Of a DNA stretch of 64,000 nucleotides, positions 1 to 64,000 are shown one piece after another. Source of the DNA: Microtetraspora sp. NBRC 13810 (GTDB lineage: Bacteria > Actinomycetota > Actinomycetes > Streptosporangiales > Streptosporangiaceae); the NCBI RefSeq assembly GCF_030268685.1, contig NZ_BSRQ01000006.1:310001-374000 (forward strand). Reading direction: 5' to 3'. The position numbers and the translations under genes are program-made. How positions within the stretch are numbered: position 1 is the stretch's first letter; each line of letters starts with the position of its first letter. The notes beneath the pieces were generated by a model, which saw only the letters and a program-made list of their open reading frames with translations, ran no database searches and was not told where the DNA came from.

Positions 1-2
1 CC

Positions 3-2276
3 TCCCGCGTCGTGGGCGACGTCATGGGCAAGCTGCACCCGCACGGCGACACCGCGATCTACGACGCGCTGGTCCGGATGGCCCAGCCGTTTTCGATGCG
101 GCTGCCGCTGGTCGACGGGCACGGCAACTTCGGCTCCCCCGACGACGCGCCCGCCGCGATGCGGTACACCGAGGCGCGGCTCGCCACGTCGGCGACCCTG
201 CTGGTCTCCTCGATCGACGAGGAGACCGTCGACTTCAAGCCCAACTACGACGGCCAGGAGACCGAGCCCACGGTCATGCCGTCGGCGTTCCCCAACCTGC
301 TGGTCAACGGCGCGACCGGCATCGCCGTCGGCATGGCGACCAACATGGCGCCGCACAACCTGGTCGAGGTCATCTCCGCCGCCCGCCACCTGATCAAGAA
401 GCCCGACGTCTCGCTCGACGAGCTGATGCGCTTCGTGCCCGGTCCCGACCTGCCCACCGGCGGCACGATCACCGGGCTGGAGGGCGTCCGCGACGCTTAC
501 GAGCGGGGCCGCGGCACCTTCAAGATCCGGGCGACCTGCACGGTGGAGCAGGTCACCCCGCGCCGCAAGGGCATCGTCGTCACCGAGCTGCCCTACAACG
601 TCGGGCCCGAGCGCGTGGTGACCAAGATCAAGGAGCTGGTCACCAGCAAGAAGCTCCAGGGCATTTCCGACCTGAAGGACCTCACCGACAGGCACAAGGG
701 CCTGCGCCTGGTCATCGAGGTGAAGAACGGCTTCAACCCCGAGGCGGTCCTGGAGGAGCTCTACCGGCTCACGCCGATGGAGGAGACCTTCGGCATCAAC
801 AACGTGGCGCTGGTCGACGGCCAGCCGCGCACGCTGGGCCTCAAGGAGCTGCTCCAGGTCTACGTGGACCACCGCATCGACGTGGTCCGCCGCCGCTCGG
901 CCTACCGCCGCCGCAAGCGGGAGGAGCGCCTGCACCTGGTCGAGGGCCTGGTCGTCGCGCTGCTCAACATCGACGAGGTCATCGCGGTCATCCGCTCCTC
1001 CGACGACTCCGCGCACGCCCGCGCCCGCCTGACCGAGGTCTTCTCGCTGTCGGACATCCAGGCGTCCTACATCCTGGACACGCCGCTGCGCCGGCTCACC
1101 AAGTACGACAAGCTGGAGCTGGACCGGGAGCGGCAGACCCTGCAGGACGAGATCGCCGAGCTGACCGCGATCCTCTCCGACGAGGTCCGGCTGCGCAGGG
1201 TGGTCTCCAACGAGCTGGCCGAGGTGGCCAAGACGTACGGCACGCCGCGCCGTACGACGCTGCTGGAGTCCTCGGGCGCGGCGCGGCAGGCCAGTGTGCC
1301 GCTGGAGGTGGCGGACGACCCCTGCCGGGTGCTGCTGTCCTCCACCGGGCTGCTGGCGCGCACCTCCGACGACTCCCCGCTCGCCGGGGAGGGCGAGCGG
1401 TCCAACCACGACGTGCTCGTCTCGGTGGTCGGGTCGACCGTGCGCGGCGAGGTCGGCGCGGTGACCTCGCGGGGCAGGGTGATCCGGGTCAACGTGGTGG
1501 ACCTGCCGGCGCTGCCGCCGTCGAACAACCCGCCGTCGGTGTCGGGCGGCCACCCGGTGAGCGAGTATGTCGCGCTGGAGCCGGACGAGGTCGTGGTCGG
1601 CCTCAGCTCGCTGGCCACCGACGGGGCGGGGCTGGCCCTCGGCACGGCCCAGGGCGTGGTCAAACGGGTGGTGCCGGAATACCCGGCCAACCGCGACGAG
1701 TTCGAGGTGATCGGGCTCAAGGACGGCGACACCGTGGTGGGCGCGGCCGAGCTGACCTCCGAGGGCGACGACCTGGTCTTCATCACCTCCGACGCGCAGA
1801 TGCTCCGCTTCCCCGCCGCCAGCGTGCGCCCGCAGGGCCGTCCCGCCGGCGGCATGGCGGGCATCCGGCTCGACGACGGGGCCCACGTGGTCTTCTTCGG
1901 CGCGGTCGATCCGGCCAAGCCGGGCCACGTGGTGACCATCGCGGGCTCCGCGACGGCGCTTCCCGGCACCCAGACGGGCGGCGGCAAGGTCTCCGAGTAC
2001 GCCGACATCCCGGCCAAGGGCCGGGCCACCGGCGGCGTGCGGGTGCAGCGCTTCCTCAAGGGCGAGGACACGCTGCTGCTGGCGTGGGCCGGTCCGGCTC
2101 CCGCCCGGGCCGCCTCCGCCACCGGGAAGCCGGTGCCGCTCCCGGAGGAGATCGGGCGGCGCGACGGCTCGGGCTACCGGCTCACCCACACGGTGGTCGC
2201 CATCGGCGGCGCCCTGGGCACCGACGGCCCTCAGGCCCGCGTCCCGGCCCCTGAAACGCCCTCAGAGTCGCTCTGA
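3..2276 (+). CDS. parC: DNA gyrase/topoisomerase IV subunit A (ParC-like), 5'-truncated by window edge
   Basis: Breakage-reunion subunit of a type II topoisomerase; with the ParE-like subunit at 3858-5933 it should decatenate and relax DNA. The reading frame is already open at base 3, so the N-terminus lies outside the window; 757 residues are visible. The quinolone-determining motif GKLHPHGDT is near fragment residue 10 and the catalytic tyrosine is in AAMRYTE near residue 55. A coiled tower region and a beta-pinwheel C-terminal domain follow. Actinobacteria often carry this second pair besides gyrAB, located close to the principal sigma factor gene as here. ParC versus a second GyrA cannot be settled from sequence alone. 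The gene ends in a strong hairpin facing a convergent gene. Confidence 0.93.
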
Positions 2277-2284
2277 GCCCTCTC

Positions 2285-2319
2285 CCGCCGCCCTCCCCCC
2301 ACCCGGGCGAGGGCGGCGG
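2285..2319. terminator. Terminator hairpin between convergent genes
   Basis: Perfect 11-bp arms CCGCCGCCCTC (2285-2295) and GAGGGCGGCGG (2309-2319) lie 8 nt after the topoisomerase stop and just before the stop of the convergent VOC gene. There is no U-tract, which is usual for high-GC actinobacterial terminators. It could serve both strands. Confidence 0.6.
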
Positions 2320-2328
2320 CACACCGGG

Positions 2329-2685
2329 TCACACGCAGAGGCAGAAGGGATGCCCGGCCGGGTCGAGGAAGACCCGGAAGTCGTTCCCGGGCTGATAGTC
2401 GTGTTTGACCGCGCCCAGGGCGAGCACCTCGGCCTCCGCCTTGTCCAGATCGTCGACGTCGAGGTCGATGTGGAGCTGCTGGGGGTGCTCGGCGCCGGGC
2501 CAGATCGGCGGCCGGTGGCCCTCGACCCGCTGGAACGCGAGGTTAGGCCCGCCGGCGCCGACCACCGCCCACTCGTCGTCGGCCTCGGTGATCGGCCAGC
2601 CCAGCAGCTTGCTGTAGAAGCCGGCCAGCGTCATGGGGTCCGGGCAGTCCAGGACGGTGCTTCGCATTCTGGCGATCGCGGTCAT
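2329..2685 (-). CDS. VOC/glyoxalase-family protein
   Basis: 118-aa single-domain vicinal-oxygen-chelate protein. The start at 2685 (MTAIARMRSTVLDCPDP) is preferred because GAGGGAG lies about 8 nt upstream; an upstream in-frame extension has no ribosome binding site. The family fold is shown by the N-terminal TVLDCPDPMTLAGFYSKLLGW segment (beta strand followed by helix), by QLHIDLDVDDLDKAEAEV, and by the terminal LDPAGHPFCLC. Such proteins bind a metal through His/Glu residues and act as glyoxalases, dioxygenases or resistance proteins. The substrate cannot be read from sequence, and the annotated member could be non-enzymatic. It converges on the topoisomerase gene. Confidence 0.85.
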   Translation of the reverse strand: MTAIARMRSTVLDCPDPMTLAGFYSKLLGWPITEADDEWAVVGAGGPNLAFQRVEGHRPPIWPGAEHPQQLHIDLDVDDLDKAEAEVLALGAVKHDYQPGNDFRVFLDPAGHPFCLCV

Positions 2686-2796
2686 CTCATCTCCCTCGGG
2701 GGTGCGACACCGGCGAAGAGCATATACAGGTGCCGGCTCGCGGGACTGGGGGTCGGGTCGCCTCTTCCCCCGCACCGGTCCGCGAACCTCCGGACA

Positions 2797-3114
2797 TCAG
2801 GCGAGGGAGCCGAGCAGGGTGTTGCGCACGGCCAGCAGGAGCTGCCAGGGCTCGCCGGCCTCCCACGACCTGATCAGCGCGAGGCCGCGCGGGCCCGGGT
2901 CGAAGTCGTCGAAGCCGGCGGGGCCGAAGCACCCGGCCATCGCCAGGCCCTCGACGAGCGGGTCGTCGTCGGCCAGGGTGTCGGCATAGGCGGCGGCGTC
3001 GAGCAGCGCCAGGGCCGAACGCGCGTTGCGCCCGCCGTCCTCCCGCTCGACCCGGTCGAGCCGCCACCTGCCCTGCGCCCGGAGGTACTCCGCCAGCGAT
3101 TCGCTCCTGCTCAT
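2797..3114 (-). CDS. Small conserved-type hypothetical protein (105 aa)
   Basis: Starts MSRSESLAEYLRAQ at 3114 with a good GGGAGAGG site just upstream. The protein is acidic and mostly helical, rich in Asp/Glu/Ala/Leu, with aromatic clusters (GFDDFDPG; SWEAGEPWQLLLAVRNTLLG). No membrane segment, signal peptide or metal motif is visible and I do not recognise the family. It reads in the same direction as the VOC gene 111 bp downstream and is divergent from the carbonic anhydrase gene, so the 3115-3317 gap should hold promoters for both. Confidence 0.7.
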   Translation of the reverse strand: MSRSESLAEYLRAQGRWRLDRVEREDGGRNARSALALLDAAAYADTLADDDPLVEGLAMAGCFGPAGFDDFDPGPRGLALIRSWEAGEPWQLLLAVRNTLLGSLA

Positions 3115-3317
3115 GAGACCTCTCCCGAGTCGGACACCTGGAGTGACAGTTTCATCACCCAAGGTTATTCGCCTCACGATACCCGGCCGTCCCATCCGTC
3201 CCGGGCCGGCGTGACAGGGCATCCGAAGTGGCCTGCGAAGTGGCCGGCGAGTCCGCGGCGTGGCGCGGTTGGCCCCTGGTAACGACCGGGAAACGGTCAT
3301 GGGGGAAGATATGCGGC

Positions 3318-3815
3318 GTGAACGCGTTCGATGACCTGCTCGCCGCCAATAAGACCTATGCCCAGAGTTTCACCTACTCCGGGTTGACCGGAACGGCCGC
3401 CCGCGGCCTCGCCGTCGTGACGTGCATGGACTCCCGCATCGACCCGCTGGGGCTGCTCGGCCTCGGGCCGGGAGACGCCAAGATCATGCGCAACGCCGGA
3501 GCCCGGGTGACCGACGACGTCCTGCGCACCCTGGTGCTCGCGGTCTACCTGCTGGGCGTCCACCGGGTGCTGGTGATGCCGCACACGGACTGCCGGATGG
3601 CCAAGTCCACCGACGAGGACGTTCATCGCCTGATCTCGGCGGAACACGGACTGGACACCCGCAGCCTGGAGTTCCACACCGTCCCGGACCAGGACGCCGC
3701 GCTCCGCCACGACCTGCTCCGCATCCGCACCAGCCCGTTCCTGCCGGACACGCTGGCCGTCGGAGGCGCCCTCTACGACGTGCGCTCCGGCAAGCTCGCC
3801 CCCATCGCCCTGTGA
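3318..3815 (+). CDS. Beta-carbonic anhydrase
   Basis: 165-aa beta-class carbonic anhydrase, catalysing reversible hydration of CO2 to bicarbonate in the cytoplasm. The zinc-site motifs are present: CMDSR near residue 37 (Cys plus catalytic Asp/Arg) and HTDC near residue 90 (His and Cys ligands). The start is taken as GTG at 3318 because GGGGGAAG sits 9-17 nt upstream; ATGs at 3298 and 3310 are out of frame. The short length and single-domain form fit the small actinobacterial clade (Rv1284-like). It converges on parE across a perfect 15-bp-arm hairpin. Confidence 0.92.
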   Translation: MNAFDDLLAANKTYAQSFTYSGLTGTAARGLAVVTCMDSRIDPLGLLGLGPGDAKIMRNAGARVTDDVLRTLVLAVYLLGVHRVLVMPHTDCRMAKSTDEDVHRLISAEHGLDTRSLEFHTVPDQDAALRHDLLRIRTSPFLPDTLAVGGALYDVRSGKLAPIAL

Positions 3816-3820
3816 GACCC

Positions 3821-3853
3821 CGCGGCCCGTACGGCGCCGCCGTACGGGCCGCG
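3821..3853. terminator. Bidirectional terminator hairpin, 15-bp arms
   Basis: CGCGGCCCGTACGGC (3821-3835), a 3-nt loop, and the exact reverse complement at 3839-3853. It fills the short gap between the stop codons of the convergent carbonic anhydrase and parE genes. No U-tract. Confidence 0.75.
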
Positions 3854-3857
3854 AAGG

Positions 3858-5933
<2,076 letters not shown>

Positions 5934-6090
5934 ACCCACTCCCACTCTTCATCGAACATGTGTGCGCAGCCTACCGTTTCTTCCCTGTGACGCGCGTACA
6001 AGCTTGCCACCAGGACATGATTAGCGTTACTCCGGGCGTGATCCACATCACTGGAGGAGACATTCCGCTCTCGGCGTACTCGGGGTGCGG

Positions 6091-6177
6091 TTGGGAACGC
6101 CCGCGTCCGGTTAGATGTTGTGCCAAGTGACTGACGCCAGATCCCCGTCCCTGCGGGGATGACCCGAAAGGCGATAC
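6091..6177 (+). promoter_or_regulatory. Leader of the DUF7455 gene: weak promoter elements and a 7-bp hairpin
   Basis: A TTGGGA (6091) and TTAGAT (6111) pair could be -35/-10 boxes, but the spacing is short, so the promoter is tentative. More definite is the perfect stem ATCCCCG (6141-6147) / CGGGGAT (6154-6160) with a 6-nt loop, ending 6 nt before the GAAAGG ribosome site of the gene at 6178. A hairpin so close to the ribosome site may affect translation or mRNA stability. Confidence 0.35.
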
Positions 6178-6408
6178 GTGACTGGAGCTCTCGCCCCCGC
6201 CAAGCCGCTGACGGCCATCGACCGCTGTGACCGTTGCGGCGCTCAGGCCTACATTCGCGCGACCCTGCCCGTGGGTGGGGAGCTGCTGTTCTGCGCCCAC
6301 CATGGGCGGCAGCACGTGGCCGCGCTGCGCGACAAAGGCGCCGACATCCAGGACGAGTCCGCGCGGCTCAGTGAAACCCCGGCCACGGCCAAAGACGGCG
6401 AACGATAA
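6178..6408 (+). CDS. DUF7455 zinc-ribbon-like small protein
   Basis: 76-aa cytoplasmic protein with CDRCGAQAY near residue 17 and FCAHH near residue 38, a Cys2 plus Cys-His pattern expected to bind one zinc. Such proteins lie beside the principal sigma factor and parE in many actinobacteria; their function is unknown. Start GTG at 6178 is supported by GAAAGG 6 nt upstream and by an upstream hairpin. The C-terminal 25 residues are charged and probably disordered. It converges on the GNAT gene with only 10 bp between stops. Confidence 0.85.
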   Translation: MTGALAPAKPLTAIDRCDRCGAQAYIRATLPVGGELLFCAHHGRQHVAALRDKGADIQDESARLSETPATAKDGER

Positions 6409-6418
6409 AAGATCCGAG

Positions 6419-7267
6419 TCACCGGACCCGGTAGTGATACCGGGACGACACCGTGAACCCGGCGCGCTCGTAAAGCGAACGGGCCGCGGAGTTGGCTTCG
6501 GTGACGACCAAATATGCCCGCTGCGCGCCCTGTTGTTCCGCAAAGGACAGTAGGGCGCCGAGTACGGCTCGGCCGTGTCCGCGGCGCCGGGCTTCCGGCA
6601 CCACGGCCATGCAGTAGACGCCGAGCCAGCCGCCCTCCTGCAGCACGCCCCGGCCCACCGCGGCCGGGGAATGTCGCAGGGCGGGCTCGTCATGCGCGTC
6701 GTCCCCCTCCAAGGAGTGACCACGGGAAGGGTCACCCGCGGAGGGGGCGCGCCGCGACGGGACCGCTGAGGACGATGAGGACACGGAGGCTGAGGACACG
6801 GAGGCGTAGACCGCCGGTACAGCGGTGATGATCCGCTCGGCTGTCTTCCTGCTCTCGTCACCGAACCTCCCGTCCACGCTCTGCCACGTGTCGATCCACC
6901 CTGCGGTGGGCTCGGCGGCGAGCCTCACCCCGTCCCCGCCGGCCGGTGTGCCGCGGCCGATGACCGCGGTCATCACCAGCGTGGGGTCCACCACGCGGTA
7001 GCCGCGTGCCGCCAGTTCCGCGTCCAGCCCCGGCGTCGCGCCCGCTCCCATGGAGAACACGCACGGCCGCCCCAGCGAGGCGTAGAACCGCTCGGCGTCG
7101 TCCACGGCCGCGCCCAGGTCGCCGGGCACGCCCAGCGGCAGCACGGACTCGGCCCGTTTGGTCACCCCGCCCGCGTGCCGCAGCACCCAGCTTCCGGACT
7201 CCCGGCGCCCCGGTGCCGGCCACGCCTGGTCCACCAGCCGGTCGAAGTCTCCTTCGATCATCCGCAT
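6419..7267 (-). CDS. GNAT-family N-acetyltransferase
   Basis: 282-aa acetyltransferase of the GCN5 superfamily. The C-terminal part has the acetyl-CoA fold: VYCMAVVPEARRRGHGRAV (motif A, RRGHGRA pyrophosphate loop), then AYLVVTEANSAARSLYERAGF. The N-terminal half (GRPCVFSMG...LAARGYRVVDPTLVM) resembles the substrate half of double-GNAT proteins. Start 7267 is preferred over 7261 because GGAG lies 10 nt upstream. Unusual: a Ser-rich insert of about 45 residues (VSSASVSSSSSAV onward, then a charged His/Asp stretch) between the two halves, not expected in this family and probably a flexible loop. Substrate unknown. Divergent from yaaA. Confidence 0.85.
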   Translation of the reverse strand: MRMIEGDFDRLVDQAWPAPGRRESGSWVLRHAGGVTKRAESVLPLGVPGDLGAAVDDAERFYASLGRPCVFSMGAGATPGLDAELAARGYRVVDPTLVMTAVIGRGTPAGGDGVRLAAEPTAGWIDTWQSVDGRFGDESRKTAERIITAVPAVYASVSSASVSSSSSAVPSRRAPSAGDPSRGHSLEGDDAHDEPALRHSPAAVGRGVLQEGGWLGVYCMAVVPEARRRGHGRAVLGALLSFAEQQGAQRAYLVVTEANSAARSLYERAGFTVSSRYHYRVR

Positions 7268-7329
7268 GAGTGTAATGCTCCGGAGGGCCGCCTTCCCCAA
7301 AGGGCGACCGACCGGCGCCCGGAAGGCGC

Positions 7330-7349
7330 TCGCCCGCCGGGGCGGGCGA
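7330..7349. repeat. Perfect palindrome TCGCCCGCC-GG-GGCGGGCGA upstream of yaaA
   Basis: 9-bp arms and a 2-nt loop; the first of two consecutive perfect palindromes in the 130-bp gap between the divergent GNAT and yaaA genes. It may be an operator or a hairpin in the yaaA leader. Confidence 0.5.
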
Positions 7350-7359
7350 CCCGGCCGCG

Positions 7360-7383
7360 CCCTGCGCGGACGTCCGCGCAGGG
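7360..7383. promoter_or_regulatory. 24-bp perfect palindrome at the yaaA ribosome site
   Basis: CCCTGCGCGGAC (7360-7371) is followed directly by its exact reverse complement (7372-7383). The right end overlaps the start of the GGGTAGGG ribosome site at 7381-7388, 15 nt before the GTG start of yaaA. It could be a repressor operator or a hairpin that hides the ribosome site. Confidence 0.5.
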
Positions 7384-7397
7384 TAGGGTCGGCGTTC

Positions 7398-8141
7398 GTG
7401 CTGATTCTGCTGCCGCCGTCCGAGAGCAAGGCCGCCGCCGGCGCCGGAGCGCCGGTCCAGGTCGCCGAGCTGGGCTTTCCCACGCTCGCCCCGGCCAGGG
7501 AGCGCGTCCTCGACGCGCTGACCACGCTGTGCCGTGGCCCCGGCGCGCAGGCCGTGCTCGGCCTGTCCGACGGTCAGGCGGCGGAGATCGGCAGGAATCT
7601 CGCGCTGCGCGAGGCGCCGGCGCTCAGAGCTGCCGAGCTGTACACCGGCGTCCTCTACGACAACCTCGGCCTGGCCACGCTCGGCCCCGCGGCGGCCGAG
7701 CGGGCCGCGCGGCAACTGGTGATCTTCTCCGGGCTCTGGGGACTGCTCCGGATCGAGGACCGGGTGCCGCCCTACCGCCTGTCGATGGGGGTACGGCTGC
7801 CGCCGATGGGCAACCTGGCGGCCTTCTGGCGGCCGTTCGTCTCCGAGGCGCTCGGGGCGGTCCCCGGCCTGGTGGTGGACCTGCGCTCGGCGACGTACGG
7901 CGCGGCCTGGCAGCCGGGCGAGCGGTCGGTGGCGGTGCGGGTGGTCAGGGACGGCAAGGTCGTCAGCCACATGGCCAAGGCGACGCGGGGCGCGGTCGCC
8001 CGCTCCCTGCTGACCTCCGGCACGGAGCCGGAGACCCCGGAGAAGCTCGCCAGACACCTCACCGATCTCGGCCACCGGGCACGCCTGGAGAAGCGGCCAC
8101 GGGACCGGGGGCCGTGGCTCATCACCTGCGACGCCGGCTGA
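7398..8141 (+). CDS. yaaA: Peroxide stress protein YaaA (UPF0246/DUF328)
   Basis: 247-aa member of the YaaA family, which in E. coli binds DNA and limits free iron during hydrogen peroxide stress. Family marks: N-terminal VLILLPPSESKAAAG, then YTGVLYDNL, a central FSGLWGLLRIEDRVPPYRLSM, and SHMAKATRGAVAR. Start GTG at 7398 has GGGTAGGG 9 nt upstream. The leader holds two perfect palindromes. The actinobacterial proteins are close to the full family length, so the gene looks intact. Its role in peroxide resistance here is inferred from the family. Confidence 0.92.
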   Translation: MLILLPPSESKAAAGAGAPVQVAELGFPTLAPARERVLDALTTLCRGPGAQAVLGLSDGQAAEIGRNLALREAPALRAAELYTGVLYDNLGLATLGPAAAERAARQLVIFSGLWGLLRIEDRVPPYRLSMGVRLPPMGNLAAFWRPFVSEALGAVPGLVVDLRSATYGAAWQPGERSVAVRVVRDGKVVSHMAKATRGAVARSLLTSGTEPETPEKLARHLTDLGHRARLEKRPRDRGPWLITCDAG

Positions 8142-8209
8142 CCGCCTGGCCACCTTGCCTGAGGGGGTGCGGGGCCCTCGGGCGGCGTGCCCTTCCATGG
8201 GAACCGGGA

Positions 8210-9175
8210 TCAGCCCGTCGGAACGTTGAGCCGGGCGCAGGCTCGGACATACTGCTGGGCCGGATCGCCCAGGTGGGACCAGGCCAGCCGGCTGCCTCTG
8301 CCCCGGGTGCGAGCCAGGTGCCCGCGGGCCGGTCTGCGCAGGTCGGCGAGGTAGAACGCGGCCCCGAAGACGTTGTGCGCCTCGATGGCCCGCGGGTGCG
8401 CGCCCCGCTGCCACCAGCGCCCCGCCGCGGCGACGATCTCCCGCAGCGCCTCCTCCGAGAACCAGGGGCCCCGCGACATCGGCGTGCGCCCGGCCGCGAC
8501 GTGCTCGAAGTGCGCCAGCGGCACCAGCGCGGCCAGCGGATCGGTGTCCGCGGCCCGCGCCGCCGCGGCCCTGGCGAAGCCCAGCATCTCCTGCGCGGTG
8601 CCGCCCCACTCCGGGGACAGCGTGACCAGCCGGGCGACGTTGGCCGGGAAAAGGCTCCGATAACGACGAGCGGCCTCGAACCAGACCGAGTCCTTGTCGG
8701 ACCGGGGCCGGTCGAGGCCGAGTGCCACCCACATCATCGCCTCCCAGGGGACGGGATCCCCTGGCATCAGCGACGCCGCTGTGAGCAGTGGTTGGCGGGC
8801 GGCATCCATCGCCTGCCGGAACGCCTGGAGGCGATGGGCCTGCACGGCCCGCGCCCGCACGTCCGGCTTGAGCCGCCAGGCTTCCTCCACCCTGGTGCGG
8901 CCCAGCCACAACCACAGGTCCGGATTGCCGTTGTCCCGGGCGACCAGCGCCTCGACGGCACTGCTCGCTCCCACGGCGGCCTTGGCGAGCGCTTCCACGC
9001 GTAATGCGCGCCGCTCGGGATCTAATCGCGTCGCGCCGAGGACTGTGCCGGCCGTCTCCAAAGAGCCGTGCCGCACGGCGGCCACCGTGTCGTCGAGCAC
9101 GGGATCAGCCCATGCCCGATCGGCGACCGCCCGTGGTCCCCGGGCGCGAACCCTGTCCACTTCGATCACACCCAT
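8210..9175 (-). CDS. Hypothetical helical-repeat (TPR-like) protein
   Basis: 321-aa Ala/Leu/Arg-rich soluble protein, predicted all-helical, with paired-helix segments such as NPDLWLWLGRTRVEEAWRL and DPVPWEAMMWVALGLD that suggest a tetratricopeptide-like solenoid. No signal peptide or membrane segment. The start at 9175 (MGVIEVDRVRARG) has only a weak ribosome site; GTG two codons further in is an alternative. It lies downstream of the principal sigma factor on the same strand, 116 bp away. The function is not recognised; a scaffold role would be a guess from the fold only. Confidence 0.7.
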   Translation of the reverse strand: MGVIEVDRVRARGPRAVADRAWADPVLDDTVAAVRHGSLETAGTVLGATRLDPERRALRVEALAKAAVGASSAVEALVARDNGNPDLWLWLGRTRVEEAWRLKPDVRARAVQAHRLQAFRQAMDAARQPLLTAASLMPGDPVPWEAMMWVALGLDRPRSDKDSVWFEAARRYRSLFPANVARLVTLSPEWGGTAQEMLGFARAAAARAADTDPLAALVPLAHFEHVAAGRTPMSRGPWFSEEALREIVAAAGRWWQRGAHPRAIEAHNVFGAAFYLADLRRPARGHLARTRGRGSRLAWSHLGDPAQQYVRACARLNVPTG

Positions 9176-9291
9176 GTCGGGCGAGCGTAGAACAGGCTCG
9201 GTCAGGGCACGCTACCGGCGTGTTACATGTGCGTTAACGGCAGATCACCCAGCGTGGCGAACACGCCGGATGACCTGCCGGAACGCCGTGA

Positions 9292-10953
<1,662 letters not shown>

Positions 10954-11195
10954 GAACACCTCTCGAACGAACGCGTGGCGACAATGGACCCAGGTGCCCA
11001 CTAGGGGCAGATGCCTTCTCAGTTGTGATGGCGAGGCCGTACGGACCGCGACGGACCTGCCCAGCATTGTGACACGAGGCCGCCATCCATACGCCCGCCT
11101 CCCGGCGGTTGTCCTCCACCCTAGGCCGCGTCGGAGAGTAGTGCGTACGGATGCGGCGCACTGATATCCGAAAGCAACCGTTATGACTGATTCAT
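10954..11195 (-). promoter_or_regulatory. Upstream region of the sigma factor gene
   Basis: On the minus strand this 242-bp gap has TAGGGT at about 11126-11131 and CACAAT at about 11067-11072 as possible -10 elements, neither with a convincing -35 box, so no promoter is assigned. An imperfectly placed GACTGA-TTCAT-TCAGTC inverted repeat (11185-11201) overlaps the stop codon of the upstream phosphatase and may be a weak terminator. Confidence 0.3.
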
Positions 11196-12701
11196 TCAGT
11201 CACTCTTCGTCGCGGCGGGCACGTGAATAGCCAGCACGGTAACATCATCGTCCTGCTCGTACCCGGCCAACATGCGGTCGACCAGGAAGTCGAGCAGCAT
11301 GTGGGGGCTTCCCACCACTTCCGGCGGCGCCTCGGTCACAACTGAGCAAAGCTCCGCAAGCCCGGCGTCCAGCCCCCGCTTGCGGTTCTCCACCAGGCCG
11401 TCGGAGTAGAGCACGGCGGTGTGACCGGGAGGAACGCAGAACCTGAACTGGCGGCGGCTGGTCGGCCAGCCGAGCGGGGTGCCCGGCTCGCCGTCGCACA
11501 GCAGCGGGACGCCCTGCGGCGAGACCAGCAGCGGCGGCGGATGACCGGCGAGCGCGAGCGTGCCCTCACCGGTGCCGGGCTCCACCACCATGTAGGCCAG
11601 CGAGGTGACCTGCTCCTCGTCCTCGGTGGCCTCGAAGACGCGGTCGAGGCCGGTCAGCACGGCAGCGGGCGGCGGGTTGGTGAGCGCCAGCGCGCGCATC
11701 GCGTTGCGGATGCGGCCCATCCCCGCGGCGGCCTTGACGCCCTTGCCCATGACGTCGCCGACCACCGCGGCGACCCTGCTGTCCTGCAGCACGAAGGCGT
11801 CGTACCAGTCGCCGCCGACCTGGACGTGGCGGCTGCCCGAGCGGAAGCGCTGGGCCAGCACGAGGCCGCGGACCACGGGGAGGCTGTCGGGCAGCAGGCT
11901 GCGCTGCAGCGTCTCGGCGGTACGGTGCTCGCGCTCGAACAGCGTGGCCCGCTCGACCGCCAGGGCGCACTGACCGGCCAGCGCCTCCAGGAAGACCCCG
12001 TCCTCCTGGGAGATCTTCTGCGGCCGGGTGAAGGCGAACCTCAGCGCGCCGAGCGCCCGCCCGGCGGCCAGCAGCGGCAGCCCGACCCAGGCCCGCTCCT
12101 CGCTGCTGTCGAGGTAGTCGGCGATCATCTTCTCGTCGGCGCCCGCGTCGACGAGCTGGGAGGTCAGGCTGTCCGGCGACTCGGCGAAGACCGGCCGGCG
12201 GCTGTTCACCGCCATGGTCATGACGCTGGACTGGGTGAGCGGGATCTCATCGCCCGCCTCGGTCGGAATGTCCGGCATGCCGCCGTTGTTGATCAGCTTG
12301 AGCACCGCGCGGTCCGGGTCGAGCAGCGCGACCGCGGACCGGTCGGCGGCCAGCGCCGTGCGGCCGACGTCGATGATGACCTGCACCACCTGCTCGACCG
12401 TGAGGGCCTCGGCGAGGATCGCGGTGGCCCCCTGGAGCCGTGCCGTGCGCAGCGCCGCCGCGCCGAGCTGGTCGGTCAGCCGGCCGCGCATCTCCTCGGC
12501 CTCGCGCTGCGGGGTGACGTCGGTGTTCGCGCCCACCCATTCCACGACGCGGCCGTGCCGGATGATCGGCACGGCCCGCACCTCGAAGTGCCGGTAACCG
12601 CTGGCTCTGGTGCGGACGCGGTAGTTCCACTCGAACATGATCCGGCCGCGCAGCGCCTCGCGCCACGCCTCCTCGGTGTGCGGCCGGTCCTCCGGGTGCA
12701 C
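11196..12701 (-). CDS. Remaining open frame: half PAS, GAF and SpoIIE/PP2C phosphatase domain
   Basis: This 501-codon frame carries the rest of the second PAS ([12 protein letters not shown] to [13 protein letters not shown]), a GAF domain ([18 protein letters not shown] to [16 protein letters not shown]) and a complete SpoIIE-type phosphatase (GGDWYDAF metal site, [18 protein letters not shown]). These enzymes dephosphorylate anti-sigma-factor antagonists in response to a sensed signal. It opens at a GTG within the PAS (12701) without a ribosome site, so it is probably not expressed as an independent gene; see the whole-locus entry for the frameshift. Confidence 0.7.
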
Positions 12702-13239
12702 GACCTCCAGCCAGCCGTGGGCGAGGTATTCCTCCAGGCCCTGGCCGGTGGACGAGCTGGGACTGGGCCTCGACCAGCGAGCGGTAACGCTCCTCGCTGC
12801 GGCGCAGGTCCTCCTCGGTCTGCCGGCTGTCGGTGACGTCGACGCCGACCAGCACGACGGCGCGCAGCTCGTCCTTCTCGTCGCGGACCGGCGAGAAGGA
12901 CAGCGACCAGTGACGGGTCCGCCCGTCGGCCGACCGGACCCTGACCCGCTGGTCGGGTCCCTCGACCGTGCGCCCCTCGGCCACGGCGGTCTGCACGGCG
13001 CCCTCGATCAGCGCCGTCAGGTCGGCCGGCAGCGTCTCCCCCGGCGTACGGCCGGCCAGCTCGGCGGGCGTGACGCCGACGACCTCGGCGAGGACGTCGT
13101 TGACCCGCTGGAACCTGCCTTCGAGGTCGAAGAACGCGTAGGCATAGGGCGTCTGGACCAGTAGTCCGTCGAGCAGGCCGGAGTCCGAGATGTCCACACC
13201 CGACTCGCGGGGACGGGGCACGGAGGTCTCGGCGCTCAT
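11196..13239 (-). pseudogene. PAS-PAS-GAF-SpoIIE phosphatase broken by an internal frameshifting deletion
   Basis: The 5' part starts at 13239 (MSAETSVPRPRESG; GGAGGTG upstream), reads a complete first PAS domain (LLVQTPYAYAFFDLEGRFQ to VVLVGVDVTDSRQ) and enters a second PAS at RYRSLVEAQSQLV, about base 12750. There the frame changes: the expected continuation [20 protein letters not shown] is found in another frame starting within a few bases. Typical second PAS domains carry about 20 residues between these two stretches, so roughly 50-60 bp not divisible by three seem missing. The 3' part (GAF plus phosphatase) remains intact. Either a natural null mutation or an assembly/sequencing error. 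Confidence 0.7.
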
Positions 13240-13433
13240 GGTCGGCACCTCCGTCGCGTGCCATGGTCTCCCACGAGGCACATCTCCAAACTCGAGAATC
13301 GGCGTAGCACAGCTCCGGGGGACCGGATCCTGCAGTACATCATCGGCGATGGGCATGCGCGGACGGAAGCCCCGGCGGCCATGCGGTCAACGCATCCTGT
13401 CAAAAACGCTTCACCACCCGCAGCAAGATCAAG

Positions 13434-14003
13434 CTATTTTCCCTTCGCCGCCTGCTTGGCCTCCTGCTTGGTGAGCCGGACCTTGGCCAGGCTTTCCCTG
13501 TCGACCACGTCGGCGACCGACCGGAAAACGCCTTCCTCGCCATAAGGCCCGGCCGCCTCACGCCAGCCGGGCGGCCGTACGCCGAGCTGCTTGCCCAGCA
13601 GGGCGAGGAAGATCTGCGCCTTCTGCCTGCCGAACCCGGGCAGGGCCGTGAGGCGCCCGAGCAACTCCTTGCCGTCCGCCACGTCGCGCCACAGAGCCTC
13701 CGCCGAACCGTCGTGATGTGCTACGAGATAGGCGGCCAACTGCTGGATGCGTCTGGCCATCGACGAAGGGTAGCGGTGCACGGCGGGTTTCCGGGCGAGA
13801 AGCGCGGCGAAATCCTCCGGGTCCCGGTGGGCGATCTCCTCGGCCGTCAGGTCGTGCCCCAGCCTCTCGGCGATGGTGTACGGGCCGCTGAAGGCCCACT
13901 CCATCGGGATCTGCTGATCGAGGAGCATGCCGATCAGCAGGGCGAGCGGACTGCGACCGAGCAGGTCGTCTGCCTCTGGTCGCTGCGTGAGCTGGATGCG
14001 CAT
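13434..14003 (-). CDS. HhH-GPD base excision DNA repair protein
   Basis: 189-aa protein of the endonuclease III/AlkA helix-hairpin-helix superfamily. LLGRSPLALLIGMLLDQQIP is the first conserved helical block, and LTALPGFGRQKAQIFLALLG near residue 118 is the helix-hairpin-helix followed by the GPD-like region. It lacks the iron-sulfur cysteines of Nth and MutY. Members of this small actinobacterial subgroup are annotated as base-excision repair glycosylases; the damaged base is not known. The ribosome site of the start at 14003 is weak. Lys-rich tail. Confidence 0.88.
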   Translation of the reverse strand: MRIQLTQRPEADDLLGRSPLALLIGMLLDQQIPMEWAFSGPYTIAERLGHDLTAEEIAHRDPEDFAALLARKPAVHRYPSSMARRIQQLAAYLVAHHDGSAEALWRDVADGKELLGRLTALPGFGRQKAQIFLALLGKQLGVRPPGWREAAGPYGEEGVFRSVADVVDRESLAKVRLTKQEAKQAAKGK

Positions 14004-14101
14004 GGGTTCAGCTTGGCACGGCGACCCTCGGGGGGTTGACAGCGGCGAGAGAAGATATGGAATGAGGACTAGGTCCTGTTCGCGAGGGAATGCGGCTTAA
14101 C

Positions 14102-14344
14102 ATGTCTGCACTCGCTACAAGAACCACCGACGTCACGGTCGTGCTGTGGAAGCAGGTCAGCGCGCGCCTGGCCGAGGAGTTCTCGAAGATTCCCGAAGAG
14201 GCCGTGGACCGCCGGGTGGCGGACGTCCTGGCCCGGGTCAGGCATCTCGGCGTCGCCGCCACCCCGGAGGTGGTCGAGCGCGTAGCTCGTGAGCATCTGC
14301 TCGCGCTGGTCAACTCCGAGCCCCCGTCGGGGATTCCCCGGTAA
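14102..14344 (+). CDS. Small three-helix-bundle protein (80 aa)
   Basis: MSALATRTTDVTVVLWKQVS onward: a short helical protein with the pattern LAEEFSKIPEEAVDRRVADVL followed by TPEVVERVAREHLLALV, matching small actinobacterial proteins described as three-helix-bundle dimerisation domains. The start at 14102 (GAGGGA 11 nt upstream) is preferred to ATG 14090, whose ribosome site would touch the codon. The function of the family is unknown. It lies just upstream of the tandem mini-ORF repeats and the 526-aa gene, and could be in the same transcript. Confidence 0.7.
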   Translation: MSALATRTTDVTVVLWKQVSARLAEEFSKIPEEAVDRRVADVLARVRHLGVAATPEVVERVAREHLLALVNSEPPSGIPR

Positions 14345-14408
14345 CATACGGGTCACCGGGCCGCGTTCTACGCGCCCTCCGGGCCTGGAATGCGAGAAGG
14401 TTGAGCCC

Positions 14409-14470
14409 GTGACCGAGCGCGCCAACCAGCACGGCGGCCTTCGGATCACGCGGCCGACGCGGGAGGTCGT
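14409..14470 (+). repeat. Tandem 62-bp mini-ORF unit, copy 1
   Basis: Exactly 62 bp. Read from its first base it is a complete 21-codon ORF (GTG start, VTERANQHGGLR at the N-terminus) whose last codon and TGA stop overlap the GTG of copy 2 as GTGTGA/GTGA. Its own start follows GAGAAGG about 9 nt upstream; its 3' end contains GGGAGG positioned 4 nt before the next GTG. Identity to copy 2 is 46 of 62 bases. Confidence 0.75.
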
Positions 14471-14532
14471 GTGAGCGAGCCAGCCAGCAAGCACGACGGC
14501 CTCCGGAGCTCATGGCGGGCGAGGGAGGCCGG
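14471..14532 (+). repeat. Tandem 62-bp mini-ORF unit, copy 2
   Basis: Exactly 62 bp, immediately after copy 1. It again encodes a 21-residue peptide (VSEPASKHDGLR at the N-terminus, REAG at the end), and its TGA overlaps the GTG start (14533) of the 526-aa gene as GTGA. Its GGGAGG at 14523-14528 is the ribosome site of that gene. The two peptides match at V-E-A-H-GLR-R-RE positions, so the reading frame as well as the DNA looks conserved. Confidence 0.75.
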
Positions 14533-16113
14533 GTGACCCGGCACCGCCGCCTGCCCTCGGACAGCCCCCCGCCCGACGACGTGTTCGCCGAGATGCTGCT
14601 GGCCGCGCGTGAGTTGCTCGCCGTCCGCAGCCCGCTCGACGCCGAGCTGATGGTCTCGGACATGATCGGCGCCTGGTGGGGCCGCCGGCTGCGCGGCGGT
14701 GACGTCGAGCAGGTGCTCGGCGAGGGTCTCGTCGACTACGCGGCCAAGGCCGGCACCCCCGCGGGGCTCACCCTGCTGATCGCGATGGCCTACCTCGGCA
14801 CGGCCAGGCAGGCGGCGAAGGCCGAGGGCGCGGCGCTGGCCCTCATGGAGTCCGGCGTGGCCCGGCCGGGCTGGGCGGACCGGGTGGGCGCGGTCAAGCC
14901 CGACGGCTGCCACGTGTCCAGAGACGCCTACGGCGACCAGGACACCGTCGTGTGCACCTTCACCTACCGCGACCTCGACGGCACGACCACCAAGGAGGAC
15001 CGGCACGCGCTGGTGGTCGTGGTCGACTACAACATGCGCGGCATGGCCCGGGACGCGTGGGTCTCCTCGCAGGTGGACAAGCTGCTGGAGAAGGCGGGCG
15101 CGGAGGCGGGCGGCAACCCGATGCTGCGGTTCGAGGAGATCGAGCCGACCCAGGCCAGGGCGCTGCTGGAGTCGGCGATGACGGCCACCAGGGAGGCGTG
15201 CGACCGCAACGGGCCGCCGCCGGTCAGCGAGAGTTACAGCACCTTCCACGCCTTCGCCCGGTCCCGGATCAAGGCGCTGCCACCCGGCCGCAAGCGCCCG
15301 GCCCCGCTGCACACCGAGGCGCCCTACAGCAGGGAGCGGCGGGCGATGCTGGCCGCGGAGTTCCTCGCCTCGGACGCGGCCGAGCACCTCTCCGACCCGT
15401 CGTCGGCCTCGCGGTGCGCCGACCACATCATCGACTACGGCTGCGAGCAGGACTTCGGGCGCCCGCTGCGGGTCAGCCCCACCAAGTGCGAGACGTTCCT
15501 GCTCGACTGGCTGCCGCGCAAGGTGATGCTGAGCCCGGCGGAGCAGGAGGCGATGCCGTACGCGCTGTCGGCGTGGGCGCGGTTCGCGGCCGGGCGCACG
15601 GCGCTGCCGGAGGAGGGGCTGCGCGCGACGCTGGACGCGATCTGGGAGGCGACCGCCCGGTTCCCCGAGGCTTACCGCGATCCGACGTCCTTCGGGCTGG
15701 ACCGGGAGCTGGTCGAGCGGCTGCTGCCTGACGGCGACCTGTCGGCCCTCGGCCGGCGGGCGTTCGCCTTCCCCTATCTCCAGGGCACGCACGGCGACAT
15801 CCTGCTCGACCGGCTCAACCCGGCCGACGAGGGTGACCGCCGGGTGCTGCTGGGCGTCGACCACGCCGCCGAGCGGCACCGCGCCGACTACGACGAGCAT
15901 CTGGCCTGGCACGAGGAGATCGCCACCCGGCTATGGGAGGGCGACCCGCCGCAGCTCTGGGAGGCCGCGCAGCGCCTGCTCGACCTCGGCCACGACCGGC
16001 ACGAGGTGCTGCACGTGCTCATCGAGATCGCCGAGCGGATCGGCGACCATCCCGACGAGCTCGCCGCCGCCCTCGACGACATCGCCGACATTCCTGACTC
16101 GCCACCCGCGTGA
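14533..16113 (+). CDS. Hypothetical protein with a C-terminal DUF1841-like region
   Basis: 526-aa acidic soluble protein. The N-terminal 270 residues form an alpha/beta region (DTVVCTFTYRDLDG, ALVVVVDYNMRGMARD), the middle is helical with Cys-His positions (SRCADHIIDYGC), and the C-terminus (LWEGDPPQLWEAAQRLLDLGHDRHEVLHVL...) resembles DUF1841, a short helical domain with conserved RHE-H residues. Start GTG at 14533 uses GGGAGG 4 nt upstream, supplied by the preceding 62-bp mini-ORF, so translation is probably coupled to it. Function not recognised; similar large actinobacterial proteins are unannotated. Confidence 0.75.
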   Translation: MTRHRRLPSDSPPPDDVFAEMLLAARELLAVRSPLDAELMVSDMIGAWWGRRLRGGDVEQVLGEGLVDYAAKAGTPAGLTLLIAMAYLGTARQAAKAEGAALALMESGVARPGWADRVGAVKPDGCHVSRDAYGDQDTVVCTFTYRDLDGTTTKEDRHALVVVVDYNMRGMARDAWVSSQVDKLLEKAGAEAGGNPMLRFEEIEPTQARALLESAMTATREACDRNGPPPVSESYSTFHAFARSRIKALPPGRKRPAPLHTEAPYSRERRAMLAAEFLASDAAEHLSDPSSASRCADHIIDYGCEQDFGRPLRVSPTKCETFLLDWLPRKVMLSPAEQEAMPYALSAWARFAAGRTALPEEGLRATLDAIWEATARFPEAYRDPTSFGLDRELVERLLPDGDLSALGRRAFAFPYLQGTHGDILLDRLNPADEGDRRVLLGVDHAAERHRADYDEHLAWHEEIATRLWEGDPPQLWEAAQRLLDLGHDRHEVLHVLIEIAERIGDHPDELAAALDDIADIPDSPPA

Positions 16114-16143
16114 CGTCCGCAGGTTTCCCTAGAATCACGTTCC

Positions 16144-16917
16144 ATGACGGCGATGTACCTGGCCGGAGGCGGCGGCCGCTATAAGGCCACGGAATACACC
16201 CAGGGCCCGTGGGATCCGGGAACGCAGCACCTGGGGCCGGTCGCCGGGCTCCTCGTGCACGAGTTGCACCGCACCGCGCCGCGGCCGGGGCTTTCCCCGG
16301 CCCGGCTGGCGGTGGACGTCTTCGCCCCCGTGCCGGTGGCCGAGGTCCAGGTCGTCACGGATGTCGTCAGGGACGGCAAGCGGGTGCAGTGCCTGTCGGC
16401 GTCGCTCACCAGCGGCGGCCGCGAGTACGTGCGCGCCACCGCCTGGCGGATCAGGGAGGGCGACACCCCGGCCGGTCCGGTCGCCCCGCCGCCCGCGCCG
16501 GTGCCGCCCCCCGCTCCCCCGGCCCCCGACTCGTGGTTCTCCGGCGGCTTCGGGTACGGCCGGGCCACCGACTGGCGCTTCGTGGCCGGGTCGCCCGACG
16601 AGCCCGGCCCGGCGACGGCGTGGGGGCGCACCCGGGTGCCGCTGGTCGAGGGTGAGGAGCCCACCCCGCTGGAACGCGTGGCGATCCTCGCCGACAGCGG
16701 GAACGGCATCAGCGGCGCGGTGAGTTTCCACACCCACCTGTTCGTCAACGTCGACCTGGTCATCTCCCTGTTCAGGGAACCGGCCGGCGAATGGGTCGGC
16801 CTGGACTCCGCCACCACGATCGGCCCGGCCGGGCGCGGACTCACCCGCACGGTGCTGTACGACGAGACGGGCGAGATCGGCCAGGCCGCCCAGACGTTGT
16901 TCGTCGCACCCCGCTGA
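16144..16917 (+). CDS. TesB-like acyl-CoA thioesterase
   Basis: 257-aa double-hotdog thioesterase, expected to hydrolyse acyl-CoA in the cytoplasm. The first hotdog has GPVAGLLVHELHRTAPRPGL then ARLAVDVFAPVPVAEVQVVTDVVRDGKRV; a Pro/Ala linker follows; the second has VSFHTHLFVNVDLVISLFREP and GLTRTVLYDETGEIGQAAQTLFV, the terminal signature. The usual Asp/Gln/Thr catalytic set cannot be confirmed by eye. Start ATG at 16144 has a weak ribosome site; ATG 16153 is an alternative. It sits 30 bp after the previous gene and 38 bp before pxpA, possibly one transcript. Confidence 0.82.
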   Translation: MTAMYLAGGGGRYKATEYTQGPWDPGTQHLGPVAGLLVHELHRTAPRPGLSPARLAVDVFAPVPVAEVQVVTDVVRDGKRVQCLSASLTSGGREYVRATAWRIREGDTPAGPVAPPPAPVPPPAPPAPDSWFSGGFGYGRATDWRFVAGSPDEPGPATAWGRTRVPLVEGEEPTPLERVAILADSGNGISGAVSFHTHLFVNVDLVISLFREPAGEWVGLDSATTIGPAGRGLTRTVLYDETGEIGQAAQTLFVAPR

Positions 16918-16955
16918 ACCCGCGCGCGGAGTGATCACAGGCGTAAAGTGGGACC

Positions 16956-17714
16956 GTGAAGACGATCGACCTCAACGCCGACCTCGGTGAGGGGTTCGGC
17001 ATCTGGCGTCTCGGCGACGACGACGCGCTGCTCGACATCGTCACCAGTGCCAACCTCGCGTGCGGCTTCCACGCCGGCGACCCGCTGACCATCCGGCGCA
17101 CCTGCGCGGCGGCCGTCGACCGGGGAGTGCGCATCGGCGCCCAGGTCTCCTACCGTGACCTGGCCGGGTTCGGCCGCAGGGAGATGGAGGTCGATCCCGA
17201 GGAGCTGTCCTCGGAGGTGCTCTACCAGCTCGCCGCGGTCGACGGGATCGCGCGGGCGATGGGCGGCCGGGTCTCCTACGTCAAGCCGCACGGCGCGCTC
17301 TACAACCGGGTCTGCCGCGACGCCGGGCAGGCCGAGGCCGTGGTGTCCGCGGTCGCCGCCTACGACAGGAGCCTTCCGATCCTCACCCTGCCCGGCTCCG
17401 CCGTGCACGAGGTGGCCGCCCGCCAGGGGGTCGCCACGGTGACGGAGTGCTTCGCCGACCGCGCCTACACCCCGCGCGGCACGCTCGTCCCCCGCCGCGA
17501 GCCCGGCTCCGTGCTGCACGACCCCGCCGAGGTGACGGCCCGCGCGGTGACCATGGCGGTCGACCACACCGTGACCGCCTCCGACGGCTCCGCGATCCCG
17601 GTCGAGGCCCGCTCCATCTGCGTGCACGGCGACACCCCCGGCGCCGTCGGCCTGGCCCGCCGCGTCCGCGACTCCCTCACCGCCGCGGGCGTCTCCCTAC
17701 GGCCTTTCACGTGA
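16956..17714 (+). CDS. pxpA: 5-oxoprolinase subunit A (LamB/YcsF family)
   Basis: 252 aa. With PxpB and PxpC it forms the prokaryotic ATP-dependent 5-oxoprolinase, which opens 5-oxoproline (pyroglutamate) to glutamate. Marks: N-terminal KTIDLNADLGEGFGIW with metal-binding Asp/Asn, ANLACGFHAGDP, YVKPHGALYN and TECFADRAYTPRGTLVPR. Full length for the family. Start GTG at 16956 follows GTGGGA. Normally pxpA, pxpB and pxpC are nearly contiguous; here a 400-bp gap filled with tandem repeats separates pxpA from pxpB. Confidence 0.95.
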   Translation: MKTIDLNADLGEGFGIWRLGDDDALLDIVTSANLACGFHAGDPLTIRRTCAAAVDRGVRIGAQVSYRDLAGFGRREMEVDPEELSSEVLYQLAAVDGIARAMGGRVSYVKPHGALYNRVCRDAGQAEAVVSAVAAYDRSLPILTLPGSAVHEVAARQGVATVTECFADRAYTPRGTLVPRREPGSVLHDPAEVTARAVTMAVDHTVTASDGSAIPVEARSICVHGDTPGAVGLARRVRDSLTAAGVSLRPFT

Positions 17715-17742
17715 CGGCCCCCTTACGTGCCGCCCCCACGAC

Positions 17743-18054
17743 ACTCCGCGCAGGAGTCCGTACGGCGGGCCGCTCACCTGCCGGGAAGGCACTCCGCCCA
17801 GGGGTTCATGCGCCGGGCTCCTCATGCACCGCGCAGGTACTCCGCGCCGGGCTTCATGCGACGGGCTCATGTGCTGGCGCTCCACGCGGGGCTTCATGCG
17901 GCGGGCTCCTCATGTACCGCGCAGGGCTTCAGACGGCGGGCTCATGTGCTGGGAAGGCGCTCCGTGCAGGGCTTCAAAGGGCGGGGTCCTCATGCACCGC
18001 GCAGGCGCTCCGCGCGGGGGGCCGTACGGCGGGTCGCTCACGGGGGTGCCGGGT
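17743..18054. repeat. Degenerate tandem array, about 48-bp unit, between pxpA and pxpB
   Basis: Six to seven imperfect units built on CTCCGCGCAGGGCTTCATG followed by CGGCGGGCTCCTCATGCACC. Units start near 17743, 17791, 17839, 17879, about 17927, 17958 and 18006; some are 48 bp and others shortened (40 or about 32 bp). All frames are open through it, so it can look like coding sequence, but no frame keeps a conserved peptide across units. The whole 17715-18114 gap holds nothing else except the ribosome site of pxpB at its right end. Confidence 0.75.
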
Positions 18055-18114
18055 GATCGGAGGACTTCGCGCGGAGGGTCGGACGTACGCCTGTGTGGTG
18101 GTCTGGAGGGATGG

Positions 18115-18735
18115 GTGATCCGGCAGGTGGGAGAGGCTGCGTTGCTGGTGGAGACCGGGGCGCTGGAGGTGTCCCACCGGCTTGACCGGCTGTTACGGGA
18201 GGAGCGGCCGGCCGGGGTCGCGGAGATCGTCCCCGGGCCGGAGACCGTCCTCGTGGTCGCGCCGGACGCCGACCTCGCCAAGCTGGGCACCCGGCTGACC
18301 GCGCTCCTGGACACCGCGCGGACGCCCCGGTCCGGCGTAGGCGGGGACGACGCCGGGCTGGTGACCGTCCCCGTCGTCTACGACGGGCAGGACCTCGACG
18401 ACGTCGCCCGGCTGACCGGCCTGTCGCCCGGCGAGGTGGTCGCCCGGCACTGCGGCAGCGAGCTGGTCGTCGGCTGGCTGGGCTTCGCACCCGGGTTCGC
18501 CTACCTGACCGGTCTGGATCCGGCGCTCCACGTGCCCCGCCTGGACACCCCGCGCACCTTCGTGCCCGCCGGGGCGGTGGCGATCGCCGGGCCGCACGCG
18601 GCCGTCTACCCCGCCGCCTCCCCCGGCGGCTGGCGGCTCCTCGGGCACACCACACTGCCCGTGTGGGACACCCACGCCGATCCCCCGGCCGTGCTCCGTC
18701 CCGGGATGCGGGTCCGGTTCGAGGCGACCTCATGA
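18115..18735 (+). CDS. pxpB: 5-oxoprolinase subunit B (allophanate hydrolase subunit 1-like)
   Basis: 206 aa, partner of PxpA and PxpC in 5-oxoproline cleavage. Family marks: VTVPVVYDGQDLDDVARLTG, LVVGWLGFAPGFAYLTGLDP and FVPAGAVAIAG. Start GTG at 18115 has TGGAGGG 4-9 nt upstream. A longer frame reaching into the upstream repeat array is rejected because that part is low-complexity repeat translation. The stop overlaps the start of pxpC as ATGA, showing translational coupling of B and C. Confidence 0.94.
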   Translation: MIRQVGEAALLVETGALEVSHRLDRLLREERPAGVAEIVPGPETVLVVAPDADLAKLGTRLTALLDTARTPRSGVGGDDAGLVTVPVVYDGQDLDDVARLTGLSPGEVVARHCGSELVVGWLGFAPGFAYLTGLDPALHVPRLDTPRTFVPAGAVAIAGPHAAVYPAASPGGWRLLGHTTLPVWDTHADPPAVLRPGMRVRFEATS

Positions 18736-19586
18736 TCGAAATCCTCTCTCCAGGTGCGTACGCGACCGTGCAGGATCTCGGCCGGCCGGGTTACGCGCAT
18801 CTCGGTGTGCCCCGGTCCGGGGCCGCCGACCGGCGCAGCCTCACGCTGGCCAACCGCCTCGTGGGCAATCCGGAGGGCCACGCGGCGATCGAGCTGACCT
18901 TCGGCGGCGCCCGGCTGCGGTTCCCCCGGCCCTGCTGGATCGCCGTGACCGGCGCGCCGTGTCCGCTCCAGGTGCCGCGCGGGCACGCCGGGGTGGGGAT
19001 GTGCGCACCGGTCTGGATGCCGGCCGGGTCCGAGCTGGGCGTCGGCGTCCCGGCCGCCGGGCTGCGTACCTACGTCGCCGTCCGCGGGGGCGTGGACGTG
19101 GAGCCCGTGCTGTCCAGCCGGTCCACCGACTCCCTGTCCGGCCTGGGTCCCGCACCGCTGCGCGCGGGCCAGCGGCTCGCCGTCGGCCCGGTCGCCGGCC
19201 TCGGACCGATCACCGTGGACGCCGCTCCGCCCCTCTCGCTGCCACGCCAGCCGGTGCTGCGGGTGCTCCCCGGGCCGCGCGAGGACTGGTTCGCCCCGGC
19301 CGCCCTGGGCGTGCTGTGCGGCGGGCCGTACGAGGTGACCGCGGAGAGCAACCGGGTGGGCATGCGGCTCTCCGGGCCGGTCCTGCCCCGGGCCCGTACC
19401 GGGGAGCTGCCCAGCGAGGGGATGGTGCAGGGGGCGATCCAGGTGCCGCCGAGCGGCAGTCCGATCATCTTCCTGGCCGACCACCCGCCGACCGGCGGCT
19501 ACCCGGTGATCGCCGTCGTCGCCGCCGCCGACCTCCCCCTGGCCGCCCAGCTCCGCCCCGGCGACCACCTCCACTTCCGGCACTGA
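18732..19586 (+). CDS. pxpC: 5-oxoprolinase subunit C (biotin-dependent carboxyltransferase family)
   Basis: 284 aa. Starts MIEILSPGAYATVQDLGRPG at 18732, overlapping the pxpB stop by 4 nt. Further marks: GVPRSGAADRRSLTLANRLVGN, ELTFGGARLRF, SNRVGMRLSG and SEGMVQGAIQVPPSGSPIIF near the C-terminus. Together with PxpA/PxpB it makes the oxoprolinase complex; despite the family name no biotin carboxyl carrier is present. Full length. Confidence 0.94.
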   Translation: MIEILSPGAYATVQDLGRPGYAHLGVPRSGAADRRSLTLANRLVGNPEGHAAIELTFGGARLRFPRPCWIAVTGAPCPLQVPRGHAGVGMCAPVWMPAGSELGVGVPAAGLRTYVAVRGGVDVEPVLSSRSTDSLSGLGPAPLRAGQRLAVGPVAGLGPITVDAAPPLSLPRQPVLRVLPGPREDWFAPAALGVLCGGPYEVTAESNRVGMRLSGPVLPRARTGELPSEGMVQGAIQVPPSGSPIIFLADHPPTGGYPVIAVVAAADLPLAAQLRPGDHLHFRH

Positions 19587-19671
19587 CCGCCCCGGCGGCG
19601 TCCCGACCTCCGCGCCTCGCCCGACCCACGGCCGACGGCGACCCCGTACACGCCGTCACCACCCCGGACAA

Positions 19672-19826
19672 CCCAGCACCTCACCTCTCCCCGAACAGCC
19701 CAGCACACCCTCGCCTCCTCCCGAACCACCCAGCACGCCACCACCTCCCCCTCAACGGCCCAGCACCCTCGCCTCCCTCTGGACGGCCCAGCGCGCCGTC
19801 ACCTCCCGCTGGGCGGCCCAGCGGGG
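19672..19826. repeat. Degenerate tandem array, 27-30 bp unit, in the pxpC-pnuC gap
   Basis: Units beginning CCCAGC at 19672, 19699, 19729, 19759, 19787 and 19817 (steps 27, 30, 30, 28, 30), each continuing with a C-rich CACCTCCC-type stretch and ending near ACGG or GCGG. The 310-bp gap 19587-19896 otherwise holds only the pnuC operator and ribosome site at its right end. Confidence 0.7.
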
Positions 19827-19865
19827 TGACCTTTTTCACAAAGGACGTCAGGGCGCGCCTCTGTT

Positions 19866-19882
19866 ATCGTCACTCTGACGAT
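19866..19882. promoter_or_regulatory. Palindromic operator ATCGTCA-CTC-TGACGAT before pnuC-nadR
   Basis: Perfect 7-bp arms with a 3-nt centre, AT-flanked (TT before, TAA after), lying 3 nt before the AAGGAGG ribosome site and 14 nt before the pnuC start. Its position in front of NAD salvage genes makes an NrtR/NiaR-type NAD regulator the likely ligand; that assignment is inference. Confidence 0.55.
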
Positions 19883-19896
19883 TAAGGAGGTTCTCG

Positions 19897-20538
19897 ATGG
19901 ACCTGTCCGAACTCCTCGGCCCTCTTCTCTCCCCCGCGTTCACCCTCGGCGGCGTGCCGACAAGCTGGGCCGAACTCCTCGGGTTCGTGACCGGCGTGCT
20001 GACCGTGTGGCTGGTGGTCCGCCAGCACATCTGGAACTGGCCGATCAGCGTGGCGAACGTCGTGCTCCTCGGCCTGGTCTTCCTCACCGCCGGCCTCTAC
20101 GCCGACGCCGCGCTCCAGATCGTCTACGTCGTCCTGGCGCTCTACGGCTGGTGGCAGTGGCTGTACGGCGGGGCGGACCGGAGCAGGCTGACCGTCTCGC
20201 GTACCGGGCGGGGCGAGTGGGCGGCGCTGATCGTCTGCGGCGCGGCGGCGACCGCCGGGCTCACCTGGGTGCTGGCCCGGTACACCGACTCCTCGGTGCC
20301 CTTCTGGGACGCGCTGACCACGGCCCTGTCGCTGATGGCGACCTACGGGCAGAGCCGCAAGCTGCTGGAGTCGTGGTGGCTGTGGATCACCGTGGACGTC
20401 GTCTACATCCCGCTCTACGCCTACAAGGGCCTCTACCTGACCAGCGCGCTGTACGTGATCTTCCTCGCCCTGTGCGTCGCCGGGCTCGCGGCCTGGCGGC
20501 GGGATCTCGTCACCCGGCCGGAACCGGTGGCGGCATGA
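19897..20538 (+). CDS. pnuC: Nicotinamide riboside transporter PnuC
   Basis: 213-aa inner-membrane protein with about seven hydrophobic segments. Family marks: WNWPISVANVVLLGLVFL, YADAALQIVYVVLALYGWWQW (the conserved aromatic ligand-binding stretch) and WWLWITVDVVYIPLYAYKGL. It imports nicotinamide riboside by facilitated diffusion, driven by phosphorylation inside the cell. Perfect AAGGAGG ribosome site. The stop overlaps the start of the NadR-like gene by ATGA, coupling uptake to the kinase that traps the substrate. Confidence 0.95.
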   Translation: MDLSELLGPLLSPAFTLGGVPTSWAELLGFVTGVLTVWLVVRQHIWNWPISVANVVLLGLVFLTAGLYADAALQIVYVVLALYGWWQWLYGGADRSRLTVSRTGRGEWAALIVCGAAATAGLTWVLARYTDSSVPFWDALTTALSLMATYGQSRKLLESWWLWITVDVVYIPLYAYKGLYLTSALYVIFLALCVAGLAAWRRDLVTRPEPVAA

Positions 20539-21620
20539 CCTTCCGGCACGGCCTGGTGATCGGCAAGTTCTACCCGCCGCACGCCGGGCACCACTTCCTG
20601 ATCGACACGGCGGCCGAGAGGTGTGACCGGGTGACCGTCGTGGTGGCCGCCTCCAGCGCGGAGACGATCCCGCTCGCGCTGCGGGCCGGGTGGCTGCGCG
20701 AGGCCCATCCGCAGCCGCACGTGACGATCGCGCCGGTGGTGGACGACGTGGACATCGACTACGCGGACCCGGAGATCTGGTCCGCCCACGTCGAGATCTT
20801 CCGGCACGCGCTGTCCCTGGCCCACGGCTCACCGGACGGGATCGACGCCGTCTTCTCCTCCGAGGACTACGGTCCCGAGCTGGCCGGGCGGTTCGGCGCG
20901 GAGCACGTCGCGGTGGACCCCGCCCGCGCCGCCCACCCGGTCAGCGGGACCGCGGTGCGCGCCGACCCGGCGGCCTGCTGGCAGCACCTCTCCCCCGCGG
21001 TCCGCGCGCACTTCGCCCGGCGGGTGGTGATCGTCGGCGCCGAGTCCAGCGGCACCACCACGCTGGCCCGCGCGCTCGCGGCCCGGCTCGCCGGGCGCGG
21101 CGGCGTGTGGGCCGCCACCCGCTGGGTCCCCGAGTACGGCCGGACGTATTGCGAGGAGAAGCTGGCCCTCGCCCGCAGGTCCGCCAAGGCCCTCGGCGAG
21201 CCGGAACCGGGGCTGGCGGATCTCACCTGGGACTCCGCGGAGTTCACCGAGATCGCGCACCGCCAGCTCGCCTGGGAGGACGCGGCGGCGCGGGTGGGCT
21301 CCCCGGTCCTGGTCTGCGACACCGACGCCTTCGCCACCTCGCTGTGGCACGAGCGCTATCTGGGTACGCTCTCGCCGCAGGTCGAGCTGATCCACGAGAG
21401 CGCCCGGCACGACCTGTGGATCCTCACCACCGTGGCGGGCGTGCCGTTCGAGCAGGACGGCTGGCGGGACGGCGAGGCGATCAGGCACGGGATGGAGCGC
21501 CGCTTCCGCGACGAGCTGGCCGCCCGCGAGATGCCGCACGCGGTGGTCTGCGGCCCGCCGGAGGAACGACTCGCCCAGGCCGAGCAGGCCGTGGCCGCCC
21601 ACCTGAAAACCACGACCTGA
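20535..21620 (+). CDS. nadR: NadR-like bifunctional NMN adenylyltransferase/ribosylnicotinamide kinase
   Basis: 361 aa. The N-terminal nucleotidyltransferase domain begins FRHGLVIGKFYPPHAGHHFL (HxGH-type motif) and makes NAD from NMN; the C-terminal kinase domain has the P-loop GAESSGTTTL near residue 170 and a DTDAF motif and phosphorylates nicotinamide riboside. There is no N-terminal helix-turn-helix, so unlike the enterobacterial NadR it is not itself a repressor. It overlaps pnuC by 4 nt. The last residues (HLKTTT) run into the 14-15 bp tandem repeat that follows, so the C-terminal end may vary between strains. Confidence 0.93.
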   Translation: MTFRHGLVIGKFYPPHAGHHFLIDTAAERCDRVTVVVAASSAETIPLALRAGWLREAHPQPHVTIAPVVDDVDIDYADPEIWSAHVEIFRHALSLAHGSPDGIDAVFSSEDYGPELAGRFGAEHVAVDPARAAHPVSGTAVRADPAACWQHLSPAVRAHFARRVVIVGAESSGTTTLARALAARLAGRGGVWAATRWVPEYGRTYCEEKLALARRSAKALGEPEPGLADLTWDSAEFTEIAHRQLAWEDAAARVGSPVLVCDTDAFATSLWHERYLGTLSPQVELIHESARHDLWILTTVAGVPFEQDGWRDGEAIRHGMERRFRDELAAREMPHAVVCGPPEERLAQAEQAVAAHLKTTT

Positions 21621-21735
21621 AAACCACGACGTGAAGAACCCGACCTAAGGAACTCAGCCTGAAGACCGCAACCTGAAGACCACAACCTGAAGACCACGAC
21701 CTGAAGGACCGCGACCTGAAGGCCATGGCCTGTGA
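21601..21735. repeat. Tandem 14-15 bp repeat following nadR
   Basis: About nine units of ACCTGAAGACCACG and variants (CCTGAAAACCACG, CCTGAAGGACCGCG). The first unit covers the last codons and stop of nadR. The rest of the 21621-21857 gap shows no gene. Read on the minus strand it gives Val/Phe-rich repeat peptides with no ribosome site. Confidence 0.75.
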
Positions 21736-21857
21736 CACGCACCGGAAGCCGCCAGGCGAGGACCTGCGGCCCGGTCAGTGAGACGCTCATGACACCTCAT
21801 TACAGGCCACCACCGACAGAACCGGAGCCGCTGCCGGCGTACCGCCGCAGGCAGGCG

Positions 21858-23558
21858 TCAGCGGGTGAAGCCGATGTCGGCGTACCGCAGGTCGTGGAAG
21901 CCGCGGGCGCCGACGTTCGCCAGCGACGACCTGGCCGCCACGTGCTGCGGGCGCTGGTAGAGGGGCAGCACGTTGACCTGCTTCCAGATCAGGGCGTCCG
22001 CCTCGTTGATCAGGGCGCGGGCCGCCGCCGGGTCCAGCTCGCTGCCGGCCTGCTGCAACAGCCTGTCGATCTCGGGGCTGCCGATGCGGCCGAGGTTCGC
22101 GTTCCACCGTTTGCGGCCCTGCGGTCCGGGCAGCGCGTCGGCATACTGCCCGTAGGCGCTGGAGACCGGGTACGGCGTGCCGATGTAGGCGAACGGCGCC
22201 AGGTCGTAGTTGCCGGGGATGACGTACTTGGTGAAGAAGTCGTCCGAGGGCACCGGCTGCAGGACCACCTTGACCCCGATCGGCCTGAGCATGCTCTGCA
22301 CGAGCTCGCTCTCCGCCTTGCCGATCTGCCCGCCGGCCGGGAACACCATACGCAGGCTCAGCTCCTGGCCGTCCTTCATCCGCACGTCGCCCACGGTCTT
22401 CCAGCCCGCGGCGTCGAGCCGCTGCCCGGCCTTGGCGGGGTCGTACCTGCCGATCTCGCCGGAGTTGTCCTGGTAGCCGTCCTGGGTGTTCATGAAGAAG
22501 TGGTTGTTCAGCAGCTCGATCGGCCAGTCCAGGCCGTGCAGGTCGGACCGGGCGATGACCTGGCGGTCGATGCCCATCGCGACGGCCTGGCGGACCGCGG
22601 GGTCGGACAGCGCCCGGCTCTCGCCGTTCATGGTGATGTGCCGGAAGTCGGGCCCGGCCGCCTGCCGTACGACGGCGTCGGCGGCGGCCTTGGCGCGGGC
22701 GTTGTCCGGCGCGGACGCGCCGACGTCGAAGAGGTCGAGCTCACCGTTGGTGAACGCGGCGACCAGGGCGTCCCCCTCCAGGCCGCGGAAGACGATCTGG
22801 TCGAGCTTGGCCGCCTGCCCCCACCACCCGGGGTCGCGCACCAGCGTGACGGTCTTGGCCGTCCGGTCGAAGGAACCGAACCTGTACGGCCCCGCGGTGA
22901 TCGGGATGCGGTTCAGCCAGCCGTCGTTGAACGACTCCGGGGTGGCGTTGGTGACCCGGGGATAGAGCGGTGAGAAGAGTCCCTGCCAGTCGGCGAAGGG
23001 CCGGGCGAAGGTGACGATCACCTCGTGGTCGGTCTCGCCCCTGACCACGCTCTGGATGTCCTGGTAACCGTTGGTCGCGGCGACCCGGTAGTCGGCGTCG
23101 TCACCGCTGAGCGCCTTCCACTGGGCTTCGTAGTCGGCCCAGGTGATCGGGGTGCCGTCGGACCACCTGGCCTTGGGGTTGAGCAGGTAGCGCACCACCT
23201 GCCTGGGCTCTGTGTGGGTGATCCTGCCGTCGAGGAGGTAGTCGGAGTTGGCCGAGATGTCGGCCCGCTCGTCGGAACGGAAGGGCGAGGGCATCAGGGC
23301 GTCGATCACCACCTTGACGTTGGCGAGGTTGCCGTCGATGTGGTTGAGGTTCCACTGGCTGGGGTATTCGTCGATGCCCCAGCGGAGCGTGCCGCCGTCC
23401 TTCACCTGGTCGCGCGGCACCGGGTTGATGTCGTACGCCCGGACCGGCCCGGCCGCCCTCTCGTCCGATCCTCCGCCGGGGCCCGCCTGACCGCATCCGG
23501 TCGAGACCAGCGTGCCGCCCACGGCGAGGGCGACGACCAAGCGCCGGATATCTCCCAC
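21858..23558 (-). CDS. ABC transporter family 5 (peptide-type) substrate-binding lipoprotein
   Basis: 566 aa. N-terminal signal peptide ends in lipobox LVSTGC near residue 22, so it is a membrane-anchored extracellular lipoprotein. Family 5 marks include LNPKARWSDGTPITWADYEAQWKAL and DPAVRQAVAMGIDRQVIARSDL. It should deliver peptides or similar solutes to the permeases encoded upstream. Start GTG at 23558 with GGGGAGG 5 nt before it. It is the last gene of the four-gene importer operon (27528 down to 21858), 13 bp after the ATPase gene. Substrate not predictable. Confidence 0.94.
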   Translation of the reverse strand: MGDIRRLVVALAVGGTLVSTGCGQAGPGGGSDERAAGPVRAYDINPVPRDQVKDGGTLRWGIDEYPSQWNLNHIDGNLANVKVVIDALMPSPFRSDERADISANSDYLLDGRITHTEPRQVVRYLLNPKARWSDGTPITWADYEAQWKALSGDDADYRVAATNGYQDIQSVVRGETDHEVIVTFARPFADWQGLFSPLYPRVTNATPESFNDGWLNRIPITAGPYRFGSFDRTAKTVTLVRDPGWWGQAAKLDQIVFRGLEGDALVAAFTNGELDLFDVGASAPDNARAKAAADAVVRQAAGPDFRHITMNGESRALSDPAVRQAVAMGIDRQVIARSDLHGLDWPIELLNNHFFMNTQDGYQDNSGEIGRYDPAKAGQRLDAAGWKTVGDVRMKDGQELSLRMVFPAGGQIGKAESELVQSMLRPIGVKVVLQPVPSDDFFTKYVIPGNYDLAPFAYIGTPYPVSSAYGQYADALPGPQGRKRWNANLGRIGSPEIDRLLQQAGSELDPAAARALINEADALIWKQVNVLPLYQRPQHVAARSSLANVGARGFHDLRYADIGFTR

Positions 23559-23571
23559 TTTTCCTCCCCAT

Positions 23572-25632
23572 TCACATGACGTCGACGCGCTCGGCGTAGT
23601 GGCAGGCGGCTCCCTGGTCTCCCCCCAGCAGCCGCACCTCCGGCTCCTCCCGCACGCAGCGGTCCCGCTCCGCCGGGCCGAGCGCGGTGAACCGGGGACA
23701 CCGGGTGCGGAACCGGCAGCCCGACGGCGGCGAGGCCGGGTTGGGCAGGTCGCCCTCCAGCAGGATCCGCCGCCTGGCCCGCTCCCGCGCCGGGTCGGGC
23801 AGCGGGACGGCCGACAGCAGCGCCTGCGTGTAGGGATGCGCCGGGGCGGCGTACACCCGGTCCACCTGCCCGATCTCGGCGATCCTGCCCAGGTGCATCA
23901 CGGCGACCCGGTCGGCGATGTGCCGCACCACGGCGAGGTCGTGCGCGACGAACAGATAGGACAGCCCGAGCCGTTCCTTCAGCTCGGCCAGCAGGTTGAC
24001 CACGCCCGCCTGGATCGACACGTCCAGCGCCGAGACCGGCTCGTCGAGCACGACGAGCCGCGGCTCCAGGGCGAGCGCCCGCGCGATCCCGATCCGCTGC
24101 CGCTGCCCGCCGGAGAACTCCCTCGGGTAGCGGCCGGCGTGCTCCGCCTCCAGCCCGACCAGGCCGAGCAGCTCACGCACCCGCGGCCCCGGCGGCCTGC
24201 CGTGCGCGCGCAGCGGCTCGGCGAGGATGTCGTGGACCGTCATCCGCGGGTCGAGCGCGGCCAGCGGGTCCTGGAAGACCACCTGGAGGTCGCGCCGGAT
24301 CGCCGTCCGGTCGCCGGCCCGCAGCCGCGCGGTGTCCCTGCCGAGGACGGCGATGGTGCCCCGCTGGGGGGCGGCGAGTTCGAGGATCTGCATCAGCGTC
24401 GTCGTCTTGCCGCAGCCGGACTCGCCGACCAGGCCGAGCGTCTCGCCCTCGCGCACGTCGAAGGTGACGCCGTCCACCGCGCGCACGGTGCCGACCCTGC
24501 GCCGCAGCACCGCCCCTCTGACCAGCGGATGATGCTTGACCAGCCCGTCGACCCGCAACACCACCGCACGCTCCGGCCGCCCGTCCGCCCGTCCGGCCGC
24601 CGTACCGGGATCCGCCCCAGCCGCCTCAGCCGCCTCAGCGGGGTCCGCGACGGGGTCCGCAACGGGCTCGGCGGCGCGGACGCACGCCGCCGCCTGCCCC
24701 GGCCCGCCCGCCGCCACGAGCGGCGGCTCGGCCTCGCGGCACTCCGGGAGCGCCGCCGGGCAGCGCGGCTCGAACGGGCAGCCCGGCGGCAGCGCGCCCG
24801 GCGAGGGCGGCGTCCCGTCGATGGGCGCCAGCCGCGCCCGCCCCCCGTCGAGCCTCGGCACCGACCCGAGCAACCCCCGCGTGTACGGCATGCGCGCCCG
24901 GTGGTAGACGTCGTCCACCCGGCCGGCCTCCACGACCCGCCCCGCGTACATCACGAGGACCCGGTCGGCGAGCCCGGCGACCACCCCGAGATCGTGCGTG
25001 ATCATGACGATCGCCGCGCCGGTCTCCCGCTGGGCGGTCCGCAGCACCTCCAGCACCTGGGCCTGGACCGTCACGTCCAGCGCGGTGGTCGGCTCGTCGC
25101 AGATGATGACGTCGGGGTCGTTGGCGACGGCCATCGCGATCATCACACGCTGCCGCATGCCGCCGGAGAACTCGTGCGGGAAGGCGAGGGCCCGCTGCCG
25201 GGGGCTGGGGATGCCGACCAGGTCGAGCAGTTCGACCGCGCGGCGCTCCGCCTCCTTGGCGCCGATCCGCCGGTGCGCCCGGATCGCCTCGGCGATCTGG
25301 TCGCCCACCCGGTAGACCGGGGTGAGCGCGGACAGCGGGTCCTGGAAGACCATCGAGATCGTCCTGCCGCGCACGGCGGTGAGCCGTCGCTCCGGCGCGC
25401 CGGCGAGCTCCTCGCCGTGCAGCCGCACGGACCCGGTCATCGTGGCGCGCGGCGGCAGCAGGCCCATCACGGCCAGCGCGGTCACCGACTTGCCCGACCC
25501 GGACTCGCCGACGATGCCCAGCACCTCGCCGGGCGCGACCGCGTAGTCCACGCCGCGCACGACGGGCACCGGGCCGCCGGCGCCGGGGAAGGTCACGGTG
25601 AGGCCGGCGACCTCCAGCACGGGAGGGGTCAC
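23572..25632 (-). CDS. Fused dipeptide/oligopeptide ABC transporter ATPase (DppD-DppF type)
   Basis: 686 aa with two nucleotide-binding domains. Domain 1: Walker A GESGSGKS, signature FSGGMRQR, Walker B VIICDEP, then the oligopeptide-type tail CPFEPRCP. An Ala/Pro linker (residues about 330-360) joins domain 2: [23 protein letters not shown], tail CRFRTRCP. It energises the importer whose permeases are encoded upstream. Start GTG at 25632 has GGGGAGG 5 nt before it and overlaps the DppC-like stop by 4 nt. Fused ATPases of this kind are common in actinobacteria. Confidence 0.93.
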
Positions 25633-26543
25633 CGCGACCTCCCCGACTCGGGATCGCAGGCGTCGCGCAGGGCGTCGCCGGCCAGGTTGACCGCCAGCAC
25701 GATGACGACGAGCAGCCCGGCGGCGAACCAGAAGGTCCACGGCGCGTAGACGGCGGTCGGCGAGCCGTCGGCGATCAGCGTGCCGAGCGAGACGTCGGGC
25801 GGCTGGATGCCGAACCCGAAGTAGGACAGGCTGGTCTCGGTGAGGATCGCGGCGCTGACGTTGAGCGTGGCGTCCACCACGAGCAGGGACGACATGTTCG
25901 GGATGATGTGCCGGAAGATGATCCGGGCCGGCGAGACCCCCATGAACCGGGCCGCCTGTACGAACTCCCGCTCCTTGAGCGAGACCGTGATCCCGCGCAC
26001 GATCTTCGAGGTGACCATCCACAGGAAGAGTGCCAGCACGGCCACGAACAGCGGCCACTGGCCGCCGGAGAACATCGGCGACATGATCGCCAGGATGAGG
26101 AAGGCCGGCAGCACGAGCAGCAGGTCGGTGACCCAGGTCAGCGCCCGGTCGGTCCAGCCGAGGAAATAGCCGGCGAAGGCGCCGACGACGGCGGCCAGCG
26201 CGGTGGACAGCAGCGCGGCGAGCAGCCCGACGACCAGCGACCTGCGCATCCCGCGCAGGGTGACGGCGTAGACGTCGGCGCCGGTCTGCAGGGTGCCGAA
26301 CCAGTGGTCCGCCGAGGGCGGGCTGAGGAAGGCCAGGAAGTCCTTGTCGGTGTAGGACCAGCGGCTGAGCGCCGGCCCCGCGAAGGCGAGCGCGAACAGC
26401 AGCGCCAGCAGCGCGAACCCGGCCCGGCCCTGCCAGGAGGCGAAGAACCGCCCGGCCACCACCCGGCCCCTGGACGGCGGGCCGGCGTCCTGGTCGGCGG
26501 CGGACGGGGCGGCCCCGGCCGGTCGTTCGGCCGACGTGACCAT
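25629..26543 (-). CDS. Peptide-type ABC transporter permease (DppC-like)
   Basis: 304-aa inner-membrane permease with about six transmembrane helices. The N-terminal DppC-type region [21 protein letters not shown] is followed by the binding-protein-dependent permease domain; the EAA loop is [26 protein letters not shown]. It pairs with the DppB-like permease 1 bp upstream and overlaps the ATPase gene downstream. Confidence 0.93.
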
Positions 26544-26544
26544 G

Positions 26545-27528
26545 TCAGCTCACCCGGACTCTCGGGTCCAAAGCCGCGTGCAGCACGTCGGCGGCCAGCG
26601 AGGCGACGAGCACGGCGCAGGCGGCGAAGCAGCTGATCGCGGCCACGGTGTGCACGTCGTTGGTGAAGATCGAGTCGATCAGCCGCTCGCCCAGGCCGTG
26701 CCAGCCGAAGATCTTCTCGGTGAAGGTGGCGCCGACCAGCAGGGCGCCGAAGGAGAAGGCGAAGTAGGTGGCGGCCGGGATGAGCGCCGTACGCAGGGCG
26801 TGCCGGACCAGGGCGGCGCGCCTGCTCAGCCCCTTGGCCATCGCGGTGCGCACGAAGTCGGCCCCGAGCACGTCGAGCATCATGTTGCGCTGGTAGCGGC
26901 TGTAGATCGCGGCGAGTCCCAGGGACAGCGTGAACGTGGGCAGCGCGAGGTGCTGGACGCGGTCGGCCAGGTGGGCGGCGAACCCGCCCCGCAGGCCGGG
27001 CGTGGCCTCGCCGCTGACCAGCAGGATCCTGGCCCCGGCCAGGTCGTTGAGCCAGGTCGCCGCGATGATCGACATGTTGGCGAGCACGACGACGGGCACC
27101 GCGAGCACGACGAAGGACAGCCCGGTGGTGAGCCGGTCGAACACGCCGTACTGCCGGACCGCCGCGTAGGCGCCGGCCAGCACCCCGGCGGCGCTGCCGG
27201 CCAGCAGCCCGGTGAGCACCAGGCGGAGCGTCACCCCGGCCCGCCGCGCGAGGTCGTCGAGCACCGGCTCGCCGGTCACGCTCGGCCCGAAGTCGCCGCG
27301 CAGGACGCCGCCCGCCCAGGCGAGATAGCGCTCGAAGAGCGGCGTCTTGTCGTTGAGGCCCAGCTCGTCGAGCCGCGCGTCGACGACCGCCTCGGGCGGG
27401 CGCGGGCTGCGGTCCTGGTAGTTGGACCTCGGGTCGAAGGCGATCGCGGCCAGCATGTAGGCGAGGCTGGTGGCGACGGCGACGAGCACGACGTGGTTGA
27501 TCAGCCTGCGCAGCAGGAACCCGGCCAT
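26545..27528 (-). CDS. Peptide-type ABC transporter permease (DppB-like), first gene of the importer operon
   Basis: 327-aa permease starting MAGFLLRRLINHVVLVAVATS at 27528. Six predicted helices; EAA-like loop DFVRTAMAKGLSRRAALVRHALR; terminal FGWHGLGERLIDSIFTNDVHTVAAI is typical of DppB. The segment between helices 1 and 2 is a long extracytoplasmic loop (ARLDELGLNDKTPLFERYLAW), as in this family. The ribosome site is modest (GTGGGG). The promoter should lie in the 27529-27713 gap, which also holds a 34-bp direct repeat. Confidence 0.92.
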   Translation of the reverse strand: MAGFLLRRLINHVVLVAVATSLAYMLAAIAFDPRSNYQDRSPRPPEAVVDARLDELGLNDKTPLFERYLAWAGGVLRGDFGPSVTGEPVLDDLARRAGVTLRLVLTGLLAGSAAGVLAGAYAAVRQYGVFDRLTTGLSFVVLAVPVVVLANMSIIAATWLNDLAGARILLVSGEATPGLRGGFAAHLADRVQHLALPTFTLSLGLAAIYSRYQRNMMLDVLGADFVRTAMAKGLSRRAALVRHALRTALIPAATYFAFSFGALLVGATFTEKIFGWHGLGERLIDSIFTNDVHTVAAISCFAACAVLVASLAADVLHAALDPRVRVS

Positions 27529-27639
27529 CGCCCCACTTTCTTCGCACACGGTATGCGCCGACGATGTTACCGATTGTAGTCATGCCAGGTCGCGTGGCCG
27601 CCGAATCGCCGAGGTGTCCCCGATCTCTTCCGGCGGCCC

Positions 27640-27711
27640 GGCGGCCGGCCGTCGCCCAGCGGCCGACCGGGGTTGCCGGCGGCCGGCCGTTGCCCAGCGG
27701 CCGGCCGGGGT
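27640..27711. repeat. 34-bp direct repeat pair
   Basis: Copies at 27640-27673 and 27678-27711 begin GGCGGCCGGCCGT and end CCGGGGT, differing at 2 of 34 bases. They lie between the AAA ATPase stop (27714) and the start of the importer operon. Confidence 0.75.
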
Positions 27712-27713
27712 CA

Positions 27714-30050
27714 CTAGCGGTCGGCCAGCTCGTCCACGGCGGCGCGGACGTCCTCGCTGGTGATCGTGGTCAGCTCGTGCTCGCTGGCCGGACCGGCGCC
27801 GGCGGCCAGCCGTACGTCCCTGCGCATGGCGGCGCGCTCGAACAGGGAGCGGGCGAACCGGCCGTTGCCCAGCTCGTCGATGAGCCGCTCGCCGCACACC
27901 CAGGTGAAGACCTCGTCCAGGTCGCGCAGCGCGGCCTCGTCGAAGCGGTCGCCCGCCTTCTCGGCGAGCAGCGCGGCGATGGCGGCCAGTTCGGCCGGGG
28001 TGTAGGAGGGGAAGGTCACCCGCTGGTTGAACCTGCTGGCGAGGCCCGGGTTGGTGGCGAGGAAGCGGTCCGTCTCCTCCGCGTACCCGGCCAGCACGAT
28101 GACGAGCCGGTCGCGGTCGTCCTCCGCCCGCTTGAGCAGGGTCTGCACCGCCTCCGCGCCGAACGCGTCGCCGCCCGTGTAGCCGGTGTTGAACAGGCTG
28201 TACGCCTCGTCGATGAACAGCACGCCGCCGAGCGCCCGGTCGACCAGCTCGTTGGTCTTGATCGCGGTCGCGCCGAGGTGCTGGCCCACCAGGTCGGCCC
28301 GCTGCGCCTCCACCACGTCGGGCCGGGCGAGCAGGCCGAGCGCGGCGAAGACGCGGCCGAGGATGCGGGCCACGGTGGTCTTGCCCGTGCCGGGCGGCCC
28401 GACGAAGACGAAGTGCCGCATCTGCGGCGGGGTGGGCAGGCCGCGCTCCTGGCGCATCCGGGCGACCCTGAGCTGCGCGGTGATCGCGTGCACCTGCCGC
28501 TTGACGGGTTCCAGGCCGGCCATCCTGTCCAGGTCGGCGAGCGCGTCCTCCAGGGTGGGGGTGGCCTGGTAGCCGCGGAAGCGGGCGGTGAGCTCGTCGA
28601 ACGCCTTGGTGAGGTCGGCGGCGGTGGTGGTCACGAGGTCCTCGGTGGTGGGCGAGCCGCCCGCGCCGACGACCCGTACGTCGCGGGCCTGCGCGGCCGC
28701 CTCGACCACGCTGCGGGCGAACCGCGCGTTGCCCAGCTCGTCGACGAGGCCGCGCCGGTGCACGTCGTCGAACAGGCCGAGGAGGACCGGCCGGGCGTCG
28801 GGCGCCATCCGGTCGCCGCGTCCGTGCTGGAGCAGGCCGGTGATGCTCAGCAGCTCCTCGGCGGAGTAGGAGGGGAAGTTGACCCTGGTGGAGAAGCGCG
28901 AGGACAGCCCCGGGTTGGACCCGAGGAAGGCGCCCATCTCCTTCTCGTAGCCGGCCAGGATGATGATCAGCCGGTCGCGGTCGTCCTCCGCCCGCTTGAG
29001 CAGGGTCTGCACCGCCTCCGCGCCGAACCGGTCGGCCTGGCCGTCCCCGGTGTTCATCAGGCTGTACGCCTCGTCGATGAACAGCACGCCGCCGAGCGCC
29101 CGGTCGATCAGCTCATTGGTCTTGATCGCGGTGGCGCCGAGGTATTCGCCCACCAGGTCGGCCCGCTGCGCCTCGACGACGTAGGGGGTCTCCAGCAGGC
29201 CGAACGCGTAGAAGATCTTGGCCACGGTGCGGGCCACGCTGGTCTTGCCGGTGCCGGGCGGGCCGGCGAAGACGAAGTGCCGCATGGGCCGGCCGGTCGA
29301 GTAGCCGGCCTCGGCGCGCAGCCTGGACGCCTCGATGGAGGCGGCTATGGAGCGCATCTGCTCCTTGACCGGGGTCAGGCCGATCATGTTCTCCAGCTCG
29401 CCGAGCGCGTCCTCCACCGAGATGGGCGGGGGCGCGGCCTTCTCGGCGGGCTGGGCGGGAGCGCCGCCGTCCCTGGCCCGGACCCTGACCTGCCGTTCCT
29501 GGGCGGTCAGCGCGGCCCGGACCCGGCGCGCCTGGACGAACCGGTACACCAGCACCGCGCCCGCCGCGGCGTAGGCCACCCAGATCGCGGCGAGGGGCGC
29601 GAACAGCGCGACCACGGCGGACAGCACCCCGGCGGGGACCAGCGCGGCCAGCGTGGTCAGCCAGGGCGGCAGCCAGCGGATCAGGTGGGCGGCCCCGGCG
29701 GTGAGCAGGCCGAGCAGGATGAGCAGGGTCGGGCCCGCCGACTGCTGGCCGTACAGGCGGCTGGAGAGCAGCACCGCGGCCAGCCAGCCGAGCACCACGA
29801 GCGCGGTGGCCGCGGCCCGCGGGAACCGCAGGGTGAGCGCGAGGAACGCGAGCAGCGCCAGGGTGAGGAAGAACGTCGTGGACACGTCGCCGCCGGTGGT
29901 GGCCGCGACGCCGACGGAGGCGACCAGGATCGCCGCATATCCGAATCTGCGCACATTTGGTGATAAGCGGTAATAGCGCTGCCTCACCTGTTCGAACAGA
30001 TCCCTAGCCGTAGCGCGCCCCGCCGGCCGGGCCCTGTCGGAGTCCCGCAT
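27714..30050 (-). CDS. Membrane-anchored double-AAA ATPase (CbbX/EccA/SpoVK-like)
   Basis: 778 aa. Residues about 38-185 hold five or six hydrophobic segments (RFGYAAILVASVGVAATTG; LLILLGLLTAGAAHLI; VYRFV). Two AAA domains of about 260 residues follow, each with Walker A (GPPGTGKTS, GPPGTGKTT), the CbbX-type stretch EAQRADLVG, Walker B/Glu switch VLFIDEAYSL and an arginine-finger region (LSSRF, LASRF). Such ATPases remodel proteins; EccA serves type VII secretion and CbbX reactivates Rubisco, but neither partner is encoded nearby. ATG 30050 is preferred over GTG 30053 for spacing to GGGAGG. A membrane-tethered pair of AAA modules is unusual. Confidence 0.88.
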   Translation of the reverse strand: MRDSDRARPAGRATARDLFEQVRQRYYRLSPNVRRFGYAAILVASVGVAATTGGDVSTTFFLTLALLAFLALTLRFPRAAATALVVLGWLAAVLLSSRLYGQQSAGPTLLILLGLLTAGAAHLIRWLPPWLTTLAALVPAGVLSAVVALFAPLAAIWVAYAAAGAVLVYRFVQARRVRAALTAQERQVRVRARDGGAPAQPAEKAAPPPISVEDALGELENMIGLTPVKEQMRSIAASIEASRLRAEAGYSTGRPMRHFVFAGPPGTGKTSVARTVAKIFYAFGLLETPYVVEAQRADLVGEYLGATAIKTNELIDRALGGVLFIDEAYSLMNTGDGQADRFGAEAVQTLLKRAEDDRDRLIIILAGYEKEMGAFLGSNPGLSSRFSTRVNFPSYSAEELLSITGLLQHGRGDRMAPDARPVLLGLFDDVHRRGLVDELGNARFARSVVEAAAQARDVRVVGAGGSPTTEDLVTTTAADLTKAFDELTARFRGYQATPTLEDALADLDRMAGLEPVKRQVHAITAQLRVARMRQERGLPTPPQMRHFVFVGPPGTGKTTVARILGRVFAALGLLARPDVVEAQRADLVGQHLGATAIKTNELVDRALGGVLFIDEAYSLFNTGYTGGDAFGAEAVQTLLKRAEDDRDRLVIVLAGYAEETDRFLATNPGLASRFNQRVTFPSYTPAELAAIAALLAEKAGDRFDEAALRDLDEVFTWVCGERLIDELGNGRFARSLFERAAMRRDVRLAAGAGPASEHELTTITSEDVRAAVDELADR

Positions 30051-30205
30051 CACGCCTCCCCGGTCCGCCCCCGGTTATACCGCAACCGAGCCTCGTTTGG
30101 GTGTCTGTGCCCTCTCGGCGTTTCGGCGTGGCGTCCCGGCGACGTTCGGCGACAGAGATGTCACCCGCCGGCTAGCAATACGGGGAAAACCGGGGTACCG
30201 GGGTC

Positions 30206-32095
30206 TCAGCGGCGCCTGGCCTGGTGGCGGCCGGGATACTCGCCGATCACCACCTGTTTCGGGGTCACCCGCAGCACCTCCGCCTCCGGGTCGCCGAGCG
30301 CGACCCCGCGCACCTCCGCCCAGAACCGCCGCCCGATGGGATCGGCGACGAACACCGCCACCTTGGGGTCGCGCTCGGCGGCCTGCCACGCCTCGTCCGC
30401 GGCGATCAGGCGCAGTTCCCCCGCCGGGCCGATCGAGGTGACCGCGCCGACGGCGAGCGCCCGCGGCCCGCCGGCGTCCGCGTAGGCGAGCACGACGCCG
30501 CGGGAGGAGGTGAACGCCCGGCGCACCGCCTCGCTCAGGCCGACCGACGGGCGCACGTCCCCCGGGGGACGCGACCCGCGGCCCTCGCACATGAGCAGGG
30601 AGGCCCGCCACGGTCCCGGGGCGCCGCGCCACCAGGCCCGCGCGGCCCGCGCGGCGAAGACGACGACCGCGCACGCCAGCGCGCCCAGCCCGGCCCGCCA
30701 GCCCCACGCGGCCACCGCCGGGGCGGACGGGCCGGCCGCGTCCCGCAGCGCCTGCTCCGCGCCGGTCAGGGCGAGCGCGGCCGAGGCCAGCAGGAGCGAC
30801 AGCACGGCCGCCACGAGCGGGCGGTCCTGCGCCGGCACCTCGCGCAGGTGCGCGGCAAGCCGCCCGCGCCGCGCCACCCGCCACAACGCGAGCGGTACAG
30901 CGGGCGCGGCCAGCGCGAGCACCGGACCGGCCACCGGCGCGACCACCGCCACCAGGGCGAGCACCGACCAGGCGCGCACGACGACGATCCACAGGGCGAC
31001 GTTCGCGTCCCGGCGGGCCGTGCGCTCGGGGAAGGCGGCTGCGAACTGCGCGAGCGCCGGCACCGGACGGCCCCGCCACGCCTCGACCAGCACCCGCAGG
31101 AAGGCGACGGCCAGCCCGTTGAACACCACGAGACCGGACGTCCCCGCCCACACCACCCCCGCGGCCCCGCCGTGCCACAGGGCGGCCCCGCCGTCGGGGG
31201 ACCGGCCGGGCAACGTCAGCACGGCGGCGGCGTAGCCGACCACGACCAGCGGGGTGAGGCAGGCGGCGACGCTCAGCCACAGGTCGCGGCCGAGGATCTG
31301 CGGGACGTAGGACCAGATGCGCACCCTGCGGGCCTGGCGGACCGTCGGCGGGACCGCCAGGAGGAGGAGCACGGCGCCGGCGAGCTGGGCGTGCGTGCGC
31401 GACTCCACGCCGAAGGCGAGCGCCGTCACCGCGGCGAGCGCCAGCGCGAGCAGCACCCGCACCTGGCGGGACCACACCTCGATCGCCCGCCTGGCCCGGC
31501 CGGTCTCCCGCGGGTCCACCGCCCAGGCGGGGTCGTGGTGGGCCCGCGGGCGTTCCCAGCGCAGCAGCGTCAGGCCCAGGTTGACCCGGGCCGCCGGATG
31601 GTCGGGGGCGCCGCGCAGCGCGGCCCGGTAGGCGTGCCCGGCCCGGTCGTGGTCGCCCCTGGTCAGCGCGAGATCCCCGGCGAGCACGTGCGCGTCAGGC
31701 TCCTCGGGGGCGAACCACACCGCCTTGGCCGCCTGGGTCCACGACTCGCGCCAGCGGCCGGGCAGCCGGCGCAACGCCGTTCCCAGGCGCAGCCGCGCGG
31801 CCCAGGAACCCGGCGCGAGCCGTACGGCGTGCTCGGCGGAGGAGACGGCCTCCCCGTCCCTGCCGAGGCGCTCCTGCGCGAGGCTGGCCACCCGGTGCGC
31901 CCATTCCAGGCGCGGATCGAGCGCCAGGGCGCGGCGCGCCGCGGCGAGCGCGGCCTCCGGCTGGTCGGCGTCGAGCAGGGCCACCGCGGTGACGCACCAG
32001 CCGTGCGGGCTGCCCGGGTCCGCGGGCTCCGCCGCCGCGCCGCCCCGCCCGCCCGACCCCTCAGGCCCGCGCCCGTCCGCCCCCCTCACCAGCAC
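30206..32095 (-). CDS. TPR-repeat polytopic membrane protein
   Basis: About 629 aa. The N-terminal 200 residues are tetratricopeptide repeats (PHGWCVTAVALLDADQPEAAL; APEEPDAHVLAGDLALTRGD; HPAARVNLGLTLLRWERPRA). Two groups of hydrophobic helices follow (VRVLLALALAAVTALAFGVES onward; about nine segments), and a C-terminal soluble domain (RRAFTSSRGVVLAYADAGG to VTPKQVVIGEYPG). The start is uncertain: GTG 32095 follows GGGTGG, but the frame stays open to 32401 through 27-bp and 30-bp tandem repeats, which could be an N-terminal extension. Function unknown. Confidence 0.65.
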   Translation of the reverse strand: MLVRGADGRGPEGSGGRGGAAAEPADPGSPHGWCVTAVALLDADQPEAALAAARRALALDPRLEWAHRVASLAQERLGRDGEAVSSAEHAVRLAPGSWAARLRLGTALRRLPGRWRESWTQAAKAVWFAPEEPDAHVLAGDLALTRGDHDRAGHAYRAALRGAPDHPAARVNLGLTLLRWERPRAHHDPAWAVDPRETGRARRAIEVWSRQVRVLLALALAAVTALAFGVESRTHAQLAGAVLLLLAVPPTVRQARRVRIWSYVPQILGRDLWLSVAACLTPLVVVGYAAAVLTLPGRSPDGGAALWHGGAAGVVWAGTSGLVVFNGLAVAFLRVLVEAWRGRPVPALAQFAAAFPERTARRDANVALWIVVVRAWSVLALVAVVAPVAGPVLALAAPAVPLALWRVARRGRLAAHLREVPAQDRPLVAAVLSLLLASAALALTGAEQALRDAAGPSAPAVAAWGWRAGLGALACAVVVFAARAARAWWRGAPGPWRASLLMCEGRGSRPPGDVRPSVGLSEAVRRAFTSSRGVVLAYADAGGPRALAVGAVTSIGPAGELRLIAADEAWQAAERDPKVAVFVADPIGRRFWAEVRGVALGDPEAEVLRVTPKQVVIGEYPGRHQARRR

Positions 32096-32103
32096 CCCGG
32101 CCA

Positions 32104-32190
32104 CCCGAAAGCCACCCACGCACTCCGGCACCCGGAAACCGCCCACGCACTCCGGCACGCGGAAACCGCCCATGCGCTCCGGCGCCCGGG
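32104..32190. repeat. Three 27-bp tandem repeats
   Basis: Units at 32104-32130, 32131-32157 and 32158-32184, consensus CCCGGAAACCGCCCACGCAC then TCCGGCA, with a partial fourth. On the minus strand, in frame with the TPR protein, they would encode GGFRVPECV-type nonapeptides. Confidence 0.75.
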
Positions 32191-32250
32191 AGCCGGATGA
32201 CACGAAGACCAAGGAACCGCCCGCCCGGCCACCCGCCCTCGGACACGCCC

Positions 32251-32405
32251 GGTGACCGCCCACGGGTGGCGAGCGCTCCCACCGACCGCCCACCGGCCGC
32301 GGACGCTCCCGGTGAGCGCCCATGGGCCGCGGCCACTTCCGTTGACCGCCCACCGGCCACGGGCGCTCCCAGTGGGTGTCCAGCTTCCGGTGGGTGTCCA
32401 TGGGC
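32251..32405. repeat. Tandem 30-bp repeats upstream of the TPR gene
   Basis: Four units of exactly 30 bp start at 32251, 32281, 32311 and 32341 (TGACCGCCCACCGGCCGCGG then ACGCTCCCGG), followed by two shortened units beginning TGGGTGTCCA at 32371 and 32389. On the minus strand they stay in frame with the TPR protein. Confidence 0.75.
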
Positions 32406-32757
32406 CGCGGGGGCGCCTGAGGTCCGTCCGCGGGGTCCGCCGGTCACGAGCCTGCCCGGGGGCCGACCGCACACCCCGCCGGCCGCAAGCCGGTCTCGCC
32501 CTCCTCCGGGGCCACGCGCAGTCCCTGTCCACGATCGCCATGGTCCGTGCGAGATCACAAATTGGCTAGATCCCGGACACATGTGTATCTCTCTAGAGAG
32601 GTCGTCACCATTTGATTACACTTTGCACACGGCACCGCAGGCCAGACGACCGGCACCAAATGGGACGAACGGATCATGCGATGCCGGCCCGCCGAGGGCT
32701 GCGCATGGCCTAAGCTGCCTCGCATGTCCGTACCGGCCGAGTCCCCTTGAACGGCCT
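32406..32757 (+). other. Intergenic region upstream of the MFS pump
   Basis: No gene is evident. The right half is AT-richer than its surroundings. It contains the 12-bp perfect palindrome CTCTCTAGAGAG (32589-32600) and the inverted pair CCATTTG (32608-32614) / CAAATGG (32657-32663), which could be regulator sites for the pump. TTGGCT (32562) with TATCTC (32586), 18 bp apart, is a possible promoter, low confidence. Confidence 0.4.
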
Positions 32758-34305
32758 ATGACCTCAGGAAACGTGGCCGAAGCCAGACGACCCGAGACGG
32801 CCGTGGCACCCCGCCAGGCCGACCGGTGGCCGATCCTGGCGCTGCTGTGCTTCAGCCTGCTGATGATCGCGGTCGACGCGACCGTGCTGCACATCGCCGT
32901 GCCCGCGCTCACCGCCGCGCTGGAACCCAGCGCGGTGCAGCTCCTGTGGATCATCGACGTCTACTCGCTGGTGGTCGCGCCGCTGCTGGTGACCTTCGGC
33001 ACGCTCGGCGACCGGTACGGCAGGCGCCGCATCGTGCTCGCCGGGTACGTCGTCTTCGGCGTCGCCTCGGCCGCGGCGGCGCTGTCCGGCAGCGCGGCGG
33101 CGCTGATCGGGGCCCGCGCGCTGCTCGGCGTGGGCGGTGCGATGATCATGCCGGCCACGTTGTCCATCATCCGCGAGGTGTTCACCGACCGGCGGGAGCG
33201 GGCCATAGCGCTCGGCGTGTGGAGCGCCGTGGCCGCCGCGGGCGCGGCCGTCGGCCCGCTGATCGGCGCGGTGCTCGTGGAACACGCCTGGTGGGGCGCC
33301 GTCTTCCTGATCAACGTGCCGATCGTGCTGGTGCTGCTGCCGCTCGCCGCCCGGCTGCTGCCCGACTCGCGGGCGGGGGTCAGGCAGCCGTGGGACGCGG
33401 TCAGCGCCGTGCTGTCCACGCTGGGCATCCTCGCCCTGGCCTTCGGGCTGAAGGAGACCGGGACCGGTCACGCCTCCGGTGCACCGATCCTGCTGACCGG
33501 GGCGGCGCTGCTGGTGTGGTTCGTGCGCAGGCAGCGGCGGCTGGCGTTCCCGCTGATCGACGTCGGGCTGTTCCGGCGGCGCGCGTTCACGACCGGCGTG
33601 GCCAGCGTGATGCTCGCCGTCTTCGCCCTGGTCGGGTTGCAGCTCATGCTCGCGCAGTACCTCCAGCTCGTGCTGGGCGACAGTCCGCTGGTGGCCGCCG
33701 TGCGGATGCTGCCGCTGATGATCGCCGCGATCACCGGCGGGCTCACCGCAGCCTGCGTGCTGCGCCGCGCCGGCCTGCGCGCCACGATGAGCGGCGGCCT
33801 CGCCCTCACCGCCCTGGCCCTGGTGCCGACGCTGACCTGGGGGACCGAGCACCACACGGTGATGCTGACGATCTGCTTCGCGGGCATCGGCTTCGGCGTG
33901 GAGGTGGCCCTGCTGGCCGCGTCCGACACGATCATGGCCTCGGCGCCCGCGTCGCAGGCGGGCGCCGCCGCGGCGATCGAGGAGACCGCCTACGAGCTCG
34001 GCGCCGGGCTGGGCATCGCCGTGCTCGGCACCGTCACCACGGTCGTCTACGCGCCCGCCCTGGCCGCCGTGCGCGGCGTGCCGCCGCCGGTCATGCACCA
34101 GGCCCGCCAGTCGCTGGCCGCCGCGGCGGACGAGGCGCGGCGGCTCGGCGGGCGGCCGGGGGTGGAGCTGCTGGCGCGGGCGCGGGAGGCGTTCATCACC
34201 GCCCTGCACTCCACCGTGCTGGTCAGCATCGTTCTACTGGCGCTGACCGCGCTGGCGGCCGCCCTGCTGGTCCCGCGCCGCCCACCGGAGGATGACCCCT
34301 CGTAA
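32758..34305 (+). CDS. MFS drug-efflux transporter, DHA2 (14-TM) type
   Basis: 515-aa proton-driven exporter of the QacA/EmrB branch. Helix 1 region LLCFSLLMIAVDATVLHIAVPAL with the VDATVL motif, motif A GDRYGRRR after helix 2, motif C-like GAAVGPLIGAVL in helix 5, and 14 predicted helices in all. Start ATG at 32758 (MTSGNVAEARR) has only a weak site (GAACGG). No regulator is adjacent, but palindromes upstream suggest control. Substrates cannot be predicted. The next gene follows after 58 bp. Confidence 0.92.
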   Translation: MTSGNVAEARRPETAVAPRQADRWPILALLCFSLLMIAVDATVLHIAVPALTAALEPSAVQLLWIIDVYSLVVAPLLVTFGTLGDRYGRRRIVLAGYVVFGVASAAAALSGSAAALIGARALLGVGGAMIMPATLSIIREVFTDRRERAIALGVWSAVAAAGAAVGPLIGAVLVEHAWWGAVFLINVPIVLVLLPLAARLLPDSRAGVRQPWDAVSAVLSTLGILALAFGLKETGTGHASGAPILLTGAALLVWFVRRQRRLAFPLIDVGLFRRRAFTTGVASVMLAVFALVGLQLMLAQYLQLVLGDSPLVAAVRMLPLMIAAITGGLTAACVLRRAGLRATMSGGLALTALALVPTLTWGTEHHTVMLTICFAGIGFGVEVALLAASDTIMASAPASQAGAAAAIEETAYELGAGLGIAVLGTVTTVVYAPALAAVRGVPPPVMHQARQSLAAAADEARRLGGRPGVELLARAREAFITALHSTVLVSIVLLALTALAAALLVPRRPPEDDPS

Positions 34306-34363
34306 CGTTTGGAGCCGCTCCTACCGGTCAGACGCCTATGAGCAACCGGACCTACCCATCAGA

Positions 34364-35140
34364 ATGAGTGACGTGCGACAAACCCTCCGCGATCTCGCCG
34401 CGCTCGCCGCCCGAATCGGCGTGGGCGGGATCTTCTTCGCCAACGGCTGGTTCAAGCTGGAGGCCGGGCTGAACGACACCGGAGACCTGTTCGCCCAGCT
34501 CGGCGCGCCGGCTCCGGACGTGTGGGCCGGGGTCACCATGCTGGGCGAGCTGATCGGCGGCGCCCTGCTGGTGGCGGGGCTCGCCGTGTCCGTCTGCGGG
34601 CTGCTGCTCTTCGCCGAGGCGCTGGCCGTCTTCGTCGTCGCCAGCGGCGACCCCGCCCTCCCGGTCACCTGGGGCGACGTCAACCTGATCGTCGCGCTCG
34701 GCGCGGCCGCGATCCTGCTCGCCGTCGTCGGGGCAGGCCGCATCTCGGTGGACCACCTGGTGGTCATCAGGCGGCGGGCCGCGGAGGCGGAGGCCGACTT
34801 CGCCGCCGACGACGACGCCGACCGGGTGATCTCCTCCCTGCGCGACCCCACGGCCGCCCCCGAGACCCCGCCCGGCTCTCCCGGCACCGCGCGCGCCGAG
34901 CCGACCGCCCCGCTGCGCCCGCCCGCGGAGGAGCGCCGCAGGCCCTACGACTCCGCCGAGCCCGCAGACGCCCCCGTCTCCGCCGAGCCCGTGGACGCCC
35001 CCGTCTCCGCAGCGCAGGACGGCAAGGACGCCAAGGACCGGAAGCCGTCCATGCGGCAGGACTCCCCCGCGCTCCCGGCCGAGCACGGCGACATCCTGGT
35101 CGCCGGCCACGACCTCCGCGACGGCGACCAGTCGCGGTGA
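34364..35140 (+). CDS. DoxX-family membrane protein with a long charged tail
   Basis: 258 aa. Residues 1-135 are a DoxX domain with four helices (ARIGVGGIFFANGWFKLEAG; MLGELIGGALLVAGLAVSV; LFAEALAVFVVASG; NLIVALGAAAILLAVV). Residues 150-258 are a Pro/Ala/Asp/Glu-rich cytoplasmic tail containing a repeated SAEPxDAPVSAEP stretch. DoxX proteins are linked to redox and oxidative-stress functions in actinobacteria, but the reaction is unclear. Start ATG at 34364 lacks a clear ribosome site. The tail is unusual for the family. Confidence 0.82.
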   Translation: MSDVRQTLRDLAALAARIGVGGIFFANGWFKLEAGLNDTGDLFAQLGAPAPDVWAGVTMLGELIGGALLVAGLAVSVCGLLLFAEALAVFVVASGDPALPVTWGDVNLIVALGAAAILLAVVGAGRISVDHLVVIRRRAAEAEADFAADDDADRVISSLRDPTAAPETPPGSPGTARAEPTAPLRPPAEERRRPYDSAEPADAPVSAEPVDAPVSAAQDGKDAKDRKPSMRQDSPALPAEHGDILVAGHDLRDGDQSR

Positions 35141-35156
35141 CCCCCGCGGTGACCCG

Positions 35157-35567
35157 TCACGGGTGCAGGGAAAGGCCCTTGAGCACCTTGTCCACGGCGT
35201 TACGCGGCCCGTGCACGGCGATGCCGGTCAGGCGCAGGTCGGCCACGGCCACCGCTTTCACGGCGGCGCGGTTGTCGTCGTCGTTGCCGGTCTTGAACAG
35301 GTCCTCGGTGTAGAGGGCGAGGTCCAGGCCGCGGGCGAGCGCCCGGCCGTGCGCCTGGCCGAGGGCGGCGGCGTCGGCGGCGTAGACGAGGACGGGCTGG
35401 CGGAACATCGGCAGGTAGGCGTTGCCGGAGGCGTCGCCGTACGGCTCGCCGACCAGGCCGGGGACGCCGCCCGCGACCGCGCTCGCCAGGAACGCGGTGA
35501 CGTTCAGCTTCTGCCAGGTGGCGAGATCCTCTCGCACGACGATGCCGATCTTGGTGTCGAAACGCAT
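35157..35567 (-). CDS. DUF2000-family protein
   Basis: 136 aa. Starts MRFDTKIGIVVREDLATWQKLNV at 35567 after a GGGTGGG site. Conserved marks of DUF2000: KIGIVVREDLATWQKLNVTAFLAS, YGDASGNAYLPMFRQPVLVYAA and a terminal LRLTGIAVHGPRNAVDKVLKGL. Structures in the family resemble peptidyl-tRNA hydrolase-like folds, with no known function. It is divergent from the AraC regulator at 35628, which may control it. Confidence 0.88.
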   Translation of the reverse strand: MRFDTKIGIVVREDLATWQKLNVTAFLASAVAGGVPGLVGEPYGDASGNAYLPMFRQPVLVYAADAAALGQAHGRALARGLDLALYTEDLFKTGNDDDNRAAVKAVAVADLRLTGIAVHGPRNAVDKVLKGLSLHP

Positions 35568-35627
35568 GCCGCCCACCCTGCCCGCGGCGGCCCGCCGGTG
35601 TCTTGAACGCTGGTGCGGCCAGGCACA

Positions 35628-36458
35628 ATGGCGGGGATGGCTGGTGACTGGTCCCGCTACTGGCGGTCCGCGGAGCGCCCGGTGGAGGCGATGCACGCCC
35701 ACTTCGAGCGGCACGTCTACCACCGGCACAGCCATGAGACCTACTCCTTCGGCGTCACCGACACCGGCGTCCAGGCGTTCAGCTGCCGGGGCGCGAGCCA
35801 CGCCAGCACGGCCGGGATGGTGATCGCGTTCAACCCGGACGAGCCGCACGACGGTCACCCGGGCGACGAGCTGGGGTTCACCTACCGGATCGTGCACCTC
35901 GGCGCGGAGCTGGTGACCGGGGTGCTCGACGGGGCGGCCGGCGGGCGGGCCGGAGCGCCGCTGTTCGCCGAGCCGGTGCTGCGTGACCCCGTGCTGGCCG
36001 CCGGGCTGCGGCGGCTGCACACGGCGCTGCTCGGGCCGGCTCCCGCGCTGGTCCGTGACGAGGTGCTGGACGGCGTGGTGCTGGCGATGGCCGGCCGGGC
36101 GGCCACCCGCGGGCCGCGTACCGCGCCGGCGCCCGCCGGGGCGCGGTGGATCGCGGCGCGGGTCCGCGAACTGCTCGACGCGCGTTTCCCCGCCGATCTC
36201 GACGCGGAGGCCCTCGCCGCCGCGGCGGGGGTCAGCCGCTTCGCCGTCTACCGGGCGTTCCGCGCGGTGCACGGCATGACGCCCGGCGACTACCAGCGGC
36301 AGCTCCGGCTGCGCGACGCGCGCGGGCGGCTGGCCGGGGGCGCGCCGATCGCGGAGGCCGCCGCGCTGGCCGGGTTCGCCGACCAGAGCCACCTGACCCG
36401 CTGGTTCGTCCGCGCCTACGGCGTCACCCCCGGCGCCTTCCGCGCCGCCGCCGGCTGA
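35628..36458 (+). CDS. AraC-family transcriptional regulator
   Basis: 276 aa. The N-terminal cupin-like AraC_binding domain (HVYHRHSHETYSFGVTDTGVQAF; VIAFNPDEPHDGHPGDELGFTYRI) senses a ligand; two helix-turn-helices follow (DAEALAAAAGVSRFAVYRAFR and IAEAAALAGFADQSHLTRWF, the latter with the AraC signature). ATG 35628 and ATG 35637 are both plausible starts. It is divergent from the DUF2000 gene, the likely target. Confidence 0.9.
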   Translation: MAGMAGDWSRYWRSAERPVEAMHAHFERHVYHRHSHETYSFGVTDTGVQAFSCRGASHASTAGMVIAFNPDEPHDGHPGDELGFTYRIVHLGAELVTGVLDGAAGGRAGAPLFAEPVLRDPVLAAGLRRLHTALLGPAPALVRDEVLDGVVLAMAGRAATRGPRTAPAPAGARWIAARVRELLDARFPADLDAEALAAAAGVSRFAVYRAFRAVHGMTPGDYQRQLRLRDARGRLAGGAPIAEAAALAGFADQSHLTRWFVRAYGVTPGAFRAAAG

Positions 36459-36494
36459 CCACCCACCGGCGCGCCGCCCGGGCACGCGGACGGC

Positions 36495-37442
36495 TCACCG
36501 GGAGGCGGCGGCGAAGCGGTTGGACAGGTCGCGGAAGCGGGTGGCGAGTTCCGGCGGCGACTCGACCTCGAAGGGGACGTCCAGCATGATCAGCACGTAG
36601 GCGACCAGGTCGTAGGAGTCCGTGGCGAGTTCCAGCAGGCAGGTGTGGTCGTCGATCGGGGTGACGACGCCGTCGACGCGCCCGGCGACCTCCCCGGCCG
36701 GGACGCGCAGCCGCAGCCGGGCGCGCAGCGGCCACATGTCGAAGCCCATGGTCCTGCGCAGGTAGGCGGCCACGTCGCCGTCGGGCGGCTCGCGGTGGGT
36801 GAAGCGGGGGCCGTTGGGCGTGCGCGGGGTCATCCGGTCCACCCGGAAGGTTCGCCAGCCCGCCCGGCCCGCGTCCCAGCCGACGAGGTACCACCTGCGG
36901 CCCCAGGAGACCACGCGGTGCGGCTCGACGTCCCTGCGGGACTCCGCGCCGTGGTGGTCGAGGTAGCTGAAGCGGAGGGTCTCAGCGCTCCGGATGGCGG
37001 CCGAGATCCAGGTGAGCGCGGACGCGTCCACGGTGGGGCCGCCACCCGGCGCGATCGCGACCATGGCCCCGTCCAGGGCGTCGACCCGCTCCCGCAGCCG
37101 CGACGGCATCACCTGGCGCATCTTGGTCAGGGCGCGCAGCGACGCCTCCTCGATGCCCGCGACGCTGCCCGCCGCGCCGGTGTGCAGCCCGACGGCCACC
37201 GCCACGGCCTCCTCGTCGTCCAGCAGCAGCGGCGGCAGCGCGGCCCCGGCCCCGAGCCGGTAGCCGCCCGCCGCCCCCTTCAGTGCGTGCACGGGGTACC
37301 CCAGCTCGCGCAGCCGTTCCACGTCGCGCCGGACGGTCCTGGTGGTGACGCCGAGACGCTCGGCGAGGGCGGCACCGGACCACTCCTGGCGCATCTGGAG
37401 CAGAGACAGCATTCGGATCAGGCGAGCAGACGTTTCCCGCAT
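36495..37442 (-). CDS. YafY/WYL-domain transcriptional regulator
   Basis: 315 aa. N-terminal winged helix ([39 protein letters not shown]), then a WYL domain ([40 protein letters not shown]) and a C-terminal WCX region. Such proteins sense small ligands or nucleic acid and usually repress a divergent gene; here the divergent partner is the epoxide hydrolase at 37505, with a palindrome between them. Full length. Confidence 0.93.
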
Positions 37443-37476
37443 TCCTCCACCATGGCCTACATATAGGACCGAGCTT

Positions 37477-37489
37477 GTCCGCTACGGAC
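37477..37489. promoter_or_regulatory. Palindrome GTCCG-CTA-CGGAC between WYL regulator and epoxide hydrolase
   Basis: Perfect 5-bp arms with a 3-nt centre in the 62-bp divergent gap; another GGAC/GTCC pair lies just left (37467-37480). Likely operator for the WYL regulator. TATAGG at 37462-37467 is a possible -10 box. Confidence 0.4.
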
Positions 37490-37504
37490 CCGATGCTGAC
37501 CGGC

Positions 37505-38644
37505 ATGAACACGCAGCCCTTCCGCATCGACATCCCGCAGGCCGACCTCGACGAGCTGGCCGACCGGCTGGCCCGCACCCGCTGGCCGGACGAGCTGCCG
37601 GGCGTCGGCTGGTCCTACGGGGTGAACAAGGACTATCTCCTTGAACTGGTCGATCACTGGCGTACCGGCTACGACTGGCGGGAGCACGAGGCCAGGCTCA
37701 ACCGGCTGCCGCAGTACACGACGACGATCGACGGGCAGAACATCCACTTCCTGCACGTGCGGTCGCCGGAGCCGGACGCCGTGCCGCTGATCCTCACGCA
37801 CGGCTGGCCGAGCACGGTGTACGACTTCATGGACCTCATCGGGCCGCTCACCGACCCGCGCGCGCACGGCGGCGACCCGGCCGACGCCTTCCACGTCGTC
37901 GCCCCCTCGCTGCCGGGCTTCGCGTTCTCCGGCCCGACCGGGGCGACCGGCTGGGGGTCCAGGCGGATCGCGCGGGCCTGGGACGAGCTGATGCGCGGCC
38001 TCGGCTACGACCGGTACGGCGCGCAGGGCGGCGACTTCGGCAGCGTCGTCTCGCCCGAGCTGGGCAGGATCGCCCCCGAGCGGGTGATCGGCGTCCACGT
38101 CAACGCGCTGGTCACCGCCTCGATGCCGGCCGACCCTTCGGACCTGGACCGTCTCTCCGAGGCGGAGCGGGAGGCGGCCGGGCGGAACAAGATGGCGTGG
38201 TACGCCCATTCGGGATACGCGACCCAGATGAGCACCCGGCCGCAGACCCTGGCCTACGCGCTCAACGACTCCCCGGCGGGACAGCTCGCCTGGAACCTGG
38301 AGTGGTTCGTGGACTGGGATCCCACCGCGACCAGGCAGACCCCGATCGACCGGGACGCCTTCCTGACCGATGTCACGATCTTCTGGCTCACCGGGACGGC
38401 GGGCTCGGCGGCCCGGATCTACCTGGAGGCCGGCGGCGAGGCGTGGGGCACGCGTCCGGCGCGCTCCCCGGTGCCCACCGGGGTGGCGTGCTTCCTCGGC
38501 GACGGGGCGATCCGGGGTCTCGCGGAGCTGTCCCACACGATCACCCACTGGTCGGATTATGCGGAGGGCGGCCACTTCGCCTCGCTCCAGGCCCCCGGCC
38601 CGCTGGTCTCCGACATCCGCGCGTTCTTCCGCACGCTCAGGTAA
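37505..38644 (+). CDS. Epoxide hydrolase (EHN plus alpha/beta-hydrolase)
   Basis: 379 aa. The N-terminal EHN domain ([28 protein letters not shown]) is followed by an alpha/beta hydrolase: oxyanion motif HGWPST near residue 99, nucleophile Asp in [10 protein letters not shown] near residue 180, and a late His in [10 protein letters not shown]. It should open epoxides or related xenobiotics to diols in the cytoplasm. Start ATG 37505 chosen; ATG 37493 is a four-codon longer option. A strong terminator hairpin follows 3 nt after the stop. Confidence 0.93.
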
Positions 38645-38691
38645 GGCACCGGCCCGGCGGGTGACCTGACCTCACCCGCCGGGACCGGCAC
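38645..38691 (+). terminator. Terminator after the epoxide hydrolase
   Basis: CCCGGCGGGTGA (38653-38664), 7-nt loop, and the exact reverse complement (38672-38683), with further CCGG/GGTGCC pairing outside. No U-tract. Confidence 0.65.
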
Positions 38692-38798
38692 CCTAAACGA
38701 TGACGCCAACCCGGCCGTGAACGCAAGTCGGAGTCCGGCCTGGTGAGGCATACAGCGGCCGCCGATGCGGAACGACCCTTCCAGGGGGAGGACTCGGG

Positions 38799-39142
38799 AT
38801 GCCGTGGGCTGAGCTGGTGGAGGTGGTGGAGCCGTCGGGGCAGGGCTTGGTGCAGTTCGCCGAGCTGGCCCTGGCGCTGCTGCTGTGCTCGCTCATCGGG
38901 CTGGAGCGCGAGGTGAAGCAGATGTGCGCGACATCCTCGACGTGATCGACCGGGCGGGTTACTCCGTCGAGCGCACGGCCACCGAGCGCCTGTCCCCCGC
39001 CGAGGGGGCCAGGGGGGCGCCGACGATCGAGGTGCGGGTGGCGCTGCGCGGGCCGCATCCGATGTCCGGGCTGCTCGCGACGCTGTCCGGGCATCCCGGC
39101 GTGCTGATCGTGGACACCGGCGACATCGACGCGAGCGACTGA
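38799..39142 (+). pseudogene. mgtC/sapB remnant with a large internal deletion
   Basis: ATG at 38799 with GGGGGAGG 9 nt upstream opens MPWAELVEVVEPSGQG and the first helix of an MgtC/SapB protein (FAELALALLLCSLIGLEREV). After the conserved EREVKQ the frame leaves the family and stops at 38943. From about 38920 another frame gives the C-terminal ACT-like domain (DVRDILDVIDRAGYSVERT to LIVDTGDIDASD). The intervening transmembrane helices are missing, so several hundred base pairs were lost out of frame. MgtC proteins normally have four or five helices and about 230 residues; this one cannot be functional as read. Confidence 0.75.
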
Positions 39143-39146
39143 CGCG

Positions 39147-39818
39147 TCACGTCAGGACCGACTCCCCGCCGGGATAGGCGAAGGACGAGCGCGGCGAGTA
39201 GAAGCCCCACATGATCTGGAGCGGCTCTGCCGGGCGCAGGGCGTACACGGGGTGCTCCGGCTCCAGGAACTCCACCGACACCACCTCGAACGGGTCCACC
39301 GGCTCGGCCACGAAGGGGTAGAACCCGCTGATCATGCGCCCCCCGACCTCGGTGATGTAGTGCAACTGTCCCCTGTTGGCCGCCGTGCCGGTCTCCCCGG
39401 CCCGCGCGGTGGTGCGGATCACCGGGACGCCGCCGGACTCGGTGGTCGCGACCAGGACGCCGTCCGTGATCTCGATCGTGGTGCGGCCCTCGGTGGCCGG
39501 CACGCCACGGGCGGCGGCGTACTCGCGCACCACCTCGCTGGAGTTGAAGTAGTGCGTCCAGCAGCGGCCGGGGGTCGCCCCGTCGGGCGCGTAGGCGTCC
39601 TCCAGGTCCGGGCCGATGTAGGTCAGCGAGTAGGCGCCGAAGCCCGAGGTCTGCTCCGGGCGGTCCACGACGTACTGGTTCAGGAAGACCTGCCGGTTGG
39701 CCATGGGCGTGAGGCCGCCGGGCACCAGGCCGGCCACGGCCTCCGGGTCGGCCGGGATCCAGCCGAAGTAGATCATCCGGCTGTTGACGACGAGCTGGGG
39801 AGCCACGATCTCGGACAC
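39147..39818 (-). CDS. Acetoacetate decarboxylase-like family protein
   Basis: 223 aa with the ADC-like beta-barrel pattern: IPADPEAVAGLVPGGLTPMANRQVFLNQYVV, then TSGFGAYSLTYIGPDLED and the C-terminal YALRPAEPLQIMWGFYSPRSSFAYPGGE. No clear Schiff-base lysine in the expected position can be assigned, so decarboxylase activity is unproven; many relatives are hydratases or of unknown role. Start GTG at 39818 with GGGAGATC upstream. Convergent with the mgtC remnant, 4 bp apart. Confidence 0.78.
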   Translation of the reverse strand: MSEIVAPQLVVNSRMIYFGWIPADPEAVAGLVPGGLTPMANRQVFLNQYVVDRPEQTSGFGAYSLTYIGPDLEDAYAPDGATPGRCWTHYFNSSEVVREYAAARGVPATEGRTTIEITDGVLVATTESGGVPVIRTTARAGETGTAANRGQLHYITEVGGRMISGFYPFVAEPVDPFEVVSVEFLEPEHPVYALRPAEPLQIMWGFYSPRSSFAYPGGESVLT

Positions 39819-39922
39819 GGCGATCTCCCGGGACGGTCAGCGGTGGGTCACCGTGACGATACGTTGCGCGGCCGGGGGCGGCAATCGGTCCGGCGAACTT
39901 CACGCACGCCCGCGGCGGCGGC

Positions 39923-41326
39923 TCACAGGTCGGCGGAGAGCCTGGCGATCGCCCGCATCTTGTTCATCGCGTCGAGCGCGGCGACCTTGTAGGACTCCGC
40001 CAGCGTCGGATAGTTGAACACCGCGTTGACCAGGTAGTCCACGGTCCCGCCGCAGCCCATCACGGTCTGCCCGATGTGCACCAGCTCGGTGGCCCCGGTG
40101 CCGAACACGTGCACGCCCAGCAGCCGCCGGTCCTCCGGGGAGACGAGCAGCTTGAGCATGCCGTACGAGTCGCCGATGATCTGGCCGCGGGCCAGCTCCC
40201 TGTACCGTGAGACGCCCACCTCGAACGGGATCTTCTCCCTGGTCAGGTCGTCCTCGGACTTCCCGACGAAGCTGATCTCCGGGACCGTGTAGATGCCGAT
40301 CGGCTGGAGCTCGTGCATGTCCGCGACGGGCTCGCCGCAGGCGTGCTGGGCGGCCAGCCGGCCCTGTTCCATCGAGGTGGCGGCGAGCGCGGGGAAGCCG
40401 ATGACGTCGCCGACGGCGTAGATGTGCGGGACCGTGGTGGCGTAGTTCTCGTCCACCTTGATCCGGCCGCGGTCGTCGGCGGCGAGGCCGGCGGCTTCGA
40501 GGCACAGCTCGGCCGTCTTGCCCTGCCGTCCCGCCGAGTACATGACGCAGTCGGCGGGGATCTTCTTGCCGCTCTCCAGGACGGTGAGCGCCCCGCGCGG
40601 CCGGCGCTCGACGGCGGCGACGCTCTCCCCGAAGCGGAAGGTCACCGCGAGGTCGCGCAGGTGGTACTTGAGCGCCTCGACGATCTCCAGGTCGCAGAAG
40701 TCCAGCATCCGCTCGCGGCGCTCCACCACCGTGACCTTGGTGCCGAGTGCCGCGAACATCGAGGCGTACTCGATGCCGATCACCCCGGCGCCCACCACCA
40801 CGAGCGTCTCGGGCACCCGGTCGAGGTGCAGGATCGCGTCGGAGTCGATGACGGTGCGGTCGTCGAACTCCACGCTGTCCGGGCGGGCCGGCGAGGTCCC
40901 GGTGGCGACCACGATCCTTTCGGCGGTGACCTTCTTCTCCTGCTCGCCGGAGACCATCACGGTGTGCGGGTCGAGGAACCTGGCGGTGCCCTGGAGCATG
41001 GTCACATGGTTGCGGCTGAGCTGGCTGCGGATGACCTGGATCTCACGCCCGATCACGTGCTGGGTGCGCATGCCGAGGTCGGCGACGGTGATCTCGTCCT
41101 TCACCCGGTAGCTCTGGCCGTACAGCTCGCGCTGGTTGAGGCCGGTCAGGTAGAGGACGGCCTCGCGGAGCGTCTTGGACGGGATGGTGCCGGTGTTGAT
41201 GCACACGCCGCCGAGCATGTGCCGCTTCTCCACGATCGCCACCCGCCTGCCGAGCTTGGCCGCGGCGATGGCGGCCTTCTGCCCGCCGGGACCGGAGCCG
41301 ATCACCAGGAGATCGAAGTCGTACAT
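39923..41326 (-). CDS. sthA: Soluble pyridine nucleotide transhydrogenase (Si-specific)
   Basis: 467-aa flavoprotein of the disulfide-reductase superfamily that converts NADPH plus NAD to NADP plus NADH. FAD motif [11 protein letters not shown] at the N-terminus, NAD-binding [19 protein letters not shown] in the middle, and a dimerisation domain at the C-terminus. The redox motif is [11 protein letters not shown], with Thr in place of the second Cys, which is characteristic of SthA rather than lipoamide dehydrogenase. Start 41326 has GGGAGG 9 nt upstream; a longer frame to 41470 lacks support. Divergent from the pseudokinase gene. Confidence 0.95.
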
Positions 41327-41475
41327 GGGGGGCGTCCTCCCGATCGGCGCGCGAAATCCCGCCGGTGCGACGGTCATGACGCCAGTGTGCTGGTTCCAGC
41401 ACTCCAATTCGAGATGCTCGATCATCATAATTGGCGAACTGGGCGTGTATCTCTCTGAGAAGAGGAACATCCGCT
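41327..41475. promoter_or_regulatory. Divergent sthA/pseudokinase promoter region
   Basis: AT-richer patch 41402-41460 with CCAATT (41404) and AATTGG (41429) as a split inverted repeat, CGAG-ATG-CTCG between them, and GTGTATCTCTCT at about 41445, a 12-mer also present at 32583-32594 upstream of the MFS pump. AGAAGAGGAA is the ribosome site of the kinase at 41476. Confidence 0.35.
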
Positions 41476-43524
41476 ATGCCAGATATTGGGGATTTATCGC
41501 ACGACGATCCCTCCGAAATCGGCGGGTACCGTCTGGTGGGACGCCTGGGCGACGGCGTCTATGTCGGCGAACGGGCCGGGGAACGCGTCGTGGTCAGGCT
41601 GCTCCCCGCCGACATCGGGCAGGAGCGGTTCCTCGCCGCCGTCGAGCCGTTGCGCGGCGTCTCCGCCTTCTGCACCGCGCAGATCCTGGAGACCGGCAGC
41701 CTCGGCGGCCGGCCGTACCTGGTCAGCGAGTTCATCGAGGGGCCCACCCTGGAGGAGGCGGTGGCCGCCGGCGAGCGGCTGACCGGCGCGCCGCTGCACC
41801 GGTTCGCGGTGGGGACGATGACCGCGCTGGTCGCGCTGCACCAGTCGGGGGTGGTGCACGGGGACATCCGGCCGGGCAACGTGGTGCTCGGGCCGGACGG
41901 GCCGCGGGTGGTCAACTTCGGGGTGACGCAGGCGAGCGCGGCGGGCGCGGACGCCACCACCCGCAGGATGGCGCCGCCCGCCTACACCGCGCCGGAGCGG
42001 CTGCGGGCCGAGATCCCGCCGCGCCCGGCGGCCGACCTGTTCTCCTGGGCGGCGACGGTGCTCTTCGCCGCGTCCGGCCGGCCGCCCTTCGGCGGGGACA
42101 CGATGGCCGCCACGATCAACCTCGTCCTGACCGCCGAGCCCGATCTGTCCGGCCTCGGCGACCTGCGCGGCCTGGTCGCCTCCTGCCTGGCCAAGGAGCC
42201 GGGCGAGCGGCCGTCCGCGAGCAACGTGCTGCTCCGCCTGGTCGGCGAGACGACGTTCCTCACCGGCGAGCTCACCCGCTTCCCCCCACCCACCGGCACG
42301 CCCGTCCAACTCCCCCCGCCCACCGGCACACCCGTCCCCTCGCCTCCGCCCACCGGCACATCCGTCCCTCCGCCGCCGCCCACCGGCGCATCCGTCCCCC
42401 CGGCTCAGCCCGGCACGCCGTCCCCGGCCGGGCAGCGGACCCGGCCGCTGCCGCGGCGGCGCGGGATCCTGATCGCGGTGGCGGCCTTCGTGGCGGGCGC
42501 GCTCGTCTCCGGGGCCGGCGTCTACGCGGTGGCCTTCGACCGCGCCGAGGCCCGGGCCGGGGCGGCGCCCTCGGCCCCGGCCGGCACCGCCGGCCCGCTG
42601 ATCCAGCCGGACCGGACCGCCGCCCCGCAACAGTCCGTGGCCCCCGAGGCGGCCTCGGACCGGGAGCTCCCGGCGATCGGCGCGACCCTGCACGAGCATC
42701 CCGAAGACCCGGTGGGGGTGGTCGGTTACCTCCAGGGCAAATATCCCTTCGGCGGCTACGTGCGCACCGGGACCGGCGGGTTCCGGCGGATCAGCATGAC
42801 GGACGAGCCGATCGTGTCCCCGGCCGGCGACTGGGTCGCGCTCAACCCCTGGTTCAAGTTCCAGAACTCCGACACCGACCGGATCGGCTTCCTCAACCTC
42901 GCCACCGGGGAGCGGTTCTCGGTGGCCACGGTGCAGAAGCCCCAGGAGACGTGGTTCCCGACCTGGTCGCGGGACGGCAGGCGGCTGCTGCTCTCCGTCA
43001 CGAGCGAGAAGCGGGAACGGATCACCGGCTTCGTCCTGGTCGACGTCGCCGCGCGGAAGGCGACCGTGGTCGAGTCGGAGTTCTCCGACAACCCCAGTCT
43101 GAACTTCGCCTTCACCCCCGACGGCACGATCACCCGTGGCTTCTACAACAACGACCGTTTCGGCGTCGACCTCTACGACGCCACCGGCCGGGTGATCCGC
43201 ACGATGCACTGGGTGGGCAGGCCGGTCGGCTACGACTGGTACTCCCCCTCGGGCCGCTACTTCGTGACCGTGTGTCCCAGCGAGGAGGACGCCTGCGTCT
43301 GGGACGCGCGCACCGGGGGGCGCAAGGCGACCGTGCGGTTGCCGAAGAAGGACGCCTCCCTGCTGGGCTGGTTCAACGAGAACAACCTGATCTTCCAGGT
43401 GCCGGACGGGAACGGCAGGACGGCGAAGGTGCACGTCGTGGACCTGACCGGTGCCAAGGTCCGGTTGCTCGCCGACGTCACCAGGCTCCGGGCGTCGTTG
43501 CAGTTCGGCCGGATCGCCCGCTGA
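41476..43524 (+). CDS. Serine/threonine pseudokinase with transmembrane helix and beta-propeller-like outer domain
   Basis: 682 aa. The kinase-like domain (residues 15-260) lacks key residues: shortened glycine loop GRLGDGVYVGE, Arg for the ATP lysine (VVVRLLP), HGDIRPGN in place of HRDxKxxN, and NFG in place of DFG. The APE motif (APERL) is kept. A Pro/Thr linker of four 10-residue repeats (PPPTGTPVPS type) leads to one transmembrane helix (ILIAVAAFVAGALVSGAGVYAV) and a C-terminal domain with WSRDGRRLLLSV-type blades. Predicted non-catalytic sensor or scaffold. Its stop overlaps the start of an intact kinase by one base. Confidence 0.88.
   Translation: MPDIGDLSHDDPSEIGGYRLVGRLGDGVYVGERAGERVVVRLLPADIGQERFLAAVEPLRGVSAFCTAQILETGSLGGRPYLVSEFIEGPTLEEAVAAGERLTGAPLHRFAVGTMTALVALHQSGVVHGDIRPGNVVLGPDGPRVVNFGVTQASAAGADATTRRMAPPAYTAPERLRAEIPPRPAADLFSWAATVLFAASGRPPFGGDTMAATINLVLTAEPDLSGLGDLRGLVASCLAKEPGERPSASNVLLRLVGETTFLTGELTRFPPPTGTPVQLPPPTGTPVPSPPPTGTSVPPPPPTGASVPPAQPGTPSPAGQRTRPLPRRRGILIAVAAFVAGALVSGAGVYAVAFDRAEARAGAAPSAPAGTAGPLIQPDRTAAPQQSVAPEAASDRELPAIGATLHEHPEDPVGVVGYLQGKYPFGGYVRTGTGGFRRISMTDEPIVSPAGDWVALNPWFKFQNSDTDRIGFLNLATGERFSVATVQKPQETWFPTWSRDGRRLLLSVTSEKRERITGFVLVDVAARKATVVESEFSDNPSLNFAFTPDGTITRGFYNNDRFGVDLYDATGRVIRTMHWVGRPVGYDWYSPSGRYFVTVCPSEEDACVWDARTGGRKATVRLPKKDASLLGWFNENNLIFQVPDGNGRTAKVHVVDLTGAKVRLLADVTRLRASLQFGRIAR
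42290..42409 (+). repeat. Four in-frame 30-bp repeats in the pseudokinase linker
   Basis: Units CCCACCGGCACACCCGTCCC... of exactly 30 bp at 42290, 42320, 42350 and 42380, encoding decapeptides of PPPTGTPVPS type directly before the transmembrane helix. Confidence 0.85.
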
Positions 43525-45521
43525 TGCCCGCCGCCGCCCAGCCCCCCGCCAGGCGACCCGCCGGGCGACCCGCCGTCCAGCGGCCCGCCGTCGAACCGCT
43601 CGTCGCCGGGGATCCGCCCCGGGTGGCCGACTACCGGCTCGTGGGCAGGCTCGGCCACGGCGGCCAGGGGGTCGTCTACCTCGGCGAGTCGGCGAGCGGC
43701 GAGCGGGTCGCGGTCAAGGTGATCCGCGACGGCTCGGTGGCCGGCGACGCCGGGTTCGCCCGGGAGATCGACCTCACCCGCCGGGTCCAGGCGTTCTGCA
43801 CGGCGCAGGTCCTCGCCACCGGTGAGTCCGGCGGCCGGCCGTACATCGTCAGCGAGTACGTGGAGGGGCCGAGCCTGGCGTCGGTGCTGCGGGAGCGCGG
43901 GGTGCTGCGCGGGGCGGAGCTGCGCAGGCTGGCGATCGGCACGCTGACCGCGCTGGCCGCGATCCACCAGGCGGGCGTGGTGCACCGGGACTTCAAGCCG
44001 GGCAACGTGCTGCTCAGCAAGGACGGGCCACGGGTGATCGACTTCGGCATCGCCCGCGCCCAGGACGGGGCCGAGCCCGGCGGTGACGACCTGGTGGGCA
44101 CGCCGCCGTTCATGGCGCCCGAGCAGTTCACCGGCGGGGAGGCGGGGGCGCCGGCCGACCTGTTCGCGTGGGCGTCCACCATGGTGTGCGCGTCCAGCGG
44201 CGCCCCGCCGTTCGGGCGCGGCGACCCGGCCGGGGTGATCGGCCGCATCCTGCTGGCAGAGCCGCTGCTCGGCGACGGCCTCGACGACGGGGCCGGGGAC
44301 GAGAGCCTGCGCGACCTGGTGGTCGCCTGTCTCGCCAAGGACCCGGCGGCGCGCCCGCCGGCGACCCGCGCGCTGCTCACCCTGCTCGGCCACCCGGTGC
44401 CGCCCCGGCGGCTGCTGCCCGCGGGCAGGGAGTCGGCCGCGCCGCCGCCGTCCCCGCCGCCCGGACCGCCACCGGTTCGCAGGCGGTACGGCCGGGCCAG
44501 GGTGCCGCTGACGGTGGCGGGCGTCGCCGTCCTGCTGGCCGGCGGCGCGGCGGTCTACGCGGGTACGGCGGAGCGCTCCGGGCCGGTCGCGCGGCAGACC
44601 GTGGCCGCGGTCGTCCAGCAGCGGCCGATGGCGGCCCGGTCGACCACCACGGTGCGGATCCCCGGCACGGAGATCACCCTGCACGAGAACCCCGCGGACG
44701 GCCTGTGGGTCTCCGCCTACTACGACCGGCGGACCGAGGGCGGCGGCGATCCGTCCTACGTGCGCGACCGCTCCTCGGGACGCTTCGCCTTCTTCGGCAG
44801 CTTCCAGGAGCCCGTCGTCTCCCCCGGCGGGGTGTACGTGGCGTCGCTGTCCTACACCCGGCTGACCAGGACCGACCACGACACCGTGCGGATCACCGAA
44901 CCGGCCGCCCGTCGGGACGTCGAACTGGTCACGGTGACCAAGCCGGCCACGACGTTCGGCGCGCGGTGGAGCCCGGACGGCCGCCTCCTGCTGCTCACGG
45001 TCTACGTCAGGTCGGCGAACGACTCCGCGAGCAGGGGCTTCGTGATCGTGGATCCGGCGACCGGCACGGTGCGGACCGTCCCGGCGGCGGACGGCGACCC
45101 CACCGAGTACGTGTGGGCGCCGGACGGCTCCGGCGTGCTGCACCAGACCGCGGACGGCGGCGTGCGCCTGCACGACCTGGACGGCAGGGTGCTCAGGGAG
45201 TTCCGCGACGTGGGCGAGCTGAAGACGGTCAACGGGGTGACCACGGCGCGGGGCGCGCTCTTCACCACCACCTGTCCCGGCGGTTCACGCGATGTCTGCC
45301 TGTGGGACGTGGCCACCGGGCGGCGCAACGCCACCGTTCCCCTCGCCTGGAACACGACCTTCCACGGCTGGATGGACGACCGGCACCTGCTGGCCACCGT
45401 GCGCGAGGGGGAGGACGCCGAGATGGTCCTGCTCGGCCTGGACGGCAGGGCCGTGCGGACGCTCGCCACCGGCCCCGCCCGGGAACTCGACAAGGTCCCG
45501 CTCTGGTTCACCCGCAGGTGA
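43524..45521 (+). CDS. Serine/threonine protein kinase with transmembrane helix and beta-propeller-like outer domain
   Basis: 665-aa Hanks-type kinase with all catalytic marks: GRLGHGGQGVVY, VAVKVI lysine, HRDFKPGN, DFGIAR, APEQF. A Pro-rich linker, a single transmembrane helix (VPLTVAGVAVLLAGGAAVYAG) and a C-terminal domain with blade-like repeats (FGARWSPDGRLLLLTV; YVWAPDGSGVLHQ; GWMDDRHLLATV) follow. It starts at 43524 within TGATG, overlapping the pseudokinase stop, so both should be made together. The two proteins share architecture and outer-domain patterns and probably arose by duplication. Confidence 0.93.
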   Translation: MPAAAQPPARRPAGRPAVQRPAVEPLVAGDPPRVADYRLVGRLGHGGQGVVYLGESASGERVAVKVIRDGSVAGDAGFAREIDLTRRVQAFCTAQVLATGESGGRPYIVSEYVEGPSLASVLRERGVLRGAELRRLAIGTLTALAAIHQAGVVHRDFKPGNVLLSKDGPRVIDFGIARAQDGAEPGGDDLVGTPPFMAPEQFTGGEAGAPADLFAWASTMVCASSGAPPFGRGDPAGVIGRILLAEPLLGDGLDDGAGDESLRDLVVACLAKDPAARPPATRALLTLLGHPVPPRRLLPAGRESAAPPPSPPPGPPPVRRRYGRARVPLTVAGVAVLLAGGAAVYAGTAERSGPVARQTVAAVVQQRPMAARSTTTVRIPGTEITLHENPADGLWVSAYYDRRTEGGGDPSYVRDRSSGRFAFFGSFQEPVVSPGGVYVASLSYTRLTRTDHDTVRITEPAARRDVELVTVTKPATTFGARWSPDGRLLLLTVYVRSANDSASRGFVIVDPATGTVRTVPAADGDPTEYVWAPDGSGVLHQTADGGVRLHDLDGRVLREFRDVGELKTVNGVTTARGALFTTTCPGGSRDVCLWDVATGRRNATVPLAWNTTFHGWMDDRHLLATVREGEDAEMVLLGLDGRAVRTLATGPARELDKVPLWFTRR

Positions 45522-45541
45522 GCCGGAGCGGGACCGGTGCC

Positions 45542-45787
45542 TCAAACCCTGGCCTCCGCGCGGTCCACGATCGCGTGCTCGCCCTCGGCGCGAGCACAGT
45601 GCGCGCAGCAGTACCAGTGATCACCGGCCTGCACGCCATGCCCCACGATCCGGCAGCCGCAGTGCTCACACTGCGGAGCCATGCGGTGGATGGCACACTC
45701 GAAAGAGTCGAACGTGTGCACCTGGCCCTGCGCGTGCACCTCGAAACTCATGTCGTAGTCGTTGCTACACACTTCGCATTTCGCCAT
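45542..45787 (-). CDS. Small zinc-ribbon (metallothionein-like) protein
   Basis: 81 aa. Cys-rich: CEVCSNDYDMSFEV near residue 4, FECAIH near 30, CEHCGCRIVGHG near 40 and CCAHCARAEG near 60, giving paired Cys/His knuckles for one or two zinc ions. Widespread in actinobacteria without known function. Start 45787 with GGGGGAG 4-5 nt upstream; a longer frame is not supported. Convergent with the kinase gene, 20 bp apart. Confidence 0.85.
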   Translation of the reverse strand: MAKCEVCSNDYDMSFEVHAQGQVHTFDSFECAIHRMAPQCEHCGCRIVGHGVQAGDHWYCCAHCARAEGEHAIVDRAEARV

Positions 45788-45943
45788 GGTCTCCCCCAAC
45801 CAGACGGTCTCTACGGGCATACCCCTACCCACCGCTTTCTCCACTGACGCCGTCATACACGGATGACAGAGGCGTTCAAGGTAGAAAGCGGACAATTGGC
45901 TTTACCTCTCCGAGATCCAGGCCGCCGGACCCGGCCGGCGGGC

Positions 45944-45981
45944 TTGACTCTCCAGCGACTCGAAGGTGCAGATTCGTGGCG
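45944..45981 (+). promoter_or_regulatory. MerR-type promoter with 19-bp spacer, leading to a leaderless start
   Basis: TTGACT (45944-45949), 19-bp spacer, CAGATT (45969-45974), then 6 nt to the GTG start at 45981. The long spacer is the hallmark of MerR-regulated promoters, and the distance implies transcription starts at or next to the start codon. Confidence 0.5.
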
Positions 45982-46892
45982 TGAGTGACAACCCGGAGCT
46001 TTACACGATCGGCCGGCTCGCCCGCCGTACCGGCCTGTCGGTGCACACGATCCGGTTCTGGTCCGACGCCGGCGTGGTGCCGCCCACCGAGCGCTCGGCC
46101 GGCCGGTACCGCCTGTACGACGAGGCGGCGCTCGCCCGGCTGGACCTCGTCCGGGCACTGCGCGAGCTGGGCATCGGCCTGGACGACGTGCAGGCGATCC
46201 TGGCCCGGGAGGTCACCGTGGCGGAGGTGGCCGAGGTGCACGCCCGGCTGCTGGACGCCGAGATCCGATCCCTGAGACTTCGCCGCGCCGTGCTGCGCGC
46301 CATCGCGCGGCGCGGCGGCACAACCGAGGAGACCCTTCTGATGCACAGACTCGCCCGCCTGTCCGCCGCCGAGCGGCAGCAGATCATCGACGACTTCGTC
46401 CACGGCGTCCTCGACGGCCTCCCGGTGGACGACGACGCCGCCATCGTCGCCGAATGGATGCGGGAACTGCCCGCCGAGCTGCCCGAGGACCCGGCACCCG
46501 AGCAGATCGCCGCCTGGGTCGAGCTCGCCGAGCTGGTCGCCGACGGCGACTTCCGGCAGCGGGTCCGCGCGATCGCGCTCGCCGCCGCCGAGGGCCCGTC
46601 CGTGGACTCCGCCCTCGACCTGCGGCGGCTGGTACTGGAGGAGGCCGGCCGGGCCCTCGCCGACGACGTGACGCCGGAGTCGGAGCAGGGCCGGGCCGCC
46701 CTGAACGGCATCGTCGACCGGCGGCTGCCCGCGGCGGAGCGGACCCGGCTGCTCGCATGGCTGGAGACCGTCGCCGACCCCCGGGTGGAGCGCTACTGGC
46801 AGCTCATCGCCGCGCTCAACGGTCACCGGCCCGCCCCCTCGGCCGTGCCCGCCTTCGCCTGGACGATCGCCGCCCTGCGCGCCCACGGCTGA
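45981..46892 (+). CDS. MerR-family transcriptional regulator
   Basis: 303 aa. N-terminal winged helix (LYTIGRLARRTGLSVHTIRFWSDAGVVPPTERSAGRYRLY) and coiled coil (VAEVAEVHARLLDAEIRSLRLRRAVLR), then a 200-residue C-terminal helical region with no recognised domain that may bind ligand. No metal-binding cysteines are seen. GTG 45981 is chosen over GTG 45966 because a 19-bp-spaced promoter places the transcript start there; the regulator is probably autoregulated. Confidence 0.88.
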   Translation: MSDNPELYTIGRLARRTGLSVHTIRFWSDAGVVPPTERSAGRYRLYDEAALARLDLVRALRELGIGLDDVQAILAREVTVAEVAEVHARLLDAEIRSLRLRRAVLRAIARRGGTTEETLLMHRLARLSAAERQQIIDDFVHGVLDGLPVDDDAAIVAEWMRELPAELPEDPAPEQIAAWVELAELVADGDFRQRVRAIALAAAEGPSVDSALDLRRLVLEEAGRALADDVTPESEQGRAALNGIVDRRLPAAERTRLLAWLETVADPRVERYWQLIAALNGHRPAPSAVPAFAWTIAALRAHG

Positions 46893-46909
46893 CCGGGCCC
46901 TGCCCGCGG

Positions 46910-48043
46910 TCAGCGCCGGGACGCGTGCCGCATCTCCTTCTGCCACACCCGCAGCAGCCGGCGGGCCGAGCCGCCGACCGGGCCGACCGCCTCGTACAGC
47001 ACCTTCCCCGGCACCGGTTCGGCGTCCGCCACCGCGGGCAGGACCTCGTCCGCCGAGGAGATCGTGCGCGAGCAGACGCTCAGCAGGTAGCCGGGGATCT
47101 GCAACCGCGGATCCGTGCAGCCCACCAGCGGCACGCCCACCGCGGCGACGACCGGGAACACCGTCCCGGGGATGCCGACGGCGACCTCGGCCCGCGCCGA
47201 CGCCTGCACCGAGGGGACGGAGCTGATCTCGTACCGGTCCCACAGCGAGCGGTCCTCGCGCGGGTGCAGGCCGACCAGGATGTGCCGGCCCTCCGCGGCG
47301 AGGCGCTCGGCCGCCGCCAGCAGCAGCTCGGTGCCGGGCGCGGAGCCACCCGTCTCATCGGACTTCGTCACGCTGGTGAGCACGAGCACGGTGCCCGGCT
47401 CCGGGGCGTGCCTGGGCAGGGCGTCCGTCTGCGGCGTGCCCACCACCGCGATGTCCCGGCGGCCCGTGCCCAGGTAGTCGTCGAACACCGCCGCCTCGGC
47501 CGGGGACGAGGCCGTGATCGCCCTGAGCCGGCGCCGGAACTCCGCCGCCCTCGGCGCCTCCACCGGAAGCTGGTAGGCCAGCGAGCTCGCCACCAGCGGG
47601 AGATGACGCAGCCGCTTCGCGCAGTCGGCCGGCCAGTCCCCCGCCCCCGTCACCACCAGCAGGTCGGCGTCGGGCGCGTCGTCCAGGGTGGCCACGGTCA
47701 CCGGGTCGCCCGGCGTGACACCCGACAGGTCGGGCACCAGCTGGACGACGTCCCAGCCCTGCCGCCGCGCCTCGTGCAGCAGCGGCTGGACGTGGTAGGT
47801 GCCCCACGGCTCGTTGGTCGCCACGAGCACCCGGGGCCGCCTGTGCCCGTGGCCGTTCCCGTGACCCTGTCCACGGCCCGGCACCTGGCGTGAACCCGCC
47901 TGGGCGACGCCGCCGGTGAGGACGAGGCCGGCCCCCGACAGGGCGCCGACGAGCAGGGAGCGCCGGGTGAACCGGCCGGGCCCGGCAGCCTCCGGGGCGA
48001 GGTCGGAGCCGGCGGCATCACGGGCGGTGTCATGAAATTTCAT
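46910..48043 (-). CDS. Tat-exported protein of unknown function, possibly GT-B-like
   Basis: 377 aa. Twin-arginine signal RFTRRSLLVGALSGAGLVL, cleavage near AQAG around residue 50, then a His/Gly-rich linker (GHGNGHGH). The mature part has repeated Rossmann-like units (RPRVLVATNEPWGTYHVQPLL; DADLLVVTGAGDW; RDIAVVGTPQTDALPRH; GTVLVLTSVT; AEVAVGIPGTVFPVVAAVGVPLVG), suggesting a two-domain glycosyltransferase-B fold (inference). There is no ribosome site; a 20-bp perfect palindrome spans the start codon and a TAGATT -10 box lies 8 nt upstream, so translation is probably leaderless. Confidence 0.78.
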   Translation of the reverse strand: MKFHDTARDAAGSDLAPEAAGPGRFTRRSLLVGALSGAGLVLTGGVAQAGSRQVPGRGQGHGNGHGHRRPRVLVATNEPWGTYHVQPLLHEARRQGWDVVQLVPDLSGVTPGDPVTVATLDDAPDADLLVVTGAGDWPADCAKRLRHLPLVASSLAYQLPVEAPRAAEFRRRLRAITASSPAEAAVFDDYLGTGRRDIAVVGTPQTDALPRHAPEPGTVLVLTSVTKSDETGGSAPGTELLLAAAERLAAEGRHILVGLHPREDRSLWDRYEISSVPSVQASARAEVAVGIPGTVFPVVAAVGVPLVGCTDPRLQIPGYLLSVCSRTISSADEVLPAVADAEPVPGKVLYEAVGPVGGSARRLLRVWQKEMRHASRR

Positions 48044-48057
48044 GACAAGGGAATCTA
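48028..48057 (-). promoter_or_regulatory. 20-bp perfect palindrome over the start codon plus -10 box
   Basis: TGTCATGAAATTTCATGACA (48028-48047) is perfectly palindromic and contains the start codon (48041-48043) of the Tat-exported protein gene. On the minus strand TAGATT (48057-48052) ends 8 nt before the ATG. A second inverted repeat TCCTGA-CCCC-TCAGGA lies at 48088-48103. Probable operator-promoter, regulator unknown. Confidence 0.6.
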
Positions 48058-48396
48058 GGCCCGTCGCCCGGCCCGGCCATGAACATCTCCTGACCCCTCA
48101 GGAAACGGGCCCGGCATGGCTCGCGACCACCTGCCCGCTGCCGCACCCTGCTCGCCGCCGGGATCGCCGCCCGCGCCGCCGCCCCGGTCACCTGAGGCGC
48201 TCCGGGAACCCGGGAACGAGCAGGCCGGCACCGCGCGAGAAGCTCGTGTCCCCGGCGGGATACTCTGGCAGGTGTAGCTGCACGTTGGAGTGCGCCCAAC
48301 CGATACAGGCGTTCTAGCGCTCGGGTCGCCGGCCAGGAATCCGCGGACAGCCCAAGACTGTCCGGGGCGGGGGCCCTTGACGGCGGGTGAGATGCG
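48058..48396 (+). other. Intergenic region before the dioxygenase operon
   Basis: No gene is supported. Besides the inverted repeat at 48088-48103 it contains a 21-bp inverted repeat, CGGACAG-CCCAAGA-CTGTCCG (48344-48364), 33 nt before the dioxygenase start, a candidate operator. No convincing -35/-10 pair was found. Confidence 0.45.
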
Positions 48397-49275
48397 ATGT
48401 CCATCGATCTGACAGAGACCTCGATCACCGAGGCGGTGCAGAAGACCTTCGACGGCGCGGAGGATGAACGCGTCAAGGAGCTGTTCGTCTGCCTGGTACA
48501 GCATGTGCACGACTTCGCGCGGGAGGTCCGGCTCACCGGCGACGAGTGGTTCAAAGCCGTGGATTTCCTCACGCGGGTGGGCGAGGTCACCACTCCCACC
48601 CGGCAGGAGTTCGTTCTGCTGTCCGACATTCTCGGTGTGAGTGTTCTGGTGGATCTGATCAACCACGAGAGCGGGTCGTCGGCGACGGATTCGACGCTGC
48701 TGGGCCCCTTCTACGTCGAAGGTCGGCCGGCGGTGGAGAACGGCGCGGACATCTCCGGTGGAGTCGAGGGGACGCCGCTGTTCTTCCGCGGCACGGTGGT
48801 CGACACGGACGGCAAGCCCGTGGCCGGCGCCCGGGTGGACACCTGGCACAGTGACGGGGACGGCTTCTATGACGTGCAGATGCCGGAGAAGCTGCACGAT
48901 CGCCTGGCCATGCGCGCCTTGATGACCACCGACGACGAGGGGCGGTTCTGGTACCGCTCGATAGCGCCGCGCTACTACCCGGTCCCCACCGACGGGCCGT
49001 GCGGGGAGATCCTGCGCACCGCGAACCGTTCTGCGATGCGCCCCGAACACCTGCACTTCTGGCTCCACGCCGAAGGCTTCGAACCGCTGATCACCATGCT
49101 GTTCCGCCGTGACGACCCCTACCTGGAGCACGACGCGGTCTTCGGGGCCAAACGGTCCCTGGTGGTGGATTTCGTCCACCACGAAGCGGGTGAGACCGCT
49201 CCGGACGGCACCCGTATGGACGAGCCGTTCCAGAACGTGGAGTGGACGTTCGTACTGCTTCCGCAAGGAGGCTGA
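48397..49275 (+). CDS. Intradiol ring-cleavage dioxygenase (hydroxyquinol 1,2-dioxygenase-like)
   Basis: 292-aa non-heme Fe(III) enzyme that cleaves the ring between two hydroxyls, most like hydroxyquinol 1,2-dioxygenases (maleylacetate-forming). N-terminal helical dimerisation domain, then SATDSTLLGPFYVEG, VDTWHSDGDGFYDVQ (first Tyr ligand), RYYPVPTDGPCGEIL (second Tyr) and RPEHLHFWLHAEGFE (two His ligands). First gene of a tight operon with two CMD-family proteins and an oxidoreductase. The exact substrate (hydroxyquinol, catechol or chlorocatechol) is inferred from overall likeness. ATG 48397 is 14 nt after GGCGGGTGAG. Confidence 0.9.
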   Translation: MSIDLTETSITEAVQKTFDGAEDERVKELFVCLVQHVHDFAREVRLTGDEWFKAVDFLTRVGEVTTPTRQEFVLLSDILGVSVLVDLINHESGSSATDSTLLGPFYVEGRPAVENGADISGGVEGTPLFFRGTVVDTDGKPVAGARVDTWHSDGDGFYDVQMPEKLHDRLAMRALMTTDDEGRFWYRSIAPRYYPVPTDGPCGEILRTANRSAMRPEHLHFWLHAEGFEPLITMLFRRDDPYLEHDAVFGAKRSLVVDFVHHEAGETAPDGTRMDEPFQNVEWTFVLLPQGG

Positions 49276-49277
49276 GG

Positions 49278-49811
49278 GTGTCACGCATCCCGCTGACCCC
49301 CGTCGAGTCCCTCGCGCCCGCCGCCCGCGACTTCATGCGCCGGCGCGGTGAGCTGAACGTCTTCCGCCTCCTGGCGGGTGCACCGGAGGTGTTCGACGGC
49401 TGGAGCACGATGGTCGACGCGCAGCTCGACAGCCGCACCTTCGGCCCCCGGCTCCGCGAGCTGGTGATCTTGCGAGTCGCGTACCTGCAGCACTGTGCCT
49501 ACGAGATCGCCCAGCACACCGACGTGGGCCGACACGCGGGAATCGGTGACGCGGAGATCCGTGCGCTGAGCGCCGAGGGACCCGTGCCCGGTTTCACCGG
49601 ACCGGAGAACACGGTGCTGGGCTTCGTCGATGAGCTGTGCGTGACCGGCACCGTGACCCGGGAGACCTTCGCGGCGGCCCGAGCCGTGCTCGACGAGGCC
49701 GAGCTGACCGAACTGCTGCTCCTGGTCAGCCTGTACTACGGACTCGCGCTCCTGTTGAACGCCGCCGAGCCCGACATCGATGACGACGCCCGGCTGGTGA
49801 CCTCCCCGTGA
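49278..49811 (+). CDS. Carboxymuconolactone decarboxylase-family protein 1
   Basis: 177 aa, all-helical AhpD/CMD fold. Core motif LRELVILRVAYLQHCAYEIAQHT; the single Cys and the His fit the CMD branch rather than the CxxC peroxidase branch. Start GTG 49278 with AAGGAGG seven nt upstream, 2 bp after the dioxygenase stop. It has the same length as, and the same core as, the next gene, so the two arose by tandem duplication. CMD-family genes are typical neighbours of ECF41 sigma factors, one of which is encoded at 51824. Confidence 0.9.
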   Translation: MSRIPLTPVESLAPAARDFMRRRGELNVFRLLAGAPEVFDGWSTMVDAQLDSRTFGPRLRELVILRVAYLQHCAYEIAQHTDVGRHAGIGDAEIRALSAEGPVPGFTGPENTVLGFVDELCVTGTVTRETFAAARAVLDEAELTELLLLVSLYYGLALLLNAAEPDIDDDARLVTSP

Positions 49812-50341
49812 CCCGGATCGCTTACTGCACCAGCATGTCCGGCCAGGTCCGCGACATGATCGCCGAGCGCGGGGACCTGAACGTCTACCGGGCGCTGGCC
49901 CACGCCGGCCGCCCGTTCGCCGGGTGGATGATCGCCGGCCGCGCCGCCCTGACCAGCAAGGTCGTCCCCGTACGGCTCCGCGAGCTGGTCATCTTGCGTG
50001 TCGGGCACCTGATGAAATGCCCCTACGAGATCGCCCAGCACACCCCCGTGGCCGAAGACTCCGGCATCGGATCCCGGCCACTCGACGCGCTGGCCGCCGA
50101 CGGCCGCCTCGCCGACGGCGGGTTCACCCCGACCGAGCTGACCGTGCTGGAGCTGACCACCGAACTGGTCACCACCGCGACGCTGACGCCTGCCCGGATG
50201 GACCGCGCGCGAGAGCTGCTCGGCGACGAGCAACTGCTGGAAGTGCTGATGATCATCAGCCGGTGGAGCGGCCTGGCCTTGATGATCAACGCGCTCGACG
50301 TGGACATCGACACCGGCAGGCACCTCTCCCTGCCCCCCTGA
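49808..50341 (+). CDS. Carboxymuconolactone decarboxylase-family protein 2
   Basis: 177 aa, paralogue of the preceding protein (LRELVILRVGHLMKCPYEIAQHT; RGDLNVYRALAHAGRPFAGWM against RGELNVFRLLAGAPEVFDGW). GTG at 49808 overlaps the upstream stop as GTGA. Probably a hetero-oligomeric partner or a second step in the ring-degradation pathway; the reaction is not established. Confidence 0.9.
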   Translation: MTRIAYCTSMSGQVRDMIAERGDLNVYRALAHAGRPFAGWMIAGRAALTSKVVPVRLRELVILRVGHLMKCPYEIAQHTPVAEDSGIGSRPLDALAADGRLADGGFTPTELTVLELTTELVTTATLTPARMDRARELLGDEQLLEVLMIISRWSGLALMINALDVDIDTGRHLSLPP

Positions 50342-50379
50342 CCAGGACCCACCTCGAGTGAGCGGAAGGGAGGGCGAGC

Positions 50380-51357
50380 ATGCGCGCGCTGCGCTTCGAG
50401 CGATTCGGCGGCCCCGAGGTGCTGTCCGTCGGTGACGTCTCCGACCCGGTCGCCGCCGAGGGCATCGCGGTGGTCGCCGTCAGGGCGGCTTCGGTCAACC
50501 CCTCGGACGTGATGAACGTCGCGGGCGTCATGGAGGGCACCACCCTTCCCCGCGTTCCCGGCCGCGACTTCGCCGGCGTCGTCCTGGAAGGACCCGGCGA
50601 GTGTCGCGGCGCCGAGGTATGGGGCACCGGGGGCGACATAGGGTTCACCCTCGACGGCTCGCACGCGGAACGCATGGCTCTCCCTGTCGGCGCACTGGCC
50701 CGCAAACCCGAAGCCCTGGACTTCGCCGAGGCGGCGACGGTCGGCGTGAACTTCGTGGTCGGCTGGCTCGGTGCGATCGAGACCGCCGAACTCGCCGAGG
50801 GCGAGGCCATCGCCGTGTTCGGAGTCTCAGGAGGCGTGGGCGGAGCCGTCGCACAGATCGCCCGCGCCGTCGGTGCCACCCGCATACTGGGCGTCGACCG
50901 CCGCGCTCCGGCCGACGACACCCCTGCGGCGGACATCATCGACGAGTTCGTGCCCCTGGACGACCACACCGATGTCGCGGCCGAGATCCGGCGCGTCACC
51001 GGCGGCCGGGGCGCCGACGTCGTCTACGACGCCGTGGGCGGCGTCACCACACCGTCCGCGGTGACGTCCCTCGCCCACCGCGGACGCCTGGTCGTCATCA
51101 GCGCCGCCGGCACCTCCACCGCCGAGATCGACCTCGCCGACTTCTACCACCGCGAAGCCCGGATGCTGGGCGCGGACAGCCGGAAACTGGACGCCACCGC
51201 CTCCGCCGAGCGCCTCGAACGGATCAGCCCCCACTTCGAGCGTGGCGAGTTCAGGCCGCTGCCGATCAGGCGAACCTTCGACCTCGACCACGGCCCGGAC
51301 GCCTACCGTGCCGTGGCGGAGAAGAAAGTGCACGGCCGGGTCGTCATCCGCCCCTGA
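50380..51357 (+). CDS. MDR-superfamily NADP-dependent oxidoreductase (quinone reductase-like)
   Basis: 325 aa. N-terminal GroES-like domain (MRALRFERFGGPEVLSVGDV; VRAASVNPSDVMNVAG; PRVPGRDFAGVV) and Rossmann domain (AIAVFGVSGGVGGAVAQIARAVGATRILGVDR), C-terminal KKVHGRVVIRP. No zinc ligands, so it belongs to the quinone oxidoreductase branch. GGAAGGGAGG ribosome site. Last gene of the aromatic operon, 38 bp after CMD 2. Confidence 0.9.
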   Translation: MRALRFERFGGPEVLSVGDVSDPVAAEGIAVVAVRAASVNPSDVMNVAGVMEGTTLPRVPGRDFAGVVLEGPGECRGAEVWGTGGDIGFTLDGSHAERMALPVGALARKPEALDFAEAATVGVNFVVGWLGAIETAELAEGEAIAVFGVSGGVGGAVAQIARAVGATRILGVDRRAPADDTPAADIIDEFVPLDDHTDVAAEIRRVTGGRGADVVYDAVGGVTTPSAVTSLAHRGRLVVISAAGTSTAEIDLADFYHREARMLGADSRKLDATASAERLERISPHFERGEFRPLPIRRTFDLDHGPDAYRAVAEKKVHGRVVIRP

Positions 51358-51432
51358 GGACGGAGGGCGGTTCCTCCGGTCTGTGACCTCGGGACCAGCT
51401 AGGCGAGCGGGCCGGGAAGGCGGGGCAGGGGG

Positions 51433-51687
51433 CCGCGCTCCCGTGACGTCGGCGTCCAGCACCCGGGCCGTGTGCGGCGACGTCACCAGGCGGGCCGCGG
51501 CCGCCTCCCCGGCCAGCCGGTCCCGCCGCCCGGGGATCACGTCGCCGTACAGCACCTTGACCGCCACCGGCCGCCCGGCGGGGTCACGGGCCGCGTAGAC
51601 CACGCCACGGCCGCCCGCGCCCAGCCGCCCGGTCAGCCGGTAGTCCCCCAGGCGTCGCGGATCACCGTCGACCAGCGCCTGCCGCAC
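51433..51687 (-). pseudogene. N-terminal fragment of a serine/threonine kinase
   Basis: Starts GTG 51687 (MRQALVDGDPRRLGDYRL; GGGGGATGAG upstream) and has an intact glycine loop (GRLGAGGRGVVY) and ATP lysine (VAVKVLYGD), then HTARVLDADVTGARP. There the kinase homology ends abruptly near 51435; the catalytic loop, DFG and all later parts are absent, and the frame runs into the antisense of the oxidoreductase gene. About 85 residues of roughly 270 remain. Remnant left by deletion or by insertion of the aromatic operon. Confidence 0.7.
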
Positions 51688-51788
51688 GTCTCATCCCCCT
51701 GCCGAGTCTTTAGGGATTCGACGCAACCAATGGGGACAAAGTTGGCGGAGATTTCCGGCAGGGCGTCCGGCCAGGTCACCGGCCGCCA

Positions 51789-51815
51789 TGTCACAGACTG
51801 GGGAGGTGTCCCGTC
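51789..51815 (+). promoter_or_regulatory. ECF41-type autoregulated promoter TGTCACA-N16-CGTC
   Basis: TGTCACA (51789-51795), 16 bp, CGTC (51812-51815), matching the motif reported for ECF41-group targets. The in-frame GTG at 51824 lies 9 nt after the -10 element. Confidence 0.7.
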
Positions 51816-51823
51816 CTCATGGT

Positions 51824-52690
51824 GTGCACGACGACGATCTGGCCGCAGAGTTCACGGCGATCCGCCCGCGTCTGCTCGGGGTGGCCTACGGGCTGCTCGG
51901 CAGCGTGGAGGAGGCCGAGGACGTCGTGCAGGACGCCTGGCTCCGGCTGGGCCGGTCGGCGGCGCCGGAGGTCAGGGACGTCACCGCCTGGCTGGTGGTC
52001 ACGGTCTCCCGGCTCGCGCTCGACGTGCTGCGCTCGGCTCGGGTGCGCCGGGAGGAGTACGTGGGGCCGTGGCTGCCCGAACCGGTGGTGGACGGCGCGG
52101 ACGGGGCCGATCCCGCCGACCGGGTGACGCTGGAGGAGTCGATGAGCATGGCCATGCTGGTCGTGCTGGAGTCGCTGAGCCCGGCCGAGCGCGCGGCGTT
52201 CGTGCTGCACGAGGTGTTCGGGCTCTCCTTCGACGAGGTGAGCCGGGCGGTCGGCCGTACCCCGGCGGCCTGCCGGCAGCTCGCCGCCCGCGCGCGGCGG
52301 CACGTGTCGGCGCGCGCGCCGAGGTTCCCGGTGTCCGGCGCCGAGCATCGGCGGGTGGTGGACGCCTTCGCGCGGGCGTGCCGGAGCGGGGACATCGCGG
52401 CCCTGCTCGCCGTCCTCGACCCGGACGTGGTGCTGCGCAGCGACGGCGGCGGCGTGGTCCGGGCGGCGCGCCGGCCCATCGTCGGCGCGGCCCGGGTGAC
52501 CAGGTACATCGCCGGCATACAGCGCTTCGGCGACTACCGCTTCGCCCCGACGACGGTGAACGGCTGGGCGGGGCTGCTCCGGCTCAGGGGCGACAAGCTG
52601 GCCGGGGTCTACGGCCTGACCGTCTCCGCCGGCCGGATCACCGAGATCGACGCCGTGATGAACCCCGAGAAACTGCGGAGAATCCGGTGA
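51824..52690 (+). CDS. ECF41-group RNA polymerase sigma factor with fused SnoaL-like domain
   Basis: 288 aa. Sigma region 2 (DDLAAEFTAIRPRLLGVAYGLLG; EDVVQDAWLRL), region 4 (SLSPAERAAFVLHEVFGLSFDEVSRAVGRTPAACRQL) and a C-terminal SnoaL-like domain with the ECF41 marks SDGGG (near residue 205) and NPEKL at the end. The fused domain takes the place of an anti-sigma factor. GTG 51824 is chosen although an upstream ATG (51788) is in frame, because that ATG overlaps the promoter -35 box; the message would be leaderless. ECF41 genes commonly lie beside CMD-family, oxidoreductase or epimerase genes, as here. Confidence 0.9.
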   Translation: MHDDDLAAEFTAIRPRLLGVAYGLLGSVEEAEDVVQDAWLRLGRSAAPEVRDVTAWLVVTVSRLALDVLRSARVRREEYVGPWLPEPVVDGADGADPADRVTLEESMSMAMLVVLESLSPAERAAFVLHEVFGLSFDEVSRAVGRTPAACRQLAARARRHVSARAPRFPVSGAEHRRVVDAFARACRSGDIAALLAVLDPDVVLRSDGGGVVRAARRPIVGAARVTRYIAGIQRFGDYRFAPTTVNGWAGLLRLRGDKLAGVYGLTVSAGRITEIDAVMNPEKLRRIR

Positions 52691-52764
52691 AACCGCGGAC
52701 CCGCGTCCGTGATCGGCTCGCCTCGGTTACCCGGCGGACGCCGGATCACACAGAAAATAAAGTA

Positions 52765-52786
52765 AAAACCCTGCTCAGAGGGTTTT
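52765..52786 (+). terminator. Rho-independent terminator after the ECF41 gene
   Basis: AAAACCCT (52765-52772), loop GCTCAG, AGGGTTTT (52779-52786). Stem ending in a T-run, unusual for this GC-rich genome; being A/T-flanked on both sides it could act in both directions. Confidence 0.8.
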
Positions 52787-52792
52787 AACCCA

Positions 52793-52822
52793 TTGTGACC
52801 CGGTCATGCCTTCAGTTAGGTT
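52793..52822 (+). promoter_or_regulatory. Strong SigA-type promoter TTGTGA-N18-TAGGTT
   Basis: TTGTGA (52793-52798), 18-bp spacer, TAGGTT (52817-52822). This is close to the actinobacterial housekeeping consensus and the best such promoter noticed in the window. It points at the small peptide genes, with a 5' leader of about 77 nt. Confidence 0.6.
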
Positions 52823-52905
52823 GGCCGGGTCTCGCGTTGCACGCGGGTGACCGGTTCTGCAAGCGCACACCAATCATCCGTCAAGCGCCGCGAGGGAGAG
52901 TCCGC

Positions 52906-52944
52906 GTGACTCACCACTCGAGCCGAAAGGAAGGAGGCAGGTAA
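52906..52944 (+). CDS. 12-codon upstream ORF (leader peptide)
   Basis: GTG at 52906 preceded by GAGGGAGAG 5 nt upstream; encodes VTHHSSRKEGGR and stops at TAA, which overlaps the next ATG as TAATG. The GGAAGGAGG ribosome site of the next ORF lies inside this uORF, so its translation should affect the downstream peptide. Function unknown; it may be an attenuator. Confidence 0.45.
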   Translation: MTHHSSRKEGGR

Positions 52945-53057
52945 TGCGACGCATAAGGATACCCCGGCCGCAATCAGTCCGGCGTCCGGCCCCCGCTCAG
53001 GACACCAGCCCGGACCTCGACCTGCGCTCTCCGTCAGGACGCCCCCTCCCCTACTGA
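52944..53057 (+). CDS. 37-aa Arg/Pro-rich peptide, possible bioactive or precursor peptide
   Basis: ATG at 52944 with GGAAGGAGG about 6 nt upstream. N-terminus MRRIRIPRPQSVRRPAPAQD is basic and Pro-rich; the C-terminus DLDLRSPSGRPLPY is acidic then polar and ends in Tyr. No cysteines, no membrane segment. It has the promoter, leader and ribosome site of a genuine small gene. A RiPP-like precursor is possible but no modifying enzyme is adjacent apart from a P450 3.3 kb away; no known family was recognised. Confidence 0.5.
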   Translation: MRRIRIPRPQSVRRPAPAQDTSPDLDLRSPSGRPLPY

Positions 53058-53221
53058 GCGCGTGGGCGCGCTCGGACCTTCCCCCGGGATACCTCCGGCG
53101 GGTGCCACGAGGCACGGTGACGTGTACGCCCTCACACACGACACCGCGCTTTTACGGCGGTTTTACAGGGTGGTCGGTAGTTATTCCGATATAACAGAAT
53201 CATCACGCCGGGGGGGCTCAG

Positions 53222-53422
53222 TTGAGGAAGCTTGTGGTGGTACCACCCAATGTCACGCGACACACCATCCGTGACATCAGATCCGCGCGCCGGCACCGGC
53301 CCGCGGCCGACACCAGAGTGTCCGACACCAAGATGATCGACAAAGTGGTCGACCTGCGCGCGTGGTCCGGGCGCAACGTCATCCGGTTCCCGCGCACCGG
53401 CGGCCCCACCTCCGCCGCCTGA
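53222..53422 (+). CDS. Small basic hypothetical protein (66 aa)
   Basis: TTG start at 53222 with a GGGGGGG stretch 6 nt upstream; GTG codons at 53233 or 53236 are alternatives. The peptide is basic (VTRHTIRDIRSARRHR) and ends VDLRAWSGRNVIRFPRTGG. Third positions are GC-rich over most of the frame, which favours coding. The region just upstream is AT-rich and contains TATAAC (53190-53195) and a direct repeat TTTTACGGCGG / TTTTACAGGGTGG. No family recognised. Confidence 0.35.
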   Translation: MRKLVVVPPNVTRHTIRDIRSARRHRPAADTRVSDTKMIDKVVDLRAWSGRNVIRFPRTGGPTSAA

Positions 53423-53445
53423 ACCCCCCGCCGTGTCCGCCGCCC

Positions 53446-54252
53446 TCAGCCGAGGGCCGCGCGCACCAGCTCGTCGCTGAGCGCGCGCAGGCGGGCGCGG
53501 GCCTTCGGGTCGTACGCCTGCGGGTCGGCGCGGCTGTCGCGTGAGCCGTCGAAGTACCGGCCGGTGACCCCTCCGAGGTCGTTGACCAGGCGCAGCGTGG
53601 CCGCGCCGCCCTCCTCCAGCGAGCTGACCGGGGCGATGCCCGCCTCGCCCACCATCCCGGTGTCCATCAAGGTCGCCGGATGCAGGGCGTTGACCCGCAC
53701 CCCCTCCCCGGCGAGCTCCTCGGCCAGGTCGAAGGTGAACATGATCTGCGCGAGCTTGCTCTGGCCGTAGGCCCGCCGCGCGCTGTAGCCGCGGATGAGC
53801 ATGGGATCGTCGAAGTCGACGGGATGCTGCCCGGCGGAGGCGACGTTCACCACCCGGGCCGGGGCGCCGACTCTCAGCAGCGGGAGCAGCCGCCTGGTCA
53901 GGTGGAATCCCGCCAGATAGTTGACGGCGAAGCGCAGCTCGACGCCGTCCTCGCTCTCCTGCCTGCCCGCGCCGGGCCGGCCGTAGCCGATCCCCGCGTT
54001 GTTCACCAGCGCGTCGAGCCGGTCGAACCGCTCGACGAGCTCGTCGGCCATGGCCTCCACCGCCCGCAGGCCGGACAGGTCGGCGAGCACGCCCTCGGCC
54101 TGCCCGCCGAGCTCGGTCACCTCGGCCACGGTCTCCCGCAGCCGCGCGGGATCCCGTCCGTGCACGATCACCCTGACACCCGGCGCGGCGAGCCGGCGCG
54201 CGAGGAACCGGCCGAGCCCGCTCGTGGCCCCGGTGATCAATATGGTCCGCAT
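53446..54252 (-). CDS. SDR-family NAD(P)-dependent oxidoreductase
   Basis: 268-aa short-chain dehydrogenase. N-terminal MRTILITGATSGLGRFLARR (TGxxxGxG cofactor motif), VNNAGIG, and catalytic Ser-Tyr-Lys with YGQSKLAQ near residue 160; ALHPATLMDTGM follows. Retinol-dehydrogenase-like subgroup by the long C-terminus. It is downstream of the HxlR regulator on the same strand (123 bp gap). Substrate not predictable. Confidence 0.92.
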   Translation of the reverse strand: MRTILITGATSGLGRFLARRLAAPGVRVIVHGRDPARLRETVAEVTELGGQAEGVLADLSGLRAVEAMADELVERFDRLDALVNNAGIGYGRPGAGRQESEDGVELRFAVNYLAGFHLTRRLLPLLRVGAPARVVNVASAGQHPVDFDDPMLIRGYSARRAYGQSKLAQIMFTFDLAEELAGEGVRVNALHPATLMDTGMVGEAGIAPVSSLEEGGAATLRLVNDLGGVTGRYFDGSRDSRADPQAYDPKARARLRALSDELVRAALG

Positions 54253-54375
54253 GACCCTCCTTCGGCCGGCGCGCCACCGCCCGTGCGCACGCGATCAACG
54301 ATGGTAGCCAGGACAGATGAGAGGCGGCGCCCGGTCCGGCGAGGGAGCCTGCGACCTTTACGACCTTTACCACCT

Positions 54376-54894
54376 TTATGGCAGCAGCGGCTCCAGCAGC
54401 CGGTGCGGCTGCCGCAGGGCGAGGGTGACCTGGTCCCGCTTCTCCCGGTCGAGGCCGGGCCCGGGACGCACTTCGATCTGCGACAACGCCGGGCGCACGC
54501 CACACGGCGGGCAGACGGCCCCCTGGTCCAGCTCCGCGCCGCAGCCGACGTGGTGGAACAGCCGCATCGGCTCCCGCGACAGGTGCCGCTCCCCCCACTT
54601 GGCCAGTGTGTACACGGTCGGCCACAGCTCCTGCCCGATTTCGGTCAGCACGTATTCATCCCGCGGCGGTGACTCCTGGTACCGACGCCGGGTGAACAGC
54701 CCCGCCTCCACCAGCATGCCGAGCCGCTGGGACAGCACGGCCCGCGGAATCTCCAGGTGGGCGAGGAAGTCGCCGAAACGGCGCACGCCGTACAACGCGT
54801 CGCGGATCACCAGCAGGGTCCAGCGCTCGCCGATCAGCTCCAGGGCCTTGGCCAGTGAGCAGTCCTGCCCGTCGTAGTTCTTACCCAGCGCCAT
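54376..54894 (-). CDS. HxlR-family transcriptional regulator
   Basis: 172 aa. MALGKNYDGQDCSLAKALELIGERWTLLVIRDAL is the HxlR signature (Cys in QDCS is often redox-sensing), with the winged helix RFGDFLAHLEIPRAVLSQRLGMLVEAGL. The C-terminal 60 residues include CGAELDQGAVCPPCG, a possible zinc or redox site beyond the usual domain. ATG 54894 is preferred over ATG 54912; both lie beside a mirrored operator shared with the MFS gene. Likely an autorepressor and repressor of the pump. Confidence 0.9.
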   Translation of the reverse strand: MALGKNYDGQDCSLAKALELIGERWTLLVIRDALYGVRRFGDFLAHLEIPRAVLSQRLGMLVEAGLFTRRRYQESPPRDEYVLTEIGQELWPTVYTLAKWGERHLSREPMRLFHHVGCGAELDQGAVCPPCGVRPALSQIEVRPGPGLDREKRDQVTLALRQPHRLLEPLLP

Positions 54895-54901
54895 GCCTCC
54901 A

Positions 54902-54966
54902 CCATAGTTCATTCATCGAACCGACCGTGCTACGGTGACGCAGTCAGTTCGATGAATGAACTATGG
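54902..54966. promoter_or_regulatory. Mirrored 20-bp inverted repeat operator between HxlR and MFS genes
   Basis: CCATAGTTCATTCATCGAAC (54902-54921) and its exact reverse complement (54947-54966), separated by 25 nt. Each arm contains a GTTC-N7-GAAC half-palindrome, so there are two regulator sites, one against each gene start. Confidence 0.85.
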
Positions 54967-54976
54967 AGATCCTCCC

Positions 54977-56332
54977 GTGACCCTCACCTCCGCGCCGCCC
55001 GCCGCGCCACCCCGCGCGGCGGGCGTCATCCTCGCCCTGACCTGCGCGGCTCCCCTGCTCGTCCTGATCAACTACACCGCCCCCATGGTCACGCTGCCGG
55101 ACACCGCGGCGGCGCTCGGCGCCGGCGTCACCGGCCCCGCCTGGATCCTCAACGGCATCTCCCTCGGCCTCTCCGCCCTCCTGCTGGTCGCCGGCAGCCT
55201 CGCCGACGACTACGGGCGGCGCCGGGTCTACGTGCTCGGCATGTGGGTGCTGGCCGCCTCCTCCGTGCTGGTGGCGGTGGCGGTCAACACGCCGACGTTC
55301 GTCGCGGGCCGGCTGCTCCAGGGCGCCGCGAGCGCGGCCGTGCTCGCCGCCAGCCTCGGCATCCTCGGCCACAGCACGCCCAGCGGCCCGGCCAGACTCC
55401 GCGCCACCGGCCGGTACGGCGCCACGCTCGGCCTCGGCATCGCCGTCGGCCCGCTGCTGTCCGGGTGGGGCGCCACCGTGGGGAGCTGGCGGGCGGTCTA
55501 CTGGGCGGTCGCCGCGGGCGCGGTGATCCTCGCCGTGGCGGCCCGGCTGCTGCCCGAGTCGCGCGCCGAGCGGGCGCGGCGGCTCGACGTCCCCGGCGTG
55601 CTCACCCTCGCGCTCGGCGTCGCCGCGCTGCTCGCCGCGATCACCGAGGGCCGGACCGGCTGGACCCGGCCGATCGTCGTCGCGTTCTTCGCCGCCGCGG
55701 CCGTCCTGCTCGTCGCCTTCGTGGTGGTCGAGAGGAGGCGCGCCGAGCCGATGATCGACCTCGGCCTCTTCCGCCGGCCGATGTTCCTCGTCTCCACCGG
55801 CGGCGCGCTGGTCACCGGCATCGCCGTGATCGGCCTGATGAGCTACATGCCCACCGTGCTGACGCTCGCCCACGACATGACCTCCGTCACCGCCGCCGCG
55901 CTCTTCAGCGTCTGGTCCGGCACGTCGTTCCTGACCGCGCTGCTGAACCGGCACCTGCGGATGGGCTCCCGCGTCCGCCTCGCCCTCGGCCTGATCCTGT
56001 CGGCCGCCGGGACCCTGCCGCTGCTCGGCGTCGCCGACCACCTCTCCTACGGGCGCGTCCTGCCCGGCCTGTTCGTGGCCGGGATCGGCAGCGGGCTGAT
56101 CAACGCCTCGCTCACCCACCTGGCCATCGAGAGCGTCCCCGCGCACCGGGTCGGCATGGGCTCCGGCGCCGGCAACACCGCCCGCTACATCGGCTCCGCG
56201 GTCGGCGTGGCCGTCACGGTCACCGTCGCCGGCGTCTTCGGCCTGTCCGCCGGCACCGACGTCACCGTCGTGGCCTACGCCGTCGTCGCGGTCGCCGCCG
56301 CACTGCTCGCACTGGCCGCCCGTACGGCATAG
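54977..56332 (+). CDS. MFS transporter (DHA2-like drug exporter)
   Basis: 451 aa, about 14 predicted helices. Starts VTLTSAPPAAPPRAAG at GTG 54977, with GGAG 8 nt upstream; a longer frame from 54956 starts inside the operator. Motif A-like DDYGRRRVYVLG after helix 2 and GLGIAVGPLLSGWGATVG in helix 5. Divergent from the HxlR regulator, which presumably represses it until an inducer arrives. Confidence 0.9.
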   Translation: MTLTSAPPAAPPRAAGVILALTCAAPLLVLINYTAPMVTLPDTAAALGAGVTGPAWILNGISLGLSALLLVAGSLADDYGRRRVYVLGMWVLAASSVLVAVAVNTPTFVAGRLLQGAASAAVLAASLGILGHSTPSGPARLRATGRYGATLGLGIAVGPLLSGWGATVGSWRAVYWAVAAGAVILAVAARLLPESRAERARRLDVPGVLTLALGVAALLAAITEGRTGWTRPIVVAFFAAAAVLLVAFVVVERRRAEPMIDLGLFRRPMFLVSTGGALVTGIAVIGLMSYMPTVLTLAHDMTSVTAAALFSVWSGTSFLTALLNRHLRMGSRVRLALGLILSAAGTLPLLGVADHLSYGRVLPGLFVAGIGSGLINASLTHLAIESVPAHRVGMGSGAGNTARYIGSAVGVAVTVTVAGVFGLSAGTDVTVVAYAVVAVAAALLALAARTA

Positions 56333-56408
56333 CCGCAGCTCTTGCCCCCCGTGACGGGAAATGAGAACGTCATAGAGCGGCATCCGTGTCTGTAGAGGGG
56401 GAGCGGAC

Positions 56409-57584
56409 ATGTCAGATCTGCCCAGGCTGCCTTTCCGGCGCGGCGACGTGCTGGAGATCTCACCGGCGTTCCGCGGGCTGCGGGCCAGGGAACCGGTCGC
56501 CAGGGTCGTCACCGAGACCGGCGACGAGGCGTGGCTGGTGAGCGGCTACGACGAGATCCGGCAGGTCTTCGCCGACGACCGCTTCGGCCGCTCCCACCCC
56601 ACGCCCGAGTCCGCCCCGCGGCTCTCCGCCAACGCGATGATGGGCGGCCCGTCCGGCGACTACGCGACCGAGCGGGCCGTCCACCAGCGACTCCGCCGCC
56701 TGCTCACCCCCGCCTTCTCGGCCCGCCGGATGCGGATCCTGTCCGGCCGCGTGCAGAAACTGGTCGAGGACCTGCTGGACGACCTGGTCGAGCACGGCCC
56801 GCCCGCCGACCTGCACGAGCGGTTCTCCGTCCCGCTGCCCATGCAGGTCATCTGCGAGTTGCTCGGCGTGCCGTACGCGGACCGGGCGAAGTTCCGGGCG
56901 ATGGCCGACGCGATGACCGACCTGACCGACTTCGAGCACTCGGCCGCGGCCCAGACCGAGATGAACGCCTACACGTACGCGATCGTCCGGGCCAAACGCC
57001 GCGACCCGGGCGAGGACGTCTACACCGACCTCGCGACGGCGGCCCTGCCCGAGAACGAGATCGCCAGGATCGCCGGCGGCCTGCTCTTCGCCGGGCACGA
57101 GACGACGGTCAACCAGATCGACTACGGCGTCCTGCTGTTCCTACGCGATCCCGACCAGCTCGGCGCCCTGCTGCGCGACCCCTCACTGGCCGAGGCCGCC
57201 GTCGAGGAGATCCTCCGGGTGGCCGCGCCCAGCCAGCACGGCCTGGTCAGGTACGCCCGCGAGGACGTCGAGATCGCCGGCGTCACGATCAGGGCCGGCG
57301 ACCTGGTCGTCCTCGCCACCGTGGCGGCCAACCGGGACGAGCGCGTCTACGACGACCCCGACCGCTTCGACATCTCCCGGCAGATCGTCCACCCGCACGT
57401 CGGCTTCGGCTACGCCGCCCACTACTGCGTCGGCGCCAGCCTGGCCAGGGTGGAGCTCACCACGGTCTTCCGCACGCTCTTCCACCGCCTTCCCACCCTG
57501 CGCCTCGCCGTCCCCGCCGACGAGCTCACCACCCACCACGACCGCCTCACCGGCGGCCTCACCGAACTCCCCGTCACCTGGTGA
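56409..57584 (+). CDS. Cytochrome P450
   Basis: 391-aa soluble class I P450. I-helix GGLLFAGHETTVNQIDYG (acid-alcohol pair as Glu-Thr), ExxR as EEILR, and heme loop FGYAAHYCVGASLARVE with the Cys ligand; the usual FGxGxHxC glycine is Ala. N-terminal region and C-terminal LPVTW fit CYP105/107-type monooxygenases of actinobacteria. Ferredoxin and reductase are not encoded nearby. GGGGGAG precedes the ATG. It follows the MFS gene by 76 bp. Substrate unknown. Confidence 0.93.
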   Translation: MSDLPRLPFRRGDVLEISPAFRGLRAREPVARVVTETGDEAWLVSGYDEIRQVFADDRFGRSHPTPESAPRLSANAMMGGPSGDYATERAVHQRLRRLLTPAFSARRMRILSGRVQKLVEDLLDDLVEHGPPADLHERFSVPLPMQVICELLGVPYADRAKFRAMADAMTDLTDFEHSAAAQTEMNAYTYAIVRAKRRDPGEDVYTDLATAALPENEIARIAGGLLFAGHETTVNQIDYGVLLFLRDPDQLGALLRDPSLAEAAVEEILRVAAPSQHGLVRYAREDVEIAGVTIRAGDLVVLATVAANRDERVYDDPDRFDISRQIVHPHVGFGYAAHYCVGASLARVELTTVFRTLFHRLPTLRLAVPADELTTHHDRLTGGLTELPVTW

Positions 57585-57592
57585 AACGCGAA

Positions 57593-57618
57593 CGCCCGGC
57601 CTCCTAGGAGGCCGGGCG
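57593..57618. terminator. 26-bp perfect palindrome terminator between P450 and nrdJ
   Basis: CGCCCGGCCTCCT followed directly by its reverse complement, 13-bp arms with no loop, between the convergent stop codons. Confidence 0.75.
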
Positions 57619-57633
57619 CCCGGTTCACCGTGA

Positions 57634-60465
57634 TCAGCTGCAACCGCTGGTGCTGCCGCAGCCCTCGCAGACGTAGCAACTGCCCGCGGGGCGCATCTTG
57701 GTGCCGCAGGTCATGCAGAGGGGGGCGTCGGCGGTGAAGCCCTGGTGGCCCTCAAGGGTGCCCTGGCCGCGGACCGGCTCGGGGAGGGACTGCGTGACGA
57801 TCTCCCTGGCCGGCTCGATCGGAGCCGACTGGGCGAGCGCCTCGGCGTCGATGACCTCCTCGGCGTGCAGCGCCGCCGGGTCCTCGCCGCGCTGCTGGGC
57901 CGCCCGCTCGGAGGCGGAGAAGACGCCGAGCGCGGCACGCTCGTCGTAGGGCAGGTGGTCCAGGGCCAGGCGGCGGAAGATGTAGTCCATCACCGAGGAC
58001 GCCATCCGCACGTCGGGGTCGTCGGTCATGCCGGCCGGGTCGAAGCGCATGTTGACGAACTTGCTCACGTACGTCTCCAGCGGCACGCCGTACTGGAGCC
58101 CTATCGAGATCGCCACGGAGAAGGCGTCCATCACGCCCGCGAGGGTCGAACCCTGCTTGGACATCTTCAGGAAGACCTCGCCGAGACCGTCGTCGGGGTA
58201 GCTCGACGCGGTCATGTAACCCTTGGCCCCGCCGACCGTGAACCGGGTCGTGGTGCTGGGCCGCTGGTTCGGCATCCGCCGCCGGGTCGGGCGGGTGACC
58301 TCCACGACCTCCACGGCCGCCGCGACGGGCTCCTCCGCCTTCTCCTCGCCCTTCTTGGCGATGGACAGTGGCTGGCCGACCTTGCAGTTGTCCCGGTAGA
58401 CGGCGAGCGCCTTCAGGCCGAGCTTCCAGCCCTCCAGGTAGACCTGCTCGATGTCCTCGATGGTGGCCGACTCGGGCAGGTTGACGGTCTTGGAGATGGC
58501 GCCGGACAGGAACGGCTGCGCGGCGGCCATCATGCGCACGTGGCCCATCGGGGCGATCGCCCGCTCGCCCATGGCGCAGTCGAACACCTCGTAGTGCTCG
58601 TGCCGCAGGCCGGGGGCGCCGACGACGTGCCCGTGCTCGGCGATGAACTCGACGATCGCCTCGATCTGCTCCTGCTGGTAGCCGAACTGCCGCAGGGCGC
58701 GCGGGATGGTCTGGTTGACGATCTGCATCGAGCCGCCGCCGACCAGCTTCTTGAACTTCACCAGCGCCAGGTCGGGCTCGATGCCGGTGGTGTCGCAGTC
58801 CATCATCAGGCCGATGGTGCCGGTGGGGGCGAGCAGCGACGCCTGCGCGTTGCGGTAGCCGTTCTTCTCGCCGAGCCGCAGGCACTCGGCCCACTGCCGG
58901 GACGCCTCGGCGTGGATCTTGGCGTCCATGCCGCCGAGGGTGCGCAGCTCGCCGTCCGCGTCGGCGTGCTTGCGCATGACCCGCTTGTGGGCGTCGGCGT
59001 TGCGGGCGTACCCGTCGTAGGGGCCGACGATGCCGGCGATCTCGGCGCTGCGCCGGTAGGAGACACCGGTCATCAGGCTGGTGATCGCGCCGGCGATGGC
59101 CCGGCCGCCGTCGGAGTCGTAGGCGTGGCCGGTGGCCATGAGGAGCGCGCCCAGGTTGGCGTAGCCGATGCCGAGCTGGCGGTAGGCCCGCGTGGTCTCG
59201 GCGATCTTCTGGGTGGGGAAGTCGGCGAAGGTGATCGAGATGTCCATCGCGGTGATGATCAGCTCGGTCAGCTTGACGAAGCTCGCGACGTCGAAGGAGT
59301 CGTCGTCCTTGAGGAACTTCAGCAGGTTGATGCTGGCCAGGTTGCAGGAGGAGTTGTCCAGGTGGACGTACTCGCTGCACGGGTTGCTGGCGGTGATCCG
59401 GCCGGTCTCGGGGGTGGTGTGCCAGTCGTTGATGGTGTCGTCGTACTGGACGCCGGGGTCGGCGCACTCCCAGGCGGCCTTCGCCATCTTGCGGAACAGG
59501 TCCTTGGCGTCGACCTTCTCGATGATCTCGCCGGTCAGGCGGGCGCGCAGCCCGAAGTCGCCGCCCTGCTCCACGGCCCGCATGAACTCGTCGGAGACGC
59601 GGACGGAGTTGTTGGCGTTCTGGTACTGGACCGAGACGATGTCCTTGCCGCCCAGGTCCATGTCGAACCCGGCGTCGCGGAGCGCGCGGACCTTGTCCTC
59701 CTCGCGCGCCTTGGTCTCGATGAACTCCTCGATGTCGGGGTGGTCGACGTCGAGGACCACCATCTTGGCCGCCCGCCGGGTCGCGCCGCCCGACTTGATC
59801 GTGCCCGCCGAGGCGTCGGCGCCGCGCATGAACGACACCGGGCCGCTCGCCGTGCCGCCGCTGGACAGCAGCTCCTTGCTGGAACGGATCCGGGAGAGGT
59901 TGACCCCCGAGCCGGAGCCGCCCTTGAAGATGACGCCCTCTTCCTTGTACCAGTCCAGGATGGACTCCATCGTGTCGTCCACCGCGAGGATGAAGCAGGC
60001 GCTCACCTGCTGCGGCGACGCGGTGCCGACGTTGAACCAGACCGGCGAGTTGAAGCTGAACAGCTGGTGGATCAGGGCGTGCTTGAGTTCGTGGTCGAAG
60101 ATCTCGGCGTCCTCGTCGGAGGCGAAGTAGCCGTGCTCGATTCCCGTGCTGGTGTAGACGCCGACGACGCGGTCCACCAGCTGGCGCAGGCTCCACTCGC
60201 GCTGCGGCGTGCCGACCGCCCCGCGGAAGTACTTGGTCGTCACGATGTTCGCGGCGTTCACCGACCACTCGGCGGGGAACTCGACGCCGCGCTGCTCGAA
60301 GTTGATCGAGCCGTCACGCCAGTTCGTCATGACGACGTCGCGGCGCTCCCACCGCACCTCGTCGTAAGGGTGCACGCCGGGAGTGGTGAAGATCCGCTTC
60401 ATGCGCAAGCCCTTGCGGTTGCGCTTCCCCCCGCGCGCCGCCGCGCCACTCACCGTCTCCGTCAT
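57634..60465 (-). CDS. nrdJ: Vitamin B12-dependent (class II) ribonucleotide reductase
   Basis: 943 aa. Makes deoxyribonucleotides with adenosylcobalamin, independent of oxygen. N-terminal ATP-cone-less domain, active-site stretch ITASNPCSEYVHLDNSSCNL (NPCSE), radical-region LLAPTGTIGLMMDCDTTG, and a C-terminal zinc/thiol tail with CMTCGTKM, CYVCEGCGS and a terminal Cys pair-like SGCS that relays reducing power. Start ATG 60465 with GGGGGAAG. Downstream of and co-transcribed with nrdR (83 bp gap). Actinobacteria commonly keep this enzyme besides class Ia. No cobalamin riboswitch was seen in this gap. Confidence 0.96.
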   Translation of the reverse strand: MTETVSGAAARGGKRNRKGLRMKRIFTTPGVHPYDEVRWERRDVVMTNWRDGSINFEQRGVEFPAEWSVNAANIVTTKYFRGAVGTPQREWSLRQLVDRVVGVYTSTGIEHGYFASDEDAEIFDHELKHALIHQLFSFNSPVWFNVGTASPQQVSACFILAVDDTMESILDWYKEEGVIFKGGSGSGVNLSRIRSSKELLSSGGTASGPVSFMRGADASAGTIKSGGATRRAAKMVVLDVDHPDIEEFIETKAREEDKVRALRDAGFDMDLGGKDIVSVQYQNANNSVRVSDEFMRAVEQGGDFGLRARLTGEIIEKVDAKDLFRKMAKAAWECADPGVQYDDTINDWHTTPETGRITASNPCSEYVHLDNSSCNLASINLLKFLKDDDSFDVASFVKLTELIITAMDISITFADFPTQKIAETTRAYRQLGIGYANLGALLMATGHAYDSDGGRAIAGAITSLMTGVSYRRSAEIAGIVGPYDGYARNADAHKRVMRKHADADGELRTLGGMDAKIHAEASRQWAECLRLGEKNGYRNAQASLLAPTGTIGLMMDCDTTGIEPDLALVKFKKLVGGGSMQIVNQTIPRALRQFGYQQEQIEAIVEFIAEHGHVVGAPGLRHEHYEVFDCAMGERAIAPMGHVRMMAAAQPFLSGAISKTVNLPESATIEDIEQVYLEGWKLGLKALAVYRDNCKVGQPLSIAKKGEEKAEEPVAAAVEVVEVTRPTRRRMPNQRPSTTTRFTVGGAKGYMTASSYPDDGLGEVFLKMSKQGSTLAGVMDAFSVAISIGLQYGVPLETYVSKFVNMRFDPAGMTDDPDVRMASSVMDYIFRRLALDHLPYDERAALGVFSASERAAQQRGEDPAALHAEEVIDAEALAQSAPIEPAREIVTQSLPEPVRGQGTLEGHQGFTADAPLCMTCGTKMRPAGSCYVCEGCGSTSGCS

Positions 60466-60548
60466 GACTTCCCCCTTCCGGGACCCCCGATGGAGCCCCC
60501 GTACGTAACCAATGGTCGTGCCGCCCGTCCCCGGCGGCCGGGGTTCAG

Positions 60549-61016
60549 TTAGTTGATCGCCTGGTCGCCGGCGCGCTCGGCGCGCAGCTGCTCGATCTCG
60601 GCCTCGAAGTCCGCCAGCGTCTCGAAGCCCCGGTAGACCGAGGCGAAGCGCAGGTAAGCGACCTCGTCCAGCTCGCGGAGCGGGCCCAGAATGGCCAGAC
60701 CCACCTCGTTGGAGGGGATCTCGGCGGCGCCCGTCGCCCGGATGCTCTCCTCGACACGCTGGCCCAGCTGGGCCAGCGAATCCTCACTCACGGGTCTGCC
60801 CTGACAGGCCCGCCGCACTCCGGCTATCACCTTGTCGCGTGAGAACGCCTCGGTCACCCCGCTGCGCTTGCTCACCATCAGCAGGACCGTCTCCTGGGTG
60901 GTGAACCTGCGCCCGCACTCGGGACACGTACGGCGGCGCCTTATGGCCGCGCCGTCCTCCGAGGAGCGGCTGTCGATGACGCGGGTGTCGGGATGGCGGC
61001 AGAACGGACAGTGCAC
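60549..61016 (-). CDS. nrdR: Transcriptional repressor NrdR
   Basis: 155 aa. N-terminal zinc ribbon [17 protein letters not shown] with [10 protein letters not shown], then an ATP-cone ([21 protein letters not shown] to [14 protein letters not shown]). NrdR binds paired boxes before nrd genes when ATP/dATP is bound. It heads the nrdR-nrdJ operon and should regulate itself through the paired boxes at 61124-61170. Confidence 0.96.
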
Positions 61017-61123
61017 GCGCGATCGCCTCCCTCACCGGCCCCCGAGCCCACCCCCCGCCGCCCGGATCCGCGTCAGCGGACGCTCGCGCACGCCTCACGG
61101 TGGCCCATGATGCGGTAACGGAA

Positions 61124-61170
61124 ACACAACCTATGGTGAACTACATGGGTGTAACTACTAGATGTTGTGG
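61124..61170 (-). promoter_or_regulatory. Paired NrdR boxes and promoter of nrdR-nrdJ
   Basis: Box A, 16-mer at 61124-61139 (ACACAACCTATGGTGA on the plus strand), and box B at 61154-61169 (ACTACTAGATGTTGTG). Their centres are 30 bp apart, about three helical turns, as is normal for NrdR. The minus-strand -10 candidate TAGGTT lies inside box A, so binding would block the promoter. The remaining 61017-61296 gap shows no gene. Confidence 0.7.
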
Positions 61171-61296
61171 TCCCAACCTAGAAGCGCGGAACCATGAACG
61201 CAAGTCGAACCTCCGGTGGCCACAGAAGTCGCTGCTCAGCCCGGCTCTCACACCATCCCCTGGCGTGTCGCGGCCCCCACAAGTATCCGCCCCCTC

Positions 61297-62229
61297 TCAG
61301 GGACTCGGCGCCGCGCTGTCCCGGAACACCGGGGACCCCGCCACGTAATCCCGGACACTCGTCGCAGGCCGCCCGGTAAGCAGCTCGACGTCACCGGTCA
61401 GGCGGTCGTACCGGTTCCGGGCGTGCAGCCGTGCCATCGTGACCACGTGGTCGCGCAGGTGGCCGGGCAGGTCCCAGGGGGCGAGGTCACGGTCCAGCCA
61501 CTCGTCGAAGGGCACGTCCACGTAGTCGACGGGCCGGCCCAGCGCCTCGGCGTACTCCGCGGCCATGCCGTACATGTCCTGCGAGCGCGGCCCGGTCAGC
61601 TCGTACACCCTGCCCGCGTGCGTCCCCGCCCCGGTCAGCACGGCGAGGACGACGGCCGCGACGTCACCGGCGGCGACCGGCGAGGTGCGCCCGGACCCGA
61701 ACGGCAGCCTGATCACCCCGCCGGCCGCGATCGAGGCGGCGGCGAAGTCGGTGAAGAACGGATGCTGGAGGAACACCGTGGCCCGAATGTGGGCGACGGG
61801 TATCCCGGACCAGTCGAGCGCCTGCTCACCGAGCCAGTGCAGCCGCTGCTGGCGTGACTCCGACCTGCCGGTGAGCGTCATCTGCGAGACGGTGAGCTGC
61901 GACATGCTGACACACGACTCGACCCCGCCCAGGGCGCGCACGACGGCCGCCATGGTGACGGCGGCCTCCAGGTAGTCCGGGGAGACGCTCATGCTGAAGA
62001 ACACCCGGCGGCAGCCGTCCACGGCGGGGACGACGTCAGCCGCCCGGGTGAGGTCACCGGCCACCACCTCGGCCCCCAGGGCCCGAAGCACCTCCGCGCG
62101 CCCATCCTCCCGACGGACGAACGCCCGCACCGGCACCCCCGCCCGCCGCAACCCCTCCACCACGCTCCGCCCGACCGCCCCCACACCCCCGGCCGCACCG
62201 GTGACGAGTATCGGGCGCAGATCCGCCAT
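61297..62229 (-). CDS. NmrA/SDR-like NAD(P)-binding oxidoreductase
   Basis: 310 aa atypical SDR. Rossmann start RPILVTGAAGGVGAVGRSVVEGL, then VPVRAFVRREDGRAEVLRALGAEVVAGDL. No YxxxK triad, typical of NmrA-like proteins that sense or use NADP and act on quinones. ATG 62229 is chosen over GTG 62232 for spacing to GGGGGA. Single-gene transcript on the minus strand between the lexA-side protein and nrdR. Confidence 0.85.
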   Translation of the reverse strand: MADLRPILVTGAAGGVGAVGRSVVEGLRRAGVPVRAFVRREDGRAEVLRALGAEVVAGDLTRAADVVPAVDGCRRVFFSMSVSPDYLEAAVTMAAVVRALGGVESCVSMSQLTVSQMTLTGRSESRQQRLHWLGEQALDWSGIPVAHIRATVFLQHPFFTDFAAASIAAGGVIRLPFGSGRTSPVAAGDVAAVVLAVLTGAGTHAGRVYELTGPRSQDMYGMAAEYAEALGRPVDYVDVPFDEWLDRDLAPWDLPGHLRDHVVTMARLHARNRYDRLTGDVELLTGRPATSVRDYVAGSPVFRDSAAPSP

Positions 62230-62414
62230 CACACATCCCCCGAAACCGTCAGGGCCGCTTTTCCCGAACCCCCGGGCACGACCCCATTCAGCCCCCCAAG
62301 GGCCACCCCATTCAGCGCATATCAGTAAATACGCCAGTCAAAAGCCCCCGATCCCCCACAGGACCAAGCTCCGACCCCCCGCGAACAACCCCTCACCCCA
62401 ACATAACAACGCCA

Positions 62415-62600
62415 CCCCACGCGATAGAGACCCACGTGCAGCCCCCAACCCCATGCAAGACCTGACCATGACCACCGCCCCCATACGAGCCGCGCCTACG
62501 GCCACCAGCCCCACGCAAGATCCCCGTGGCCACTGCCCGCATACAAGGGCTTGCGCCTGGCCGCCGCCCACATGCCAGGTCCGCGTGTGGCCGCCGGTCA
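62415..62600. repeat. Degenerate tandem array, about 30-bp unit
   Basis: Alternating related units, one type CCCCATGCAAGACCTGACCA and the other CCCATACGAGCCGCGCCTAC, each about 28-31 bp; about six units from 62415. The gap 62230-62604 has no supported gene. Confidence 0.65.
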
Positions 62601-62604
62601 GGGG

Positions 62605-63996
62605 TCAGGCAGGGGTGGTGGCGGTGAAGGTGGGGAGGTTGGCCGGGCTCAGGCCGCCGAAGTGCCAGGTGCCGGCGGCCCAGGTGCCGAGCCAGAACAC
62701 GCCGAGCGCGACAAGGATGAGACCGATGGCGACCACCACCCGCCCACGCCGGGTGAGCCGAAGCGGCGGCCTGCTGTCCCGCCCGTCGGCCCCTTTCCCC
62801 CGCAGGCCCCCGTCGGCCCCCTTCCCTCGCAGGCTGTCCCGCCCGTCGGCGCCTTTCCCCCGCAGGCCGTCCCGCACGTCGGCGCTCTGCCCTCGCAAAA
62901 GCCGTCCCTCCGACGCGGCCAGCCTCACCTGAACCGACGAGACACTTCCAACGGGTCCGCGCCGCCGCTTCCGCCGTATCCCAGCCGCGACTCCCGCCAC
63001 GGACCGCCCCTCATGCCCGGCACGCTCCCCGGCCCACCGACCAGATCCGCGTCCCCGCACAGGTTCCAGCCCTGCCCCCGAACCGTCCAGAGCCCCGGCC
63101 TCCTGCCCGGATCCGGGCCGCCGCGCGAACGCACCCCACCGCGCGGACCCGCTCCGCCGCCCAGAACCGCCGCGCTCAGCACCCAGCCCCCGCCGTGCCC
63201 CCGCCTCCACAGACGCGCTCCGCTCCACAGCCACGCCCGGCCGTGCACCCCGCTCCACCCCTACGACCCGCCGTGCACCCCGCTCCGCGCCTACGCCCTG
63301 CTGTGTACTTCGCTCCACAACTACGCCCCGCTGTGCGGACCCGTCCCGTTCCACGGGAACGGGACGCTGTGCGGGAACGGAACGCAGGGACGCCCCCTCC
63401 GACATCGCCCCGCGCGACACCGCCCCACCCGAGGACCCGCGCGACACCGACCCGCCCGAAGGCCCACGCGACACCGCTCCGCCCGAAGACCCGCGCGACA
63501 CCGGCCCGCCGGACTGGTCACGCGACACGGCCGAGCGCCCGGAGGATCGGTCACGTGACATGCCCGGCGCCCCCGGAGACCGGTCACGTGCCATCGGCGA
63601 AGAACCGCCGGAGAACCGCTCGTGCGCCGTAGGCGGCTGTCCGCCGGAGGAACGCTCGTACGACGCGAGCGACCCGCCCATGGAACGCTCACTCTGCGTG
63701 ACCACCTCTCCGGCCACCGCACGATTCCGCGGAACGGCGGGCGGCATGGCGGCACGCGCACGCTGTGTGACCGGCCGCCCGGTCCCGGGACGGTCGTGGG
63801 GCGCGACCGGGGAAAGGGGCGGAGCGGCTTCGAGGTACGGCGGGCGGTCTGCCGGAGGGCGGTCGATCGGGGAGCGGTCGATCGGAGGGCGGGGACCTGC
63901 CGGGGATCCGGGCGGCTGTCCCTTGCGTGAGGCGGATCGCAGCGCGGCGGCACGTCGAGCCGCCGCCCGCCGAGCAGCCGCACGCCGCCGCAGCAT
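62605..63996 (-). CDS. Repeat-rich single-pass membrane protein at the lexA side (LysM lacking)
   Basis: At least 463 aa; start ATG 63996 is 4 bases from the window edge and could be internal. N-terminal 400 residues are disordered and repetitive: SRGSSGGAVSRGPSGG units, VERGARPGVAVER units, and RGKGADGRDSLRGKGADGG. The C-terminus has a Leu/Arg anchor and one helix (RRGRVVVAIGLILVALGVFWLGTW) and ends 17 residues later. The PLRLTRRGRVVV pattern is that of the small membrane proteins next to lexA in actinobacteria, which normally carry a LysM domain after the helix; none is seen here. Confidence 0.6.
   Translation of the reverse strand: MLRRRAAARRAAARRAAALRSASRKGQPPGSPAGPRPPIDRSPIDRPPADRPPYLEAAPPLSPVAPHDRPGTGRPVTQRARAAMPPAVPRNRAVAGEVVTQSERSMGGSLASYERSSGGQPPTAHERFSGGSSPMARDRSPGAPGMSRDRSSGRSAVSRDQSGGPVSRGSSGGAVSRGPSGGSVSRGSSGGAVSRGAMSEGASLRSVPAQRPVPVERDGSAQRGVVVERSTQQGVGAERGARRVVGVERGARPGVAVERSASVEAGARRGLGAERGGSGRRSGSARWGAFARRPGSGQEAGALDGSGAGLEPVRGRGSGRWAGERAGHEGRSVAGVAAGIRRKRRRGPVGSVSSVQVRLAASEGRLLRGQSADVRDGLRGKGADGRDSLRGKGADGGLRGKGADGRDSRPPLRLTRRGRVVVAIGLILVALGVFWLGTWAAGTWHFGGLSPANLPTFTATTPA
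62779..63580. repeat. Several tandem repeat families inside the membrane-protein gene
   Basis: Families in order: CTGTCCCGCCCGTCGGCGCC-type units at about 62779-62890; about 33-bp units with CCGCTCCACCCCTACGACCC at about 63235-63345; and 36-bp units with CGCGACACCG at about 63413-63510. All keep the protein frame. Confidence 0.65.
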
Positions 63997-64000
63997 CCTG

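Follow-up and report, generated by a model that had tools for sequence, protein, structure and literature searches.

The two 62-bp units that stand in tandem before a 526-codon gene in the window (the whole stretch of 64,000 nucleotides that was analysed) are very probably worn members of a dispersed repeat family that resembles the mycobacterial interspersed repetitive units (MIRUs), occupies RTGA gene starts and would relay ribosomes into the genes that follow. According to this proposal, a unit would settle exactly at the RTGA of a gene start, which in operons is often the stop of the previous gene as well, and RTGA would end up flanking the unit on both sides. The left RTG would serve as the unit's start, a short open frame and a strong ribosome site (consensus AAGGAGG) would come with the unit, and its final NTGA would act both as its own stop and as the next start. 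A ribosome would pass from the upstream ORF to the unit and from the unit to the gene, either by unfolding or by termination-reinitiation. We infer from sequence comparison both the movement of the units and their translation with ribosome hand-over. The leader of the 526-codon gene would then be an old insertion, first shortened by one 9-nt SER repeat and afterwards doubled as a whole.

The two units and the gene behind them

At the window site (Table 1), the GTG codons lie at 14409, 14471 and 14533, and both start-to-start steps measure 62 bp. The units are identical at 46/62 bases, with mismatches of 5/8/3 at codon positions 1/2/3. Each encodes 21 codons and closes with GTGA, and GGGAGG is placed 4 nt ahead of each next GTG (14461-14466 and 14523-14528). 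The description of this site in an earlier note, namely two 62-bp, GTGA-coupled 21-residue mini-ORFs of the said identity before a 526-aa gene, is confirmed in every part. It had also remarked that 62 fits the overlap although it is not a multiple of three. This is true, but it is arithmetic, as two starts joined by a 4-nt stop/start overlap always lie 2 modulo 3 apart. Tandem Repeats Finder reports the pair at 14409-14538 (period 62, 2.1 copies, 75% matches, no indels, score 148); it gives 70 rows in the 64-kb window, so a tandem repeat by itself is unremarkable. Imperfect arrays whose period measures 15-80 bp are also seen at 17742-18005, 19649-19822, 32221-32374 and 63220-63532.

Table 1. 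Features at the window site, in window coordinates
Feature	Positions	Strand	Remark
80-codon ORF	14102..14344	+	upstream of unit 1, uncoupled (64 nt between)
5' conserved stretch (TAAC..GTCACC..GTTC..GGAATGCGAGAAGGT)	14342..14408	+	ends at first GTG
Putative unit 1 ribosome site GAGAAGGT	14394-14401	+	within the conserved 5' stretch
Unit 1	14409..14474	+	mini-ORF VTERANQHGGLRITRPTREVV*; TGA overlaps unit 2 GTG as GTGA
Unit 1 terminal hairpin (predicted)	14446..14474	+	3' arm includes unit 2 GTG 14471-14473
Unit 2	14471..14536	+	mini-ORF VSEPASKHDGLRSSWRAREAG*; TGA overlaps GTG of the 526-codon gene as GTGA
Unit 2 hairpin (predicted)	14492..14535	+	CAC 14492-14494 pairs with GTG start 14533-14535
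526-codon gene	14533..16113	+	downstream of the units

RNA folding of the whole 142 nt gives a z-score of -2.28. In the hairpin predicted for unit 2, the ribosome site GGAGG is engaged by CCTCC; this is a single-sequence prediction and lies out of the family-hairpin register. An Rfam search of 14000-14700 gave no match at E ≤ 1. For the 80-codon ORF, the Pfam search found no family, and NF046112 (three-helix bundle dimerization domain) scored 19.4 bits, which is under the cut-off of 25. A tail resembling this ORF was seen by eye to recur 5' of many orthologs of the downstream gene.

The downstream ORF counts 526 codons from GTG 14533 and 533 from ATG 14512. Neither Pfam nor NCBIfam places it in a family at E 0.01, and it has matches at E ≤ 1e-30 in 338/341 genomes of its taxonomic family. 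Upstream DNA was examined for 90 orthologs including the window, closest first (about a quarter of those available), and for 30 further, more distant ones. A 5' stretch ending GCGAGAAGGT is common to most of the 90, and it is shared by orthologs with zero, one or two units. In some genera the gene starts directly after this stretch; in others a mini-ORF lies in between. A start near the conserved ribosome site was found in 79/90 parsed orthologs and is the gene's own start in 27 of these 79. All those with an upstream start (52/52) reach the gene by an NTGA overlap, L025 being a one-codon artefact. Two units precede the gene in six parsed orthologs, and single-unit distances amount to 23, 26, 47, 59, 68, 71, 77, 80, 83, 86 and 110 bp, the residues of which modulo 3 are not an independent test because the script demanded coupling. 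With a stricter script, 120 orthologs fell into 50 with a single coupled unit (in 3 cases a one-codon artefact), 26 direct and 44 other, the last class including double-unit cases and distant orthologs. L006 and L009 have no start after the ribosome site, and the start of the first of their two units has seemingly been lost. Among the 30 distant orthologs no unit was seen by eye and several look leaderless. Several of L112-L124 carry, again by eye, TANNCT-like boxes about six bases before the GTG, as leaderless genes do. With so many orthologs devoid of a unit (the 27 direct ones and the distant ones), the unit is not required by the gene.

It could be argued that the pair is just an ordinary regulatory leader ORF of this gene, acting by attenuation or by stress sensing through a stalling ribosome, since the 5' conserved stretch and a leader ORF occur together in many close orthologs. 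Such a leader is very unlikely, as unit number, length and sequence vary freely, 27/79 orthologs start directly, and the same kind of unit precedes unrelated housekeeping genes.

Alternatively, the mini-ORFs could code for a small, conserved peptide that has a function (SERSER...RPTKE). The peptide is indeed recognisable across genera, and the first eight codons of dispersed copies vary most at the third position, with values of 0.144/0.109/0.259 at positions 1/2/3 for 30 units of 72 nt and 0.097/0.110/0.263 for 18 units of 75 nt. In the orthologous units, however, positions 1 and 2 show no lower rate than position 3 in four length classes: 0.171/0.181/0.185 (n=10), 0.318/0.437/0.354 (n=8), 0.246/0.211/0.236 (n=7) and 0.259/0.213/0.286 (n=6). 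A fifth class, of 123 nt, was excluded as it derives from direct-start orthologs. Moreover, single units range from 8 to 37 codons, and dispersed copies show in their 3' third the strongest conservation at the third position, like in a DNA or RNA signal. A functional peptide is thus very improbable, and the earlier suggestion that the peptide product could matter finds no backing in the substitutions of the orthologous units. In these comparisons the frame is kept and the peptide is not conserved, and the act of translation is the likelier target of selection, rather than its product.

Dispersed copies and their register with gene starts

Related units mostly measure 63-84 bp and typically read MSERSER...RPTKEGA. 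Their 17-base core, GAGCGAGCGNAGCGAGC, has 41 occurrences in 10/15 chosen genomes, against 5 for the reversed control. At all 30 core loci that were read the core is preceded by RT, giving RTG; 23 of the 30 are coupled mini-ORFs that lead to a gene or to a further unit (L147 being the leader of the present gene), and the remaining 7 run on into a long ORF. A scan for the core plus AAGGAGGNNGCRTGA, with one genome per species in 84,980 species, gave 36 matches at 35 loci in Nonomuraea, Actinoallomurus, Planobispora, Planomonospora, Streptosporangium and Microtetraspora. Out of these matches, 34 are coupled and 2 run on. The pattern is strict, so absence from other species means little.

Two profiles were built as well. 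Profile R1 was made from 56 units, and as the window pair is among them, its scores for this pair are circular. Profile R2 was therefore built from 48 sequences that are solely units before other genes in other genomes. On the 64 kb, R2 ranks the two window units first and second (25.5 bits, E 9.8e-7, and 13.6 bits, E 0.0051), the third-best match reaching 8.7 bits (E 0.17). The two matches adjoin each other in register, and R2 also detects the leader of the 526-codon gene in many of the orthologs. Unit 2 alone scores weakly (E 0.005). The R2 result raises the window pair above chance.

The same searches bear on the rival reading that one leader ORF was simply duplicated in tandem at this site, with no wider family. 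A BLAST of the 127 bp against its own genome returns the self match only, and the two units adjoin with an exact period, both of which would suit such an event. The stretch of 127 bp is, though, too short and too diverged for BLAST, and a profile is needed. In the profile search, the own genome has four clear copies at E ≤ 4e-4, the next match being at 0.16. Beyond the window, one copy lies before a roadblock/LC7 gene and one at C1:553860, and both are coupled. As these two exist, as a profile free of this gene family's sequences still detects both window units, and as dispersed copies occur at many genes in relatives, a local event with no wider family is highly improbable. Still, tandem duplication may well account for the doubling at this site, similar to ribH, where none, one or two units are found. 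The dispersed family thus remains the preferred reading.

Two one-mismatch matches to a double-SER-repeat pattern were also seen in the own genome: one is the start of leuS and the other is uncoupled to a following start. This leuS, L283 (G000:C6:385773-385817:-), opens VSERSEQ..., 7 residues ahead of the LeuS profile. Its N-terminus is possibly the remnant of a unit fused in frame.

R1 finds copies in at least 22/26 chosen genomes at E ≤ 0.01, some of which supplied sequences to the model, with up to at least 40 copies per genome. It finds them in at least 117/338 genomes of the family (24/68 genera) at E ≤ 1e-6, and in at least 16/197 genomes of the class at E ≤ 1e-5, 8 of these being outside the family. 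Copy numbers are lower bounds, with 150, 24 and 14 candidates scored per genome in the 26-genome, class and family searches, respectively. The eight outside genomes span four other families and mostly have different 3' halves, L384 being of the RPTKE type. In another family, HisB (L399) and PurQ (L398) carry some 17-18 extra N-terminal residues of the unit type (VSERSERTNEHS... and VSERSERTHVHS...), which sit ahead of the profile match. A plasmid search gave one match, in a Nonomuraea gerenzanensis record of 11.85 Mb that is classed as a plasmid, in a stretch without annotated features. Two other units had no match among plasmids, and a phage search had none either.

The register was followed in 87 copies at 62 loci, which are the 88 R1 matches minus the weakest (L268 1269-1298, 14.5 bits). 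Of these copies, 68 end in an NTGA that is also the next start, 9 continue in frame into a gene of 100 or more codons, and 10 are neither coupled nor fused to such a gene; these ten include copies fused to another unit, the degenerate L245, and L235 and L236 with their early stops. The distance from start to next start is 2 modulo 3 in 69 copies, 0 in 14, 1 in 1 and undefined in 3. In the class-wide set of 25 (26 matches minus the weakest, L393 952-975, 17.2 bits), 22 are labelled coupled, L385 being counted so through a three-codon start favoured by the script, and 3 read on into a gene. Copies were gathered with patterns and profiles that contain RTGA, so that RTGA ends are partly built in; the frame, the downstream gene and the empty sites are not built into the gathering. 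Downstream partners confirmed by family models are PurM, ArgJ, RapZ and lumazine synthase.

On the 5' side, first units begin with NTGA in 61/62 loci. The upstream frame that ends at the first RTGA is open for 100 or more codons in 43/61 and is the longest of three in 39/61, and the control frames are open that long in 12/61 and 34/61, the latter because GC-rich DNA tends to give long frames. An overlap of the unit with the upstream gene is thus suggested by these frames, though not cleanly. The upstream partners PurF, ArgC and UvrC were confirmed by family models.

The start-codon hairpin and the filled and empty junctions

In single folds of four stretches, from the window and elsewhere, the next start codon falls in the 3' arm of a hairpin, with z between -1.6 and -2.6. 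RNAalifold on the mixed alignment A1 gave no common structure, probably because it combines several length classes, and pairing of the arms was instead counted with the 3' end as reference. Over seven arm pairs in 109 distinct units, 79% of cells pair, as against 19-45% when the arms are slid. For 81 units with different downstream genes, the figures are 82% and 20-45%. At the varying base of the start codon, these 81 units have the pairs A-T (29), G-C (30) and G-T (1), and the unpaired combinations A-C (12), A-G (6), A-A (2) and T-T (1), that is, 21/81. The arms of the hairpin covary, and the hairpin holds the next start codon. In RPTKE-type units, the varying base of the other arm changes the peptide (an ATG/ACG codon), and the pairing of the arms is therefore not explained by protein conservation. 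As the 3' hairpin encloses the next start codon, the next gene should open mainly through a ribosome that translates the unit.

Filled and empty alleles were read by eye at five junctions, namely purF-purM, argC-argJ, ribH, a symporter and a PafC-like WYL gene, and both states occur at each. At purF-purM, the unit is present in 1/10 genomes of genus g39; eight are empty, and G147 (g39) carries a remnant, VSERSPS, reading into PurM. G303 and G000, which lie outside this genus, are empty too. At argC-argJ, G137, G136 and G170 are filled, five g39 genomes as well as G303 and G000 are empty, and G166 and G182 have another spacer with a unit-like end. The empty state within g39 along with G303 and G000 favours a gain at this junction. 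The symporter, ribH and PafC-like junctions show both states, plus a few genomes with other spacers. Where filled and empty alleles are compared, nothing is missing from the flanks, and an RTGA is present at either side. Since empty sites are found at five junctions in related species, the gain of units probably took place exactly at an RTGA stop/start overlap. In 46 arrays, the first and last RTGA bases are G-G in 21, A-A in 12, G-A in 12, A-G in 0 and T-G in 1, a pattern such as target duplication with later drift would give. The earlier note had proposed that such a unit could insert or duplicate ahead of any GTG gene, and named copies elsewhere in register with gene starts as the check. 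The two further copies in the own genome and the in-register copies, tandems and empty junctions in relatives support this part of its reading.

Tandem arrays in relatives can be longer than the window pair. The longest one read, uvrC-rapZ in G200 (L268), has at least six full units along with a partial match and an N run, and L262, L244 and L247 are arrays of three. Predicted pairing with the 16S tail was compared at each junction between a single empty allele and one or two filled ones, and it is stronger in the filled allele at 5/5 junctions. Filled versus empty, in kcal/mol, it is -12.2 vs -6.4 for purM, -12.2 vs -6.9 for argJ, -11.8 vs -9.5 for ribH, -12.7 vs -11.2 for the WYL gene and -5.8 vs -4.2 for the symporter.

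An origin of the units as a non-autonomous IS200/IS605 (Y1) derivative was considered and rejected, as resident Y1 transposases do not track unit number. At E ≤ 1e-5, PF01797 (Y1 transposase) is present in 8/18 genomes; G199, G303, G012 and G080 have at least 20-37 units yet no match at this threshold, and G147 has 10 matches and 4 units. The comparison with unit number covered resident Y1 transposases only, and no mobilising enzyme was found.

Significance and comparison with known systems

Coupled stop/start overlaps are common in bacterial operons, and a repeat that enters exactly there would leave the operon uncut. Such a repeat would be a rare genomic parasite fitted to translation. The filled and empty alleles at purF-purM or argC-argJ offer natural pairs with which the effect of coupling is measurable. 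The units are a possible origin of unannotated leader ORFs. Housekeeping proteins with an MSERSER-type extension at the N-terminus (LeuS in the own genome, HisB and PurQ in others) may owe it to the units as well, and both points are relevant to the annotation of start sites. A far broader view, which is possible though on the whole doubtful, is that translation-transparent mobile units occur actinomycete-wide, choose RTGA stop/start junctions by the complementarity of their own hairpin arm to the target, relay ribosomes along arrays, upgrade the ribosome site of the gene that they enter and decay to N-terminal extensions, with MIRUs as one branch.

The insertion of MIRUs into DTGA sites was reportedly described by Supply in 1997. 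The present units resemble MIRUs in being a short repeat of many copies (62 bp here, mostly 63-84 bp in relatives) with a small ORF and 4-nt overlaps, found on the 3' side in 68/87 copies and less cleanly on the 5' side. Their sites lie likewise at start codons or coupled junctions, to judge from the filled and empty alleles at five of them, and tandem arrays range from two to at least six units. According to a 2025 review, MIRUs are seemingly mobile and insert at start codons, their ORF being coupled to the gene at a -4 nt spacing (PMC12548453), and a 77-nt class I MIRU makes up the entire 5' UTR of an M. bovis gene, the M. marinum ortholog of which is leaderless (PMC4128351). The present units differ in occurring in Streptosporangiaceae and other families, and the likeness is to MIRUs as their published description gives them. 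A covarying start-codon hairpin, arrays of near-identical units and filled and empty junctions are documented for the present units. Since the named loci all belong to Nonomuraea, Actinoallomurus, Planobispora, Planomonospora, Streptosporangium and Microtetraspora, the family is filed as MIRU-like and not as MIRU. Searches of the open-licence literature gave no report of such units outside mycobacteria.

Other systems share single traits with the units. In mycobacteria, translationally coupled uORFs such as that of ppe2 are short ORFs with an overlapping stop/start, and the gene downstream depends on their translation (PMC11260477). In contrast to the present units, a uORF of this type is single, gene-specific and riboswitch-linked, and not a dispersed repeat. 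In the bicistronic design (BCD), a short first cistron brings the ribosome to the second, so that repressive RNA structure is less of a concern (PMC12548453, PMC5995908). BCD cassettes are engineered, unlike the present units, which occur in nature and become more numerous in a genome by themselves being copied. Rickettsia palindromic elements, like other MITE-like repeats, are small and non-autonomous, and they tolerate or join coding sequence (PMC10969869). Similarly, some of the present units end as in-frame N-terminal extensions; unlike the Rickettsia elements, which lie in frame inside genes, they stand at gene starts and mostly leave the genes separate. The kind is known from mycobacteria in the form of MIRUs; new here are the lineage, the start-codon hairpin and the junctions with filled and empty alleles.
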